Source: Pseudorhizobium banfieldiae (GTDB taxonomy: Bacteria; Pseudomonadota; Alphaproteobacteria; Rhizobiales; Rhizobiaceae). Taken from it: a stretch of DNA of 64,000 nucleotides. The notes under the pieces are model-generated. The model searched no databases and was not told the origin of the DNA. It saw only the letters and a program-made list of their open reading frames with translations. The translations under genes were made by a program, and so were the position numbers. The stretch covers positions 1,550,001-1,614,000 of the forward strand of contig NZ_FO082820.1 of assembly GCF_000967425.1 (NCBI RefSeq). The letters run 5' to 3'. Below, one piece after another: positions 1 through 64,000 of the stretch. The number at the start of each line of letters is the position of its first letter. Positions within the stretch are counted from its first letter, which is position 1.

Positions 1-609
1 ATCGGCGGTCTTTCGCAGAGCCTTCACGAGGCCGGCGAAGACTCGACCCTGACCATTGGCGACAATTGCACGATGCGTGAAGGCGTGACCATCAACATGG
101 GCACGGTCGGCGGTGGCGGCAGGACGGTGATCGGCAACGACTGCCTCTTCCTCGCCAATTCTCACGTCGCCCATGACTGCATCCTCGGCAACGGCATCGT
201 CATGTCGAACAACGTCATGCTGGCGGGGCACGTGAAGGTCGATGACCGCGCAATTCTCGGCGGAGGCTCCGCCGTTCACCAGTTCAACCGCATCGGGCGC
301 AACGCCTTCATCGGTGGCCTCACTGCCGTGAACTATGACGTCATTCCCTATGGCATGCTGAACGGCAATCCCGGCATCCTGGCGGGCTTGAATATCGTCG
401 GCATGACGCGTGCGGGCATCGACCGCGCGACCATCCATCGGGTTCGCAAGGCCTTCAAGCAGATCTTCGAGGGCGAAGGGAATATCCGCAACAATGCTGC
501 GGCGATCCGGGATGAGTATGTCGATTGTCGCGAGGTCATCGAGATCCTCGACTTCATCGCGGCCGACAGCGATCGGGCGATCTCCTCTCCGTTCCGCGGC
601 AAAGCCTGA
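1..609 (+). CDS. lpxA: UDP-N-acetylglucosamine acyltransferase LpxA, 5' truncated by the window
   Basis: Acyl-ACP:UDP-GlcNAc O-acyltransferase, first cytoplasmic step of lipid A synthesis. The reading frame is open from base 1, so the start lies upstream of the window; 202 codons of an expected roughly 265-270 are visible. They show hexapeptide-repeat (left-handed beta helix) sequence and the LpxA signature SHVAHDC, whose second His corresponds to the catalytic base of the family. The C-terminal helical region ([16 protein letters not shown] onward) is typical of LpxA rather than LpxD. lpxI follows after 3 bp, so the genes are cotranscribed. The family assignment is firm; only the N terminus is missing. 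Confidence 0.96.
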
Positions 610-612
610 TCC

Positions 613-1494
613 ATGGTTGTCCGCCCGGCCCCCATCGGCAAGGGGCGGCTTGCCATCGTCGCCGGCTGGGGGCAGTTGCCTCTCTATCTTGCGGAAGCCG
701 CTCGCGAGGCGGGTGAAGATCCGGTTATCGTCGCACTGGCAGATGAAGCCGACCGTAGTTTCGAGGGCTTCGAGACGCTGAGCGCAGGCGTTGGCGATCT
801 TGCCGGAATCGAACGATTCATCCGCGAAAAGGGTGTCGGTCGGGTGGTGATGTCGGGAGCGGTCAGGCGGCGTCCCGAACTGCACGATATCCGCCCGACC
901 TTCCGGACGCTGCTGCAGGTGCCTGCAGTTATCCGCACGCTGGTCTCCGGCGGCGACGACGCTGTCCTCCAGATGGTCATCAAGCTGTTCGAGGGCATGG
1001 GGTGCCGGGTGCTTGGCGCGCACGAGATAGCTCCTGGACTCTTGGCGCGCACCGGCCCGCTGACGAGCGCCCGGCCAGCGGCAGAAGATCTGCGCGATAT
1101 CGAGCAGGCGGTCGAGGCGGCCCTGGCGCTGGGACGGCTGGATGTCGGGCAAGGCGCGGTCAGCGTCGGCGGGCGCGTCGTCGCTCTGGAAGGCGCGGAG
1201 GGGACGGATCAAATGCTCGAGCGCGTTGTGGAGCTTCGCCGGGAAGGGCGGATCTCCCAGCGCCGGAGAGGCGTTCTCGTCAAGCTGTGCAAGCCACAGC
1301 AGGATGTCCGGGCCGATCTACCGGCAATGGGGCTCTCGACGGTGGAAAATGCATCCCGCGCCGGCCTTGCCGGCATTGCGGTCGAAGCGGGCCGGTCGCT
1401 GGTACTGGAGGAGCAGGCACTGGTTGCGGCGGCCGATCGGGCGGGAATATTCGTCTGCGGGATCGATACTGGGCTTCCGAAGGGAGGGCTATGA
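613..1494 (+). CDS. lpxI: UDP-2,3-diacylglucosamine pyrophosphatase LpxI
   Basis: Hydrolyses UDP-2,3-diacylglucosamine to lipid X and UMP, the job LpxH does in enterobacteria; LpxI (DUF1009 family) replaces it in alphaproteobacteria. The 293-residue product starts with the typical N-terminal nucleotide-binding-like segment (LAIVAGWGQLPLYLAEAA) and contains the family's long central and C-terminal domains (VLVKLCKPQQDVRADLPAMG near the end). The ATG lies 3 bp after lpxA, and the stop overlaps the lpxB start region (ATGA at 1491-1494), indicating translational coupling in an lpxA-lpxI-lpxB operon. The assignment rests on sequence pattern and gene order together. Confidence 0.94.
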   Translation: MVVRPAPIGKGRLAIVAGWGQLPLYLAEAAREAGEDPVIVALADEADRSFEGFETLSAGVGDLAGIERFIREKGVGRVVMSGAVRRRPELHDIRPTFRTLLQVPAVIRTLVSGGDDAVLQMVIKLFEGMGCRVLGAHEIAPGLLARTGPLTSARPAAEDLRDIEQAVEAALALGRLDVGQGAVSVGGRVVALEGAEGTDQMLERVVELRREGRISQRRRGVLVKLCKPQQDVRADLPAMGLSTVENASRAGLAGIAVEAGRSLVLEEQALVAAADRAGIFVCGIDTGLPKGGL

Positions 1495-2669
1495 TGGCCA
1501 ACGCATTGAAGGTTGCTGTCATCGCTGGCGAGGTCTCCGGCGATCTGCTGGGCGCCGACCTCGTCGCCGCGTTGAGGAAAGCCCATCCAGGCCCGGTAGA
1601 GCTTGTTGGCGTGGGTGGAGAGGCTCTTCAGGCTGAGGGCCTTCAGTCGCTGTTCGACTTCTCCGAATTGTCGATCATGGGCCTGACGCAGGTCTTGAAG
1701 CGCCTGCCGCAACTTCTCCGCCGCATCCGCCAGACGGCAGACGCCGTGATCGCCGCGAACCCGGATGTCCTCGTCATCGTGGACAGTCCGGATTTCACGC
1801 ATCGCGTCGCACGACGGGTGAGGGCGGCGCTGCCGGACCTGCCGATCATCGACTATGTCTGCCCGAGCGTGTGGGCGTGGAAAGAATACCGCGCCAGAGC
1901 CATGGTGCCCTATGTCGACCATGTGCTGGCGGTGCTGCCGTTCGAGCCGGCCGCCATGCAGCGCCTCGGCGGACCGCCGACGACTTTCATCGGCCACCGA
2001 TTGACGAGCGAGCCCGCGCTTCTCAAGGTTCGCGAGGTCCGCCGCGCTCGGGCGCAGAAGCAGCCAGGCGACGCGCATACGCTGTTGCTGCTCCCCGGTT
2101 CACGCGCCGCCGAAATCCGCCAGCTGCTTCCGATTTTCGGCCAGGCGGCGGCGGAACTGGCCGGGCGGGTGGGGCCGGTACGAGCTCTCCTGCCGACTGT
2201 GCCGCGGCAGGAGGCGCTGGTCCGCGAGATCGCTGCGACCTTGCCTGTCAGTGTGCACATTACCGTTTCGTCAGAGGAGAAGTGGGCGGCATTCGCAGAG
2301 GCGGATGCCGCGCTGGCTGCTTCCGGTACGGTGCTTCTGGAACTGGCCCTGTCCGGCGTACCTGCCGTTTCCGCCTACAAAGCTGATTGGCTGATCACGT
2401 TGATGTCGAAGCGCATCAAGATCTGGTCGGCCGCACTTCCCAACCTGATTGCCGACTACCCGGTTATTCCGGAGTATCTGAACGAGGTGGTGCGCCCCGG
2501 CAGCCTGTCCCGCTGGCTGGAGCGATTGGCTGGCGACACCCTGCAGCGGCGCGCGATGCTCGAGGGTTTCGACCTCACCTGGCAGCGCCTCCAGACACAG
2601 GTGCCGCCTGGAGAGGCGGCGGCGGGCATAGTTCTTGAGGTGATGGAAAGAAAAAAGCCCGGTCGATGA
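1494..2669 (+). CDS. lpxB: Lipid-A-disaccharide synthase LpxB
   Basis: Glycosyltransferase family 19 enzyme that condenses lipid X with UDP-2,3-diacylglucosamine to the tetra-acylated disaccharide at the inner membrane. The 391-residue product begins VAVIAGEVSGDLLGADL, the family's N-terminal hallmark, and carries YVCPSVWAWKEYRA and LLPGSRAAEIRQLLP, both conserved LpxB blocks. Two ATGs stand in frame at 1491 and 1494; GGAGG at 1483-1487 is 3 bases from the first and 6 from the second, so 1494 is preferred. The last codons and the stop codon run into a strong hairpin terminator (2652-2680), so the C-terminal residues RKKPGR are encoded by terminator sequence. Confidence 0.96.
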   Translation: MANALKVAVIAGEVSGDLLGADLVAALRKAHPGPVELVGVGGEALQAEGLQSLFDFSELSIMGLTQVLKRLPQLLRRIRQTADAVIAANPDVLVIVDSPDFTHRVARRVRAALPDLPIIDYVCPSVWAWKEYRARAMVPYVDHVLAVLPFEPAAMQRLGGPPTTFIGHRLTSEPALLKVREVRRARAQKQPGDAHTLLLLPGSRAAEIRQLLPIFGQAAAELAGRVGPVRALLPTVPRQEALVREIAATLPVSVHITVSSEEKWAAFAEADAALAASGTVLLELALSGVPAVSAYKADWLITLMSKRIKIWSAALPNLIADYPVIPEYLNEVVRPGSLSRWLERLAGDTLQRRAMLEGFDLTWQRLQTQVPPGEAAAGIVLEVMERKKPGR

Positions 2670-2680
2670 CCGGGCTTTTT
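2652..2680. terminator. Bidirectional intrinsic terminator between lpxB and gltA
   Basis: A 13-bp perfect inverted repeat, AAAAAGCCCGGTC at 2652-2664 and its complement at 2668-2680, has a 3-base loop and A/T tracts on both sides, so it can terminate on both strands. It sits between convergent lpxB and gltA. The lpxB stop codon TGA (2667-2669) begins in the loop. Confidence 0.92.
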
Positions 2681-2700
2681 GCATTTCGATAGGTTCCAGA

Positions 2701-3990
<1,290 letters not shown>

Positions 3991-4039
3991 GCTGATCCTC
4001 CAAACTGTTGGCGGCGGGGCGTCTCAAAACGCCACAAGA

Positions 4040-4088
4040 ATTAAGCGTAGTGTGTTGCTATATGATCCGGTCGCCGCTGCCAAGCACT
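4040..4088 (-). promoter_or_regulatory. Possible gltA promoter
   Basis: On the minus strand a CTTGGCA element, resembling the rhizobial -35, is followed 15-17 bases later by TATAGC, about 70 bases before the gltA start. This is a visual match only; no other strong promoter is evident in the 215-bp gltA/comEC gap. Confidence 0.3.
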
Positions 4089-4205
4089 GCGGAGGTCTAA
4101 TTGTGCGGTGCCGAAATCGCTTCTGCTGTCGAGCCTTGGATGCGGTTAACGATCCGCCAACGGACCGGAGCATGACCTGGAGGTTGGTGCAACCGACTTG
4201 CAGTT

Positions 4206-6758
4206 ATGGATTGCATTTCGCCTGCCCTGGTTGCATTCTTCCTCCGGTGGAGCGGGTGGACGCGGATGCCGCAGCAGGGCCTACTTCGGGAGCAGTCCGG
4301 GCCGGGTGTGGTTTCCGCTCCCGCAGTGGCAGGCAGCGTCCGTGATGCTGGCGAGAGGCCGGCGCCGATCCTTGCAGATATCCGGTTTCGAAGACCGGAG
4401 CCGTTGAGCCTCGTCAACGTCGCGCGGTTGATGGAACGCCTTCCGGCGCAGGTGCGCAGGCTGCTGGAGGAGGAAGTCGCCCATGGCCACGCCTTCCTGT
4501 TCCTGCCCGTGCTTGTCGGGGCCGGTGCGGTCTTCTGGTTCACGCTTCCCCGCGATCCGCCGGCGCAAATCCCGCTGGTGCTCTTCCTCGCGTTCGCAAT
4601 CGCGGCGATCGTCGTCCAACACCGTTCCGGAAGGCTCCCGCTGCTTCTCTTTGCGCCGACGCTTGTTCTGGCGGGGATGGCCCTTGCGCAGTTCGAGACC
4701 TGGCGGCATGCCACCGTGATCCTCGACTCCCCCGTTACCACGACCGTTGCAGGCGAGGTGCATCGACGCGAGCCGGCGGGTGAAGGCAGGTGGCGCTACT
4801 TCATTCGTGTTCAGCAAACGGAGCAGCCGACCCTCAGGCGACCGCCGAGCGACGTGGTTCTTCTCGCCCGCGGCAAGCACCGGCCATTCGAGGCAGGCGA
4901 TGCCATCCGGGGGCGCGCCCGTCTGTCTCCGCCTTCCGGGCCTGCGCTGCCCGGCCTGAATGATTTTGCCTTCCGCTCCTTTCATGATGGCATCGGGGCG
5001 ATTGGCTTCTTCTACGGTGCGCCACAGGCGGCAGTCCCTTCGCAGGCCGCAGCGCTGGACTGGGGCCGGGCCCTCGAGAGATGGATCTTCTCCCTGCGCA
5101 GCATGATCGCCGACCGGATACGCAGCGTAGTACCAGGGGACGCGGGTGCGTTCGCAGCAGCCATTGTCACCGATGAGAGACGTGCGATCTCCCGAGAAAC
5201 GACGGAGGCCCTGCGCATCTCCGGCCTTGCCCATATCGTGGCGATCTCCGGGCTCAACATGGCGCTTGCGGCCGGTATCTTCTTCGTCGGACTGCGCAGT
5301 TGCCTCTGCCTCTTCACCGGCTTCGCCCAGGCGTGGCCGGTGAAGAAGATCGCCGCCACCGGGGCGCTGCTCATGGCCACTGCCTACTATCTCGTCTCCG
5401 GCTTTGCGGTCTCTGCAGAGCGAGCCTACTTGATGATGGCGGTGATGCTCATCGCCGTATGGTTCGACCGCGCCGCAATCAGCCTTCGCAATATCGCATT
5501 GGCGGCCCTCATCATGCTGGCAATGGCCCCCTCCGAGATCATGGGGCCGAGCTTCCAGATGTCATTCGCGGCGACGGCCGCGCTGGTCGCGGGTTATGCC
5601 TATTGGAGCCGGCGCGGCGCAGGGGAGGATCCGGAACCATCGATCTTCGCCCGGGGCAGGCTCGCGCCGGTGCTGACCGGCTGGCACTGGATGGCGGGGA
5701 TTTTTGCAACTTCGCTGATCGGCGGATTGTCGACGGCGATCTATTCGATGGAGCACTTTCACCGGCTTGCCGGCTATGGCCTGGCGGCCAACCTCGCCGT
5801 CATGCCGATCATCTCGTTCGTGGTCATGCCGGCCGGCCTGCTTGGCATGTTGCTGATGCCGCTCGGGCTCGACGCGCCCCTCCTGAAACTGATGGGTCTG
5901 GGGCTGGAGGCGGTCATCGCGGTCGCAAAGCACGTGGCCAGCTGGGGTGGAGACGTCGGCACCGGCCGGCAGCACCCCTGGTTCCTGTCGATCGCCTCGA
6001 TCGGGTTCCTGATCCTCGCCCTGTTGCGCACCCGGCTTCGGCTGGTCGGCGTACCGATCATGGCGCTCGCCTTCGCGCTGAGCTCGCAGGCGAACCGACT
6101 GCCCCAACCTGATATTCTGATCTCCGACGACGGCGCGCTGGTGGCACTGTGGAACGATGGCGTTGCCACCAACCGCACGCGCTCGCCGGCGTTTGTCTTC
6201 GACCAGTGGCAGCGCGCTCTGCTGCTTCCCGAGCCCGTCCCTCCGGTCATGTCTCCGGCAAGTGACCTCGGCATTGCGGCGGCAGGCCATCCTTCTGTGA
6301 AAGCCGCGCTGACGGACGAGCAGCGTGACCGGATCCGTTCGGAGATGTCGTCAACGCTCGCTCTCGCCGCAGCTGATGCGGGCCGGTTCCATTGCCTGCC
6401 CAAGCTGTGGTGCGTGGCGGTGGCCCGTGAGGGCGGAGTCAGTATTGCCGTGGTTGAGGATCCGCGACTTGCGGGAAGCGCCTGCGATCTGGCGGCGCTG
6501 GTTGTCGCCCCTCGCGCGCGGTTCGACGAATGTCGCTCGGGTGCCGTGCTGTTGAACGGCGCAAGCCTGAGAAAGACTGGCGCGATCGAAATCTACTTGA
6601 ATGGCAGTCCCGACCCGTCCCTGTGGCGGATCAACGCGGCCAGTGCCGGTACCCGCCGTCCGTGGACCAGCCACCGCTTCTATGACTGGCGCACCGACCG
6701 CTTCGACGAAACCCTTCCCGAACCGTTGCTTCGAATGATCAGTGGTAGCGGCGGATGA
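4206..6758 (+). CDS. comEC: ComEC/Rec2-family competence membrane protein
   Basis: Predicted inner-membrane channel that passes single-stranded DNA during transformation. The protein (850 residues from this start) has an N-terminal pair of membrane segments with a DUF4131-like soluble region, then the polytopic Competence domain ([15 protein letters not shown] through the [18 protein letters not shown] block). The C-terminal 200 residues lack the HxHxDH metal-binding motif of the metallo-beta-lactamase domain found in Bacillus-type ComEC, and instead show an [16 protein letters not shown] segment, the form seen in many alphaproteobacteria. The start is uncertain: no good ribosome site precedes 4206, and in-frame ATGs at 4266 and 4431 are alternatives. 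Its 3' end overlaps convergent lexA by 20 bp. Confidence 0.9.
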
Positions 6759-7455
6759 GGCCGACGAGCTTTCCCTGAACCTTCACCCGATCGGCGGGAA
6801 GGATGCGAGTCTCATAGGCCGGGTTGGCAGCCTCCAGCGCGATCGAGGCGCCGCGGCGGCGGAACCGCTTCAGCGTTGCCTCCTCTTCATCGACGAGGGC
6901 CACGACAATGTCCCCGGGGCTGGCTGTCTGGCCGTTGCGGATGATGACCGTATCGCCATCCAGGATCCCCGCCTCAATCATCGAGTCGCCCTTGACCTCC
7001 AGTGCATAGTGCTCGCCGGCGCCAAGCATTTCGACAGGCACCGCAATATCATGCGTATTGTTCTGGATTGCCGAGATCGGCACGCCCGCCGCGATGCGTC
7101 CCATGACCGGCACGCTCGTGCTTGCGTTCTCGTTGCTTGCGGCGATCGGCGAGGGGGGCGGTGCCGGCTTCTGCTTGCCAAGGCTGCCCTCGATGACGCT
7201 CGGCGAGAAGCCGCGGCGCGGCTGCAGGCTGGTGCTGTAGGCTTCCGGCAGCTTGATGACCTCGAGTGCTCGCGCCCGATTGGGCAGCCGGCGGATGAAG
7301 CCACGCTCCTCGAGCGCCGTGATCAGCCGGTGAATGCCCGACTTCGACGCCAGATCGAGCGCATCCTTCATCTCGTCGAAGGACGGAGGCACGCCCGACT
7401 CCTTCATCCTCTCGTGAATGAAAAGAAGCAGTTCCTGCTGTTTGCGCGTGAGCAT
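6739..7455 (-). CDS. lexA: SOS repressor LexA
   Basis: Repressor of the SOS regulon that self-cleaves when stimulated by RecA-ssDNA. The 238-residue form starts [10 protein letters not shown], the usual rhizobial start; an ATG 24 bases upstream is also in frame. A winged helix-turn-helix fills residues 1-70. The cleavage site is A123-G124 (RIAAGVP), and the Ser-Lys catalytic pair is S158 (GDSMIEAG) and K196 (ATLKRFR). The middle linker is longer than in E. coli LexA, as usual in alphaproteobacteria. An SOS box about 45 bases upstream indicates autoregulation. The gene ends inside the end of convergent comEC. Confidence 0.97.
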
Positions 7456-7499
7456 CCGGGTTCCCTGACGATGAAACAAATACGGAACAGACCATATAT

Positions 7500-7514
7500 G
7501 TTCCGGGTGTGTTC
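7500..7514. promoter_or_regulatory. Alphaproteobacterial SOS box (LexA operator)
   Basis: GTTC at 7500-7503, seven bases, then GTTC at 7511-7514: an exact match to the GTTC-N7-GTTC direct repeat bound by LexA in alphaproteobacteria. It lies 45 bp upstream of the lexA start and 141 bp upstream of kdsA on the other strand, so lexA autoregulation is the natural role. Confidence 0.88.
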
Positions 7515-7655
7515 CGCAAGGCTAAAGTTCCAGCTGCGTCGGCGCGCTTATGCCTTGGCTCCGTGACAGAGGCGGTGGTTGCTGTTATGGACATCGCGTC
7601 CGCCGCAGCCGGGTCCACGCGACGGAGCAGATGCCGCTTGAAAAGGAGTGCCGCC

Positions 7656-8504
7656 ATGGACATGAAGCCCAATCCCGAAGTTGTCGTGGGTGACGGCGAA
7701 GGCCGGGTGCTGTTCTCCCAGTCGAGCCGCATCGCACTGATAGCGGGCCCCTGCCAGATGGAGAGCCGTGACCACGCCTTCATGATCGCCGGAAGGCTCA
7801 AGGAACTCTGCGCCGAGCTCGGGATCGGCCTCGTCTACAAGTCCTCCTTTGACAAGGCGAACCGGACATCTTTGTCGGGCAAGCGTGGCATCGGCCTGGA
7901 CAAGGCCATGGAGATATTCGCGGACCTGAAGAAGGAGTTCGGATTCCCGGTGCTCACCGACGTTCATACCGAGGAGCATTGCGCGCTCGTCGCGCCGATA
8001 GTCGATATCCTGCAGATACCGGCCTTCCTTTGCCGCCAGACCGATCTGCTGATCGCCGCCGCAAAGACCGGTCGCGCCATCAACGTCAAGAAGGGCCAGT
8101 TCCTGGCGCCCTGGGACATGAAGAACGTCCAGGCCAAGTTCACCGCAAGCGGCAATCCGAACGTGCTTCTCTGCGAGCGTGGCGCCTCCTTCGGCTACAA
8201 TACGCTGGTCTCGGACATGCGCTCGCTGCCGATCATGGCCGCCATGGGGTCGCCGGTCGTCTTCGATGCCACCCATTCCGTGCAGCAGCCCGGCGGGCAG
8301 GGCGGTTCATCCGGTGGCCAGCGCGAATTCGTCGAGACGCTGGCGCGCGCGGCAGTGGCGGTCGGCGTCGCCGGCCTCTTCATCGAGACGCACGAGGACC
8401 CGGACAATGCGCCCTCCGATGGCCCGAACATGGTTCATCTGAAAGACATGCGACGGCTCCTGGAAAAGCTTCTGGCCTTCGATGCCGTCGCCAAGGCTGC
8501 CTAG
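7656..8504 (+). CDS. kdsA: 3-deoxy-8-phosphooctulonate (KDO-8-P) synthase
   Basis: Condenses arabinose-5-phosphate with phosphoenolpyruvate to KDO-8-phosphate for the LPS inner core. The 282-residue product has the PEP-binding GPCQMES block, [12 protein letters not shown], and the C-terminal [20 protein letters not shown], all diagnostic of KdsA. The start at 7656 is chosen because AAAAGGAG at 7641-7648 sits 7 bases upstream; a longer in-frame reading from 7509 would begin inside the SOS operator and encodes an unrelated-looking leader. Eno follows 95 bp downstream. Confidence 0.96.
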
Positions 8505-8530
8505 GCGCCGCAGCGGGAGCCGGATTGTAA

Positions 8531-9874
<1,344 letters not shown>

Positions 9875-9902
9875 TTCATCAGGCAAACATTGAATTCGCA
9901 AG

Positions 9903-9926
9903 GAAAGCCCGGTTCGCCGGGCTTTC
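9903..9926 (+). terminator. Intrinsic terminator of eno
   Basis: Perfect 10-bp arms GAAAGCCCGG (9903-9912) and CCGGGCTTTC (9917-9926) close a TTCG tetraloop, followed by TGCGTTTT. It lies 28 bp after the eno stop. Confidence 0.85.
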
Positions 9927-10008
9927 TGCGTTTTGGGCGGTCAACGATTGCTTAAGCAAGTTCTGCGAATTTGACGCATCGTAATGCGTTTCGAGGATGT
10001 GGCGGGGC

Positions 10009-10326
10009 ATGTGGACCAAGCACCATAAGGAAAGAAAACTCGGTCGATTCGTGCTCCCGCTCATAACCGTCGCCTTCCTTTCCTATTTCGGCTATCATTC
10101 GGTCAACGGCGAGCTCGGGCTCATTGCTACCGAAAACTTCGAGCGGCAGCGGCTCGATCGGCTGGCGGAACTCCAGCGACTGACAGACAAGCGGCAGGCT
10201 CTGGAGCGTCAGGTGCAGCTCCTCAGCGATGGTTCGCTGGAAAAAGACATGCTGGACGAGATCGCGCGTTACCAGTTGAACGTCGCGCGCGAGGACGAAA
10301 TCGTGATCTTCAACAACTATTTCTAG
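10009..10326 (+). CDS. FtsB/DivIC-family septum formation initiator
   Basis: Small bitopic cell-division protein of the FtsB/DivIC family, which links FtsL and FtsQ in the divisome. The product of 105 residues has a short basic N terminus (WTKHHKERKLGR), one membrane segment (LPLITVAFLSYFGYHSV), then a coiled coil (ENFERQRLDRLAELQRLTDKRQALERQVQLL) ending in a YQLNVAREDEIVIFNNYF tail. MWTKHHK is preferred as start, as in rhizobial relatives; an ATG 12 bases earlier directly abuts its GAGG. The location between eno and pdhA is usual for alphaproteobacteria. Confidence 0.88.
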   Translation: MWTKHHKERKLGRFVLPLITVAFLSYFGYHSVNGELGLIATENFERQRLDRLAELQRLTDKRQALERQVQLLSDGSLEKDMLDEIARYQLNVAREDEIVIFNNYF

Positions 10327-10405
10327 GTTAACCAGATTTCGGTTAACATGAATTCATGTCGTATTATCAGCGGGTTGTATGGAATGCGAGCCATGCATTT
10401 ATGGC
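10326..10405. promoter_or_regulatory. Palindrome-rich leader upstream of pdhA
   Basis: Three structures lie between ftsB and pdhA: a direct repeat GGTTAAC at 10326-10332 and 10341-10347, a perfect 14-bp palindrome ACATGAATTCATGT at 10346-10359, and an interrupted palindrome GCCAT-N6-ATGGC at 10390-10405. Such sites suggest a regulator of the pdh operon, but none matches a site I can name. Confidence 0.4.
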
Positions 10406-10476
10406 ATTGCTGGGGTGCCTTTTCTTCCCTATGGTAACGGCCTGAACAAGACCTGCAGCACATGAGGGAGGGATGA

Positions 10477-11523
10477 ATGGCGCCGAGAAAAACCGCGTCT
10501 GTATCCGGCCGCAAATCCGCGGCAAAGCCTGCAAGAAAAGATTTCACCGGCGGCACGATTGCCGAGTTCGACAAGGAGCAGGAGCTCCAGGCTTACCGCG
10601 ACATGCTGCTGATCAGGCGGTTTGAGGAGAAGGCCGGCCAGCTCTATGGCATGGGGTTCATCGGCGGCTTCTGTCACCTCTATATCGGCCAGGAAGCGGT
10701 CGTCGTCGGGATGCAGATGGCGCTCAAGGAAGGCGACCAGGTCATCACCGGCTATCGTGACCACGGCCACATGCTGGCCACCGGCATGAGTGCACGGGGC
10801 GTCATGGCAGAACTGACGGGACGTCGGGGCGGCTATTCCAAGGGGAAGGGCGGCTCCATGCACATGTTCTCCAAGGAAAAGCACTTCTACGGCGGCCACG
10901 GCATTGTCGGTGCCCAGGTCTCCCTCGGCACGGGTCTTGCCTTCGCCAACAAGTATCGCGGCAATGACAGCGTCTCGACTGCCTATTTCGGGGATGGCGC
11001 CGCCAACCAGGGGCAGGTCTATGAGAGCTTCAACATGGCCAACCTGTGGAAGCTGCCGATCGTCTATGTGATCGAGAACAACCGCTACGCCATGGGCACC
11101 TCCGTCTCGCGCGCCTCTGCGCAGACCGATTTCTCCCAGCGGGGCGCCTCCTTCGGCATTCCGGGATACCAGGTGGACGGGATGGACGTCCGCGCCGTCA
11201 AGGCTGCTGCGGACGAAGCGGTCTCCTACTGCCGCTCCGGCAAGGGCCCGATCATCTTGGAAATGCTCACCTACCGCTATCGCGGCCACTCCATGTCCGA
11301 CCCGGCGAAGTACCGCTCCAAGGACGAAGTGCAGAAGATGCGTTCGGAACACGATCCGATCGAGCAGGTCAAGAACCGCCTGCTCGACAAGGGCTGGGCA
11401 TCGGAAGACCAGTTGAAGACGATCGACAAGGACGTCCGCGACATCGTCTCCGACTCCGCCGACTTTGCCCAGAACGATCCGGAGCCGGATACCTCCGAGC
11501 TCTACACCGACATTCTGCTCTGA
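10477..11523 (+). CDS. pdhA: Pyruvate dehydrogenase E1 component, alpha subunit
   Basis: Thiamine-diphosphate-dependent decarboxylase subunit of the pyruvate dehydrogenase complex. The 348-residue product has the E1-alpha fold with the ThDP/Mg motif GDGAANQGQ around residues 171-179 running to VIENN near residue 200, and the phosphorylation-loop-like [16 protein letters not shown] basic, Ala-rich N-terminal extension of about 25 residues precedes the domain, as in rhizobial PdhA. The start has GGGAGGG just upstream. pdhB follows after 19 bp and pdhC after it, forming one operon for an alpha2-beta2-type E1. Confidence 0.97.
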
Positions 11524-11542
11524 GACGGGGAGGGACACTAGA

Positions 11543-12973
11543 ATGCCAATCGATATCCTCATGCCCGCCCTTTCTCCGACCATGGAAGAGGGCACCCTCA
11601 GCAAGTGGCTGAAGAAGGAAGGCGACACGGTCGCGTCCGGTGACGTCATTGCTGAAATCGAGACCGACAAGGCGACCATGGAAGTGGAAGCCGTGGATGA
11701 AGGCGTGATCGGCAAGCTGCTGGTCGAGGCCGGCACCGAAAACGTCAAGGTCAATACGCCGATTGCCGTGCTGCTGCAGGAAGGCGAGAACGCTGATTCC
11801 ATTTCGGCGGAAAAGCCCGCCCAGCCGGAAGCGGCAAAGGCCGATGCCGATACGCCGGCCGCGACCTCGGACGCTGCAGGCGGCAAGGCGCGCGAAGCCA
11901 AGGACGAGCCTGCCTCGTCAGCCGACAACAAGGTCCCGGCACAGCCGAAGGTCGACGTCGCTGCCGATCCGGATATTCCGGAAGGCACCGAGATGGTCTC
12001 CACCACCGTCCGCGAAGCACTGCGTGACGCCATGGCCGAAGAAATGCGCCGTGACGAGACCGTCTTCGTCATGGGCGAGGAAGTTGCCGAATACCAGGGC
12101 GCCTACAAGGTGACCCAGGGCCTGCTGCAGGAATTCGGACCCCGCCGTGTCGTCGACACCCCGATCACCGAGCACGGCTTTGCCGGCGTCGGCGTCGGTG
12201 CGGCCATGGCCGGCCTTCGCCCGATCGTCGAGTTCATGACCTTCAACTTCGCCATGCAAGCGATTGACCAGATCATCAACTCTGCCGCCAAGACGCTTTA
12301 CATGTCCGGCGGCCAGATGGGCGCGCCGATGGTCTTTCGCGGCCCGAACGGTGCTGCTGCCCGCGTGGCGGCCCAGCACAGCCAGGACTACGCGGCCTGG
12401 TATTCCAGCATTCCCGGCCTGAAGGTGGTCATGCCCTACACGGCGGCCGATGCGAAGGGCCTGCTGAAAGCGGCCATCCGGGATCCGAACCCGGTGATCT
12501 TCCTGGAAAACGAGATCCTCTACGGCCAGTCCTTCGACGTGCCGAAGATGGATGATTTCGTCCTGCCGATCGGCAAGGCCCGCATCCACAAGCAGGGCAA
12601 GGACGCGACGATCGTCTCCTTCGGCATCGGCATGACCTATGCGACGAAGGCGGTCGCCGAACTGGAGAAGGAAGGCATCGACGTCGAACTGATCGATCTC
12701 CGCACCCTGCGCCCGATGGACCTGCCCACCGTCATCGAATCGGTGAAGAAGACCGGCCGTCTCGTCACCGTCGAGGAAGGCTATCCGCAGAACTCGGTGG
12801 GCACGGAAATCGCCACCCGCGTCATGCAGCAGGCCTTTGACTATCTCGATGCGCCGATCCTGACGATTGCCGGCAAGGACGTGCCGATGCCTTATGCGGC
12901 CAACCTCGAGAAGCTGGCCCTGCCGAATGTCGGCGAGGTCGTCCAGGCGGTGAAGACCGTCTGCTACAAGTAA
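11543..12973 (+). CDS. pdhB: Pyruvate dehydrogenase E1 component, beta subunit, with N-terminal lipoyl domain
   Basis: Beta subunit of the E1 heterotetramer, contributing half of the ThDP site. It has 476 residues, against about 330 for a bare E1-beta, because a lipoyl domain (residues 1-78; lipoylated Lys is K43 in [10 protein letters not shown]) and an Ala/Pro/Lys-rich linker (about 90-145) precede the transketolase-type domain that starts at [14 protein letters not shown]. This fused form is known from rhizobia and other alphaproteobacteria. The ATG at 11543 gives the standard lipoyl start [17 protein letters not shown]. The lipoyl-domain DNA is almost identical to that of pdhC. Confidence 0.96.
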
Positions 12974-12986
12974 GGGGAGGCGTCCG

Positions 12987-14360
12987 ATGCCGATCAACAT
13001 CACCATGCCCGCCCTTTCTCCCACGATGGAAGAGGGCAATCTTGCCAAGTGGCTGGTCAAGGAAGGCGACAAGGTTGCCCCCGGCGACGTGATTGCTGAG
13101 ATCGAGACCGACAAGGCGACCATGGAAGTGGAAGCCGTGGATGAAGGCACGGTGGCGAAGATCGTCGTCCCGGCCGGCACCGAGGCGGTCAAGGTCAACG
13201 CCCTGATCGCAATCCTCGCCGGTGAAGGCGAGGATGTGAAGGACGCCGCTGCCGCCGGTGGGGCATCGGCGGAAGCACCGAAGCCTGCCGCCGCTCCGGC
13301 CGAAGCCAAGGCGGAAGCGCCGAAAGCAGAAGCCGCCAAGCCGCAGGCGGAGCAGCCGGTAGCAGATGCGGCGCCCGCGGCCTCGACACCTGCGCCCAAG
13401 GCTGCCTCCGGCGAACGCATCTTCGCCTCGCCGCTGGCACGTCGTCTCGCCAAAGAAGCCGGGCTCGATCTGTCGGCCGTTTCCGGCTCGGGCCCGCATG
13501 GCCGCGTGGTCAAGGCGGACGTCGAGAAGGCTGCGGCCTCCGGTACGGCGAAAGCCGCGCCGGCTGCTGCTGCCGCATCCCAAGCGGCTGCCCCTGCCAT
13601 GGCCAAGGGCCCCTCGGACGATGCGGTCCTCAAGCTCTTTGCCGAAGGCTCCTACGAACTCCTGCCGCATGACGGAATGCGCAAGACGATTGCATCACGC
13701 CTGACGGAATCGACGCAGACCGTTCCCTCCTACACCGTGTCGATGGATTGCGAGCTCGACGCGCTGATGAAGCTGCGCGCCGAGATCAACGCTTCGGCTC
13801 CCGTAAAGAAGACGGAGAAGGGCGAGGTTCCGGCCTTCAAGCTCTCGGTCAACGACTTCATCATCAAGGCGATGGCCCTCGCGCTGCGGGACGTGCCGAT
13901 GGCGAATGCCTCCTGGACCTCGACGGCACGCGTGCTGCACAAGCATGCCGATGTTGGCGTGGCCGTTGCCATTCCCGACGGCCTGATCACGCCGATCGTC
14001 CGCAAGGCCGAGCAGAAGACGCTGTCCGCCATCTCCAACGAGGTGAAGGATCTCGCCAAGCGGGCGCGCGACAAGAAGCTGAAGCCTGAGGAATATCAGG
14101 GCGGCACAACGTCGGTTTCCAATCTCGGCATGTACGGCGTCTCCAGCTTCACCTCGATCGTCAACCTGCCGCAGGCTTCAATCGTCTCGATCGGCGCCGG
14201 CGTCGAGAAGCCGGTCGTCAGAAACGGCGAGATCAAGATCGGCACGGTCATGACGGCAACCTTCGCCTTCGATCATCGGGTCATCGATGGTGCCCTCGGC
14301 GCGGAGCTCGCCTCTGCCTTCAAGCGCTATGTCGAAAACCCGATGGCGATGCTCGTCTGA
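12987..14360 (+). CDS. pdhC: Dihydrolipoamide acetyltransferase, E2 of pyruvate dehydrogenase
   Basis: Core subunit that transfers the acetyl group from lipoamide to CoA. In order: one lipoyl domain (1-78, lipoyl Lys K43), an Ala/Pro/Lys-rich flexible linker (about 80-143), the peripheral-subunit-binding domain (about 144-183, [17 protein letters not shown]), a second linker, and the catalytic domain (about 225-457) with the active-site motif [13 protein letters not shown]430 and D434. It starts 13 bp after pdhB with AGGGGAGG upstream and ends 13 bp before the SGNH hydrolase gene. Confidence 0.97.
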
Positions 14361-14373
14361 CGCGGAAGAGCCG

Positions 14374-15015
14374 ATGGCAAAGACCGTCCTCTGCTACGGT
14401 GACTCGCTCACCTGGGGTTACGATCCGGAAGGTCCGGGTCGTCACCTGTTTGAGGACCGCTGGCCAAGCGTGCTGCAGGCGGCTCTCGGTTCAGACGTCA
14501 ATGTCATTGCGGAAGGCTTGAACGGTCGCACCACCGGCTATGACGATCACCTGGCGGATTGCGAGCGCAATGGCGTGAAGACGCTGCCGACGGTGTTGCA
14601 CAGCCACATGCCGCTCGATCTCGTCATCCTCATGCTCGGCACGAACGACATGAAGCCCGTGATCGCCGGCACGGCGATTGCGGCGCGCCAGGGCATGCAG
14701 CGGCTGGTGGCGCTGGTCCGAAATCATGAATGGTCCTTCGACTACGAAGTTCCGGACATCCTCATCGTCGCGCCGCCGCCGCTTCGCGAGACTGCTGATC
14801 CCGTGTTCGCCGCCATGTTTGCCGGCGGCGTTGAGCAGTCGGCCATGCTCGCATCGCTCTACCGCGACCTCGCCGATGAACTCGGCTGCGGATTCTACGA
14901 TGCGGCTTCGGCCGCGGAGACGACGCCACTCGACGGTGTTCATCTGGACGCCGAAAATACCCGGGCCCTCGGCAAGGGGCTCGAGCCTATCGTACGGATG
15001 ATGTTGGGAATTTGA
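14374..15015 (+). CDS. SGNH/GDSL-family hydrolase (arylesterase-like)
   Basis: Serine hydrolase of the SGNH superfamily, predicted to cleave esters. The 213-residue product carries block I GDSLTWG with nucleophile S11, a block III GTND motif (MLGTNDMKPV), and block V DGVHLDAEN supplying the Asp-His pair. It has no signal peptide, so it should be cytoplasmic. Rhizobial relatives are annotated as arylesterases, but the true substrate is unknown. The ATG is 13 bp after pdhC and GGAAGAG precedes it, so it probably belongs to the pdh transcript. Confidence 0.85.
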   Translation: MAKTVLCYGDSLTWGYDPEGPGRHLFEDRWPSVLQAALGSDVNVIAEGLNGRTTGYDDHLADCERNGVKTLPTVLHSHMPLDLVILMLGTNDMKPVIAGTAIAARQGMQRLVALVRNHEWSFDYEVPDILIVAPPPLRETADPVFAAMFAGGVEQSAMLASLYRDLADELGCGFYDAASAAETTPLDGVHLDAENTRALGKGLEPIVRMMLGI

Positions 15016-15112
15016 CGCTCTTTGGTGACGGAATTGACTACGATCAAAGAGAAAGCAGGTGCGACGGATATGGCTGGTTCCATCGATTGATGGACAAAGA
15101 GGAGACCGAGCC

Positions 15113-15352
15113 ATGTCGAACACGCCTCACGAAATTCACGACGAATTTCCGGAATACGCCGACAAGATCCATTCGCTGAAGGTCAGCAATGAGCATTTTG
15201 CCGGTCTGCTCGAGAACTATCGCGACGTCAATCGTGCGATCCATCGGGCTGAAACGGAAGTGGAGCCGGTCGGCGACGCGCATATGGAAGACATGCGCAA
15301 GCGCCGGATGGTTCTGAAGGATGAGATCTACGGGATGCTGGCCAAGGCGTAA
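15113..15352 (+). CDS. DUF465 (YdcH-like) small protein
   Basis: A 79-residue helical protein of the DUF465 family; function unknown. It shows HEIHDEFPEYADKIHSLKVSNEHF and the EVEPVGDAHMEDMRKRRMVLKDEIY block that defines the family, consistent with a helical hairpin. The ATG at 15113 is preceded by AAAGAGGAG. It sits between the pdh genes and lpdA. A longer in-frame start at 15059 encodes an atypical leader and is not preferred. Confidence 0.85.
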   Translation: MSNTPHEIHDEFPEYADKIHSLKVSNEHFAGLLENYRDVNRAIHRAETEVEPVGDAHMEDMRKRRMVLKDEIYGMLAKA

Positions 15353-15425
15353 CGCCTGGTACTTCATCCCCCGGGAGGCTCGGCGAAAGCCGGGCCTGTT
15401 CCGACAGACAAGGAGATGAAGGCCC

Positions 15426-16871
15426 GTGTCCAACGCTTATGACGTCATCATCATCGGCTCCGGCCCCGGCGGCTACATCGCCGCGATCCGTGCGGCACAG
15501 CTTGGCATGAAGGTCGCGGTCGTCGAACGCGAGCACCTAGCCGGCATCTGCTCGAACTGGGGCTGCATCCCTACCAAGGCGCTGCTCCGGTCGGCTGACG
15601 TCATGCACAGCGCCAGCCATGCGAAGGACTACGGCCTGACGCTCGAAGGCTCGATCAAGCCCGACATCAAGGCGATCGTGGCCCGCTCCCGCGGCATCGC
15701 CCATCGCATGAACAACGGCGTCGGATTCCTGTTCAAGAAGAACAAGGTCGACATCATCTGGGGCGAGGCGAAGCTCACCAAGCCGGGCGAGGTGGTCGTC
15801 GGCAAGATCTCCAAGCCCATCGTCCAGCCGCAGGGCCCGGTGCCGAAGAACACCCTGGGCGAGGGCACCTATACCGCGAAGCACATCATCGTAGCGACCG
15901 GCGCGCGGCCGCGCGCACTGCCCGGCATCGAGCCGGACGGCAAGCTGATCTGGACCTATTTCGAGGCCATGAAGCCGGAGGAAATGCCGAAGTCGCTGCT
16001 CGTCATGGGCTCCGGCGCGATCGGCATCGAGTTTGCCAGCTTCTACCGCACCATGGGCGTCGACGTCACCGTCGTCGAGATCATGAAGCAGGTCATGCCG
16101 GTGGAAGATGCGGAGATCTCCGCACTGGCGAAGAAGCAGTTCGAGCGCCAGGGCATGAAGATCCTGCTCGAGGCCAAGGTCGCCAAGGTCGAGAAGGGCG
16201 CCGACTCCGTCACCGCCACGATCGAATTGAAGGATGGCAAGACGCAAGCGATCACCGCCGACCGGATGATCTCGGCCGTCGGTGTACAGGCTAATATCGA
16301 GGGCATTGGTCTGGAAGCGGTCGGGGTCAAGACGGACCGCGGCTTCATCGCGATCGACGGCTACGGCAAGACCAATGTCCCCGGCATCTATGCAATCGGC
16401 GATGTCGCCGGCCCGCCGCTGCTCGCCCACAAGGCCGAGCACGAGGCCGTCATCTGCATCGAGAAGATTGCCGGCCTGCCAAATGTTCATCCGATGGACA
16501 AGGCGAAGATCCCGGGCTGCACCTATTGCAACCCGCAGGTCGCCTCCGTCGGTCTGACGGAAGCGAAGGCGAAGGAAGAGGGCCGGGACGTCCGCGTCGG
16601 CCGCTTCCCCTTCGTCGCCAACGGCAAGGCGATCGCGCTCGGCGAAGACCAGGGTCTCGTCAAGACGATCTTCGACAAGAAGACCGGCGAACTCCTCGGC
16701 GCCCATATGGTCGGCGCGGAGGTGACCGAACTCATTCAAGGTTTCGTCGTCGCCATGAATCTCGAAACGACGGAAGAAGACCTGATGCACACGATCTTCC
16801 CGCATCCGACCATTTCGGAAACGATGAAGGAAAGCGTGCTGGATGCCTATGGCCGGGCCCTGAACGCCTGA
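15426..16871 (+). CDS. lpdA: Dihydrolipoamide dehydrogenase (E3)
   Basis: FAD-dependent enzyme that reoxidises dihydrolipoamide with NAD+; the E3 partner of the pdhABC products. The 481-residue product has the FAD dinucleotide motif GSGPGG near residue 11, the redox disulfide C42-x4-C47 in GICSNWGCIPTKALL, an NAD-binding GSGAIGIEF segment, and the C-terminal dimerisation domain with the catalytic His-Glu stretch (HPHPTISETMKESV type). The start is GTG at 15426 with AAGGAG 10 bases upstream; the nearest upstream ATG is out of frame. Its place next to pdh and lipA supports assignment to pyruvate dehydrogenase. Confidence 0.96.
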   Translation: MSNAYDVIIIGSGPGGYIAAIRAAQLGMKVAVVEREHLAGICSNWGCIPTKALLRSADVMHSASHAKDYGLTLEGSIKPDIKAIVARSRGIAHRMNNGVGFLFKKNKVDIIWGEAKLTKPGEVVVGKISKPIVQPQGPVPKNTLGEGTYTAKHIIVATGARPRALPGIEPDGKLIWTYFEAMKPEEMPKSLLVMGSGAIGIEFASFYRTMGVDVTVVEIMKQVMPVEDAEISALAKKQFERQGMKILLEAKVAKVEKGADSVTATIELKDGKTQAITADRMISAVGVQANIEGIGLEAVGVKTDRGFIAIDGYGKTNVPGIYAIGDVAGPPLLAHKAEHEAVICIEKIAGLPNVHPMDKAKIPGCTYCNPQVASVGLTEAKAKEEGRDVRVGRFPFVANGKAIALGEDQGLVKTIFDKKTGELLGAHMVGAEVTELIQGFVVAMNLETTEEDLMHTIFPHPTISETMKESVLDAYGRALNA

Positions 16872-16945
16872 CCCGCTAAATCGGTGCCGGCTTGTTCCAG
16901 GGGCCGGTATCTCCCACATGTGAAGTCTCGATCGGAGGAACTGCA

Positions 16946-17194
16946 ATGGAAGGCGTGGGCTGGTTTGGGGCCATTATCATCGGCGGGCTGGCAGGCTGGC
17001 TTGCCGGCAAGTTCATGGACCTGCGCTATGGCCTGTTTATGAACATCTTCATCGGCATCGTTGGTGCCATCGGCGCCAACGCCGTCTTCGAAGGCGCCGA
17101 CATCCATGTCGCAGACGGATGGCTGGGTTTCCTGGTGACAGGTTTCATCGGCTCCTGCGTTCTGTTATTCCTCGCAAAAATCGCCCGTCGGTGA
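16946..17194 (+). CDS. GlsB/YeaQ/YmgE-family small membrane protein
   Basis: An 82-residue, very hydrophobic protein of the transglycosylase-associated (GlsB/YeaQ/YmgE) family, with three predicted membrane segments: WFGAIIIGGLAGWLAGKF, LFMNIFIGIVGAIGANAVF and WLGFLVTGFIGSCVLLFLA. The glycine-rich first helix and the GKFM boundary are family features. Members are often stress-induced but have no established biochemical function. CGGAGGAA lies 5 bases before the ATG. It lies between lpdA and lipA, probably in the same transcript. Confidence 0.85.
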   Translation: MEGVGWFGAIIIGGLAGWLAGKFMDLRYGLFMNIFIGIVGAIGANAVFEGADIHVADGWLGFLVTGFIGSCVLLFLAKIARR

Positions 17195-17228
17195 CGGGAG
17201 CCGCTGACGCGGCAAAGGCAGGTAAGTG

Positions 17229-18203
17229 ATGGTAACCATTCTCGACAGGACCGCTGCGGAAGATCTCAAGCGCGTCCGCCATCCGGAAAAGGCGCATCGT
17301 CCGGACACTGAAGTCTTGCGCAAGCCGGAATGGATCCGGGTCAAGGCGCCTGTTTCCAAGGGCTATGCCGAAACCCGCTCGATCGTGAAGGAAAACAAGC
17401 TCGTCACCGTCTGCGAGGAGGCCGGCTGCCCGAACATCGGCGAGTGCTGGGACAAGAAGCACGCTACCTTCATGATCATGGGCGAAATCTGTACCCGCGC
17501 CTGTGCCTTCTGCAACGTGACGACGGGCCGCCCCAATGCGCTCGACCTGGACGAGCCGGAGAATGTCGCCAAGGCCGTGCGCCAGATGGGTCTCTCCCAC
17601 GTCGTCATCACCTCCGTTGATCGCGACGACCTCGACGACGGCGGCGCCGAGCACTTCGAGAAGGTGATCTGGGCGATTCGCGCGGCATCGCCGCTGACCA
17701 CGATCGAGATCCTGACGCCGGACTTCCTCAAGAAGCCAGGCGCGCTGGAACGCGTCGTCGCCGCCAAGCCGGACGTCTTCAACCACAACCTGGAAACGGT
17801 GCCGGGTAATTACCTGACGGTTCGCCCCGGCGCCCGCTATTTCCACTCGGTCCGCCTGTTGCAGCGGGTGAAGGAACTCGATCCGACGATGTTCACCAAG
17901 TCCGGCATCATGGTCGGACTCGGCGAGGAGCGGAACGAGGTACTGCAACTGATGGATGACCTGCGAACCGCAGACGTCGACTTCCTCACCATCGGTCAGT
18001 ATCTGCAGCCCACCCGCAAGCACCACAAGGTCGAGCGCTTCGTCACCCCGGAAGAATTCAAGTCCTACGAGACCATCGCCTATACCAAGGGCTTCTTGAT
18101 GGTCTCGTCCAGTCCGCTGACCCGCTCTTCCCATCACGCCGGCGACGACTTTGCCCGTCTCAAGGCGGCCCGCGAGCGGAAGCTTCTGGCCGCCGCGGAA
18201 TAG
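17229..18203 (+). CDS. lipA: Lipoyl synthase
   Basis: Radical-SAM enzyme that inserts sulfur into octanoyl groups to make the lipoyl cofactor used by the neighbouring PDH E1-beta and E2 subunits. The 324-residue product has both iron-sulfur motifs: the auxiliary cluster C62-x4-C67-x5-C73 ([13 protein letters not shown]) and the radical-SAM C88-x3-C92-x2-C95 (CTRACAFC). The C-terminal [10 protein letters not shown] provides the third-ligand serine region of the auxiliary cluster. A GTG codon immediately precedes the ATG at 17229; ATG is preferred. A hairpin follows the gene. Confidence 0.97.
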
Positions 18204-18219
18204 CTGCCGCGTCATCATG

Positions 18220-18242
18220 GCCGGGACGGCTCCCGTCCCGGC
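18220..18242 (+). terminator. GC-rich hairpin after lipA
   Basis: Perfect 10-bp arms GCCGGGACGG (18220-18229) and CCGTCCCGGC (18233-18242) with a CTC loop, 16 bp after the lipA stop. The following bases (TCTTGCC) lack a real T run, so termination may be partial, leaving some readthrough into ratA. Confidence 0.6.
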
Positions 18243-18279
18243 TCTTGCCATCCCCTGCTCCCGGCATTAGCTCTCCACC

Positions 18280-18723
18280 ATGCCCAAGTTCGAGACTCAT
18301 CGCCCCGTCAAGCATTCGCCCAAGCAGATGTATGATCTGGTGGCCGATGTGGAGAAATACCCGGAATTCCTTCCGCTTTGCGAGGCGCTGACGGTCCGGT
18401 CCCGCAAGGAGCGCGATGGCAAGACGCTGCTGATTGCCGACATGACTGTCGGCTACAAGGCGATACGCGAGACCTTCACGACGCAGGTCCTCCTCAACCC
18501 TGAAGAACTGGCGATCGACGTGAAGTACATTGAGGGCCCGTTTCGCTACCTGGACAACCGCTGGCGGTTTGAACCGGCCGGCGAGGGATGCAAGGTGCAC
18601 TTCTTCATCGACTATGAATTCAAGAGCCGGATCTTGGGCGCCGTGATGGGCTCGATGTTCGACCGTGCCTTCCGCATGTTCGCTGAAGCCTTCGAGGCGA
18701 GGGCGGACCGGGTGTACGGCTGA
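18280..18723 (+). CDS. RatA/Coq10-family START-domain protein
   Basis: A 147-residue single-domain protein of the polyketide cyclase/START superfamily, RatA/Coq10 branch. It begins PKFETHRPVKHSPKQMYDLVADVEKYPEFLPLCEAL, the family hallmark, and ends VMGSMFDRAFRMFAEAFEARAD. In mitochondria and alphaproteobacteria Coq10-type members bind ubiquinone and support respiration; E. coli RatA has been described as acting on ribosome subunit association. The ubiquinone-chaperone role seems likelier here, but the sequence cannot settle it. It is 76 bp downstream of lipA. Confidence 0.85.
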   Translation: MPKFETHRPVKHSPKQMYDLVADVEKYPEFLPLCEALTVRSRKERDGKTLLIADMTVGYKAIRETFTTQVLLNPEELAIDVKYIEGPFRYLDNRWRFEPAGEGCKVHFFIDYEFKSRILGAVMGSMFDRAFRMFAEAFEARADRVYG

Positions 18724-18807
18724 ATCGAAGACATCCGGCGGCACACTCAAATCTGGAGCAGCGCTGGAACTTCTGGATCAAAAACGGCTCACGCCCGTTG
18801 AGGGGCG

Positions 18808-20130
18808 ATGCTAGATCTCAGCGACTGGTCACCTGATCCCTATATCCTGGTTCTGACGGGACTGGGCTTCCTCATAGCGCTCGTTGCCTGGTTGCCTCTG
18901 GCGCTCAAGCGCCTCCCTTTGTCATTGCCGATCGTCTGCATTGCCTTGGGTGCAGCATTGTTTCTGAGCCCGGCGGTCTCCGATGAGCCACTGCCTCTGA
19001 CCTATCCCGAATTTACGGAGCGCTTTACCGAATTCGTGGTGATCATCGCACTGATGGGCGCCGGCCTGAAGCTCGACCGCGTTTTCAGTTGGCGGCGATG
19101 GAGCGTGACCTGGCGTCTGCTGGCGATCACGATGCCCATGAGCATTGCCGCCATCACGGTTCTGGGGGTGTGGGGGCTCGGCCTGCCATGGGCAATGGCC
19201 TTGCTTCTCGGTGCGAGTCTGGCGCCGACCGATCCAGTTCTGGCCGCCGACGTGCAGGTCGGCCCTCCAAAGACCGGGGAGGAAGATGAGGTGCGGTTCG
19301 GCCTCACATCAGAGGCGGGGCTGAACGACGGCCTGGCCTTCCCGTTCGTGAACCTTGCAATCGCGCTCAGTGTCTACGCTGCCAAAGGTGAACCATGGCT
19401 GGAGAAGTGGATACTTCACAGCGTTCTTTGGGAGGTTGGTGCCGGCATCGTCGGCGGCTGGTTGGTCGGCCGCATCTTCGGCTGGCTCACCTTCAGAGTC
19501 CCCGCTGATACCAAGCTCGCCCAGACGGGAGACGGCCTGATTGCAATCGCCGCGACCTTCGTCTCCTATGGCCTCACCGAAATCATCGAGTGCTATGGCT
19601 TCCTCGCCGTCTTCGTGACCGCCCTCACGCTTCGCCATGCACATCGCGAGCACGACTTTCATCGGGAGATGCACGACGTCACGGAGCAGGTCGAGCGCCT
19701 GGCGATGATGATCCTGCTGTTGCTTTTTGGTGGTGCATTGGTGACCGGCCTGCTTGCGCCGCTTCGCTTCGCTGATATCGTCGCGGCAGTTCTCATCCTG
19801 ATCGTCATAAGGCCACTGGGCGGGTTGATCGGCCTCATCGGGCTGGACGCCGCCTGGAGAGAAAAACTGACCATCTCCTTCTTCGGCATCCGTGGCGTCG
19901 GTTCGTTCTATTACCTTGCCTATGGCCTCAACCATATGCCCGTTGAAGGCGGTGAGCGTCTCTGGGCCATCGTGGGCCTGGTGGTGCTGCTGTCCGTCCT
20001 CCTGCACGGCTTGACGGTGACCCCGGTCATGCGGCTGCTTGACCGTAGCCGAGGGAGGGATCCCGATGCCACGGGCGTGCCTCCGCCCGGTTTGCAGGGG
20101 CCTGCTTCGGAGGCAATCTCAGAAAACTAG
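18808..20130 (+). CDS. Cation:proton antiporter (CPA family, NhaP-like)
   Basis: A 440-residue polytopic membrane protein of the monovalent cation:proton antiporter superfamily. About twelve to thirteen hydrophobic segments can be read, with the conserved acidic core regions GASLAPTDPVLAADV and EAGLNDGLAFPFVNLAI typical of CPA1/NhaP-type exchangers, and the late FFGIRGVGSFYYLAYGLNH segment. It presumably exchanges Na+ or K+ for H+ at the inner membrane. There is no C-terminal RCK/TrkA-N domain. The gene stands alone and converges on cinA. Confidence 0.85.
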   Translation: MLDLSDWSPDPYILVLTGLGFLIALVAWLPLALKRLPLSLPIVCIALGAALFLSPAVSDEPLPLTYPEFTERFTEFVVIIALMGAGLKLDRVFSWRRWSVTWRLLAITMPMSIAAITVLGVWGLGLPWAMALLLGASLAPTDPVLAADVQVGPPKTGEEDEVRFGLTSEAGLNDGLAFPFVNLAIALSVYAAKGEPWLEKWILHSVLWEVGAGIVGGWLVGRIFGWLTFRVPADTKLAQTGDGLIAIAATFVSYGLTEIIECYGFLAVFVTALTLRHAHREHDFHREMHDVTEQVERLAMMILLLLFGGALVTGLLAPLRFADIVAAVLILIVIRPLGGLIGLIGLDAAWREKLTISFFGIRGVGSFYYLAYGLNHMPVEGGERLWAIVGLVVLLSVLLHGLTVTPVMRLLDRSRGRDPDATGVPPPGLQGPASEAISEN

Positions 20131-20191
20131 CTTGATGATCGCCGAGGGAGGCGAAGACTGCGGCAGTGGCCAACATTGGATGTGTTCGCCA

Positions 20192-20695
20192 TCACTTGGT
20201 TTCGGCCGCCTCCAGCAACATCTCCAGTGCCGTCCGCACCGTCGCGAGCCTGACCTCGCTGCGGCCGATCGACCCGTAGCGCATTTCCCGGTGGATCAGG
20301 ATGCCGGCTCGCGTCTGGGCGGCAAGATGCACGAGACCCACCGGCTTTTCAGTTGACCCACCGGTCGGGCCTGCAATCCCCGTGACGGCAACCGCCGCGC
20401 TGGCGCGGGACCGGTAGAGGGCACCGTGCGCCATTTGCAGCGCGACTTCGCGCGAAACCGCGCCGTAGGCCGCAAGGCTTCTCTCCGAGACGCCAAGCAG
20501 GTCCACCTTTGCCTCGTTCGTATAGGTTACGAAGCCGCGGTCGACGACGGCAGACGACCCGGAAATCTCCGTTAGGGCGCCGGCAATCAACCCGCCGGTG
20601 CAGGATTCGGCCGTGGACAGCATCTGCTGGTGTTCGCGGTAAAGAGCGATGACTTGGCTCGCCGCCCGTCCGATATCCGCGGGGAAGAGACTCAT
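20192..20695 (-). CDS. CinA-family C-terminal domain protein (PncC-type NMN amidohydrolase)
   Basis: A 167-residue protein consisting only of the CinA C-terminal domain (COG1546). PncC-type members deamidate nicotinamide mononucleotide in pyridine nucleotide recycling. Diagnostic blocks are [38 protein letters not shown] and [23 protein letters not shown]. The N-terminal molybdopterin-binding-like domain of full-length CinA is absent, as is normal for the short form. The start at 20695 overlaps the ispDF stop (ATGA), so the two are translationally coupled. Confidence 0.88.
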
Positions 20696-21873
20696 GACCC
20701 GCGTCCGGAATACACGACTGTTGCCGTCGCGATGGCGGCGATGCCCTCGCGTCGACCGACAAAGCCGATCTGCTCGTTCGTGGTGGCCTTGACCGAACAG
20801 CGCTCGAGGTCGATCCGGAGGATATCGGCCATCGTCTCGCGCATTGCCTGCCGGTGGGGGCCGATCTTCGGCGCTTCGGCAATCAGCGAGACGTCCGCAT
20901 TCAAGATGGTGCCGCCATTCTCGCGAACGATCTCCGCGGCGCGCGCCAGGAAGATTTTCGACGGCGCACCCTTCCACTGGGGGTCCGAGGGCGGGAAATG
21001 ATCGCCGATGTCACCGGCGCCGCAGGTCGCCAGCAGCGCATCGGTCAGCGCATGGAGTCCGACATCGGCATCCGAATGTCCCTTCAGCCTCTGGTCGTGT
21101 GGGATGAACACGCCACACAGCGTGACCCCGTCTCCCGGCTCCAACTGGTGCACGTCATAGCCGTTGCCGGTCCGCACGTCCGGAAGTGCCGCCGCCGAAA
21201 GTCTCTCGTCCGCCATAATGATGTCCCGCCTTACTGTCAGTTTCACGTTTTCCGGAGAGCCTTCCACGATGGCAACCGGAACCCCAGCCCACTCGGCGAT
21301 GGAACAGTCGTCCGTGAAGTCGCTACGCTGGGCAGCTGCCCTCTCATGTGCCGCAAGAATTGTCGCCAACCTGAAGCTCTGCGGGGTCTGGGCCGCATAA
21401 AGCCCCTCCCGCGAAATGGTCTCGACTACGCGCCCCTCCGTGACCCGCTTGAGCGTATCCGTGACCGGAAGGGCAGGCAGCACGGCGTCGTCGCCCGCCT
21501 CCAGCCGGGCAGCGATGCGATCAAGCAGCGCCCGGTCGACGAAGGGACGGGCGCCGTCATGGATCATCACATGCGTCGCCTCCAGCGCCGCGACCGCCTG
21601 CAGGCCGGCAAGGACCGACTGCTGGCGCGTCGCGCCTCCCGTGACCGTCGTCACGCGTTCCATGGCGAGGCCGCTGACGGCCGCCTCGAACAGGAGCTTG
21701 TCATCCGGATGGATGACGACGACGATCGGTCCGGCCTTCGACCAATCGAGGAAGGCCTTCAGCGTGTGCGCGATCACGGCGCTGCCGCCGATCCTGCGAT
21801 ACTGCTTCGGTCCCTCTGCAGATCCTGCCCGTTCCCCACGTCCGGCTGCGACAATGACGATCCCGATATTCAT
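20692..21873 (-). CDS. ispDF: Bifunctional IspD/IspF of the MEP isoprenoid pathway
   Basis: Fusion of 2-C-methyl-D-erythritol 4-phosphate cytidylyltransferase (IspD, residues about 1-230, with [12 protein letters not shown] and GPKQY nucleotide-binding residues) and 2-C-methyl-D-erythritol 2,4-cyclodiphosphate synthase (IspF, about 233-393, beginning [15 protein letters not shown] with the metal-binding DxH and continuing [18 protein letters not shown]). The two catalyse non-consecutive steps of isoprenoid precursor synthesis, and this fusion is characteristic of alphaproteobacteria. The 393-residue length is as expected. It is the upstream gene of a two-gene unit with the CinA-family gene and is divergent from dusB. 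Confidence 0.97.
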
Positions 21874-22017
21874 GATGAGGGCGGCTCACGCTCAACTGAC
21901 ACATTCGATTGACAGGGGATGACTATAGACTCACAAGGCGTTTTGCCAGCCGCCCGCCCCGTTCTTCTTTCCACACGATTGCTCTTGTGGAAGGCGAAGA
22001 GAGTGGCTAAAAATGAT

Positions 22018-22030
22018 GCAGTAATACTGC
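22018..22030. promoter_or_regulatory. Small palindrome upstream of dusB
   Basis: GCAGT-AAT-ACTGC, a perfect 5-bp inverted repeat 20 bp before the dusB start in the ispDF/dusB divergent gap. It could be an operator or a leader hairpin; it does not match the NtrC consensus spacing (TGCAC-N7-GTGCA). Confidence 0.3.
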
Positions 22031-22049
22031 GTGCCCGAAAGATTGTCAT

Positions 22050-23048
22050 TTGCCTGTTCCGCATCTTGCCACTCCCCTCAGCATCGGACCGGTCACCATC
22101 AGGAACCGGGTGGTTCTGGCGCCAATGTCCGGGGTGACCGACCTGCCGTTTCGCGAGATTGCCTGGCGATGGGGCGCCGGACTGGTCGTCACCGAGATGA
22201 TCGCCAGCCGCGAGCTTGCCATGTCCCGCGGTGAATCCTGGGCCCGCCTGAAGCGCGCCGGACTTGGTCCGCACATGGTCCAGCTCGCCGGCCGCGAGCC
22301 GCACTGGATGGCCGAGGCCGCCCGTATCGCGGCCGACAACGGGGCGGACATCATCGACATCAACATGGGCTGTCCCGCCAAGAAGGTAACCGGCGGCCTT
22401 TCCGGCTCGGCGCTGATGCGTGATCCCGTGCTGGCCCTTTCGCTGATCGAGGCGACGGTGAAGGCGGTGGATGTGCCGGTCACCCTGAAGATGCGTCTCG
22501 GGTGGGACGGGAACTCGATCAACGCGCCGCAGATCGCCCGTCAGGCGGAGGAGGCCGGCGTCAGGCTTGTCACGATACACGGTCGAACCCGCATGCAGTT
22601 CTACGAGGGAAGGGCGGACTGGAACGCCATTCGCGCGGTGCGCGAGGCGATCTCCGTGCCGCTCATCGCCAATGGCGACGTTCAATCTCCCGCGGATGCG
22701 CGCGAGATCCTCGCCGCCTCCGGTGCCGATGCCGTCATGATGGGCCGTGGCGCCCAGGGAAGGCCTTGGCATGTCGGAGCAATCGCCGACCACCCGCCTC
22801 CCTCTCGCGAGCAGCAGAGGGAGATTGTCGCCGAACACTACGAGGCGATGCTTGCCTTCTACGGACGGGAAGCCGGGCTGCGGCACGCCCGCAAGCACCT
22901 TGGCTGGTACATCGATCGGTTGGCGCCGTCGCTTCCCGTCGAGGACAAGGCCGCGATCTTCCGATCCACCGATCCAGAGGATGTCATGCAGAAGATGATG
23001 CAGGCGCTGCAGGTCCAGGCAGAGCCGACCGCGAGGGAGGCCGCATGA
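22050..23048 (+). CDS. dusB: tRNA-dihydrouridine synthase DusB (NifR3 family)
   Basis: FMN-dependent enzyme that reduces uridine to dihydrouridine in tRNA. The 332-residue product has the N-terminal [15 protein letters not shown], the catalytic-cysteine motif [13 protein letters not shown], and [11 protein letters not shown]. The gene is the classical nifR3 at the head of the rhizobial ntrBC operon. The start is TTG at 22050; the next in-frame ATG would delete conserved sequence, so TTG is kept. The stop overlaps the ntrB start in ATGA. Confidence 0.95.
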
Positions 23049-24193
23049 ACAAGCCCCAGCCGCCGTCGGGGGACAATGCGCTGGCGCTCGCCGTCCTCAA
23101 TTCCGTTCAGAACCCGGTGATCCTCGTGGATCCTGCCGGGCACGTCGCCTTCGCGAACTGGGAGGCCGAATCCTTCTTCGGAGCCAGTGCCGCGCAACTC
23201 GCCCGCCATGACATCGCGACGCTCATTCCGTTCGGCAGCCCGCTCCTGGCGTTGATCGACCAGGTTCGGGAGCGCAGGGCGCCTGTCAACGAGTACCGGG
23301 TCGATCTGTCGTCGCCGCGGCTCGGTCAGGAAAAACTGGTGGACCTTTATGTGGCTCCGGTCGTCAGCGAGCCCGGTTCTGTCGTCGTCGTGTTCCAGGA
23401 ACGCTCCATGGCCGACAAGATCGACAGGCAGCTGACCCATCGCGCCGCGGCCCGTTCGGTGACCGGCCTCGCCTCGATGTTGGCGCACGAGATCAAGAAT
23501 CCGCTCTCGGGCATCCGTGGGGCAGCACAATTGCTCGAAACCTCGGTCGAAAGCGAGGATCGGGCGCTGACCAGGCTGATCTGTGACGAGACGGACCGCA
23601 TCGTGTCGCTCGTCGACCGCATGGAGGTCTTTTCCGATGAGCGGCCGGTGGACCGGCAGCCCCTCAACATCCATTCGGTTCTCGACCACGTGAAGGCGAT
23701 TGCCCGGGCGGGCTTCGGCCGTCACATCAGGTTTTCGGAGAACTACGATCCCTCGCTGCCGCCGGTCCACGCCAATCGCGACCAGCTGGTGCAGGTCTTC
23801 CTCAACCTGGTGAAGAACGCCGCCGAGGCCATCGGCGACCAGGCCGACGGCGAGATCATGCTCACCACGGCCTACCGTCCCGGCATCCGCCTTTCCGTCG
23901 CCGGGTCTCGGGAGAAGATCTCCCTGCCGCTGGAATTCTGCGTGATCGACAATGGCCCTGGCGTCCCGGCCGACCTGCTGCCGGACCTCTTCGACCCTTT
24001 CATCACCACAAAAACCAACGGCTCCGGCCTTGGTCTGGCGCTGGTGGCCAAGATCATCGGCGCCCATGGCGGCATCGTCGAGTGCGACAGCCAGGCTCGC
24101 CGGACCGTGTTCCGTGTCCTGATGCCGATGCACAAGGAGGAGAGTGCGCTGGAGCAAGATGCTGCCCATAGAATGACAGGAAAAGCCCAATGA
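23045..24193 (+). CDS. ntrB: Nitrogen regulation sensor kinase NtrB (GlnL)
   Basis: Cytoplasmic histidine kinase/phosphatase that sets NtrC phosphorylation in response to PII and nitrogen status. The 382-residue product has an N-terminal PAS domain (about 15-120), the phosphoacceptor H148 in [15 protein letters not shown], and an ATPase domain with N, G1 (DNGPGVP) and G2 (GSGLGLALV) boxes. There are no membrane segments, as expected. Start and stop both overlap neighbours by four bases, making a tightly coupled dusB-ntrB-ntrC operon. Confidence 0.97.
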
Positions 24194-25641
24194 CTGCCAC
24201 CATCCTTGTCGCCGATGACGACGCGGCCATCCGCACCGTACTCAACCAGGCGCTGACGCGTGCGGGCTACGACGTCCGCATCACCTCCAATGCCGCGACC
24301 CTCTGGCGCTGGGTCTCGGCGGGCGAGGGGGATCTCGTGGTGACGGACGTGGTCATGCCGGACGAGAATGCTTTCGACCTGCTGCCGCGCATCAAGAAGG
24401 CGCGTCCCGACCTGCCGGTGCTGGTCATGAGCGCCCAGAACACCTTCATGACGGCCATCAAGGCGTCGGAGAAGGGGGCATACGACTATCTGCCCAAGCC
24501 CTTCGACCTCACCGAACTGATCGCCATCATCGGCCGCGCATTGGCCGAGCCGAAGAAGAAGCCTGCCCGTCTGGAGGATGACACGCAGGATGGCATGCCG
24601 CTGGTCGGACGTTCCGCCGCCATGCAGGAGATCTACCGGGTCCTTGCCCGCCTCATGCAGACGGATCTGACGCTGATGATCACCGGCGAATCAGGCACCG
24701 GCAAGGAACTCGTCGCCCGGGCTCTGCATGACTACGGCAAGCGCCGCAACGGCCCCTTCGTGGCGATCAACATGGCCGCCATCCCGCGTGACCTGATCGA
24801 GTCCGAACTCTTCGGTCATGAGAAGGGCGCCTTCACCGGCGCGCAGGCGCGCTCGACCGGTCGCTTCGAGCAGGCCGAGGGCGGCACGCTCTTCCTCGAC
24901 GAAATCGGTGACATGCCGATGGACGCGCAGACGCGTCTCCTGCGCGTCCTGCAGCAGGGCGAGTACACGACCGTCGGCGGCCGCACCCCGATCCGCACCG
25001 ATGTCCGCATCGTCGCCGCCACCAACAAAGACCTGAAGCAACTCATCAATCAGGGCCTCTTCCGCGAAGATCTGTATTACCGCCTGAACGTCGTCCCGCT
25101 GCGCCTGCCGCCCTTGCGTGACCGGGCGGAGGACATTCCCGACCTGGTTCGCCACTTCATGCAGATGGGCGAAAAGGAAGGGCTGGACGTCAAGCGCTTC
25201 GATAGCGAGGCGCTCGATGCGATGAAGGCCTATGCCTGGCCCGGCAACGTTCGCGAACTTGAAAACCTGATGCGCCGGCTGATGGCGCTCTACCCGCAGG
25301 ACGTCATCACCCGCGAGATCATCGACGCCGAATTGCGCTCGGACACGCCCGACAGCCCGATGGAAAAGCTCGGACCGCGCGGCGAGGCGCTGTCGATCTC
25401 TCAGGCTGTGGAGGAGAACATGCGCTCCTATTTCGCCAGCTTCGGTGACAGCCTGCCGCCGCCTGGCCTCTACGAGCGCGTACTGCGGGAGATGGAATAC
25501 CCGCTGATCCTCGCGGCTTTGACCGCCACCCGCGGCAACCAGATAAAGGCAGCCGATCTGCTCGGGCTCAACCGGAACACCTTGCGCAAGAAGATCAGGG
25601 AGCTTGGCGTCTCCGTCTATCGCAGCGCGCGCAGTGCATGA
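24190..25641 (+). CDS. ntrC: Nitrogen regulation response regulator NtrC
   Basis: Sigma-54-dependent activator of nitrogen assimilation genes. The 483-residue product has a receiver domain with phosphoacceptor D53, an AAA+ domain with Walker A GESGTGKE at 166-173 and the sigma-54-contacting GAFTGA loop at 213-218, and a C-terminal Fis-type helix-turn-helix ([17 protein letters not shown]). All features needed for transcription activation are intact. It overlaps ntrB by four bases and is followed by ntrY after 163 bp. Confidence 0.98.
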
Positions 25642-25688
25642 ACCCTGATTGACTCTCCACGGGTTTCCGTTGCACTTTCGCCACATTG

Positions 25689-25706
25689 CGTTGCTTATTG
25701 GCAACG
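25689..25706. promoter_or_regulatory. Inverted repeat upstream of ntrY
   Basis: CGTTGC-TTATTG-GCAACG, perfect 6-bp arms, about 100 bp before ntrY in the ntrC/ntrY gap. It may be a regulator site or a weak terminator for the ntrBC transcript; no T run follows. Confidence 0.35.
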
Positions 25707-25804
25707 AATCTCGCTGATGCGGGCATTGCGCTCGCGGGTAGACAGGAAGTCGGGTGCGGCGCTGACGGCAGCGAACTGATCTCGCACGCGCAAGGAGTTT
25801 AGCA

Positions 25805-28075
25805 ATGGTCGAGGGCGTCTTTTCGCCCGCGGAAGAAGCCGGATCGGATCTTGATGCCCAGGACCGTCGCGCATCCTTCGCATTGCCGGGCCTCCTGCTT
25901 GCCGGCGGGGCGCTTCTCTGCGCTATCCTGACGCTCTTCGTCCTGCTCGGCCTTACGCCGATCGCCCCCACCACGCCGGTGGTCATCGCCTCCGCCGTTC
26001 TCAACGGCATCTTCGTTGTCGGCCTTCTCTATCTCATTGGTCGGGAGCTCAGCCGGCTCCTGAGAGCGCGCAACCGGGGACGGGCGGCCGCCCGTCTTCA
26101 CATCCGTGTCGTTGCGCTTTTCTCGATCGTGGCGATCACGCCTGCGGTGCTTGTGGCACTGTTCGCGAGCATCACGCTGAGCGCGGGCCTCGACCGCTGG
26201 TTCTCCATCCGCACGCAATCTATTGTCCGGTCCTCCACCGAGGTGGCGCAGGCCTACATGATGGAGAATGCGAGCTACCTGCAGGGTCAGACGGTTTCGA
26301 TGGCCAATGACCTCGAGCGCAATCGCGCCACCTTCTATCTGGACCGCACCGGCTTCGTCGACCTGATGACCCGCCAGGCACGCGGCAGGGGGCTCCTGGG
26401 CGCCTTCCTCGTTCGGGAGGACGGGGCGGCGATCGCCCAGGCCGACATCTCGACGGAGCGCCCGCTCCCGGCCATACCCAAGGATGCTTTGGAAAAGGCG
26501 GCCGCAGGGCAGCCGACGCTGATCCCGCCGGGCGTCACCAATCTCGTCGGCGCCATCATCAAGCTGGATGCGTTTCCGGGGACATTCCTCTACACCATTC
26601 GCGCCGTTGATCCGAAGGTCATGGCCGCGATGCGCCTGATGGAGGACAATACGGCCGAATACCAGGCCATGGAGGCCGGCCGGGCATCGCTGCAGTTCGC
26701 GTTTGCGATCGTCTATCTCGGATTCGCATTGATCGTCCTCCTGGCGGCCATATGGACAGCCATCGCCGTTGCCGACCGGATCGTTCGTCCCATCCGGCTT
26801 CTGATCAGCGCAGCCGACAGCGTCGCCACGGGAGACTTGAACGTGGTCGTTCCGGTACGGGCGGCCGATGGCGATGTCGGCAGCCTGTCGCGCACCTTCA
26901 ACAAGATGATTTCCGAGATTCGCAGCCAGCGCGACGAGATCCTCGAGGCCAAGGATGAGGTGGACGATCGCCGGCGGTTCATCGAGGCGGTTCTCTCGGG
27001 CGTGACCGCTGCCGTCATTGGCGTCGAGGACGACCGGCGGATCACCATCGTCAATCCGTCCGCTGAGGCGTTCCTGGGTCTGTCGGCCGAGCGGTTGATC
27101 GGGCGCAATCTCTCCGAAGTCGTGCCGGAGATCGACAGCGTCCTTTCGGAGGCTGCCTCCCGCGCCCGTAACGACTTCCGCAAGCAGGTCAACCTGATGC
27201 GGGGCGGCAAGGAGCGGACGCTGAGCGTCCAGGTGACGCGGGAAGAGCAGAGCACCTCTCGCGATTCCTATGTCATTACGCTCGACGACATCACCGACCT
27301 CGTCATCGCCCAGCGGTCGACCGCCTGGGCAGATGTGGCGCGTCGGATCGCGCACGAGATCAAGAATCCGCTGACGCCGATCCAGCTTTCGGCCGAGCGC
27401 TTGAAGCGCCGCTACGGCAAGCAGATCGCCGACGATGACCGGGCGGTCTTCGACCAGTGCACGGACACGATCGTGCGCCAGGTGGGGGATATCGGACGCA
27501 TGGTGGACGAATTTTCCTCCTTTGCTCGGATGCCGAAGCCGGCGAAGGAGCAGACGGATCTGCGCGACATTCTGCGCGATGCGGTCTTCCTGAGGGAAAT
27601 GGGTACCACCCACGTGGAGTTTCTGCGGGAACTGGGCGACGAGCCCCTGGTCGGAATGTTCGACGCGCGCATGCTCGGCCAGGCCTTCGGCAACCTCGTC
27701 AAGAATGCGGTGGAAGCCATTGAGGCCGTGCCGGGCGATCAGGAGCGCGAAGGGCGGAAGGTCTGGGTCAGGGCGAACTACGAACCGGCCCGCGATACTT
27801 TCGTTGTCGACATCATCGACAACGGCAGCGGGCTTCCGGCGGAGAACCGGCACCAGATTCTGGAGCCGTACATGACGATGCGCGAAAAGGGCACGGGACT
27901 TGGCCTGGCCATCGTCAAGAAGATCATCGAGGAGCATGGGGGGCAGATTGAACTGCATGATGCGCCCCCTGAGTTCGATCATGGCCGCGGTGCCATGATC
28001 AGGGTCCTGCTGCCGCACATGGTAGCGGGCGGGACCGGAACTGAAACTGATAGGGAACTCGCATATGGCGTCTGA
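25805..28075 (+). CDS. ntrY: Membrane sensor histidine kinase NtrY
   Basis: Sensor of the NtrYX system, which affects nitrogen metabolism, redox response and envelope properties in alphaproteobacteria. The 756-residue product has two N-terminal membrane segments (from about residue 25 and 60), another pair bounding a periplasmic region, a late segment near 300-325, then HAMP, PAS (about 390-490), the phosphoacceptor H517 in [19 protein letters not shown], and a full ATPase domain (DNGSGLP, GTGLGLAIVKKI). It starts at ATG 25805 after AAGGAG and overlaps ntrX by 11 bp. Confidence 0.96.
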   Translation: MVEGVFSPAEEAGSDLDAQDRRASFALPGLLLAGGALLCAILTLFVLLGLTPIAPTTPVVIASAVLNGIFVVGLLYLIGRELSRLLRARNRGRAAARLHIRVVALFSIVAITPAVLVALFASITLSAGLDRWFSIRTQSIVRSSTEVAQAYMMENASYLQGQTVSMANDLERNRATFYLDRTGFVDLMTRQARGRGLLGAFLVREDGAAIAQADISTERPLPAIPKDALEKAAAGQPTLIPPGVTNLVGAIIKLDAFPGTFLYTIRAVDPKVMAAMRLMEDNTAEYQAMEAGRASLQFAFAIVYLGFALIVLLAAIWTAIAVADRIVRPIRLLISAADSVATGDLNVVVPVRAADGDVGSLSRTFNKMISEIRSQRDEILEAKDEVDDRRRFIEAVLSGVTAAVIGVEDDRRITIVNPSAEAFLGLSAERLIGRNLSEVVPEIDSVLSEAASRARNDFRKQVNLMRGGKERTLSVQVTREEQSTSRDSYVITLDDITDLVIAQRSTAWADVARRIAHEIKNPLTPIQLSAERLKRRYGKQIADDDRAVFDQCTDTIVRQVGDIGRMVDEFSSFARMPKPAKEQTDLRDILRDAVFLREMGTTHVEFLRELGDEPLVGMFDARMLGQAFGNLVKNAVEAIEAVPGDQEREGRKVWVRANYEPARDTFVVDIIDNGSGLPAENRHQILEPYMTMREKGTGLGLAIVKKIIEEHGGQIELHDAPPEFDHGRGAMIRVLLPHMVAGGTGTETDRELAYGV

Positions 28076-29429
28076 TATTCTGGTCGTGGACGACGAGGTG
28101 GACATCCGCGAGATCGTTTCCGGAATCCTTTCCGACGAGGGTCACGAGACCCGGACGGCGCATGACAGCGACAGCGCGCTGGCCGCCATCTCCGATCGTG
28201 TGCCACGGCTCGTCTTTCTCGACATCTGGATGCAGGGCTCCAAGCTCGACGGCCTCGCCCTGCTCGACGAGATCAAGAACCGGCATCCTGACCTGCCCGT
28301 CGTGATGATTTCCGGTCACGGCAACATCGAGACCGCCGTGTCGGCGATCAAGCGCGGCGCCTTCGATTTCATCGAAAAGCCGTTCAAGGCAGACCGGCTG
28401 ATCCTGATCGCCGAGCGGGCGCTGGAGAACTCGAAGCTGAAGCGCGAGGTCAGCGAGCTAAAGCGGCGGACCGGTGACGCCGTGGAACTCGTCGGCACCT
28501 CCGTTGCGGTGTCCCAGCTTCGCCAGACCATCGACAAGGTCGCGCCGACCAACAGCCGCATCATGATTCTCGGCCCGTCCGGCTCCGGAAAGGAACTGGT
28601 CGCCCGGATGATCCACCGCAAGTCGTCCCGCGCCAACGGTCCGTTCGTTGCCCTGAATGCGGCGACAATTACGCCAGACCGGATGGAGATCGCTCTCTTC
28701 GGCACCGAGGGCGGCCCTGGCCAGCAGCGCAAGATCGGCGCCTTGGAGGAGGCACATCGTGGCATCCTTTATCTCGACGAAGTAGGCGAGATGCCGCGCG
28801 AGACGCAGAATAAGATCCTCCGTGTCCTCGTCGACCAGCAGTTTGAGCGGGTCGGAGGTTCGAAGCGGGTCAAGGTGGACGTACGGATCATCTCATCGAC
28901 CGCTTACAATCTGGAGAGCTTGATCGCCGAGAGCATCTTCCGCGAGGATCTTTACCACAGGCTCGCCGTCGTGCCGGTGAAGGTCCCGGCGCTGGCCGAG
29001 CGGCGCGAGGACATCCCCTTTCTGGTCGACATGTTCATGCGCCAGATTTCTGAACAGGCCGGCATTCGCACTCGCCGGATCGGCGAAGACGCTATGGCGG
29101 TGCTGCAGGCCCATGACTGGCCCGGCAATATCCGTCAGCTCCGCAACAATATCGAGCGGCTGATGATCTTGGCGCGAGGTGACAGCCCCGACAGCGTGAT
29201 CTCGGCCGACATGCTGCCGACCGACCTCGGCGACATGCTCCCGAAGATTTCCTCCCAGGGCGATCACCACATCATGACCTTGCCGCTCCGCGAGGCCCGT
29301 GAAATGTTCGAACGCGATTACCTGATCGCGCAGATCAACCGCTTCGGCGGCAACATTTCGCGGACGGCGGAATTCGTCGGCATGGAACGGTCGGCCCTGC
29401 ATCGCAAGCTCAAGTCCCTCGGCGTCTAG
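28065..29429 (+). CDS. ntrX: Response regulator NtrX
   Basis: Partner of NtrY. The 454-residue product has a receiver domain with D53, an AAA+ domain with Walker A GPSGSGKE near residue 170, and a C-terminal Fis-type helix-turn-helix (NISRTAEFVGMERSALHRKLKSL). The loop that should read GAFTGA reads FGTEGGPGQ (around residue 212), so sigma-54 contact is not expected; this loss is known for alphaproteobacterial NtrX, which can act with other holoenzymes or as a repressor. The 11-bp overlap with ntrY indicates coupling. Confidence 0.96.
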   Translation: MASDILVVDDEVDIREIVSGILSDEGHETRTAHDSDSALAAISDRVPRLVFLDIWMQGSKLDGLALLDEIKNRHPDLPVVMISGHGNIETAVSAIKRGAFDFIEKPFKADRLILIAERALENSKLKREVSELKRRTGDAVELVGTSVAVSQLRQTIDKVAPTNSRIMILGPSGSGKELVARMIHRKSSRANGPFVALNAATITPDRMEIALFGTEGGPGQQRKIGALEEAHRGILYLDEVGEMPRETQNKILRVLVDQQFERVGGSKRVKVDVRIISSTAYNLESLIAESIFREDLYHRLAVVPVKVPALAERREDIPFLVDMFMRQISEQAGIRTRRIGEDAMAVLQAHDWPGNIRQLRNNIERLMILARGDSPDSVISADMLPTDLGDMLPKISSQGDHHIMTLPLREAREMFERDYLIAQINRFGGNISRTAEFVGMERSALHRKLKSLGV

Positions 29430-29464
29430 GCCAGTCTCGGGCCTGCAGCCATGAAAGAAACCCC

Positions 29465-30841
29465 ATGAAAGTTATTATTTGCGGAGCGGGGCAGGTCGGA
29501 TACGGCATTGCCGAGCGCCTGTCCCAGGAAGACAACGACGTCTCCGTCATCGACACGTCCGCCTCGCTGGTGAACGCGATCACCGAGACGCTGGATGTGC
29601 GGGGCTATGTCGGGCACGGGGCGCATCCCGACATTTTGGCCAAGGCCGGCGCCGAACAGGCGGACATGATCATCGCCGTGACGCTTTACGACGAGGTCAA
29701 TATCGTCGCCTGCGAGGTGGCCCAGGCTCTGTTCAGCGTCCCCACCAAGATTGCCCGAATCCGCGCCCAGAGCTATCTGGCACCGGAATATTCGGATCTC
29801 TTCAGCCGCCAGAACATGTCGATCGATGTGACCATCTCGCCGGAGATCGAGGTCGGCAAGATGGTGCTGCGGCGCATTTCCTTCCCAGGCGCGACGGACA
29901 TCGTCCGGTTTGCAGAGGACACGATTGCCATGCTGGCAATCGAGTGCATGGAGGATTGCCCCGTCCTCAACACGCCGCTCCAGCAGTTGAGCCAGCTCTT
30001 CCCCGACCTGATGGCGACCGTTGTCGGCATCTACCGCAATGGCAGGCTGGCCGTCAGCCGGTCGGCGGACCAACTGGAAGCGGGAGATCTCGCCTATGTC
30101 ATCTGCCAGCGTGACCACGTGCGTCGTACGCTGGGTCTCTTCGGGCATGAGGAACAGGAAGCGCGCCGCATCATCATCGCCGGCGGGGGCAACATCGGCC
30201 ACTATGTCGCACGCACCATCGAACAACTCCAGCCGAGAACCAGGCTGAAGATCATCGAGACCGATCGCGAGCGCGCCGCCGCCATTTCCGAGCAATTGCG
30301 CAACGCGGTCGTCCTGCATGGCTCAGCCCTCGACCAGAACATCCTGCAGCAGGCGGATGTCCAGGACGCGGACCTCTTCGTCAGCCTGACCAACAGCGAT
30401 CAGATCAACATCCTCGGGGCGGTGATGGCCAAGTCGCTCGGTTGCAAGTCGAACCTCGTGCTGATCAACAGCTCCTCGCTGAACAAGGTCACGCAGTCCC
30501 TCGGCATCGACGCGCAGATCAACCCGCGCGCCGTCACCATTTCCCGTGTGCTCCAGCATGTTCGCAAGGGACGCATCCGCTCCGTCTACGCCGTGCAACA
30601 GGGCTCGGCGGAGGTAATCGAGGCCGAGGCACTCGAGACGTCACCGCTGGTCGGCAAGCCTTTCCGCGAACTGGACCTGCCCGATGGCATCCGCATAGGC
30701 GCGATCTATCGCGGCGGTACCGTCATCCGCCCAAGCGGTGACACGAAGATCAAGGCGCATGATCGCGTCGTGCTGTTCTCCACCGCGGCGGCGGTCAAGA
30801 ATGTCGAGCAGATGTTCCGCGTCTCCATTCAATATTTCTGA
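29465..30841 (+). CDS. trkA: Trk potassium uptake system NAD-binding component TrkA
   Basis: Peripheral regulatory subunit of Trk-type K+ transporters. The 458-residue product is a tandem duplication: two TrkA-N Rossmann domains (MKVIICGAGQVGYGIAERLS at the start; RIIIAGGGNIGHYVA near residue 235), each followed by a TrkA-C domain. The genes for the membrane subunit TrkH/TrkG are not in this window. It sits directly after ntrX (35 bp), the common alphaproteobacterial order ntrX-trkA-dat-hfq. Confidence 0.95.
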   Translation: MKVIICGAGQVGYGIAERLSQEDNDVSVIDTSASLVNAITETLDVRGYVGHGAHPDILAKAGAEQADMIIAVTLYDEVNIVACEVAQALFSVPTKIARIRAQSYLAPEYSDLFSRQNMSIDVTISPEIEVGKMVLRRISFPGATDIVRFAEDTIAMLAIECMEDCPVLNTPLQQLSQLFPDLMATVVGIYRNGRLAVSRSADQLEAGDLAYVICQRDHVRRTLGLFGHEEQEARRIIIAGGGNIGHYVARTIEQLQPRTRLKIIETDRERAAAISEQLRNAVVLHGSALDQNILQQADVQDADLFVSLTNSDQINILGAVMAKSLGCKSNLVLINSSSLNKVTQSLGIDAQINPRAVTISRVLQHVRKGRIRSVYAVQQGSAEVIEAEALETSPLVGKPFRELDLPDGIRIGAIYRGGTVIRPSGDTKIKAHDRVVLFSTAAAVKNVEQMFRVSIQYF

Positions 30842-30864
30842 GCATCGATCGGATCGGCTAGCCC

Positions 30865-31728
30865 ATGTCCAGAATTGCCTATGTCAACGGCCGCTACCTT
30901 CCCCACTCCGACGCTGCCATCCACATCGAGGATCGCGGTTTCCAGTTCGCAGATGGTGTCTACGAGGTCTGCGAGGTTCGCGACGGACTGATCATCGACC
31001 TGACCCGGCATCTCGACCGGCTCGACCGGTCTCTCCGCGAACTGCGTATGGCAAGTCCGATGGCGCGTGAGCCGCTGAAGCTCGTCATCAGGGAAGTCCT
31101 CCGCCGCAACCGGGTCAGGAACGGTCTCTTCTACCTGCAGGTCACGCGCGGGGTCGCCCGTCGCGACCATTATTTCCCGGCCGCCGGCACTTCCCCGACG
31201 CTGACCATCACCGCAAAATCCGTCGATCCGCAGCCGGCCCGGGCGCGCTACGAGACGGGCATCAAGGTGATTACCGTGCCGGAGAACCGCTGGGACCGCG
31301 TCGACATCAAGACGGTCGGCCTTCTTCCCAATGTCCTGGTCAAGCAGCAGGCTAAGGATGCCGGCGCCCAGGACGCCATTTTCGTCGATGCCGCGGGCAA
31401 GGTCACCGAGGCGGCCTCCTCGAATGTCTGGATCGTCAGCGCCGACGGCGTGCTGGTGACCCGCCCGGCCGAGCACGGGATCCTGCGCGGCGTCACCCGC
31501 ACGACAGTCCTCGAGGTGGCCGCCAGCCTCTCGGTCCCCGTCGAGGAGCGTGAGTTCACGGTCGAGGAGATGCTCGCGGCGCGCGAAGTCTTCCTCACCT
31601 CGGCGACGGGCTCGTGTGTGCCGGTAGTTGCCGTCGACGGACGGACCATCGCCAACGGTCATCCGGGCAGCGTCGCCGCCGCCCTGCGTGGTGCCTTTTT
31701 GCACATTGCGGAAAAGACGCCGATTTGA
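30865..31728 (+). CDS. dat: D-amino-acid transaminase (class IV PLP aminotransferase)
   Basis: PLP-dependent fold-type IV aminotransferase, likely interconverting D-alanine and D-glutamate for peptidoglycan. The 287-residue product shows IEDRGFQFADGVYEV at the N terminus, the cofactor lysine K160 in LLPNVLVKQQAKDAGAQDA, and the phosphate-binding TSATGSCVPV. The branched-chain and aminodeoxychorismate enzymes share the fold; the D-amino-acid form is favoured by the N-terminal motif and by its conserved place beside hfq. It is 23 bp after trkA. Confidence 0.85.
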   Translation: MSRIAYVNGRYLPHSDAAIHIEDRGFQFADGVYEVCEVRDGLIIDLTRHLDRLDRSLRELRMASPMAREPLKLVIREVLRRNRVRNGLFYLQVTRGVARRDHYFPAAGTSPTLTITAKSVDPQPARARYETGIKVITVPENRWDRVDIKTVGLLPNVLVKQQAKDAGAQDAIFVDAAGKVTEAASSNVWIVSADGVLVTRPAEHGILRGVTRTTVLEVAASLSVPVEEREFTVEEMLAAREVFLTSATGSCVPVVAVDGRTIANGHPGSVAAALRGAFLHIAEKTPI

Positions 31729-31838
31729 TAACGAGGATTTCATTGGGGGATGGAAGCACGAGGGCGCTTCCCGTATTTCTCTGAAATGTGATCAGATCAT
31801 CCCGGCAGGATGCCGGCAAAAAAGAAAGAAGCGGCGCT

Positions 31839-32081
31839 ATGGCGGAACGTTCTCAGAACTTGCAGGACCTGTTTCTTAATACTGTCCGTAAGCAAAAGAT
31901 TTCTTTGACGATTTTTCTTATCAACGGTGTGAAGCTGACCGGCGTTGTCACCTCCTTCGACAATTTCTGCGTTCTCCTGCGCCGTGACGGCCATTCGCAA
32001 CTCGTGTATAAGCACGCGATCTCTACCATCATGCCCGGCCAGCCGATGCAGATGTTCGAGAGCGAAGAAAACGCGGCCTGA
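31839..32081 (+). CDS. hfq: RNA chaperone Hfq
   Basis: Hexameric Sm-like protein that pairs small RNAs with mRNAs. The 80-residue product has Sm1 ([36 protein letters not shown]) and Sm2 ([12 protein letters not shown]) with the RNA-binding YKHA, and a short acidic tail as in rhizobia. The ATG at 31839 gives the canonical [10 protein letters not shown] start. A 6-bp-stem hairpin (31802-31816, CCGGCA/TGCCGG) lies in the leader. hflX follows 44 bp downstream. Confidence 0.98.
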
Positions 32082-32125
32082 CAGGACAGTAGCTGATTAA
32101 ACATCGCGACACCTCGAATGAATCG

Positions 32126-33496
32126 ATGATCCCGGAGACCGACCGTCGCCGGGACGACATGCGCGCCGTGGTGCTCGTGCCGGTGCTGAAGAACGCCCGC
32201 GCCTCCCGTGCAGCACAGCCTGAGGCTGCACCCGCACCCCAGCGGTCGGAGGAGGCACGCCTTGAGGAGGCCATCGGCCTTGCCCGGGCGATCGACCTCG
32301 AAGTCGTGCAGGGCCTGATCGTGCAGGTCTCCCAGCCCCGCCCGGCCACTCTTATGGGAACGGGCAAGATCGGCGAGATCAAGGCGCTGCTCGACCAGCA
32401 CGACGCCGGCCTCGTCATCGTCGACCATCCGCTGACGCCGGTACAGCAGCGCAATCTCGAAAAGGAATGGAACGCCAAGGTCATCGACCGGACCGGTCTG
32501 ATCCTGGAAATCTTCGGCCGCCGCGCCTCCACCAAGGAGGGCACGCTGCAGGTCGATCTCGCCCATCTGAATTACCAGAAGGGTCGCCTTGTCCGCAGCT
32601 GGACCCACCTTGAGCGGCAGCGCGGTGGCGCAGGCTTCATGGGTGGTCCCGGTGAAACGCAGATCGAGGCCGACCGGCGGCTGCTCCAGGAGCGCATCGT
32701 CAAGCTCGAACGCGAACTGGAGCAGGTGGTGCGGACCCGCCAGCTTCACCGCGCAAAGCGCCGAAAGGTGCCGCATCCGATCGTTGCCCTCGTCGGCTAC
32801 ACGAACGCCGGCAAGTCGACCCTCTTCAACCGCATCACCGGTGCCGGTGTTCTCGCCGAGGACATGCTGTTCGCCACGCTCGATCCGACGCTGCGCCGCA
32901 TGAAGCTGCCGCACGGACGTACCGTCATCCTGTCCGATACCGTCGGCTTCATTTCGGATCTGCCGACCCACCTTGTTGCAGCCTTCCGCGCCACGCTCGA
33001 AGAGGTGCTCGAAGCCGACCTCATCCTGCATGTCCGCGACATGTCCGATCCTGACAACGCCGCGCAATCTGCAGACGTCATGCGCATCTTGTCCGATCTC
33101 GGGATCGACGAGAAGGAGCGGGAGGCGCGGATCATCGAGGTCTGGAACAAGATCGACCGCCTCGATCCCGAGGCCCATGATGCGATGGCGGAACGGGCAA
33201 GCGGCCGCGACAACATCATGGCCGTGTCGGCGATCACCGGCGAGGGCGTCGATGCGCTGCTGGCAGAGATCGCCCGCCGGCTGTCCGGCGTGCTGACCGA
33301 AACCACGGTCGCGATACCGGCAGACAAGCTGGCGCTCGTCTCCTGGGTCTACGAGAACGCGATCGTCGACGAGCGCCGAGACCAGGAGGACGGTTCGGTC
33401 GAACTTGACGTGCGGCTCTCCGAAAGCCAAGCGGCAGCGCTCGAGCGCCGGCTTGGCAACGGCCCGAGACCCGAGAAGGAAGACTGGGAGCGGTGA
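32126..33496 (+). CDS. hflX: Ribosome-associated GTPase HflX
   Basis: GTPase that splits or rescues stalled ribosomes under stress. The 456-residue product has the N-terminal HflX domain, the glycine-rich linker with GGRGAGF-like RGGAGFMGGPGETQIEADRR, and the G domain with G1 GYTNAGKST at residue 224, G3 DTVGFI and G4 NKID. The start at 32126 is accepted, with MRAVVLVPVLK at residue 12 as an alternative. The hfq-hflX pair is conserved across proteobacteria. Confidence 0.95.
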   Translation: MIPETDRRRDDMRAVVLVPVLKNARASRAAQPEAAPAPQRSEEARLEEAIGLARAIDLEVVQGLIVQVSQPRPATLMGTGKIGEIKALLDQHDAGLVIVDHPLTPVQQRNLEKEWNAKVIDRTGLILEIFGRRASTKEGTLQVDLAHLNYQKGRLVRSWTHLERQRGGAGFMGGPGETQIEADRRLLQERIVKLERELEQVVRTRQLHRAKRRKVPHPIVALVGYTNAGKSTLFNRITGAGVLAEDMLFATLDPTLRRMKLPHGRTVILSDTVGFISDLPTHLVAAFRATLEEVLEADLILHVRDMSDPDNAAQSADVMRILSDLGIDEKEREARIIEVWNKIDRLDPEAHDAMAERASGRDNIMAVSAITGEGVDALLAEIARRLSGVLTETTVAIPADKLALVSWVYENAIVDERRDQEDGSVELDVRLSESQAAALERRLGNGPRPEKEDWER

Positions 33497-33568
33497 TCCG
33501 CGGCGGTGTCGCCCATGCCTTCGGTTGAAGCGTTCTGAAAAACATTATTCATGGGTGGGAGGAGCACC

Positions 33569-34156
33569 ATGGGCGATGACGAGCGGAAGATCGATGCCTT
33601 CTTCTCCGATCAGGAGCGTTGGCACGAGGAACTCCTCGCCCTGAGAAAGATCCTCCTGGACTGCGGGCTAGTCGAAACGTTCAAATGGAGCTCCCCCTGC
33701 TACACCGTCGACGACGGCAATGTCGCGCTGCTGTGGGGTTTCAAGGATGCGGCCACGCTCGGCTTCTTCAAGGGCGTCCTCCTGAAGGACCCTGAGAAAA
33801 TCCTCATCGCACCCGGAGAAAATTCCCGGTCCTCGCGCATCCTCCGCTTCACCGACACCGCGCAGATTGCCGGCCAGGAGAAGACGATCAGGGCGTTTGT
33901 TTCCGAGGCGATGGAACTGGAGCGCGCGGCTGCCAAGGTCGACATGCCGAAGGATGATCTCGATTATCCAGAGGAACTCGTCTCCGCCCTTGAGGAGGAT
34001 CCTGAACTGCAAGCTGCCTTTGAAGGCCTGACGCCCGGCCGCCGGCGCGGCTATGTCCTCCATTTCTCGCAGGCCAAGCAGTCGCAGACGCGTCGCGCAC
34101 GCATCGACAAGCATCGCAGCCGAATCCTGGCGGGCAAAGGGATGCACGACCGGTAG
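33569..34156 (+). CDS. DUF1801/YdeI-family protein
   Basis: A 195-residue cytosolic protein. The N-terminal two thirds match the DUF1801 (YdhG-like) fold (ETFKWSSPCYTVDDGNVALLWGFKDAATLGFFKG); the C terminus matches the YdeI/OmpD-associated region (LTPGRRRGYVLHFSQAKQSQTRRARIDKHRSRILAGKG). Function is unknown; relatives have been linked loosely to stress and iron-protein-like folds. The start at 33569 is preferred over the ATG at 33551 because GGGAGGAG lies just upstream of it. It is followed by convergent mazG 24 bp away. Confidence 0.8.
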   Translation: MGDDERKIDAFFSDQERWHEELLALRKILLDCGLVETFKWSSPCYTVDDGNVALLWGFKDAATLGFFKGVLLKDPEKILIAPGENSRSSRILRFTDTAQIAGQEKTIRAFVSEAMELERAAAKVDMPKDDLDYPEELVSALEEDPELQAAFEGLTPGRRRGYVLHFSQAKQSQTRRARIDKHRSRILAGKGMHDR

Positions 34157-34180
34157 AGCTGGTTCGCAGTCGTCTTCCGG

Positions 34181-35005
34181 CTACCGCTCTCCCGACTTCG
34201 CCGCCTGCCAGAGCTCCTCCATCCGCTCCAGCGGCGCCGCTTCTAGCGTCTCGCCTGATTTCTGAAGTTCTGTCTCGATGTGCCTGAACCGACTCCGGAA
34301 CTTCGTGTTCGTGCCGCGTAGCGCATCCTCCGGGTCGGCGTCGACGTGGCGGCCGATGTTGACCAGGGCGAAGATGAGGTCGCCGAGTTCGTCCTTCACC
34401 TTGTCCTTCTGTCCGCCGCGGAGCGCCTCGCGCAATTCGCCGATCTCCTCCTCGATCTTGTCGAGGATCGGCTCGGCCTCCGACCAGTCGAAGCCGACCT
34501 TCGCCGCCCGCTGCTGCAGCTTCAGTGCTTCCGTCAGCGCCGGCTGGCTTCGCTGCACGCTGCCGAGATAACCGGCCTTGAAGTCTTCCTCGATCCCGCG
34601 CCGTGCCCGCCGCTCGGCGCGCTCGCGCTTTTCCTCCGCCTTTATCTCGTCCCACTGGACTTTGACGGCGTCTGGCGTATCGACGTCCGAGATCGCGAAG
34701 ACATGCGGGTGGCGGCGGATCATCTTGCGGGTCACAGCATGGACGACGTCGCCGAAGGAGAACTCACCGGCCTCCTCGGCCATCTGTGCGTGGTAGACGA
34801 CCTGCAGCAGGAGGTCGCCCAACTCCTCGCACAGGTCGTCGAGGTCCTTACGCTCGATGGCGTCGGCCACCTCGTATGCCTCCTCGATCGTATAGGGCTT
34901 GATCGTCTCGAAGGTCTGCACGATGTCCCAGGGGCAGCCGCTTTGCGGATCGCGCAGCGCCTTCATGATTTCGATCAGGCGAGAGATGTCGCGTGAAGCT
35001 TCCAT
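34181..35005 (-). CDS. mazG: Nucleoside triphosphate pyrophosphohydrolase MazG
   Basis: Housecleaning NTP pyrophosphatase that removes aberrant nucleotides. The 274-residue product has two MazG domains: the N-terminal one with CPWDIVQTFETIKPYTIEEAYEV and EELGDLLLQVVYHAQMAEE, and the C-terminal one with KIEEEIGELREAL and DELGDLIFALVNIGRH, each providing the ExxE and ExxD metal ligands. ATG 35005 starts the canonical MEASRDISRLIEIMKALRDP and has AGGAAG upstream. It is 22 bp downstream of the deaminase gene on the same strand. Confidence 0.95.
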   Translation of the reverse strand: MEASRDISRLIEIMKALRDPQSGCPWDIVQTFETIKPYTIEEAYEVADAIERKDLDDLCEELGDLLLQVVYHAQMAEEAGEFSFGDVVHAVTRKMIRRHPHVFAISDVDTPDAVKVQWDEIKAEEKRERAERRARRGIEEDFKAGYLGSVQRSQPALTEALKLQQRAAKVGFDWSEAEPILDKIEEEIGELREALRGGQKDKVKDELGDLIFALVNIGRHVDADPEDALRGTNTKFRSRFRHIETELQKSGETLEAAPLERMEELWQAAKSGER

Positions 35006-35027
35006 GGGGTTTCTTCCTGAGCGGGAC

Positions 35028-35606
35028 TTAGCGGAGTGGGATCGCGTTGCCGGACTTGCCGGCCTGATAGGTGCCGGAGAGCCGGTCATAGGCGGCGCGG
35101 ATCTTTCGCGACTGATCAAGCAGGGCCGTGCGCCTCGGCTCATCCTCCACCGCAACGAGGTCCGCTATCGCATGGGAATGCCAGAAGGCGTTCTGCCGCC
35201 GGTAGCCGCCTGGTGGAAGGCCGAAGACTTCGTTCAGGATCTTCAGGTCATGCGGAATGGCAAAGGCGTCGCGCGAATCCTCGTGGCTGAAGAAATAGTA
35301 GAAATTGTCGAAGCCCGCCCAGGTGATCGCCGACATGCACATGGTGCAGGGTTCATGGGTGGAGAGGAAGATCAGGTCCTTGGCGTGAGGCTTTTCGCCC
35401 AGTTCGTAGAAGCGCTTCAGCGCATGCACTTCGCCGTGCCAGAGCGGGTTCTCCATCTCGTTGTTGGTCTCGGCGAGCACCAGCGACAGGTCCGACTTGC
35501 GAAGGATCGCCGCGCCGAACACCTTGTTGCCGGCCGCCACGCCGGCCTCCGTCAGCGGCAGGATGTCATTCTCAATGACGTTGAGGAGGCGGGCAACAAG
35601 GGACAT
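35028..35606 (-). CDS. Cytidine/deoxycytidylate-deaminase-fold nucleoside deaminase
   Basis: Zinc-dependent deaminase of 192 residues with both metal-binding motifs: H57-G-E59 in PLWHGEVHAL and P86-C87-x2-C90 in HEPCTMCMSA. It probably deaminates a free base, nucleoside or nucleotide; the long C-terminal half after FYYFFSHEDSRDAF differs from TadA, so tRNA editing is unlikely. Pairing with mazG, a nucleotide-sanitising enzyme, on the same strand with a 22-bp gap suggests a shared role in nucleotide turnover, which is inference. Confidence 0.78.
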   Translation of the reverse strand: MSLVARLLNVIENDILPLTEAGVAAGNKVFGAAILRKSDLSLVLAETNNEMENPLWHGEVHALKRFYELGEKPHAKDLIFLSTHEPCTMCMSAITWAGFDNFYYFFSHEDSRDAFAIPHDLKILNEVFGLPPGGYRRQNAFWHSHAIADLVAVEDEPRRTALLDQSRKIRAAYDRLSGTYQAGKSGNAIPLR

Positions 35607-35800
35607 GGCTTCTTCCTTAGGGACGGGCCGCCGGACGGATGCGGAATCACCGCCGGCGCCTGCGGGTATCGGTGGCTTTTACTCAAGATGGCAGGCGAGC
35701 GAGAACAGAAATGTTCGCACGCCACGCAACTCGCATATCGGTTTCTTCTGTCCCAGGGTGCGATGGGTGATATTGTGAAGCCAAGCTCGAAAAGGTCGTC

Positions 35801-37237
35801 ATGTCCATCACACGTCTGACAACAATCCCGACATTCTTCCGCGTCAGCGGTAGGACCGTTGCTGTCTTCGGCAACGGCGACGAGGCGTTCGCCAAGGTCC
35901 GGCTGCTGCGCAATACGGATGCAAACATCGTCGCCTATGCCGAGGATCCGGAACCCGATTACCGGGACTATCTCGCAGCAAACAAGCTTGACGTCATTGC
36001 CACTTCCTTCGCGGCTGACCAGGTGGACGGTGCCGCTCTCGTCTTCGCCGCCACCGGCGACGAACAGCAGGATCAGGCCATTGTCACGGCTGCCCGCGCT
36101 GCGAGGATTCCCTCCAATGCCGTCGACCAGCCGGAGTTCTGCGACTTCCTGACGCCCGCCCTCGTCAACCGTGCGCCGGTTGCCGTCGCGATCGGGACAG
36201 AAGGAGCAGGTCCGGTGCTGGCGCAGATGATCCGCGCCCGCGTCGACCAGATGCTTTCGCCGTCGCTCGGCCGGCTCGCTTCCCTTGCCGTTGACTACCG
36301 GGATTCCGTCGAACGGTTGATCCCCAAGGGGGTATCGCGTCGCATCTTCTGGCGCCGCTTCTTCACCGGCGCTATCGCTGACAGTGTTGATGCAGGTGAC
36401 GTCTCCGGCGCCCGCCGCTCTGCCAATGCCCTGCTTTCCGCCTCGGGCCGGGCCGAAGGCCATGTCTGGCTCGTGGGTGCCGGCCCCGGTGCCGAAGATC
36501 TGCTCACGCTGCGCGCCCAGCGCGTGCTGATGGAGGCCGATGTGATCGTCTATGACGCTCTCGTCCCACAAGCAATCGTCGACATGGGCCGCCGTGATGC
36601 GGAGCGCCTGTCCGTTGGGAAGCGCAAGAACTGTCATTCCAAGTCCCAAGGCGAGATCAATCGTCTGCTGGTGCGGCTGGGGCAGGATGGCAAGCGCGTG
36701 GTGCGCCTCAAGTCGGGTGATCCGCTGGTCTACGGCCGGGCAGGGGAGGAGATGGCTGCTCTCCGCGAGGCCGGCATCTCCTACGAGATCGTGCCGGGAA
36801 TCACCTCCGCCTTTGCCGCTGCCGCCGACTTCGATCTGCCGCTGACGCTGCGTGGTGTCGCCTCGTCGCTCATCTTTACGACCGGCCACGACCTCACCGG
36901 CGACGTACTGCCAGACTGGGCAAGGCTCGCTGTGTCCGGCGCCACCATCGCCGTCTACATGGGCCGCACGGTTGCCGCCTCCGTCGCCGGCCGGCTGATG
37001 GAAGCCGGCCTGTCGCCGGACACGACCGTGGCCGTGGTGGAGAATGCCAGCCGCGCCGATCGCCGTCTTTTCCACGGGGTCCTGAAGGAACTTCCGGATC
37101 TCGAGGCGAGGGACGATCTCGCCGGTCCGGTCATGGTCATTATCGGCGAAGCTGTCGCCGGTGCGAATTTTCAAAGATCCGAGCCCCTGTCCGCATGGAC
37201 TGCGACGGCTCGCGCCAGGATGGGAAGTGAAGCATGA
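35801..37237 (+). CDS. cysG: Siroheme synthase CysG (multifunctional)
   Basis: Makes siroheme from uroporphyrinogen III, the cofactor of the sulfite reductase two genes downstream. The 478-residue product has the NAD-dependent dehydrogenase/ferrochelatase part (about 1-215: TVAVFGNGDEAFAKVRLL, NAVDQPEFCDFLTPA) and the SAM uroporphyrinogen methyltransferase part (about 220-460: VWLVGAGPGAEDLLTLRA, VGKRKNCHSKSQ, RLKSGDPLVYGRAGEE). The dinucleotide loop is GNGDEA, a slightly altered GxGxxA. The stop overlaps the DUF2849 gene by four bases. The 194-bp leader contains a GAACA-N4-TGTTC inverted repeat at 35703-35716. Confidence 0.95.
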   Translation: MSITRLTTIPTFFRVSGRTVAVFGNGDEAFAKVRLLRNTDANIVAYAEDPEPDYRDYLAANKLDVIATSFAADQVDGAALVFAATGDEQQDQAIVTAARAARIPSNAVDQPEFCDFLTPALVNRAPVAVAIGTEGAGPVLAQMIRARVDQMLSPSLGRLASLAVDYRDSVERLIPKGVSRRIFWRRFFTGAIADSVDAGDVSGARRSANALLSASGRAEGHVWLVGAGPGAEDLLTLRAQRVLMEADVIVYDALVPQAIVDMGRRDAERLSVGKRKNCHSKSQGEINRLLVRLGQDGKRVVRLKSGDPLVYGRAGEEMAALREAGISYEIVPGITSAFAAAADFDLPLTLRGVASSLIFTTGHDLTGDVLPDWARLAVSGATIAVYMGRTVAASVAGRLMEAGLSPDTTVAVVENASRADRRLFHGVLKELPDLEARDDLAGPVMVIIGEAVAGANFQRSEPLSAWTATARARMGSEA

Positions 37238-37548
37238 CGGACAAGGTCCTCACCGCAAACAGGCTGACGGACGGCATCGCCGTATGGCTGGATGCGAATG
37301 GCCATTGGGTGGAAAACCTGCAGGACGCCCTGGTCGCCCGCCATGCCGAGGCCGTCGCCTCGCTGGAAGCGATCGGCAAGCGGGACTTCGCCGCCAACCG
37401 CGTCGTCGACGTCAATGTCATTGACGTGCAGGAAGTCGATGGCAAGCTCTGGCCGATCCGGCTTCGCGAGCGCATCCGGGCTGCCGGCCCCACCATGGAA
37501 TACGCCGCGGGCTACCGCCCGGCCGATGCGGCCTTCATCGCAGTCTGA
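37234..37548 (+). CDS. DUF2849 protein of the sulfite reductase operon
   Basis: A 104-residue protein of the DUF2849 family, found almost only between cysG and cysI in alphaproteobacteria. Typical blocks are VLTANRLTDGIAVWLDANGHWVENLQDA and LRERIRAAGPTMEYAAGYRP. No catalytic motif is evident; the strict gene order suggests a role in siroheme delivery or sulfite reductase assembly, which is inference. ATG 37234 overlaps the cysG stop, and cysI starts 7 bp after its stop. Confidence 0.85.
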   Translation: MTDKVLTANRLTDGIAVWLDANGHWVENLQDALVARHAEAVASLEAIGKRDFAANRVVDVNVIDVQEVDGKLWPIRLRERIRAAGPTMEYAAGYRPADAAFIAV

Positions 37549-37555
37549 GGATATC

Positions 37556-39226
<1,671 letters not shown>

Positions 39227-39237
39227 AGGGGCGGATG

Positions 39238-39744
39238 ATGACCAGGATCTGGAAGGAAACCGGTTTCGTCGAGAACGACCCCTGGATGGTCGAGACCGAG
39301 GAACACCCCGCGACGGACGAGCAGACGCCGCTCTTGTCCCTCGACCAGCTGATCGAGAAGGCGGAGGCCAGCAACGACGTCGGCCTCGGCGTGCTGATCA
39401 GGCCCGCCGACGATGTGCATCGGCTCCAGCCCTATCTCGACCGGCTGGCGATCGTTGCGGTGGAGTTCCCCGCCTTCAACGACGGCCGGGCATTTTCGCA
39501 TGCCTCGCTGCTGCGGGAACGGCTGGGTTATCAAAATGAGCTGCGGGCGGTGGGCGACGTGCTGATCGACCAGATCCCGCTGATGCTGCGGGTCGGGATC
39601 GACAGCTTTGCCGTCACCAATGAGACGGCGCTGCGACGGCTGGCGGAAGGCCGGCTGCCGGCCATTCCCGTCCACTACCAGCCCGCCGCGCGACCGGCAG
39701 CGGATGCCCCCGGCTACAGCTGGCGCCGCCGCTCCACCGGCTGA
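39238..39744 (+). CDS. DUF934 protein of the sulfite reductase operon
   Basis: A 168-residue protein of the DUF934 family, the usual last partner of cysG-DUF2849-cysI. It contains LGVLIRPADDVHRLQPYLDRLAIVAVEFPAFNDGRAFSHASLLRERLGYQNELRAVGDVLIDQ, the family core, with no obvious catalytic residues. A role as accessory or oxidoreductase-interacting subunit of sulfite reductase is proposed from context only. Tandem ATGs at 39235 and 39238; AAGGGG at 39226-39231 is better spaced from the second. Unlike many relatives, cysH/cysD do not follow. Confidence 0.85.
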   Translation: MTRIWKETGFVENDPWMVETEEHPATDEQTPLLSLDQLIEKAEASNDVGLGVLIRPADDVHRLQPYLDRLAIVAVEFPAFNDGRAFSHASLLRERLGYQNELRAVGDVLIDQIPLMLRVGIDSFAVTNETALRRLAEGRLPAIPVHYQPAARPAADAPGYSWRRRSTG

Positions 39745-39879
39745 CCGGTTGAAAGCGGATTTTCCGGCACATATTTTCCGGGCGCGCCGCGGCATAAGCA
39801 CGCGGGTGCCTTCAATTCGCGGGGCGGATGGTATATTTCGCTCCCCAGCCCACGAGAAGACAAGCGAAACGGACGCCGC

Positions 39880-40719
39880 ATGAACGCTCCAGCCAAGACG
39901 GAAGACTTCGTTGCCCCCGGGGCCGAGAACAAGCCGGCCGGCATTCCGGACAATGTCTATGCCGAGACGGTGCTGGCGGTGGAGCATTACACGGACCACC
40001 TGTTCCGCTTTCGCATGACGCGCCCGGCCGGCTTCCGCTTCCGCTCCGGCGAGTTTGCGATGATCGGCCTGATGGTCGGCGACAAGCCGATCTACCGCGC
40101 CTATTCGATCGCAAGCCCCGCCTGGGACGAGGAACTGGAATTCTTCTCCATCAAGGTGCCGGACGGGCCGCTCACCTCGCACCTGCAGAAGATCAAGCCC
40201 GGCGACACGGTGCTGATGCGCAAGAAGCCGACGGGCACGCTGGTGCTCGATGCGCTGACGCCGGGCAAGCGCCTCTACATGTTCTCCACCGGCACCGGGA
40301 TTGCGCCGTTCGCGAGCCTGATCCGCGATCCGGAGACCTATGAGAAGTTCGACGAGGTGATCCTCACCCATACCTGCCGCGAGGTGGCGGAGCTGAAATA
40401 CGGCTTCGACCTGATGGAGGAGATCAGGAACCACGAATTCCTCTCGGAAATCGTCGGGGACAAGCTGAAGCCTTATCCGACCGTCACCCGCGACCCCTCC
40501 TATCCGAACCAGGGCCGCATCACCGACCTGATCGAGAGCGGCAAGCTGTTCACCGATCTCGGCGTGCCGCCGCTCGACCCCGCCACCGACCGCGGCATGA
40601 TCTGCGGCTCGACCGAGATGCTGAAGGACACCAAGGCGCTGCTCGAGGCCGCCGGCCTCACCGAGGGCGCCAACAGCCAGCCGGCCGAATTCGTGATCGA
40701 ACGGGCGTTTGTGGGGTGA
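39880..40719 (+). CDS. fpr: Ferredoxin-NADP+ reductase
   Basis: FAD enzyme that moves electrons between NADPH and ferredoxin or flavodoxin. The 279-residue product has the FAD-binding RAYSIAS, the NADP-binding STGTGIAPFASLIRDP, and the C-terminal GSTEMLKDTKALLEAAG followed by a VIERAFVG end typical of bacterial subclass-I FPRs. It lies 135 bp after the sulfite reductase operon on the same strand, so it could supply electrons for CysI, although bacterial Fpr also serves oxidative stress defence. Two hairpins follow the stop. Confidence 0.95.
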   Translation: MNAPAKTEDFVAPGAENKPAGIPDNVYAETVLAVEHYTDHLFRFRMTRPAGFRFRSGEFAMIGLMVGDKPIYRAYSIASPAWDEELEFFSIKVPDGPLTSHLQKIKPGDTVLMRKKPTGTLVLDALTPGKRLYMFSTGTGIAPFASLIRDPETYEKFDEVILTHTCREVAELKYGFDLMEEIRNHEFLSEIVGDKLKPYPTVTRDPSYPNQGRITDLIESGKLFTDLGVPPLDPATDRGMICGSTEMLKDTKALLEAAGLTEGANSQPAEFVIERAFVG

Positions 40720-40726
40720 GACGCGT

Positions 40727-40769
40727 CCGGGCGCGAAGCGCCCGGCAAAACGCTCCAGTGGAGCGTTTT
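40727..40769 (+). terminator. Tandem hairpins after fpr, part of a dispersed palindromic repeat
   Basis: Two adjacent perfect inverted repeats: CCGGGCGC (40727-40734) with GCGCCCGG (40738-40745), and AAAACGCTCC (40747-40756) with GGAGCGTTTT (40760-40769). They lie 8 bp after the fpr stop and can act as a terminator. The second hairpin plus the downstream GCCGAACGCCCGAAGCGCAAGC region resembles, in reverse, a stretch inside uvrB (about 44690-44765). Confidence 0.7.
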
Positions 40770-40858
40770 GAGCGCCGAACGCCCGAAGCGCAAGCGCAGG
40801 GCCGGGGGACGGCGCGTCATCCTCGGCCTCCTGCAGCGCCTGCCAGAATCGCGCCGCC

Positions 40859-41293
40859 TCATCCTCTCCCCCGTTTCGACCCGTGCTTCCCCGACGCCTG
40901 CTCCCTGTCGAACCGCGCCAGCCGCTTCTCCCGCGCCCGCCGCTCGGCGTCCCATTTCTCCCTCCGCCACCTGCCGGGATCGGTTCGGGCAATGGCGATC
41001 CCCAGGTCGTTGTGCGTCCGGCGTTCTCCCTCGCGCGCCTCGAACCAATGCGGGTCCGTGCCGAGAAAATGCCAGGCGGCAGCGGCCTCATGGTAGACGA
41101 CGTCGAAGATCCGGCGCTGCTCGGCCGTCAGGTTCCTCATGCAACAGCGCTCGCCGGTGGAGCGGAAGCACCAGAGGCAGCGGTTCTTGCGGCGGCAGTC
41201 GCGGCGCCGGCAGACGAGGTGCGGAAGGGCCAGCGCCTCGGCGGTGCGGGCGGCGAGTAGCGGGTCGATGGCAGGTGGCTTGGTGTCGGACAT
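40859..41293 (-). CDS. Conserved-looking hypothetical protein, cysteine cluster
   Basis: A 144-residue protein I do not recognise. Its N-terminal third is rich in Cys and Arg, with C28, C33, C39, C42, C50 and C51 spread over a basic segment (CRRRDCRRKNRCLWC), which could bind a metal ion or nucleic acid. The middle is helical (AEQRRIFDVVYHEAAAAWHF) and the C terminus strongly charged (REKRLARFDREQASGKHG). The start at 41293 gives MSDTKPPAIDPLLAARTAEAL with GGGGTTACC upstream. Codon use resembles neighbouring core genes, so I regard it as real. Confidence 0.65.
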   Translation of the reverse strand: MSDTKPPAIDPLLAARTAEALALPHLVCRRRDCRRKNRCLWCFRSTGERCCMRNLTAEQRRIFDVVYHEAAAAWHFLGTDPHWFEAREGERRTHNDLGIAIARTDPGRWRREKWDAERRAREKRLARFDREQASGKHGSKRGRG

Positions 41294-41646
41294 GGTAACC
41301 CCTTGGCGATCCTCGGTTTTCGCTTCGCTCTCCCGAGGAGGACGAAGCAGGTGTTGGACGGGGCGCTGAAAGCTGCCTCGTAAGATAATGTTATGTGGCA
41401 CCTCTCAGCGCCCCGTTCGGCGGTTTCTGCCCGCGACTCCGGTCTCTCTGCAAAGGTCGAATGGGAGGTGTTTGACCGCCGGTTTCCCGGGTTCCGAGGC
41501 TCCTCGCCCCGGCATCTCGTCGGACTTGAAGGTCCGGCGACACCATCCTCATCGACCCCCCTGTGTGCCGCACAGGCACGCCCGGCGCGCTCTTTCGGGC
41601 ATCAGAAGCAGGTGGTCGGTCCGAAACCATCCCGCTTCCCCCGTGT

Positions 41647-41798
41647 CGCCGGAGGGAGACCATTTTCCGCGGACCCCGATGATGAAGGTTCACGTCGTCC
41701 CTTCACCACCAGCGCCGGCCCCGCCTCGCCAGGACGCCTCCTGGTGTATCCGCGGCGGGACAGGGGAAGTGTAGGCACGGGTTTGGGGGAGGGGGATG
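41647..41798. repeat. Intergenic direct repeat, copy A
   Basis: First of two copies of a roughly 150-bp unit, 374 bp apart. The shared core runs from CGCCGGAGGGAGA through CGCGGACCCCGATG, GAAGGTTCACG, CCCTTCACCACCAGCGCCGG and TATCCGCGGCGGGAC to GGCACGGGT. It includes a CCAGGA-CGCC-TCCTGG hairpin (around 41730-41745). Confidence 0.85.
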
Positions 41799-41871
41799 AG
41801 CGAGGGGTTAAGTGCTTGATATTTGGTGGGTGGGGTGCGGTTTTGGTGTGAGGAAGGTGCCGAGTTCGCCT

Positions 41872-42012
41872 CTGTCATCCCGGGCTTGAGCCGGGACGCA
41901 GCCGCCGTGCGTCTGCACGGCGAGAGAACTATTCGTGGGCATTGGATGTCTATGTGTCCTGCGCCGCAGACGCGGTGCTGCTGGATGCCTGTGACAAGCA
42001 CAGGAATGACGA
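41872..42012. repeat. Rhizobial-type interspersed palindromic repeat
   Basis: Starts with TGTCATCCCGGGCTTGAGCCGGGACGC-type sequence, whose GC-rich arms TCCCGG...CCGGGA fold back, and ends with CCTGTG (41988-41993) paired with CACAGG (41999-42004) followed by AATGACG. The outer TGTCAT/ATGAC ends are complementary. This kind of element is common in rhizobial intergenic DNA. Confidence 0.7.
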
Positions 42013-42020
42013 AAAAGCGA

Positions 42021-42170
42021 CGCCGGAGGGAGATCATTCTCCGCGGACCCCGATGGTGAAGGTTCACGTGGTCCCTTCACCACCAGCGCCGGCCACGCCT
42101 CGGCAGGACACTCCTGATGTATCCGCGGCGGGACGGGGGATCATGGGCACGGGTATGGAGGAGGGGAATG
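42021..42170. repeat. Intergenic direct repeat, copy B
   Basis: Second copy of the unit at 41647-41798, with scattered substitutions and a 2-bp length difference. It contains a perfect stem GGTGAAGG (42055-42062) / CCTTCACC (42074-42081) and a CAGGA-CAC-TCCTG hairpin. Confidence 0.85.
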
Positions 42171-42360
42171 AAATTCTTTTTCGGGGTGGGGGACGGACTG
42201 GGCAAAACCTCCACGTAGGGATGCAGGGCCAGCCGGATCCGCGGGTGGGGTACGAGGAGGCAGTTAAGGAGCTTCTGTCTGGGGGCGGGACAACAAAGGA
42301 AAATAGATAAGGGAAACCTGCGAAGCAGCGCTCTTCGTGTTCGATGGCAGATATATTTGG

Positions 42361-42404
42361 GTAGTCAAATGCAGCTCAGCTGTATCGCGATCAATTTTGA
42401 CTAC
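42361..42404. repeat. 9-bp inverted repeat at the 3' edge of the ATPase gene
   Basis: GTAGTCAAA at 42361-42369 is the exact reverse complement of TTTGACTAC at 42396-42404; the second arm overlaps the ATPase stop codon. The interior contains CAGCTCAGCTG. It may serve as terminator of the minus-strand gene or mark the end of a transferred segment. Confidence 0.5.
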
Positions 42405-43831
42405 GGGATGTTTAGAGCCTTTCGTAGACCTACATGGATCGATATATCATTTCCGATAACAAAATTGGAGTTTCTGTTCCTATATCTGAACGTGTAATGT
42501 TCACCGTTGCCAGAATTAACCACCGTTCCTATCGCACTACACTCGAAAAGCGCTCGTAAAACCGCGTACATCTCATCGATATCGTACTTTAGGTGGCGAG
42601 CCTTCAACTCTAGATCCCGTGTTGAAATCCTTCGCTTGCCGAACATCCCAATAAACTCAATCCAGTCCTTTGGTGGCCTAGATTTCGTATAACCTTCAAG
42701 TTCATCCTCGACCTCTCCAACGAAATAATCAGTCGAATAAATTCGTGCGCCGGATAGAACAAGATTCGGCGTTAATCTCTCTCCTTCGCGCTGTACCTCT
42801 GCTATCTTTCGCATCAGGGTCAGAAAATCTCGAGGTGTATGCCTCGTCTGCTCGAGAAGGTACTTAGGCGCTGGTGTTCCAGATATCTTGAAATCGAAAA
42901 AGGCGCGAAAAAAATCTCCCCCAAAATTGGTCTTTTTATTGACCATATCCAGTAGTAGTGAACGGTCTGGATTTCTTGGATTCTGGTACCAGTCTATATA
43001 CTTACACTTATCCTGTCTTATTTTATTTTTGTTCGCTCCCGAAATACGCTCGTATAGATCGGTTCGGCAAACTATAATAAATTTTAACTTTACCCCATTC
43101 TGTTTTAATAGATCATTTAGCCTGTCGACTTCGAAAACAAGGGAGCCAAGGCTTTTGTACTGAACTGATCTGGTGGTCAGGATGTCATCCAGGCCGTCTA
43201 GCATTATTATGTGGTTAGATTCTGTCCTGCAGCTGCAAATTATTCTCTTCATATTGTGGACGAACATGGGAATATCGTTCACCTTGTCAATGCTGGCGAA
43301 ATCTTCGCTGCTCTCGAAGACATAAGGTATCGTAAGCTTGAATGTTTTCCTGGACGTGATATTCGCAATGTGTCTCAATGAACTGTTGGGCATGAAACCC
43401 ATTTGCTTTAGACTGTTGACGGTTTCGTTGTAACTCACGGCATCCGGATGCCACACACCCTCGTCCCGTGAGAGCGATTCCAATGCAATTATGAGGAGTA
43501 GCCAAGCCCAAGCATCAGGAAACTTGGCCTCGGGCTCTTGGTCACCGCGGATTATTTTCGAGAAATTTTGGAAGCTGAAATCTTCTAGTTGGTAAATAGT
43601 AGAAAAGCTGTTGTATCTATTCTGCAATTCGAGATCTAAATGGTTAACCAACGCACTTTTGCCGGCACCTTTATTGCCTAGGTACAAAAATGTCGGGCCC
43701 TCCAGTGCGCTCTTAGTTAATCCCTGTTCGTCGAAATAACCCTCCCGCAAAAGACTGGGTGCCTCCGTCCGTTCGGTCTCGGCTCGAGCAAATCCAAAGT
43801 TGATCGATCGCAAATCATAGCTTGTGTTCAT
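42401..43831 (-). CDS. P-loop ATPase resembling the Sll1717 family
   Basis: A 476-residue STAND/KAP-like NTPase. The N terminus INFGFARAETERTEAPSLLREGYFD leads into Walker A GNKGAGKS (52-59); the Walker B-like IIMLDGLDD spans 208-216, and a sensor-like FIIVCRTDLYERISG follows. The C-terminal third (SRPPKDWIEFIGMFGKRRIS onward) looks like a winged-helix region. This layout fits the Sll1717-type P-loop ATPases, which often occur in defence or mobile contexts, although no function is established. The gene is far richer in A/T and rare codons (ATA, AGA, TTA) than its surroundings, indicating recent acquisition. It stands alone, with no partner gene on its strand. Confidence 0.75.
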   Translation of the reverse strand: MNTSYDLRSINFGFARAETERTEAPSLLREGYFDEQGLTKSALEGPTFLYLGNKGAGKSALVNHLDLELQNRYNSFSTIYQLEDFSFQNFSKIIRGDQEPEAKFPDAWAWLLLIIALESLSRDEGVWHPDAVSYNETVNSLKQMGFMPNSSLRHIANITSRKTFKLTIPYVFESSEDFASIDKVNDIPMFVHNMKRIICSCRTESNHIIMLDGLDDILTTRSVQYKSLGSLVFEVDRLNDLLKQNGVKLKFIIVCRTDLYERISGANKNKIRQDKCKYIDWYQNPRNPDRSLLLDMVNKKTNFGGDFFRAFFDFKISGTPAPKYLLEQTRHTPRDFLTLMRKIAEVQREGERLTPNLVLSGARIYSTDYFVGEVEDELEGYTKSRPPKDWIEFIGMFGKRRISTRDLELKARHLKYDIDEMYAVLRALFECSAIGTVVNSGNGEHYTFRYRNRNSNFVIGNDISIHVGLRKALNIP

Positions 43832-44298
43832 AAATCAAAATCCCCCGATACGTTACGATTATCACTCAGTAGGCAAAGATCAAGGCAGTCATCTGTATTG
43901 TGCTGGACGGTCGCTTGGGGGGCTTGGTGGTCGATAGCCAGTGCTGGTGCCGGTTCAAGATCTCTCAGAGTTGGGTTTTGGTTTCTTTCCGAGAGCAAGA
44001 AGCGCCGGTACGTAAATGAGTGAGTAAGGCGCGGCTGAGCGATACTGTATACGCCAGATCTTCGAGATGGATCTAACCTTGCACATGGCCGGTTGCGCCG
44101 GTAGCACCTTTACGTCCTCGACTTAAGCGATGGGTGTTAGTCGGGATTCTGGCAAGGCACTAGGTTCTCGAGATGCCCTGACTCTGGTTCCGGTTCCTCA
44201 GTTGGCGCAATCGAGCGCGTATACTGGCTTGACAGCAAATGTCCGGGAAATTGCCGTTCGCATATCGCGTGCAGGCTCATTCGACTGCGCCCCTGCAT
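43832..44298. other. Gene-free interval between the ATPase gene and uvrB
   Basis: About 470 bp of intermediate base composition with no convincing open frame, tRNA or insertion-sequence end. It must contain the promoter of the leftward ATPase gene; a GGGGGAT purine stretch about 9 bases before its ATG is the only ribosome-site candidate. Confidence 0.6.
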
Positions 44299-44324
44299 CC
44301 TTCTCCCCGTAAAACGGAAGAAGG
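44299..44324 (-). terminator. Hairpin at the 3' end of uvrB
   Basis: Interrupted stem CCTTCT...CCGT (44299-44310) with ACGG...AGAAGG (44314-44324), 10 bp beyond the uvrB stop. On the uvrB strand it reads CCTTCTTCCGTTTTACGGGG, a form that recurs as a terminator-like repeat in rhizobia. Confidence 0.55.
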
Positions 44325-44333
44325 GACTCGGAA

Positions 44334-47606
<3,273 letters not shown>

Positions 47607-47662
47607 CGCCGGAATATGGCGAGAGTCCGGGGGAAAGTGAAGAGGGCGGGGCGGAAAAATGA

Positions 47663-47677
47663 GTACAAAAGGGAAAC
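47663..47677. promoter_or_regulatory. Degenerate SOS-box-like site upstream of uvrB
   Basis: GTAC-AAAAGGG-AAAC has the spacing of the SOS direct repeat (GAAC-N7-GAAC) but differs at two of eight conserved bases. It lies 57 bp upstream of the uvrB start. LexA control is possible but not demonstrated by the match. Confidence 0.25.
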
Positions 47678-47705
47678 GTGAAAGCGCTGTCTCCGGCCGG
47701 TGACG

Positions 47706-48098
47706 TCAGTCCTCGGTGCGGCCGGTGTTTTCGCGGTCGCGCTCGTAATGGTGCTTCAGCGCGAAGGGCGGCAGCCAGGTTTCGCGGCGGATCGTCCAGA
47801 GCTCGTAGGTGGGGGTGAACCGGTCGGGGGCATCGAGCGCGCCGAGCGCCACCTCGATCTCGTCGGCGCTGACGCCGAAGACGGGAGAGCCGCAGCGGGG
47901 GCAGAAGTGCCGGTCCTGATAGGCCGAGCTTTCGCCCTCGATCGTCACCGCGTCGGCGGGAAAGATCGCCGAGGCGTTGAACAGGGCGCCGTGATGCTTG
48001 CGGCAATCCAGGCAGTGGCAGAGGCCGACACGATACGGCCTGCCGCGGGCGGTAAGGCGAAGCTGGCCGCAAAGGCAGCCGCCGGTGACGTCGTCCAT
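47706..48098 (-). CDS. GFA-family (glutathione-dependent formaldehyde-activating-like) protein
   Basis: A 130-residue zinc-binding protein of the GFA/CENP-V fold. The cysteine ligands are visible: GGCLCGQLRL (C8, C10), GLCHCLDCRKH, and HFCPRCGSPVF. Members were named for glutathione-dependent formaldehyde activation, but most, including short ones such as this, have no proven activity. The gene lies between uvrB and the MFS gene on the same strand, 67 bp from the MFS stop. Confidence 0.88.
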   Translation of the reverse strand: MDDVTGGCLCGQLRLTARGRPYRVGLCHCLDCRKHHGALFNASAIFPADAVTIEGESSAYQDRHFCPRCGSPVFGVSADEIEVALGALDAPDRFTPTYELWTIRRETWLPPFALKHHYERDRENTGRTED

Positions 48099-48165
48099 GA
48101 TGCGTTTCCTCCGTGTCGGTTGGACAGGAGGCTAGGGCGGCGGCGGGGAGGCGGCAAGCCTCGCG

Positions 48166-49374
48166 TCAGGCGACCGCCTCGGCCGGCTGCGGCGTCTTCG
48201 CTGGCAAGGGCGGGAAGGCGAGCGCGATGGCGACAGCCCCGAGGCCGACCAGCGCGGAGCCGATGAACAGCCACTGGTAGCTGGCGAAGGCGTCGTATGC
48301 CCAGCCGCCGGCCAGCGGGCCGAAGGCCATGCCGACGGAGGAGAGCATGGTGGCGGCGCCGAAGACGGTGCCCACCACATGCGGCCCGAAATACTCCCGC
48401 GCCAGCACCGCATAGAGCGGCATGACGCCGCCATAGGTGCCGCCGAAGATCACCGCCAGCGAATAGAAGGTGGTGAGACTGTCGGCGGCGAGATAGGCGG
48501 AGATCACCGCCGCCTGGACGAGGAGGCCCGCGACCAGCACCGGCTTGACGCCGATCCGGTCGGCGAGCACGCCGAAGAGCACCCGGCCGCCGAGCCCCGC
48601 CAGGCCCTCGACGCTGTAGATGCTGACGGCGGCCATGGCCGCAATGCCGCACAGCATGGCATAGCTCACCATGTGGAAGATCGGCCCGGAATGGGCGGCA
48701 CAGCAGGCAAAGAAGGTGAAGCCGAGCACGAGGAATTGCGGCGTCAAGAGCAGGCGCGACAGCGGCTGGCGGCGGGCCTCGACCGCACTTGCCTGATCGC
48801 TCTCCGAGAGCGCCGGCGGACGGCGGATCAGGAGCGCGGTCGGCAGGAGGATCGCCCAGGCGCCGACGCCGATCATCAGCATGGCGGTGCGCCAGTCATA
48901 GGCGGAGATGAGGGTGCGGGCGAGCGGCGAGACGGTCATCGGCGCCATGCCCATGCCGGCGGAAACGAGCGAGACGGCGAGCCCGCGCTGCGTGTCGAAC
49001 CAGGTCATCACGGCGGCGATCATCGGCGCGAAGAAGGCGCTGGCGGCAAGCCCCACCAGCGTGCCATAGGCGAGCTGGAAGGAAAGCAGGCTCTCGGCGC
49101 GGCTCGCCAGCACCAGCGCCAGGCCGAGCAAGACCGAACCGATCAGCACCACGATCCGGGCGCCAAACCGGTCGGTGAGGGAGCCCCAGAGGAAGCCGCC
49201 GACGCCCATGACCAGGAAGTTCAGGGTCATGGCGGTGGAAATGCCGGCGCGCGACCAGCCGGTCTCGCTCGCCACCGGCTCCAGGAAGATCGCCAGCGAA
49301 AACATGGTGCCCGCCGCCACGCAGCCCATCAGCCCGCCGGCGGCGACAATCACCCAACGATATGCACGTGCCAT
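48166..49374 (-). CDS. MFS transporter (OFA/monocarboxylate-like)
   Basis: A 402-residue inner-membrane major facilitator with about twelve hydrophobic segments. The loop 2-3 signature GGFLWGSLTDRFGAR and the second-half equivalent GRVLFGVLADRIGVK are clear, and the overall pattern resembles the OFA/monocarboxylate group. The substrate is unknown. The start at 49374 (MARAYRWVIVAAGGLMG) has GGGAGAGGG upstream; the frame is open 150 bases further but that leader is not MFS-like. Nothing in the neighbourhood fixes its physiological role. Confidence 0.85.
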   Translation of the reverse strand: MARAYRWVIVAAGGLMGCVAAGTMFSLAIFLEPVASETGWSRAGISTAMTLNFLVMGVGGFLWGSLTDRFGARIVVLIGSVLLGLALVLASRAESLLSFQLAYGTLVGLAASAFFAPMIAAVMTWFDTQRGLAVSLVSAGMGMAPMTVSPLARTLISAYDWRTAMLMIGVGAWAILLPTALLIRRPPALSESDQASAVEARRQPLSRLLLTPQFLVLGFTFFACCAAHSGPIFHMVSYAMLCGIAAMAAVSIYSVEGLAGLGGRVLFGVLADRIGVKPVLVAGLLVQAAVISAYLAADSLTTFYSLAVIFGGTYGGVMPLYAVLAREYFGPHVVGTVFGAATMLSSVGMAFGPLAGGWAYDAFASYQWLFIGSALVGLGAVAIALAFPPLPAKTPQPAEAVA

Positions 49375-49610
49375 GACCCTCTCCCGAACAAGGCCGGCGG
49401 TGGCGCCGGCGAGGTTATATGCGGCAAGGACGGATGGGGAGAGGGGATTCCGACAGGGGGGTGGCGTATAAGGTGCGCATTCCAGCTTTACTGCTACCGA
49501 CATGCTCCAGCTTAAGTTATCCACCTGAAATTCTTGGTCCTTCCTCTACAGCACTTGATTGCCTATCAGTTCAACTGCTTCATTCACGGCTTGAGCTGAT
49601 TGGAGGGAAG

Positions 49611-52178
49611 ATGGCTGAATTGTCTGCCGTTGTCCGGCTTCGTCCCGCGCGCATTGCCCTTCTGGTCACTCCGGGGGACAAGGCGGCGGTCATCAAGTTC
49701 ATGCGTATTTGCAGCTGCATGTGGGGTGGAAAATACAACCCGATTATCCCCGTATTTCGTAAACCTCCAAAGGCTTGGGTAGCGGAGTTCCCCGGGGACG
49801 TCACGGGGCTCGAGATCGCGCGCGGTTACATTCAATTCTTTGAGCCTGACGCTTTCGTCGAGGCGCAACCCGGCCTGCTAGAAAAGGTTGGTCTCGGTTC
49901 GTTACGAGACTACATCTCGCGGGGACGCGTTCTTACATTGGATGAAGTTTTAGCACCCGAACCACATAAGGATTGGGCCGAGCTTCATCTTGGGTTACCT
50001 GTCACCGATTGTCTTGAGGACATCTATCGCACCGAACAGCGTTTTCATCAGCGCGACCCCTCTGCGGCTGTGACAATCGCAAATCCTCCTACTTCAGGTT
50101 TGGCGGAGGCAATATTCGGCGTCTATCCGGACACTGCCGGGAGCGAATATTTCTCCCGAACCTTTGATCATGTTTTCCGGCCTGAGGCGATACCGTGTTC
50201 GCCAGCGAGCTGGAAGAGAGTGCTGTTTGAGGGGGTTACCACACCGCTTTCGGCTACATCCCATTACATCAGGCCGCAAAGACTCTGGACCAATGACGCC
50301 AAGATCTTCGTCTTTGATCCCGCTCACCTGACTGATCTCATCGACGTGTGGAATTTGAGGAGCGAGCCGAATCCGTTGATACCCGTACCGATGGGATGGT
50401 TGCCAGACCTCCTGCCCGAAATCCATAGAATCATCGCTGACGAGTGTAGGCCGCTGCAGGGCAATCCCAACGGCATCATGCACTCTGCCATCCTCGAGTT
50501 CTCGCGAGGGATAGGCGACGAGGCGCGGCGAAAGGCGCTACAGCTGCTTCAGCCCGGTCTTCCGCAGTCGAAAGACGGCTTTGGAACATTGTCCGTGAAG
50601 CAGTGGCGAGACAGGATTTGGGACAAGCCCGGCGGCGGAATGATGAACCCGCCCAAGCGGATTGTCCTCGATGTCGAGGAGAAACGCGTGACGCTGGAGG
50701 TGAAGGAAACGGACTCCCAACCTTCGGCGCGCTATGAGCCCCTTCGCCCTTCGTTCGCATCGCGCTTCGGCACGTCGCAACTGAGATGGGTGAACAGCTT
50801 GCGGGTGGCAAACTATGGTCGAGCGGATATTGCGACTATTTACCCTTACAACACGTTCGACCGATCAAGGCCCCGTCTTGGCTTTGGTGTCCTCGACGTG
50901 ATGATCGGCACTGAGGGTTGGAGTTTCGGCCAAAAATACGATGGCGTCGGGGAGCATCTGCAATTCCAGACCCAGGAGACGGCCATTCTGGATTTCCTGA
51001 AACGATCAGGGATGGAGGCGCGGCTGTCTGAGCCGGGCCATATCGCAAAACAGATCCTCGACCAGCTTGGTGGCCTATGGGGTACACGTCTTATAGCGGA
51101 CTCAGAGACGCTCAAACTGATGAATGACATGGCCGGTGGTGTCCGTCGGCGTGAGAATGGTGTTGAGGAAGTTCAGGAACAGTTCGACCCCCGATCACGG
51201 CCTATCAAGGACTGGGCCGGTCTCGTCAAACGTCGCAAATCACGCTTTTATCAGGCTCTTGAGTTGGACCATTTTACCAAGGCGAGCATTGTGGTCCTCG
51301 GACTGGAGACCCAATGCACCAACTGCTTGAACCGCAATTGGGATACGGTAGACCGTTTGGGCTATTCCCTTACATGCAAACGCTGTCTGAAGTTGTACCC
51401 GTTCCCGCAGGGAGCTACAACTACCGGGCGGCTATGGACGTATCGCGTCGCGGGTCCATTTTCGGTTCAAGACTACGCGAAAGGTGCATATGGTGCCGTT
51501 CTGGCGCTGCAGACGATTAGCGAGCTGGTTTCTCATTTCCGATCAATCAACTTCGTCACCGCGGTCGAGCTTGGACTGGATGGCAGGAGGATTGAAGCGG
51601 ATTACATCGCCTTTCACCAAGCCGACGCCTTCGACAGTCAATACGATCCGAACCTGATCTTGGGTGAAGCTAAATCGTTCGGCCAAGGTGATCTAATCGA
51701 GCCTAAGGACATCGCAAGGTTGAAGGATTTGGCGCTTCGGTTCCCTGGATCCTATCTCGCCGTCTCCGTACTCAGGAACGAGTTCACCGATACAGAAAAA
51801 GCTTTGCTGCGAAAGCTTGTAAGGTGGACCCGCAAACTGGGCGTGGATGGAGGACCACGAAATCGGGTGCTTTTGCTCACCGGCTACGAACTGTTGCGCC
51901 AGTCGGAGCCCATCAGCCATACATGGAAAGAACTCGGCGGAAGGCACGCGGAGTTCTCTGACTTCCATCATACTGAATCGATACGGACTATTGCTGAAGC
52001 GAGCATCGCCATACATTTAGGTATGCCCAGCTTCGAGAGCGAAAGGCATGCCGCTTGGGGCAAGCGGCCGCGCAAGAACCCGAACGCGTTCCCTCGCATT
52101 CCCGGCCAGTGGGGGCGCACTTTGCATTCTATATCAGGGACCATCGCACCTGAGGCGCCAGGAGAAAAACAGAATTGA
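49611..52178 (+). CDS. Large unknown protein with zinc ribbon and PD-(D/E)XK nuclease signature
   Basis: An 855-residue protein I cannot assign to a named family. The N terminus (ARIALLVTPGDKAAVIKFM, then WGGKYNPIIPVFR) looks like an alpha/beta domain; the middle is mixed. C569-x2-C572 and C589-x2-C592 form a zinc ribbon. Immediately after comes a restriction-endonuclease-like core: E653 (VELGLDG), D664 (RRIEADYIAF) and E686-A-K688 (LILGEAKSF), the order and spacing of a PD-(D/E)XK site. The start at 49611 is preferred (GGAGG 4 bases upstream, MAELSAVVRLRP); the frame stays open to 49419. Base composition is lower in GC than flanking genes. It stands alone; a defence or DNA-processing nuclease is the best guess. 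Confidence 0.7.
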   Translation: MAELSAVVRLRPARIALLVTPGDKAAVIKFMRICSCMWGGKYNPIIPVFRKPPKAWVAEFPGDVTGLEIARGYIQFFEPDAFVEAQPGLLEKVGLGSLRDYISRGRVLTLDEVLAPEPHKDWAELHLGLPVTDCLEDIYRTEQRFHQRDPSAAVTIANPPTSGLAEAIFGVYPDTAGSEYFSRTFDHVFRPEAIPCSPASWKRVLFEGVTTPLSATSHYIRPQRLWTNDAKIFVFDPAHLTDLIDVWNLRSEPNPLIPVPMGWLPDLLPEIHRIIADECRPLQGNPNGIMHSAILEFSRGIGDEARRKALQLLQPGLPQSKDGFGTLSVKQWRDRIWDKPGGGMMNPPKRIVLDVEEKRVTLEVKETDSQPSARYEPLRPSFASRFGTSQLRWVNSLRVANYGRADIATIYPYNTFDRSRPRLGFGVLDVMIGTEGWSFGQKYDGVGEHLQFQTQETAILDFLKRSGMEARLSEPGHIAKQILDQLGGLWGTRLIADSETLKLMNDMAGGVRRRENGVEEVQEQFDPRSRPIKDWAGLVKRRKSRFYQALELDHFTKASIVVLGLETQCTNCLNRNWDTVDRLGYSLTCKRCLKLYPFPQGATTTGRLWTYRVAGPFSVQDYAKGAYGAVLALQTISELVSHFRSINFVTAVELGLDGRRIEADYIAFHQADAFDSQYDPNLILGEAKSFGQGDLIEPKDIARLKDLALRFPGSYLAVSVLRNEFTDTEKALLRKLVRWTRKLGVDGGPRNRVLLLTGYELLRQSEPISHTWKELGGRHAEFSDFHHTESIRTIAEASIAIHLGMPSFESERHAAWGKRPRKNPNAFPRIPGQWGRTLHSISGTIAPEAPGEKQN

Positions 52179-52346
52179 TGTTAAAGAGCACCGCTCTTCT
52201 GAATTGTTCGCCGATCTGATCGCTCGATGCCGCTGATGCGGTCCGCCATTCCTTCGGACCGTGCAAGCCGCACCGAAAGCTGGAGGAGTTCAGACCTCAG
52301 GCCTATATCGGGGCAGAGCGTAGAGCATCAGTAAGGACCACCCACC

Positions 52347-52829
52347 ATGAGCGTTGCCTTCGTCAAGGAAGAGAGTGCGGAAACGGCGGCGGAGACGTTG
52401 TTGCCGGACCGGCCGGTCTCGCCGCATCCGAACCTGGTGACGCAGGCGGGGCTGGAAGGGTTGACGCGGCAGCTGGAGGAGGCGCGGGAGGCTTACCAAA
52501 CGGCGAACGTGGTCGAGGACGTCAACGAGCGGCGGCGGCAGGCGGCGGGGCCCTTGCGGGACCTGCGCTATTTCACCGAGCGGGTGCGCACGGCGCAGGT
52601 GATGCCGGAGCCGTTGACGTCGGAAGTCGTGGCCTTCGGCAGCACGGTGACCTTTTCGCGCGAGGACGGGCGGGTCCAGCGCTACCGGATCGTCGGCGAG
52701 GACGAGGCCGATCCCAAGGCGGGCACGATCTCCTACGTGTCTCCCGTCGCCCGGCAGCTGATGGGCAAGCGGGTGGGGGACCTCGTCTCTGTCGGTGGGC
52801 AGGAGCTGGAGCTCCTTGCGATCTCCTGA
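52347..52829 (+). CDS. GreA/GreB-family transcription elongation factor homologue
   Basis: A 160-residue protein with a short N-terminal helical hairpin (NLVTQAGLEGLTRQLEEAREAYQTANVVEDVNERRRQAAGPLRDLRYF) and a C-terminal GreA/GreB FKBP-like domain (VAFGSTVTFSREDGRVQRYRIVGEDEADPKAGTISYVSPVARQLMGKRVGDLV). It binds RNA polymerase if it behaves like the family, but the coiled-coil tip residues needed for transcript cleavage are not clearly conserved, so it may be a regulatory paralogue rather than GreA proper. It follows the large unknown gene by 168 bp. Confidence 0.85.
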   Translation: MSVAFVKEESAETAAETLLPDRPVSPHPNLVTQAGLEGLTRQLEEAREAYQTANVVEDVNERRRQAAGPLRDLRYFTERVRTAQVMPEPLTSEVVAFGSTVTFSREDGRVQRYRIVGEDEADPKAGTISYVSPVARQLMGKRVGDLVSVGGQELELLAIS

Positions 52830-52953
52830 GCCGGGGGAGCGGCCGCAGCGTGGTTTCGGCGGGACGACATCGCCGGCTTGTTGAGGGCGAGGTTTCTGAT
52901 GCGCGGTCGGCCGGCATTGCAACGCGCCTCCGGTCACCGTCCGGTCGTGTCGA

Positions 52954-54108
52954 TCAGCTTCGGGCGCCGGCTGGAAAGGTGATGGTGGCGCAGGCGCCTC
53001 CGCCTGGTCTGCTCGTGACGGAAAACGCGGCGCCATGCGCTTCGGCAATCGCCTTTACGACCGTCAGGCCAAGGCCGGTGCCGTTGGCGCCGCGCGTATT
53101 CGTCGCCTCGCTTCGCCAGAACATGTCGAAGGAGGATTGGAGCACATCCGGAGGCATGCCTGGCCCCCGATCTTCCACGCTTATGAACGACCTGCCGGCC
53201 TCGTCGGTGCCGGTGCGGACATCGATCGGGCCGTGGTCTCCGGCATAGCGGCGGGCATTGTCGAGGAGCGCCAGCAGAGCCTGCCGGAACCGCACGGGAT
53301 CGATCGCGGCGGGTGCGGGCTGCAGGAAGGTCCGGCAGGTGAGGCCGTTTCCGGCGGACGCTTGAAAGAGGTCCACCGTGTCGGTGACCTGGGAGGCGAG
53401 GTCGGTATCGGTCAGCGGCGCCATGAAGCTCGCTGTCCCGACGAGGGAGAGCGTGTTGAGCTGCTCCACCAGGCGCGCCATGCCTTGCGTCTGCGCATAA
53501 AGCGCCTTGATGCGGTCGTGGCTCGGCTCGATCACGCCGTCGCTCATGCCTTGCAGATTGCCCTGCAGCACCGTGAGCGGGGTGCGCAATTCGTGTGCCA
53601 CGGCGCGGGTGTTGAACTTCAGCCGCCGCTCGAGGGAAGAGAGCTCGGAGGCCATGCTGTTGATGGTCGACGCCAGGGCTTCGATCTCTCGCGTCGCGCT
53701 GGGTTCGACGTCGACGAGGAAATCACCGCCCCGGATCTTCTCGGCGGCCGCCGTGAACCGGCTCAAGGGGGCGGCGATCCGGAAGGCGAAGAACACGCCG
53801 ATCAGGCTTGAAAGCAGGATCGATGCGGCCCCGAAGCCAAGGATGGCGGCGATGGGGGCGACTTCGCTCACCTCTTCCAGGCTGGGGAAGACGACGGCGA
53901 GCGCCGCCAGTGCCTCCGGATCGGGCACGAGGCCCGCGTTGAGATCGTTCCACGCGCGCTTTGCATCGGCCGGAAGGTGCTCGACGGACACGGTTTCTGC
54001 GCGATCGACGTACCATTCGACGAAGAAGTAAAGCAGCGCGATGGTGACGAACTGCGTCACCGACACGGCCGCGACCGTCAGAAAGGCGAGCGAAGGTCTT
54101 CTAGCCAT
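52954..54108 (-). CDS. Sensor histidine kinase
   Basis: Membrane kinase of 384 residues: an N-terminal membrane segment (about 9-30), a periplasmic region of about 55 residues, a second segment (about 86-110), HAMP (about 111-165), the phosphoacceptor H172 in VAHELRTPLTVLQGNL, and an ATPase domain with DNARRYAGD, EDRGPGMP and GTGLGLTVVKAI. The layout resembles BaeS/AdeS-type kinases. The start at 54108 overlaps the upstream response regulator by 8 bp; the two form one operon. The signal is unknown. Confidence 0.9.
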   Translation of the reverse strand: MARRPSLAFLTVAAVSVTQFVTIALLYFFVEWYVDRAETVSVEHLPADAKRAWNDLNAGLVPDPEALAALAVVFPSLEEVSEVAPIAAILGFGAASILLSSLIGVFFAFRIAAPLSRFTAAAEKIRGGDFLVDVEPSATREIEALASTINSMASELSSLERRLKFNTRAVAHELRTPLTVLQGNLQGMSDGVIEPSHDRIKALYAQTQGMARLVEQLNTLSLVGTASFMAPLTDTDLASQVTDTVDLFQASAGNGLTCRTFLQPAPAAIDPVRFRQALLALLDNARRYAGDHGPIDVRTGTDEAGRSFISVEDRGPGMPPDVLQSSFDMFWRSEATNTRGANGTGLGLTVVKAIAEAHGAAFSVTSRPGGGACATITFPAGARS

Positions 54109-54799
54109 TGTCGGATCTCGCAAAGCGATAACCGACGCCGCGGACGGTGGTGATGTAGCCGGGCTGGCCCTTGTCGGCGAGCTTTCGCCTGAGGTTGGCG
54201 ACGTGGGTGTCGATGGTCCGGTCAAGGGCGTCGCTGTCCGGCATGGAAGCATCCAGCAGGGAGGCGCGATCGAAGGTCCTGAACGGGAAGCGGATGAGGC
54301 ACGCCAGGAGCCGGAATTCCGTCAGCGTCAAGGAGAGACCTGTTTCCGTGCCGTCGGCGATGATCACCGCGGTATGGGAGTCCAGCCGGACCTCGATCTC
54401 GTCATGTCGGAGCACGGCCTCCGGGGCCACGCCCCTGGTGCGCTTCAGGACGGCGCCGACGCGCGCGACGACTTCCTGCGGATTGAAAGGCTTGGTGACG
54501 TAGTCGTCGGCACCGAGTTTCAGCCCGAGCAGCTTGTCGGTGTCGTCGTCCATGGCCGACACGAAGATGACGGGGACGCTCGATTCGGAGCGGATCCTGG
54601 CCAGCACGTCGAAGCCGTCCATGTCGGGCAATCCGACGTCCAGCAGGATGAGATCCGGCCGCAGCATCTTGTGGTGGGTCAAGGCTGTCCGGCCGTTTGC
54701 GGCGGCGACCGTGCGGTAGCCGCCGCGCTGCAGATAGCGATCGAGCAGCAATGCGATCTCGGCATCATCTTCAACAAGCAAAATCAGAGAAGAGAACAT
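54101..54799 (-). CDS. OmpR-family response regulator
   Basis: A 232-residue DNA-binding regulator: a receiver domain with acidic pocket ED10-12 and phosphoacceptor D54 (LILLDVGLPD), the conserved Lys in DDYVTKPFNP, and a C-terminal winged helix (LTLTEFRLLACLI, DRTIDTHVANLRRKL, VRGVGYRF). It is first in a two-gene operon with the sensor kinase. Its promoter faces away from the PAP2 phosphatase gene across a 93-bp gap, so that gene is an obvious candidate target; the link is inference. Confidence 0.93.
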   Translation of the reverse strand: MFSSLILLVEDDAEIALLLDRYLQRGGYRTVAAANGRTALTHHKMLRPDLILLDVGLPDMDGFDVLARIRSESSVPVIFVSAMDDDTDKLLGLKLGADDYVTKPFNPQEVVARVGAVLKRTRGVAPEAVLRHDEIEVRLDSHTAVIIADGTETGLSLTLTEFRLLACLIRFPFRTFDRASLLDASMPDSDALDRTIDTHVANLRRKLADKGQPGYITTVRGVGYRFARSDNG

Positions 54800-54892
54800 C
54801 GCACTTTTTCTTCGTTCACTGCGCCTCCACGGGATCTCCGCTGAATCTTGACAAACCTTGCGGAAGCAGAGGCCGTCAGTGAGGAGCGCGAT

Positions 54893-55666
54893 ATGAACTT
54901 ATCGATCGTCAGGAAAAGTGCAAATTCACAGACGATTCGGGCGTGCGGGACAAGAAGAGATGCCTTGCAATGCGCTCTCCTTGCCCTGGGTGCAGCCTCT
55001 ATCCTGTTTGCGGCCGTTCCGGAGCTGGACCTCATCGTAAGCGGCCTCTTCTGGCGCCCCGACGAGGGTTTCGTGCTTTCCGACAACAGCTTGCTGCTCC
55101 TTGTCCGCGATGCGAACAGGCTTCTGCCCTGGCTCGTCATCGCCCTCGTATCGATCCTGTTGATCGTTCCAGAGATCTGTCGCTCGAAGCTACGCGTGCC
55201 TGCCCCGCACAAACTGGTTTTCGTCCTCGCCTTCTTCGCCCTAGGACCGGGTTTGATGGTGCAGATCATGAAGGGCCTGGTCGGGCGAGTGCGTCCGCGC
55301 CGCATCGAGGAATTCGGCGGCACGGGAACATTCACTCCTCCCTGGGACCTTTCCGACCATTGCTTGCGCAATTGCTCCTTCATCTCTGGCGAGGCGGCCA
55401 GCGCGTTCGCACTGTTGACGCTCGTCGTGCTCCTCCCGCTGTCATACAGGCGAACCTACCTGATCTTGATGGGGATTGTTGCAGCCGCATTCTCGTTCAA
55501 CAGGGTGGTGTTCGGAGCTCACTTCTTCTCTGACGTCGTTCTGGCCTGGAATGTGATGACGGTTGTCGCTCTGGTGTTGTGGCGGTGGATTTCTTTGAAC
55601 GCGCGGTGGATCGACGGACTGTTGCTGCGGCGCGAGCAGCCGTCGCGCCCGAATGAAGGGACGTAA
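54893..55666 (+). CDS. PAP2-family membrane phosphatase with altered motif 2
   Basis: A 257-residue integral membrane protein of the PAP2/lipid phosphatase superfamily, possibly acting on lipid A or phospholipid phosphates at the periplasmic face. Five to six membrane segments. Motif 1 is K127-x6-R134-P135 (KGLVGRVRP), motif 3 is R204-x5-H210-x3-D214 (RVVFGAHFFSD). Motif 2, normally SGH, reads S165-G166-E167. The start at 54893 follows GAGGAGC; a TTG 45 bases earlier is in frame but lies in a TTGACA sequence. It is divergent from the two-component operon. Confidence 0.82.
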   Translation: MNLSIVRKSANSQTIRACGTRRDALQCALLALGAASILFAAVPELDLIVSGLFWRPDEGFVLSDNSLLLLVRDANRLLPWLVIALVSILLIVPEICRSKLRVPAPHKLVFVLAFFALGPGLMVQIMKGLVGRVRPRRIEEFGGTGTFTPPWDLSDHCLRNCSFISGEAASAFALLTLVVLLPLSYRRTYLILMGIVAAAFSFNRVVFGAHFFSDVVLAWNVMTVVALVLWRWISLNARWIDGLLLRREQPSRPNEGT

Positions 55667-55752
55667 GGGCCGGCCCTCGAGCACCCTCGGGGCGTAAACT
55701 CTTGATCGGCCGTCTTGCGCCTGTCACGAAGGCTCTCGAGATTGGCGGGGCC

Positions 55753-56526
55753 ATGGCTGCAATGCGGAAGACCAGATCGACGAACCTGCCGGCGCCCTAT
55801 CTGAAGCGCCTTTCGGTGCGAGAGGATGCAAGCCTCGGCGGCGACTATCCGTTCAACCTTCCCTGGCTCGACGGCGATTTTTCCCTCGATTTCGTAACCC
55901 CCGTGACGATCATCGTGGGGGAGAACGGCACGGGGAAATCAACGCTGATCGAGGCGGTCGCGGCACTCTGCGGCTATGACGAGGCGGGCGGCGGCAAGGG
56001 CTACAGGCCGCTGGACCATTCCCGCGCGGTCGACCGGAGCGGTGCGCTGCTGGCCTCCGCGCTCCGGGCGGCCTGGCTGCCCAAGGTGACGGCGGGCTGG
56101 TTCTTTCGCGCCGAATCCTTCTTCTCGGTCGCCCGCTTCCTCGACGAAGCCGCCCGCGACGCCCATGCGGCACCGCCGGACTTTCTGTCCTGGAGCCATG
56201 GCGAAGGCTTCGTGCGCTTCTTCGAGGAGCGCATGAGCCGGCAGGGCATTTATTTCCTCGACGAGCCGGAAAGCGCGCTTTCGCCAAAGCGCCAGCTGGA
56301 ACTCCTGCGGCTTCTGCACCAGATCCAGGAGACGGCCAGCGCCCAGATCATCATGGCGACCCATTCGCCCATCCTGATGGCGGTGCCGGGTGCGCGGCTC
56401 CTGGAGATCACCCGCGGAGGCCTTATCGAGACGGAGCTTCGCCAGACACGGCATTTCCGGCTCTACCAGGATTTCACCAGCGACCCGGAGGACTTCGTCG
56501 ACCGGGCGTTGCGGGACGAGATATGA
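55753..56526 (+). CDS. AAA-family ATPase of the RecF/ABC-like type
   Basis: A 257-residue single-domain ATPase. Walker A GENGTGKS (56-63), a signature-like WSHGEGF region, Walker B YFLDEPESALSP near residue 167, and a switch His in MATHSPILM near residue 203 give the order of an ABC/SMC-type head without a coiled-coil insert. Such stand-alone predicted ATPases (COG3910 type) are common and uncharacterised. The start at 55753 follows GGCGGGG; MRKTRSTNLP nine bases later is possible. It has no obvious partner gene. Confidence 0.8.
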   Translation: MAAMRKTRSTNLPAPYLKRLSVREDASLGGDYPFNLPWLDGDFSLDFVTPVTIIVGENGTGKSTLIEAVAALCGYDEAGGGKGYRPLDHSRAVDRSGALLASALRAAWLPKVTAGWFFRAESFFSVARFLDEAARDAHAAPPDFLSWSHGEGFVRFFEERMSRQGIYFLDEPESALSPKRQLELLRLLHQIQETASAQIIMATHSPILMAVPGARLLEITRGGLIETELRQTRHFRLYQDFTSDPEDFVDRALRDEI

Positions 56527-56662
56527 TGGGCGGCGAGGGGGCGCCCCGGGGCGTGTGGCCGGCGCGGCTGCCTTGTGAAATATCCCTATCCGCCTCTGGT
56601 GCTTCCCGCGCAAAGGCTTTAGCTTCCGGCTTTCCCTTTTTCCTGTTTGTTTGAGGCGTCTT

Positions 56663-57964
56663 ATGGCCGAGCCTTCCCTGTTAGCCCGTCTTGTTGCCCT
56701 TGTGGGCGATGTCACCGTTGCCGTCCGTCATTCCCGCGATGGCGAGCGCGCGCCGATCTATGGCACTGCGCCGGCCATTCCGGAGGCGAAGCCGCAAGGC
56801 AAGCTGCCGACCCTGAAGATGCCGACGGCGAAGGGCTGGGAGGGTGATCACAAGCCGACCGCAGCGCCGGGGCTGAAGGTCAATGCCTTTGCGCGCGGGC
56901 TCACGCATCCGCGCAACATGCATGTGCTGCCGAACGGCGACGTGCTGGTGGCCGAATCGATGAGCGAGCCGGACAAGCCCGGCAGCCTCTTCGACCATGC
57001 CATGACCGCGACGATGAAGCGGGCGCGGGCGGCGGGCGACAGTCCCAACCGGGTGACGTTGCTGCGCGACGCCGACGGCGACGGCGTGGCGGAGGAGAAC
57101 CATGCCTATCTCGAAAACGTACGCCAGCCCTTCGGCATCGCGCTGATCGGCGACACGCTCTATGTCGGGGCAAGCGATGCGCTGCTCGCCTATCCCTACG
57201 AGCCCGGCGCGACGCGGATTTCCCAGCCGGGCCGCAAGCTGATGGACCTCATTCCGGGCGGCCACTGGACGCGCAACCTGATTGCCAGCAAGGACAAAAC
57301 CAAGCTCTATGTGGCGGTGGGGTCGCTCAGCAACATCGCCGAGCACGGCATGTCGGTGGAGGAAAACCGCGCCTGCATCCACGAATACGACATCGCCTCC
57401 GGGCAGTCGCGCGTCTTCGCGGGCGGCCTTCGCAATCCGGTCGGCATGGCCTGGGAGCCGTCGCGGGACATGCTCTGGACGGTGGTCAACGAGCGCGACG
57501 GGCTGGGCGACGAGACGCCGCCGGACTACCTGACCTCGGTCGTCGACGGCGGCTTCTACGGCTGGCCCTTCTGCTACTGGGACCGGGTGGTGGACGACCG
57601 GGTGCCGCAGGATGCCGCCAAGGTCGCCTCGGCGCTGCAGCCGGATTATGCGCTCGGCGGCCATACGGCCTCGCTCGGGCTCTGCTGGCTGCCGGAGGGA
57701 ACGCTGCCGGGCTTTCCGGCCGGCATGGCGATCGGCCAGCATGGCTCGTGGAATCGCTCCAAGCTTTCCGGCTACAAGCTCGCCTTCGTCGCCTTCGAGA
57801 ACGGCAGGCCGGTCGGCATGCCGCGCGAGATCCTCACCGGCTTCCTGTCGCCGGACGAGAAGCATTCCTACGGCCGCCCGGTCGGCGTGGCGCTGGCAAG
57901 CGACGGCGCGGTGCTGATGGCGGATGATGTGGGCGACGTCATCTGGCGCGTCACCGGGGCGTGA
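56663..57964 (+). CDS. PQQ-dependent sugar (sorbosone-type) dehydrogenase
   Basis: A 433-residue beta-propeller protein resembling L-sorbosone and related soluble quinoprotein sugar dehydrogenases: LTHPRNMHVLPNGDVLVAES, VRQPFGIALIGDTLYVG, FAGGLRNPVGMAWEP, VVDGGFYGWPFCYWD and a final GAVLMADDVGDVIWRV. A short hydrophobic N terminus (SLLARLVALVGDVTVAV) might be a weak membrane anchor, but no clear signal-peptidase site is seen. The cofactor and substrate cannot be confirmed from sequence. The start at 56663 (MAEPSLL) is preferred to the TTG at 56651. Confidence 0.82.
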   Translation: MAEPSLLARLVALVGDVTVAVRHSRDGERAPIYGTAPAIPEAKPQGKLPTLKMPTAKGWEGDHKPTAAPGLKVNAFARGLTHPRNMHVLPNGDVLVAESMSEPDKPGSLFDHAMTATMKRARAAGDSPNRVTLLRDADGDGVAEENHAYLENVRQPFGIALIGDTLYVGASDALLAYPYEPGATRISQPGRKLMDLIPGGHWTRNLIASKDKTKLYVAVGSLSNIAEHGMSVEENRACIHEYDIASGQSRVFAGGLRNPVGMAWEPSRDMLWTVVNERDGLGDETPPDYLTSVVDGGFYGWPFCYWDRVVDDRVPQDAAKVASALQPDYALGGHTASLGLCWLPEGTLPGFPAGMAIGQHGSWNRSKLSGYKLAFVAFENGRPVGMPREILTGFLSPDEKHSYGRPVGVALASDGAVLMADDVGDVIWRVTGA

Positions 57965-58012
57965 CACGGCGATCGGTCAGGCGCGTCCGTAACACTCGCC
58001 GCCCGACGACAG

Positions 58013-58043
58013 CAAAAAAAGGCGGCGGGATGACCCGCCGCCT
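58013..58043 (-). terminator. Intrinsic terminator of the PRC-barrel gene
   Basis: Perfect 10-bp arms AGGCGGCGGG (58020-58029) and CCCGCCGCCT (58034-58043) with an ATGA loop. On the minus strand the hairpin is followed by a run of T residues (A7 at 58014-58020), so it terminates the leftward gene ending at 58067. Confidence 0.88.
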
Positions 58044-58066
58044 CCAATGAGCCGGATCGCCGGCAA

Positions 58067-59410
58067 TCAGCGTGCGCCGAGCGTGACCGGATGGTCATCG
58101 GGAAGCGCCTGATAACGGTCGCTCTGGAAGTTCTCCATGCCCTCGATCTGGCGTTCGGTGACGTTCGGCGCCTCGAGCGTTTCCTGGTCGGTGACGTGGA
58201 GCGCCGAGAGCGGAACGGCTGCGCGGTTTTCACCGAGACCCAGGAAGCCACCGGAGGTGACGACCGCATAAAGGCGGTTGTCGACGTTCACTACCTCTTC
58301 GATGTCGCCGAGCTCGTTGCCGTTGGCGCCGACGATGTCATAGTCCTTAATGTTGGCGACGGTCAGCGAGACCTCACGGGAAGATCCGGCCGCGACAGCG
58401 GAATTTGCGTCGTCCCGGGCGCTGCCCTCTGAAATCGCCGCGGTGTTCTGGCGGTCCACCTCGTCGCCGTCCTCGTTACGGGCCTGGCGCTCTTCGGCGG
58501 CCTGGCGGTTGTGGTTGCCGGCCGTCTGCCGTTCGCCCTGCTCGAACCGAACTTCCGGCTCGCCTTCGGCACGGTTCACCCGAACCTGCGCTTCCTCGGC
58601 GGTGTAGCGGATTTCCGGCTCCTGCTCGGAACGCTGCATCTGCACCACGGGCTCGCCGGAGCGCTGAAGCTGGACATTGGCCTGCTCCTGACCCTGGTTG
58701 CCCTGCCTGCGAACCTGCGGCTGACTTTCGCTGACCTGCACCTGCGGCTCGCCCTGCTCGACCTGGACTTCCGGCTGCGACTGGCTCACCTGCACGTCGG
58801 GCTCAGGCATGCGCACGGTGATCTGCGGCTGCGGAATGTTGACGGTCACGGTCGGCGCGGGCTGGTGCACGGTGATCTCCGGCTGCTGCTGCTGGACGGA
58901 CACACGCGGATTGGCCTGCTGCACGGTGACGTCCGGCTCCGGAACATCAACGAGGATCGACGCCTGATCCTCGACGACCACGTCGGCTTCGCCCGTGGCA
59001 TTCCGGCGCTGGCGGTCCATGTTCGCCATCTGCTCTTCCACCCGGCCAAGTGCTTCTTCGGCCTGCTGCGAATTCTGCTGGGCCAAGGCCTGCTCGGCCT
59101 CCTGCAGCGGCTGGCGGATCTGCGCGACGGAATTGCTGCGCGTGCCCTCGGGACGGTTCTGTGCCTGCTGGTTCAGCTGGCCACGAGCTTCCTGGACGGC
59201 CTGGCGTGCAGCCTGGATATCGTCGTTGTCAAGCGCCTGCAGGGCCCGCTGGATATGCGCCTGGACGCGGGTCGCGGCGGCATCGGGGCGCGTCGATTGG
59301 ACTGCGCTGTTGTTCTGATTGTTGGAGGTCGCCGGCGTCTGTTGTGCGAGCGCGTTCGCCGGAACGAGTGCGGTACCTGCCATAAGGGCAGCAACATAGA
59401 TCATCTTCAT
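58067..59410 (-). CDS. Secreted repeat-rich protein with C-terminal PRC-barrel domain
   Basis: A 447-residue exported protein of unknown function. A signal peptide ends at A22 (NALA|QQTP). Residues about 40-135 are a Gln/Ala-rich helical region (LDNDDIQAARQAVQEARGQLNQQAQ). Residues about 150-285 carry many short repeats of the pattern P-x-V-x-V-x-Q/E (PDVTVQQANPRVSVQQQQPEITVHQPAPTV and on), likely extended beta strands. The C terminus (about 355-440, YDIVGANGNELGDIEEVVNVDNRLYAVV) is a PRC-barrel. Very acidic, Gln-rich composition suits a periplasmic or surface stress protein. It is monocistronic. Confidence 0.82.
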   Translation of the reverse strand: MKMIYVAALMAGTALVPANALAQQTPATSNNQNNSAVQSTRPDAAATRVQAHIQRALQALDNDDIQAARQAVQEARGQLNQQAQNRPEGTRSNSVAQIRQPLQEAEQALAQQNSQQAEEALGRVEEQMANMDRQRRNATGEADVVVEDQASILVDVPEPDVTVQQANPRVSVQQQQPEITVHQPAPTVTVNIPQPQITVRMPEPDVQVSQSQPEVQVEQGEPQVQVSESQPQVRRQGNQGQEQANVQLQRSGEPVVQMQRSEQEPEIRYTAEEAQVRVNRAEGEPEVRFEQGERQTAGNHNRQAAEERQARNEDGDEVDRQNTAAISEGSARDDANSAVAAGSSREVSLTVANIKDYDIVGANGNELGDIEEVVNVDNRLYAVVTSGGFLGLGENRAAVPLSALHVTDQETLEAPNVTERQIEGMENFQSDRYQALPDDHPVTLGAR

Positions 59411-59669
59411 GGATGTTACCTCTCTATCTCATGATTGGTTCTCCATGCGCCGGGGTGTCTGGGACGTGCTGTCCTCGCCGTACGCACACCCTCCTAAGTC
59501 GGAGCGCGGGCGACAGTTCCAGAAAAAGCCGTAATTTTGCCTTCTTCTTCAACAGCAACATCAATGGGTTGGCGTTTTGCTGCTGCTGAGCAGCAGGGCA
59601 GGGACGGGGAGCGGCCGCGCCGCGCCCCTTCCGCACAGGGCGGGGTTCCAGCCGTCGGAGCCGCCGGTT

Positions 59670-59903
59670 CTATGCGCTCTTGAACGTCACCGTCACGCCG
59701 CGCTGGCGGAAATAGGCCTGCATCAGCTTGCGGCCGGAACGGTTGTTCTGGGCGAGCCTAGCGGGATCGAAGACGGCTTCCTTCTGGCCTTCGCGGGCGA
59801 GGGCTGCCTTGAGGCTCGCGATATGGGTGTCGAGATCGGCATTGTCGGCCGCCAGCGACTGGTAGATACGATCGGTGGCCTCGGCCACGGTCAGTTCGCT
59901 CAC
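59670..59903 (-). CDS. Small conserved hypothetical protein
   Basis: A 77-residue protein, SELTVAEATDRIYQSLAADNADLDTHIASLKAALAREGQKEAVFDPARLAQNNRSGRKLMQAYFRQRGVTVTF. The N-terminal half is helical and may form a coiled coil; the C-terminal half is basic. The start is GTG at 59903 because AGGAG lies 7 bases upstream; a longer reading runs into the neighbouring gene's leader and has non-native composition. It is 73 bp after the next hypothetical gene on the same strand and may be cotranscribed. No function is assigned. Confidence 0.62.
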   Translation of the reverse strand: MSELTVAEATDRIYQSLAADNADLDTHIASLKAALAREGQKEAVFDPARLAQNNRSGRKLMQAYFRQRGVTVTFKSA

Positions 59904-59976
59904 CGGGATACTCCTGTTGGTGTCGTGTGGCGGGCGCTTAGCATGATTTTCAGCTTTGCCATACCGGGACGGCGGT

Positions 59977-60609
59977 TCAGCGGAGGAGGCCGTCGAGGTC
60001 GAAATCGTCCCATCCGGCGAGCGGCGGTGATTCGCTTGAAGCACTGCCTGCGGTTTTCGGGCTAGACTTGTTCTTCTTCAGCGAGCGGGCGAGCTTTGCC
60101 TTGGAGGCAGCACGTCGCCGGTTTTCGGCCGCCGCTGCCTTGTCGTGCTCGCGCCATTCGTCCACCGTGCCGTTGTCGAGCAGGTCCTTGACGAGCTTCG
60201 GATCGAAGACATGGAACGTAATCTGACGGGCGCGGCCCCGAAGCTTGACGGTGCGCGTGCCGGCACTTTTGAGCCGTCCGTCCTCCAGCCAGCGGTGGCG
60301 CTCGGTGGTGGAGATTGACAGGATATCCTGGATCTCGCGTGGGATAACCGGCAGGTCCTCGATGGATTCGAGGGCTCTCGACACGCTGGCCGCCGTGTGG
60401 CGGAATTCCGTCTCGGCGTCTTCGGGCATGGAGAGCGTCAGGGTTGCGACGGTATATTCGAGCGACTTGCGCACCGCCATCGGCAACCGCGCGCGGATTT
60501 CCAGAAGGATTCCCTTGGCCCGAACGAGGGAGCCAAAGGTTGCTGGCGCCGGCAGGCTCCAGGTTTCGGTGAGTGTCGGGATGTCCGTGGTTTTCTTGCT
60601 CTTCGCCAT
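59977..60609 (-). CDS. Conserved hypothetical protein, possibly nucleic-acid binding
   Basis: A 210-residue protein I do not recognise. It has a helical N-terminal half (LEYTVATLTLSMPEDAETEFRHTAASVSRALESIEDLPVIP), a central stretch resembling a helix-turn-helix (EIQDILSISTTERHRWLEDGRL), a short beta region (TVKLRGRARQITFHVFDPKLVKDLL), and a strongly basic Lys/Ala-rich segment (RRRAASKAKLARSLKKNKSS) before an acidic end (GWDDFDLDGLL). These features suggest DNA or RNA binding; this is inference. Good coding character, no truncation seen. Confidence 0.65.
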   Translation of the reverse strand: MAKSKKTTDIPTLTETWSLPAPATFGSLVRAKGILLEIRARLPMAVRKSLEYTVATLTLSMPEDAETEFRHTAASVSRALESIEDLPVIPREIQDILSISTTERHRWLEDGRLKSAGTRTVKLRGRARQITFHVFDPKLVKDLLDNGTVDEWREHDKAAAAENRRRAASKAKLARSLKKNKSSPKTAGSASSESPPLAGWDDFDLDGLLR

Positions 60610-60779
60610 CGCGGCAGCATGTGGCGATCGGGAGAGCTGGCGTCAATGGATGAGCGGCCGGCGCCCACCCCGGCAGATCAAAATGACTCGCCAGCGATTG
60701 AGGCCTGGCCCAAGCTCGGTTACCACCTTCAGGAAGAAGCGGGTGCGGCGGTGGACCTTGTTCACGGCAAGGAGGGCGA

Positions 60780-62177
60780 ATGGACGGCGATAGGATCAAA
60801 GCGACCGTCGCGCGGCAGAAGGCGGCAGTTGCGGAACGGCGGCTGCGCTTCGGGCTGGAGGAGCGGAAGGGAGCTCTTGCCCATCTGCGCCAGACCATCG
60901 AGCGGCGCGAGCGGGATATCGTTGAGGCCCTCCGTCGCGATTTCGGCAAGCCGGAGCCCGAGGTCATCCTGACCGAGATCCTGCCGGTGCTGCAGGAAAT
61001 CCGCCATACGATGCGGCACCTGAAGCGGTGGATGCGGGAACGGCGCGTTGCGCCGACACTTGCCACCCTCGGCACCTCTGCTCGCATCCGTCCGGAGCCG
61101 CGCGGGGTCTGCCTGATCATCGCGCCGTGGAACTATCCGTTCAACCTGGCGCTCGGGCCGCTCGTCTCAGCGCTGGCGGCAGGGAACAGTGCGGTGGTCA
61201 AACCGTCGGAGATGACGCCCGCCACCTCGCAGGTGATCGCCGACATCATCGAGGAGACCTTTCCGCCCGATCTCGTCGCTGTCGTCCAGGGCGGCCGGGA
61301 GGTCTCGCAGCAGCTTCTCGACCAGCCCTTCGACCATATCTTCTTCACCGGCAGTCCAGAGGTCGGCAGGATCGTCATGGCGGCAGCAGCTCGGCACTTG
61401 TCCTCGGTGACGCTGGAGCTCGGTGGCAAGTCGCCCACCATTGTCGGGCCGGGTGCCGATCTCGGCAAGGCAGCGCGCTGGATCGCCTTCGGCAAATTCG
61501 TCAATGCCGGCCAGACCTGCATCGCCCCCGACCACGTCTTCGTCCATCGCAGCATCGAGGTGCAGTTTGCCGAGGCGCTGCGGGCAGCGATCCGCCATGC
61601 CTATGGCGCCGACGCGCGGACGAGCCGCGACTATGCCCGCATCGTCAACGCCCACCACGCCGAGCGCCTGCATGGCCTGCTCCAGGATGCGACGGACAAG
61701 GGCGCCCGGATCAGCTTGGGCGGCGAGGCGGAGGGCACCTATCTTGCGCCGACACTGATCGAGGCGATCACGCCGCAGATGAACATCGACCGCGAGGAAA
61801 TCTTCGGTCCGGTTCTGCCGATCATGGCCTATGACGGGCTGGACGAGGTGATTGACCGTATCAACGCGCGGCCGAAGCCGCTGGCGCTCTACGTCTTCGA
61901 GAAAGATGCCGCCTTTGCCGAGGAGATCGTCGCCCGCACCTCTTCCGGCGGCGTCGGCGTCAACCTGACGACCATGCACTACACTCATGCGGGACTGCCG
62001 TTCGGCGGCGTCAACAATTCCGGCATCGGCGCGGCACACGGGCATTTCGGCTTCCAGGCCTTCAGCCACGACAAGCCGATCCTCAAGGAGCGCTGGTCGG
62101 CGGTGCCGATGCTCTTTCCGCCCTATCGGCCGCGCGTCGAGCGGCTGATCCGCATGGCAAAGCGTTTCCTCGGATAG
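60780..62177 (+). CDS. NAD(P)-dependent aldehyde dehydrogenase (class 3-like)
   Basis: Oxidises an aldehyde to the acid. The 465-residue length and short N terminus match the class-3/coniferyl-aldehyde group. The Rossmann region APWNYPFNLALGPLVSALAAGN is intact, the general base is E213 (LELGGKSP) and the nucleophile C247 (NAGQTCIAPD), 34 residues apart as expected. The C terminus has LPFGGVNNSGIGAAHGHFGFQAFSHDK. A mildly hydrophobic tail (ERWSAVPMLFPPYRPRVERLIRMAKRFLG) may contact membranes. It has GGAGGGC just before the ATG and ends 8 bp from a convergent exporter gene. Confidence 0.93.
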   Translation: MDGDRIKATVARQKAAVAERRLRFGLEERKGALAHLRQTIERRERDIVEALRRDFGKPEPEVILTEILPVLQEIRHTMRHLKRWMRERRVAPTLATLGTSARIRPEPRGVCLIIAPWNYPFNLALGPLVSALAAGNSAVVKPSEMTPATSQVIADIIEETFPPDLVAVVQGGREVSQQLLDQPFDHIFFTGSPEVGRIVMAAAARHLSSVTLELGGKSPTIVGPGADLGKAARWIAFGKFVNAGQTCIAPDHVFVHRSIEVQFAEALRAAIRHAYGADARTSRDYARIVNAHHAERLHGLLQDATDKGARISLGGEAEGTYLAPTLIEAITPQMNIDREEIFGPVLPIMAYDGLDEVIDRINARPKPLALYVFEKDAAFAEEIVARTSSGGVGVNLTTMHYTHAGLPFGGVNNSGIGAAHGHFGFQAFSHDKPILKERWSAVPMLFPPYRPRVERLIRMAKRFLG

Positions 62178-62185
62178 CGACCCGT

Positions 62186-63049
62186 TCAGCGGGCAAATCG
62201 TTTCGCGCCGGCGACGCAGAGGATGACGGCGAGCGTTACCGCCAGCATCGCCGGGCTCACGGCCTCGCCGAGCAGGGTAGCCGCCAGCGCTAGGCCCAGG
62301 AAGGGCTGCAGCAGTTGCAGCTGTCCGACGCCCGCGATGCCGCCGAGCGCAAGGCCGCGATACCAGAACACGAAGCCGACCAGCATGCTGAAGACGGACA
62401 CATAGGCGAGGCCGAGCCACGCGGGGCCGCCAGCGGTTTCCAGCGTTGGCGGCACCGTGGCGAGCGCCAGCGCCACCATCACCGGCAGCGACAGGACGAG
62501 CGCCCAGGAAATCACCTGCCAGCCGCCGAGCCGCCGGGAGAGGCGGGCGCCTTCGGCGTAGCCCAGCCCGCAGGCGAGGATGGCCGCCAGCATCAGCATG
62601 TCACCGGTCGGTGACGTGGTCAGGCCGTCCTTCAGCGCAAACCCCGCCACCAGCGCACTGCCGAGGCAGGAGAACAGCCAGAAGGCCGGCTTCGGCCGGT
62701 CCCCGCCGCGAAAGACGCCGAAGAGGGCGGTAGCCAGGGGCAGGAGGCCGACGAAGACGATCGAGTGCGCGGCGGTAACGTGCTCCAGCGCCAGGGCCGT
62801 CAACAGCGGGAAGCCAACCACGACGCCGAGCGCCACGACCGCCAGCGGCAGGAGGTCGGTCCGCACCGGCCGCTTTTCGCGGAAGGCGGCGAGGAGGAGA
62901 ATTGCAAGGAGACCGGCGATCGCGGCGCGGGCACCCGTGAGGAAGAGCGGGTGGAAATCCGCCACCGCGACCCGCGTTGCCGGCAGCGATCCGCTGAAGA
63001 TCACGACGCCCAGGAACCCGTTGATCCAGCCGCTCGTCGTCCTGTCCAT
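62186..63049 (-). CDS. EamA/DMT-superfamily transporter
   Basis: A 287-residue inner-membrane protein with ten predicted segments in two EamA repeats (GVVIFSGSLPATRVAVADFHPLFLTGARAAIAGLLA early; SVFSMLVGFVFWYRGLALGGIAGVGQLQLLQPFLGL late). Family members export amino acids or metabolites. The start at 63049 gives MDRTTSGWINGFLG with GGAAGGAAC upstream. It is divergent from the MocR-type regulator gene, with a palindromic site between them; control by that regulator is likely but not proven. Confidence 0.88.
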   Translation of the reverse strand: MDRTTSGWINGFLGVVIFSGSLPATRVAVADFHPLFLTGARAAIAGLLAILLLAAFREKRPVRTDLLPLAVVALGVVVGFPLLTALALEHVTAAHSIVFVGLLPLATALFGVFRGGDRPKPAFWLFSCLGSALVAGFALKDGLTTSPTGDMLMLAAILACGLGYAEGARLSRRLGGWQVISWALVLSLPVMVALALATVPPTLETAGGPAWLGLAYVSVFSMLVGFVFWYRGLALGGIAGVGQLQLLQPFLGLALAATLLGEAVSPAMLAVTLAVILCVAGAKRFAR

Positions 63050-63118
63050 GCTGTTGTTCCTTCCGTTTCCGTGATGTTGGAGGCTAGGACGTCGTGGATG
63101 GCTTTTGAAGCGACGGTG

Positions 63119-63144
63119 CATTACAGTTTGCCCGAACTGTAATG
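63119..63144. promoter_or_regulatory. Perfect palindrome between the EamA and MocR genes
   Basis: CATTACAGTT (63119-63128) and AACTGTAATG (63135-63144): 10-bp perfect arms with a 6-base centre. It lies 70 bp upstream of the EamA start and 19 bp before the preferred MocR start, the position expected for an operator controlling both. Confidence 0.7.
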
Positions 63145-63162
63145 GTGCAAGAGGCAATACGG

Positions 63163-64000
63163 ATGGATGTTTCCTCAACGGCAAACGGGGGGCAGACGGC
63201 GCGGGCCGTGTCCGCGATCCGCCAGCGCATCTCGGCGCGGGCACTGTCTCCCGGCGCGAGGTTGCCGTCGATCCGCAGCTTCGCACGAACCATGGGCGTT
63301 TCCACCTCCACGGTCGTGGAGGCCTATGAGCGGCTGGTGGCCGAGGGGCTCATCCAGTCGCGGCCGGGTTCGGGATTCTATGTGACTCGGGTACCGCAGC
63401 CGCTTGCGCTGGCGGAGATCGGTCCACGCCTGGAGCGGGCGGTGGATCCCTTCTGGGTCTCCAGGCAATCGCTGGAGGCGGCAGCTGACGCGCTGAAGCC
63501 CGGCTGCGGCTGGTTGCCTGCGTCCTGGATGCCAGAAGCGGAACTGCGCAAGGCGCTGCGACAGTTCGCGCGCGCCGAGGCCGGCCATCTGGTGGACTAC
63601 GGCACGCCGTTGGGGCATCCGTTGCTGCGCCAGCTTCTGTCGCTGAGGATGAGCGAGCAGGGCGTGGTGGCGCCGGCGGACCAGATCCTGCTGACGGAAA
63701 GTGGCACGCAGGCGATCGACATGCTTTGCCGGCTGCTCGTCGAGCCGGGTGACACGGTTCTGGTCGACGATCCGTGCTATTTCAACTTCCTGGCCCTGCT
63801 GCGCGCCCATCGGGTCAAGATCGTCGGCGTGCCATGGACGCCGTCGGGGCCCGACCTGGCGGCATTCGCGGCGGCACTCGGCGAGCATCGTCCGCGGCTC
63901 TACATCACCAATTCCGGCCTTCACAACCCGACCGGCGCCATGCTCTCACCGGCGACCGCGCACCGGCTGCTTGCGCTGTCTGGGGAGGCGGGGCTGACGA
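63163..64000 (+). CDS. MocR-type (GntR/aminotransferase) regulator, 3' truncated by the window
   Basis: A PLP-dependent transcription regulator: an N-terminal GntR winged helix (ARAVSAIRQRISARALSPGARLPSIRSFARTMGVSTSTVVEAYERL) joined through a linker to a fold-type I aminotransferase-like domain (DYGTPLGHPLLRQLLSLRM, LLTESGTQAIDMLCRLL, VDDPCYFNFLALL, TNSGLHNPTGAM). About 279 residues are visible; the PLP lysine and the rest lie beyond the window. The ATG at 63163 has AAGAGG upstream; the ATG at 63142 lies inside the palindrome and is less likely. Divergent partner of the EamA exporter gene. Confidence 0.9.
   Translation, partial: MDVSSTANGGQTARAVSAIRQRISARALSPGARLPSIRSFARTMGVSTSTVVEAYERLVAEGLIQSRPGSGFYVTRVPQPLALAEIGPRLERAVDPFWVSRQSLEAAADALKPGCGWLPASWMPEAELRKALRQFARAEAGHLVDYGTPLGHPLLRQLLSLRMSEQGVVAPADQILLTESGTQAIDMLCRLLVEPGDTVLVDDPCYFNFLALLRAHRVKIVGVPWTPSGPDLAAFAAALGEHRPRLYITNSGLHNPTGAMLSPATAHRLLALSGEAGLT

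What the first reader, a model, noticed from the sequence alone, without database searches (positions are those of the whole stretch)
49611..52178. Unassigned 855-residue protein with zinc ribbon and PD-(D/E)XK nuclease core
Seen: a CX2C-X16-CX2C ribbon (569-592) followed by E653, D664 and E686-x-K688 in the order of a restriction-like catalytic site, on a large stand-alone protein whose first 560 residues match nothing I can name. Known: PD-(D/E)XK cores with zinc ribbons occur in restriction, anti-phage and DNA-repair nucleases. Inference: a single-gene defence or DNA-processing system. Composition lower in GC than the flanking genes and placement between housekeeping-like genes fit acquisition.
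Basis: partly seen in the sequence, partly recalled or inferred. Interest (0 to 1): 0.75.

Follow-up and report, generated by a model that had tools for sequence, protein, structure and literature searches.

The report
Unnamed stand-alone bacterial defence nuclease
This gene belongs to a widespread and so far unnamed family of single proteins that look like DNA-cutting enzymes and often sit near the anti-virus genes of bacteria, so they may be a bacterial defence that has been overlooked.

Summary
The 855-residue protein (49611-52178) has a C-x2-C-x16-C-x2-C ribbon and, behind it, E662-x-D664 and E686-x-K688, all invariant in 73 of 73 full-length relatives and 175 of 175 database relatives. 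No Pfam, NCBIfam or PADLOC family matches the protein. Among 57 genomes of the genus only the window's own has the full-length gene; a close relative keeps both flanks with other DNA between them. No neighbour family occurs in more than 7 of 80 loci, yet a type I restriction domain lies within 10 kb in 6 of 49 genomes, 0.36 expected. Three viral contigs with phage structural genes carry relatives, one beside the portal gene. Best reading: a stand-alone PD-(D/E)XK-type defence nuclease without its own methylase, gated by an unknown N-terminal module.

The parts
49611..52178 (+). whole gene, 855 aa, stand-alone; stop codon included
49611..50510 (+). residues 1-300: N-terminal module with invariant R11 P12, W38-G39-G40, N43-P44-I45, P79-D80, G170, D242, W247-N248; no known family
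50511..51281 (+). residues 301-557: more variable middle region, a candidate for specificity (inference); invariant P380, N395, P412, S473, G476
51315..51386 (+). residues 569-592: zinc ribbon C569-x2-C572-x16-C589-x2-C592
51408..52046 (+). residues 600-812: PD-(D/E)XK-like core by motif order, with invariant G625, E662, D664, E686, K688 and near-invariant E729, E760
   Evidence: weak match to Mrr_cat
51594..51602 (+). E662-A-D664, catalytic motif II by position (inference)
51666..51674 (+). E686-A-K688, catalytic motif III by position (inference)
49463..52272 (.). variable segment: in the closest relative (L096) the flanks are colinear at about 92% and 89% identity, but these 2.8 kb are replaced by 3.7 kb with no BLAST match at E 1e-5

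Best explanation
It is a stand-alone anti-phage (anti-mobile-element) nuclease. The C-terminal third is a PD-(D/E)XK-type metal-dependent nuclease whose ligands are E662/D664 and E686 with K688; a zinc ribbon next to it probably helps to hold nucleic acid. The first ~560 residues form a sensor or specificity module with two strongly conserved motifs (around WGGxYNPIIP and DxxDxWNxR) that keeps the nuclease off the host chromosome and releases it on a feature of invading DNA or of infection. Since no methyltransferase or other partner recurs, self/non-self discrimination must lie in this one protein: either it reads a modification or structure of foreign DNA (as type IV enzymes do, recalled), or it is switched on by a phage-made cue. 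Shown: invariant motifs, no recurring partner, patchy distribution with other DNA at the site in a relative, deviating composition, enrichment beside restriction genes, copies in viral contigs. Inferred: fold, DNA as substrate, sensing by the N-terminal part, protection. Direct cutting of incoming DNA is my first choice; destroying both DNAs (abortive infection) is second.
For: Invariant Cys4 and E-x-D/E-x-K in 73 of 73 and 175 of 175 relatives, kept across a split at 19-23% identity. No neighbour family in more than 7 of 80 loci. HSDR_N within 10 kb in 6 of 49 genomes, 0.36 expected, Poisson P 2.4e-6; an N6_Mtase match in at least 9 of 49, 0.90 expected, P 5e-7. Among 129 near genes the most frequent Pfam families are mostly restriction families: N6_Mtase 4; Type_ISP_C, ResIII, Resolvase, AAA_21, Eco57I, Methylase_S, SWI2_SNF2, HSDR_N 3 each. 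PADLOC models matched at 1e-10: 313 for 129 near genes, 14 for 129 control genes. Full-length in 1 of 57 genus genomes; 4 of 394 family genomes match at 1e-20, the window's and one partial match included. Other DNA between intact flanks in the closest relative. GC3 0.62 against 0.80-0.89. Viral contigs: L102 with the gene next to a portal gene, L101 with portal, spanin and baseplate genes, L100 with a phage transposase, tail proteins and terminase. Plasmid copies: next to a DUF4238 gene, and within 8.4 kb of an ATP-binding protein/S8 peptidase pair, an abortive-infection gene and a PrlF-YhaV pair.
Against: No structure. No sequence match to a solved nuclease: the best PDB matches of the core have E 0.67 or worse. 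The match to Mrr_cat is weak: hhalign probability 0.8%, 6 of 199 column shuffles score as high, without realignment it covers 10 columns, and the global mode loses it. No protection data for any relative. 43 of 49 genomes have no HSDR_N within 10 kb. The near-gene scans do not tell how many of the 129 are defence genes; sulfatase (3), glyoxalase (2) and housekeeping families also occur, and no Pfam control was run. Copies are rare in phages and plasmids: 4 viral contigs, 0 of 50,697 phage records with three queries, 1 and 2 of 72,556 plasmids.
Confidence: 0.72

Rival explanations
1. Abortive-infection nuclease: the N-terminal module senses a phage protein or a nucleotide and the nuclease then destroys host and phage DNA (or RNA) alike.
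For: No recurring partner, so no recurring methylase. The N-terminal module has highly conserved motifs, more like a ligand pocket than a fast-changing DNA reader (inference).
Against: No signal-making enzyme recurs beside it.
Confidence: 0.25
2. DNA-repair or DNA-processing enzyme of the host, not defence.
For: PD-(D/E)XK nucleases also serve repair (recalled); in the window the flanks are chromosomal genes such as UvrB and a histidine kinase.
Against: Full-length in 1 of 57 genus genomes; enriched next to restriction genes; copies in viral contigs.
Confidence: 0.1
3. Part of a mobile element, for example an end-processing nuclease (TnsA-like), carried along with the element.
For: A neighbour family of 423 aa mean length that I took for integrases (identity not tested) lies in 6 of 80 loci, 5 members within 3 kb; Resolvase in 3 of 129 near genes.
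Against: No recurring transposase partner; in the window the gene fills 2,568 of the 2,810 bases of the variable segment, leaving no room for a recombinase.
Confidence: 0.08

Closest known systems
Mrr catalytic domain (PF04471), type IV restriction
   Same: Motif order D ... (Q/E)-x-K; hhalign's realignment lays D664 and K688 on the conserved Mrr D and K and runs on to the end of the domain
   Different: The match is weak (6 of 199 shuffles as high; 10 columns without realignment). Mrr has Q (22 of 24 here) where this family has E686. No zinc ribbon and no 560-residue N-terminal part in Mrr (recalled)
Shedu (SduA_C, PF14082)
   Same: Stand-alone defence protein with a PD-(D/E)XK nuclease (recalled)
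   Different: No Pfam hit; profile comparison with 19 SduA_C domains gives nothing (score 10.8)
PD-(D/E)XK systems validated by DefensePredictor (PMC13092281)
   Same: PD-(D/E)XK cores inside otherwise unrelated proteins that protect against phages (passages)
   Different: Found in E. coli. I saw passages and figure legends only, so identity with one of its predictions is not excluded
CoCoNuT / McrBC systems (PMC11090510)
   Same: Some McrC homologues combine a PD-(D/E)XK nuclease and a zinc ribbon (passages)
   Different: Those have an McrB-type GTPase partner and a DUF2357 domain; no DUF2357 match here and no recurring partner

Membership tests
PD-(D/E)XK nuclease superfamily | D ... (D/E)-x-K catalytic residues in order and conserved | tested here: met
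   D664, E686, K688 invariant in 73 of 73 and 175 of 175; 107, 106 and 107 of 107
PD-(D/E)XK nuclease superfamily | alpha-beta-beta-beta-alpha-beta core fold | not testable with these tools
   structure prediction switched off; fold inferred from motif order only
PD-(D/E)XK nuclease superfamily | metal-dependent nucleic-acid cleavage | not testable with these tools
   needs a bench assay
Mrr_cat (PF04471) | profile match over the catalytic domain | tested here: inconclusive
   no Pfam hit; hhalign score 16.3, probability 0.8%, 80 columns after realignment but 10 without; 6 of 199 shuffles as high, 0 of 199 as high and as long
Shedu (SduA_C) | SduA_C domain | tested here: not met
Classical restriction-modification | cognate DNA methyltransferase next to the nuclease | tested here: not met
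   no neighbour family in more than 7 of 80 loci; an N6_Mtase match within 10 kb in 9 of 49 genomes as far as the cut list shows, by model names parts of type I or IIG systems (inference); other methylase families were not tested genome by genome
CoCoNuT / McrBC | McrB GTPase partner and McrC DUF2357 | tested here: not met
   no DUF2357 match in the protein or relatives; no recurring partner of any kind
Anti-phage defence gene | enrichment in defence neighbourhoods | tested here: met
Anti-phage defence gene | location in a phage accessory hotspot | tested here: inconclusive
   L102: beside the portal gene, the other border not confirmed; one contig only
Anti-phage defence gene | protects cells against phages | not testable with these tools
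   needs plating assays

The most novel reading that the evidence does not exclude
The N-terminal ~300 residues are a new kind of sensor or enzyme domain, permanently welded to this one nuclease. It recognises a general sign of infection (a nucleotide, a modified base or a replication structure) through the invariant WGGxYNPIIP and DxxDxWNxR motifs, and makes the family a distinct, widespread single-protein immune system used by bacteria of many phyla and by prophages against rival phages.
Probability: 0.35. Interest if true: 0.82.

Novelty: new variant of a known kind. Interest (0 to 1): 0.62.

Why it matters
861 database proteins match the N-terminal part of one member at E 0.01 or better, relatives lie in genomes of many phyla, and the domain libraries searched have no model for the family, so catalogue-based tools would miss it. 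If it protects, it adds a single-gene nuclease without a recurring methylase whose way of sparing the host genome is unknown and lies in an uncharacterised module. Clear single-residue tests (E686, K688, the four Cys, W247/N248) are available.

Tried and rejected
Internal duplication of the two N-terminal motifs: hhalign found none. Fold by PDB sequence search with four profiles: only chance-level matches, e.g. a designed protein at 0.0045, procarboxypeptidase B at 0.057, polymerase kappa at about 0.1, core 0.67 or worse. Shedu: rejected. N-terminal module fused to another effector: not seen, but only in part examined. Of 861 hits 120 were listed; of the 118 new ones 107 are full-length with the nuclease motifs; 11 are shorter and were not aligned; the tails of 8 of them were printed and break off in or just behind the middle region. 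Proteins outside 0.55-1.75 times the query length cannot appear in that search. E. coli: no DNA match. A clean empty site was not found; the closest relative has other genes there. P2 old/tin locus: PMC9122126 (passages) places it between gpA and gpQ; in L102 the portal border is met, the other flanking protein matched neither PHROGs at 1e-8 nor phage records. The labels P2-like and Mu-like rest on PHROG matches plus gene order that I recall. Literature: four answered searches for a zinc ribbon and a nuclease in a defence setting (1, 15 of 16, 15 of 16 and 2 papers listed) show no title or abstract start that describes this family; a fifth was on P2 hotspots. I read passages of three papers and the figure-legend section of one; supplements could not be searched. 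Limits: the 49 genomes were chosen by me from 80 loci for contig length; the 129 near genes are a random draw from 260, three near-duplicate loci left out; the 129 control genes are from 14 of 20 regions asked for, all at one contig position; gene calls are simple ORF picks; PADLOC counts are of models, and one protein can match many; the scans listed 25 of 144 and 25 of 313 families.

Full report
What is there. The frame 49611-52178 (+) encodes 855 residues. Upstream, on the other strand, lie an MFS transporter gene (48166-49524) and a UvrB gene (44334-47606); downstream lie a small gene at 52347-52829 and a histidine kinase gene (52954-54252). Its GC is 0.557 and third-position GC 0.619, against 0.658-0.687 and 0.797-0.894 for these four genes.

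Known families. The protein has no Pfam match at E 5 and no PADLOC match at E 1, and no NCBIfam match at E 0.1. 53 close relatives gave scattered weak matches only (best E 0.014, in Pfam the zinc-ribbon model Phage_zn_bind_2 in 7 members), and 55 distant ones likewise (best 0.0083 in Pfam, 0.0021 in PADLOC, each in one member). The homologues listed in public protein sets are called hypothetical or uncharacterized protein or carry no name.

Conservation. A two-motif scan of genomes of 84,980 species found 159 places that encode a relative; the best 80 were kept and come from many phyla, by record titles Proteobacteria, Acidobacteria, Nitrospirae, Poribacteria, Planctomycetota, Verrucomicrobia, Chloroflexi and others. 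In the 73 of 80 that are full-length, C569, C572, C589, C592, G625, E662, D664, E686 and K688 are invariant. In 175 database proteins the same nine are 175 of 175; in 107 further ones C572 and E686 are 106 of 107 and the rest 107 of 107. E653 is E in 23 of 73, 35 of 175 and 98 of 107, so it is conserved in part of the family only. A distant branch of 762-796 residues, at 19-23% identity to the main one, keeps the Cys4, E-x-D, E-x-K, WGG, NPI and WN residues. The N-terminal part has its own invariant residues (R11 P12, W38-G40, N43-I45, P79-D80, G170, D242, W247-N248; 50 sequences).

Fold. The stretch reads like the usual order of a PD-(D/E)XK core (inference). hhalign against 24 Mrr_cat domains laid D664 on the Mrr aspartate and K688 on its lysine and ran on to the end of the domain. 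But the probability is 0.8%, 6 of 199 column shuffles score as high (0 of 199 reach both score and length), without realignment only 10 columns are aligned, and global mode loses the match. 19 SduA_C domains gave nothing. I therefore call it PD-(D/E)XK by motif, not by fold.

Distribution. Of 57 genomes of the genus only the window's own has the full-length gene; one more holds a short C-terminal piece (G023) and one a distant 763-residue paralogue (G009). Of 394 genomes of the family 4 have a match at 1e-20, the window's and one partial match included. The closest relative at this place, L096, is colinear on both sides (UvrB and MFS mostly about 92%, histidine kinase side 89%), but 49463-52272 is replaced by 3.7 kb without a match, with other ORFs. 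With the composition this points to acquisition at a variable site (inference).

Neighbours. Among 1,161 neighbour ORFs of 80 loci no family occurs in more than 7 loci; many of these loci are short. In 49 genomes (chosen from the 80 loci for contig length) an HSDR_N domain lies within 10 kb of the gene in 6, with 0.36 expected from the counts per genome (P 2.4e-6); 43 have none. An N6_Mtase match lies within 10 kb in 9, with 0.90 matches expected (P 5e-7); that list was cut, so 9 is a lower bound, and 6 of the 9 are the type I-size hits while G103 and G104 are weaker (E about 1e-13) and G092 lies at 9.9 kb. A Pfam scan of 129 of 260 near genes shows N6_Mtase (4), Type_ISP_C, ResIII, Resolvase, AAA_21, Eco57I, Methylase_S, SWI2_SNF2, HSDR_N and DEAD (3 each) and BrxL (1), but also Sulfatase (3) and Glyoxalase (2) (25 of 144 families shown). 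At E 1e-10, 313 PADLOC models match among these and 14 among 129 control genes from 14 of the same genomes; one protein can match many models.

Mobile copies. Four viral contigs carry relatives. L102 has a portal gene (phrog_68) 150 bases from the gene, on the side away from the terminase; L101 has a portal gene, with the gene between a spanin and a baseplate gene; L100 has a phage transposase, tail proteins and a terminase. By gene order as I recall it, L101 and L102 are P2-like and L100 Mu-like. In P2-like phages the locus between gpA and gpQ (portal) is a reservoir of anti-phage genes (PMC9122126, passages); for L102 the portal border is met, the gpA border is not confirmed. The fourth contig, L103, has the length of the G009 contig that holds the distant paralogue. 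On plasmids, a Photobacterium copy has a DUF4238 gene as its next annotated neighbour, a type that protected against T7 in that paper; a Bradyrhizobium copy of the distant branch lies within 8.4 kb of an ATP-binding protein/S8-peptidase pair, an abortive-infection gene and a PrlF-YhaV pair. No relative was found in 50,697 phage records with three queries.

How it likely works. Shown: one protein with an invariant metal-site motif and Cys4 ribbon, no recurring partner, in neighbourhoods enriched in restriction genes. Inferred: it cuts nucleic acid, most likely DNA, and the N-terminal 560 residues decide when or where. Without a methylase it must recognise either something foreign in the DNA or a sign of infection. 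The middle third is more variable and a candidate for specificity; the first third has such fixed motifs that a fixed ligand or partner is likely. The N-terminal part was seen only in this architecture as far as examined: 107 of 118 listed hits are full-length with the motifs, 11 are shorter.

Verdict. It is an unnamed family within a known kind (stand-alone PD-(D/E)XK defence nucleases, recalled) with an uncharacterised N-terminal module. The searches list no paper on it; supplementary tables could not be searched.

Noticed in passing
42401-43831 (-): Second low-GC gene in the same stretch (GC 0.444, third positions 0.495): a 476-residue P-loop ATPase-like protein with weak NPHP3_N/AAA matches, perhaps also acquired.
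   Followed up: partly
50220-52178 (+): A database version of this protein (P0018) is 652 aa long, starting 203 residues late and losing the conserved WGG motif.
   Followed up: partly
L096:5250-8985: At the same site the closest relative carries other ORFs (one of 347 aa looks like a patatin-type lipase by eye), so the MFS-histidine kinase interval may be a small insertion hotspot.
   Followed up: partly
L098:8523-8686: A C-terminal remnant of the gene (70% DNA identity over 164 columns) remains in another genome of the genus.
   Followed up: partly
L099:5967-8258: Distant 763-residue paralogue behind an ORF that looks like an ATP-dependent DNA ligase (by eye), on a contig of the same length as viral contig L103.
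   Followed up: partly
G097:C343 and C265; G099:C117 and C143; G067:C50: Two genomes carry two copies of the family each, and a third a second, partial match.
   Followed up: no
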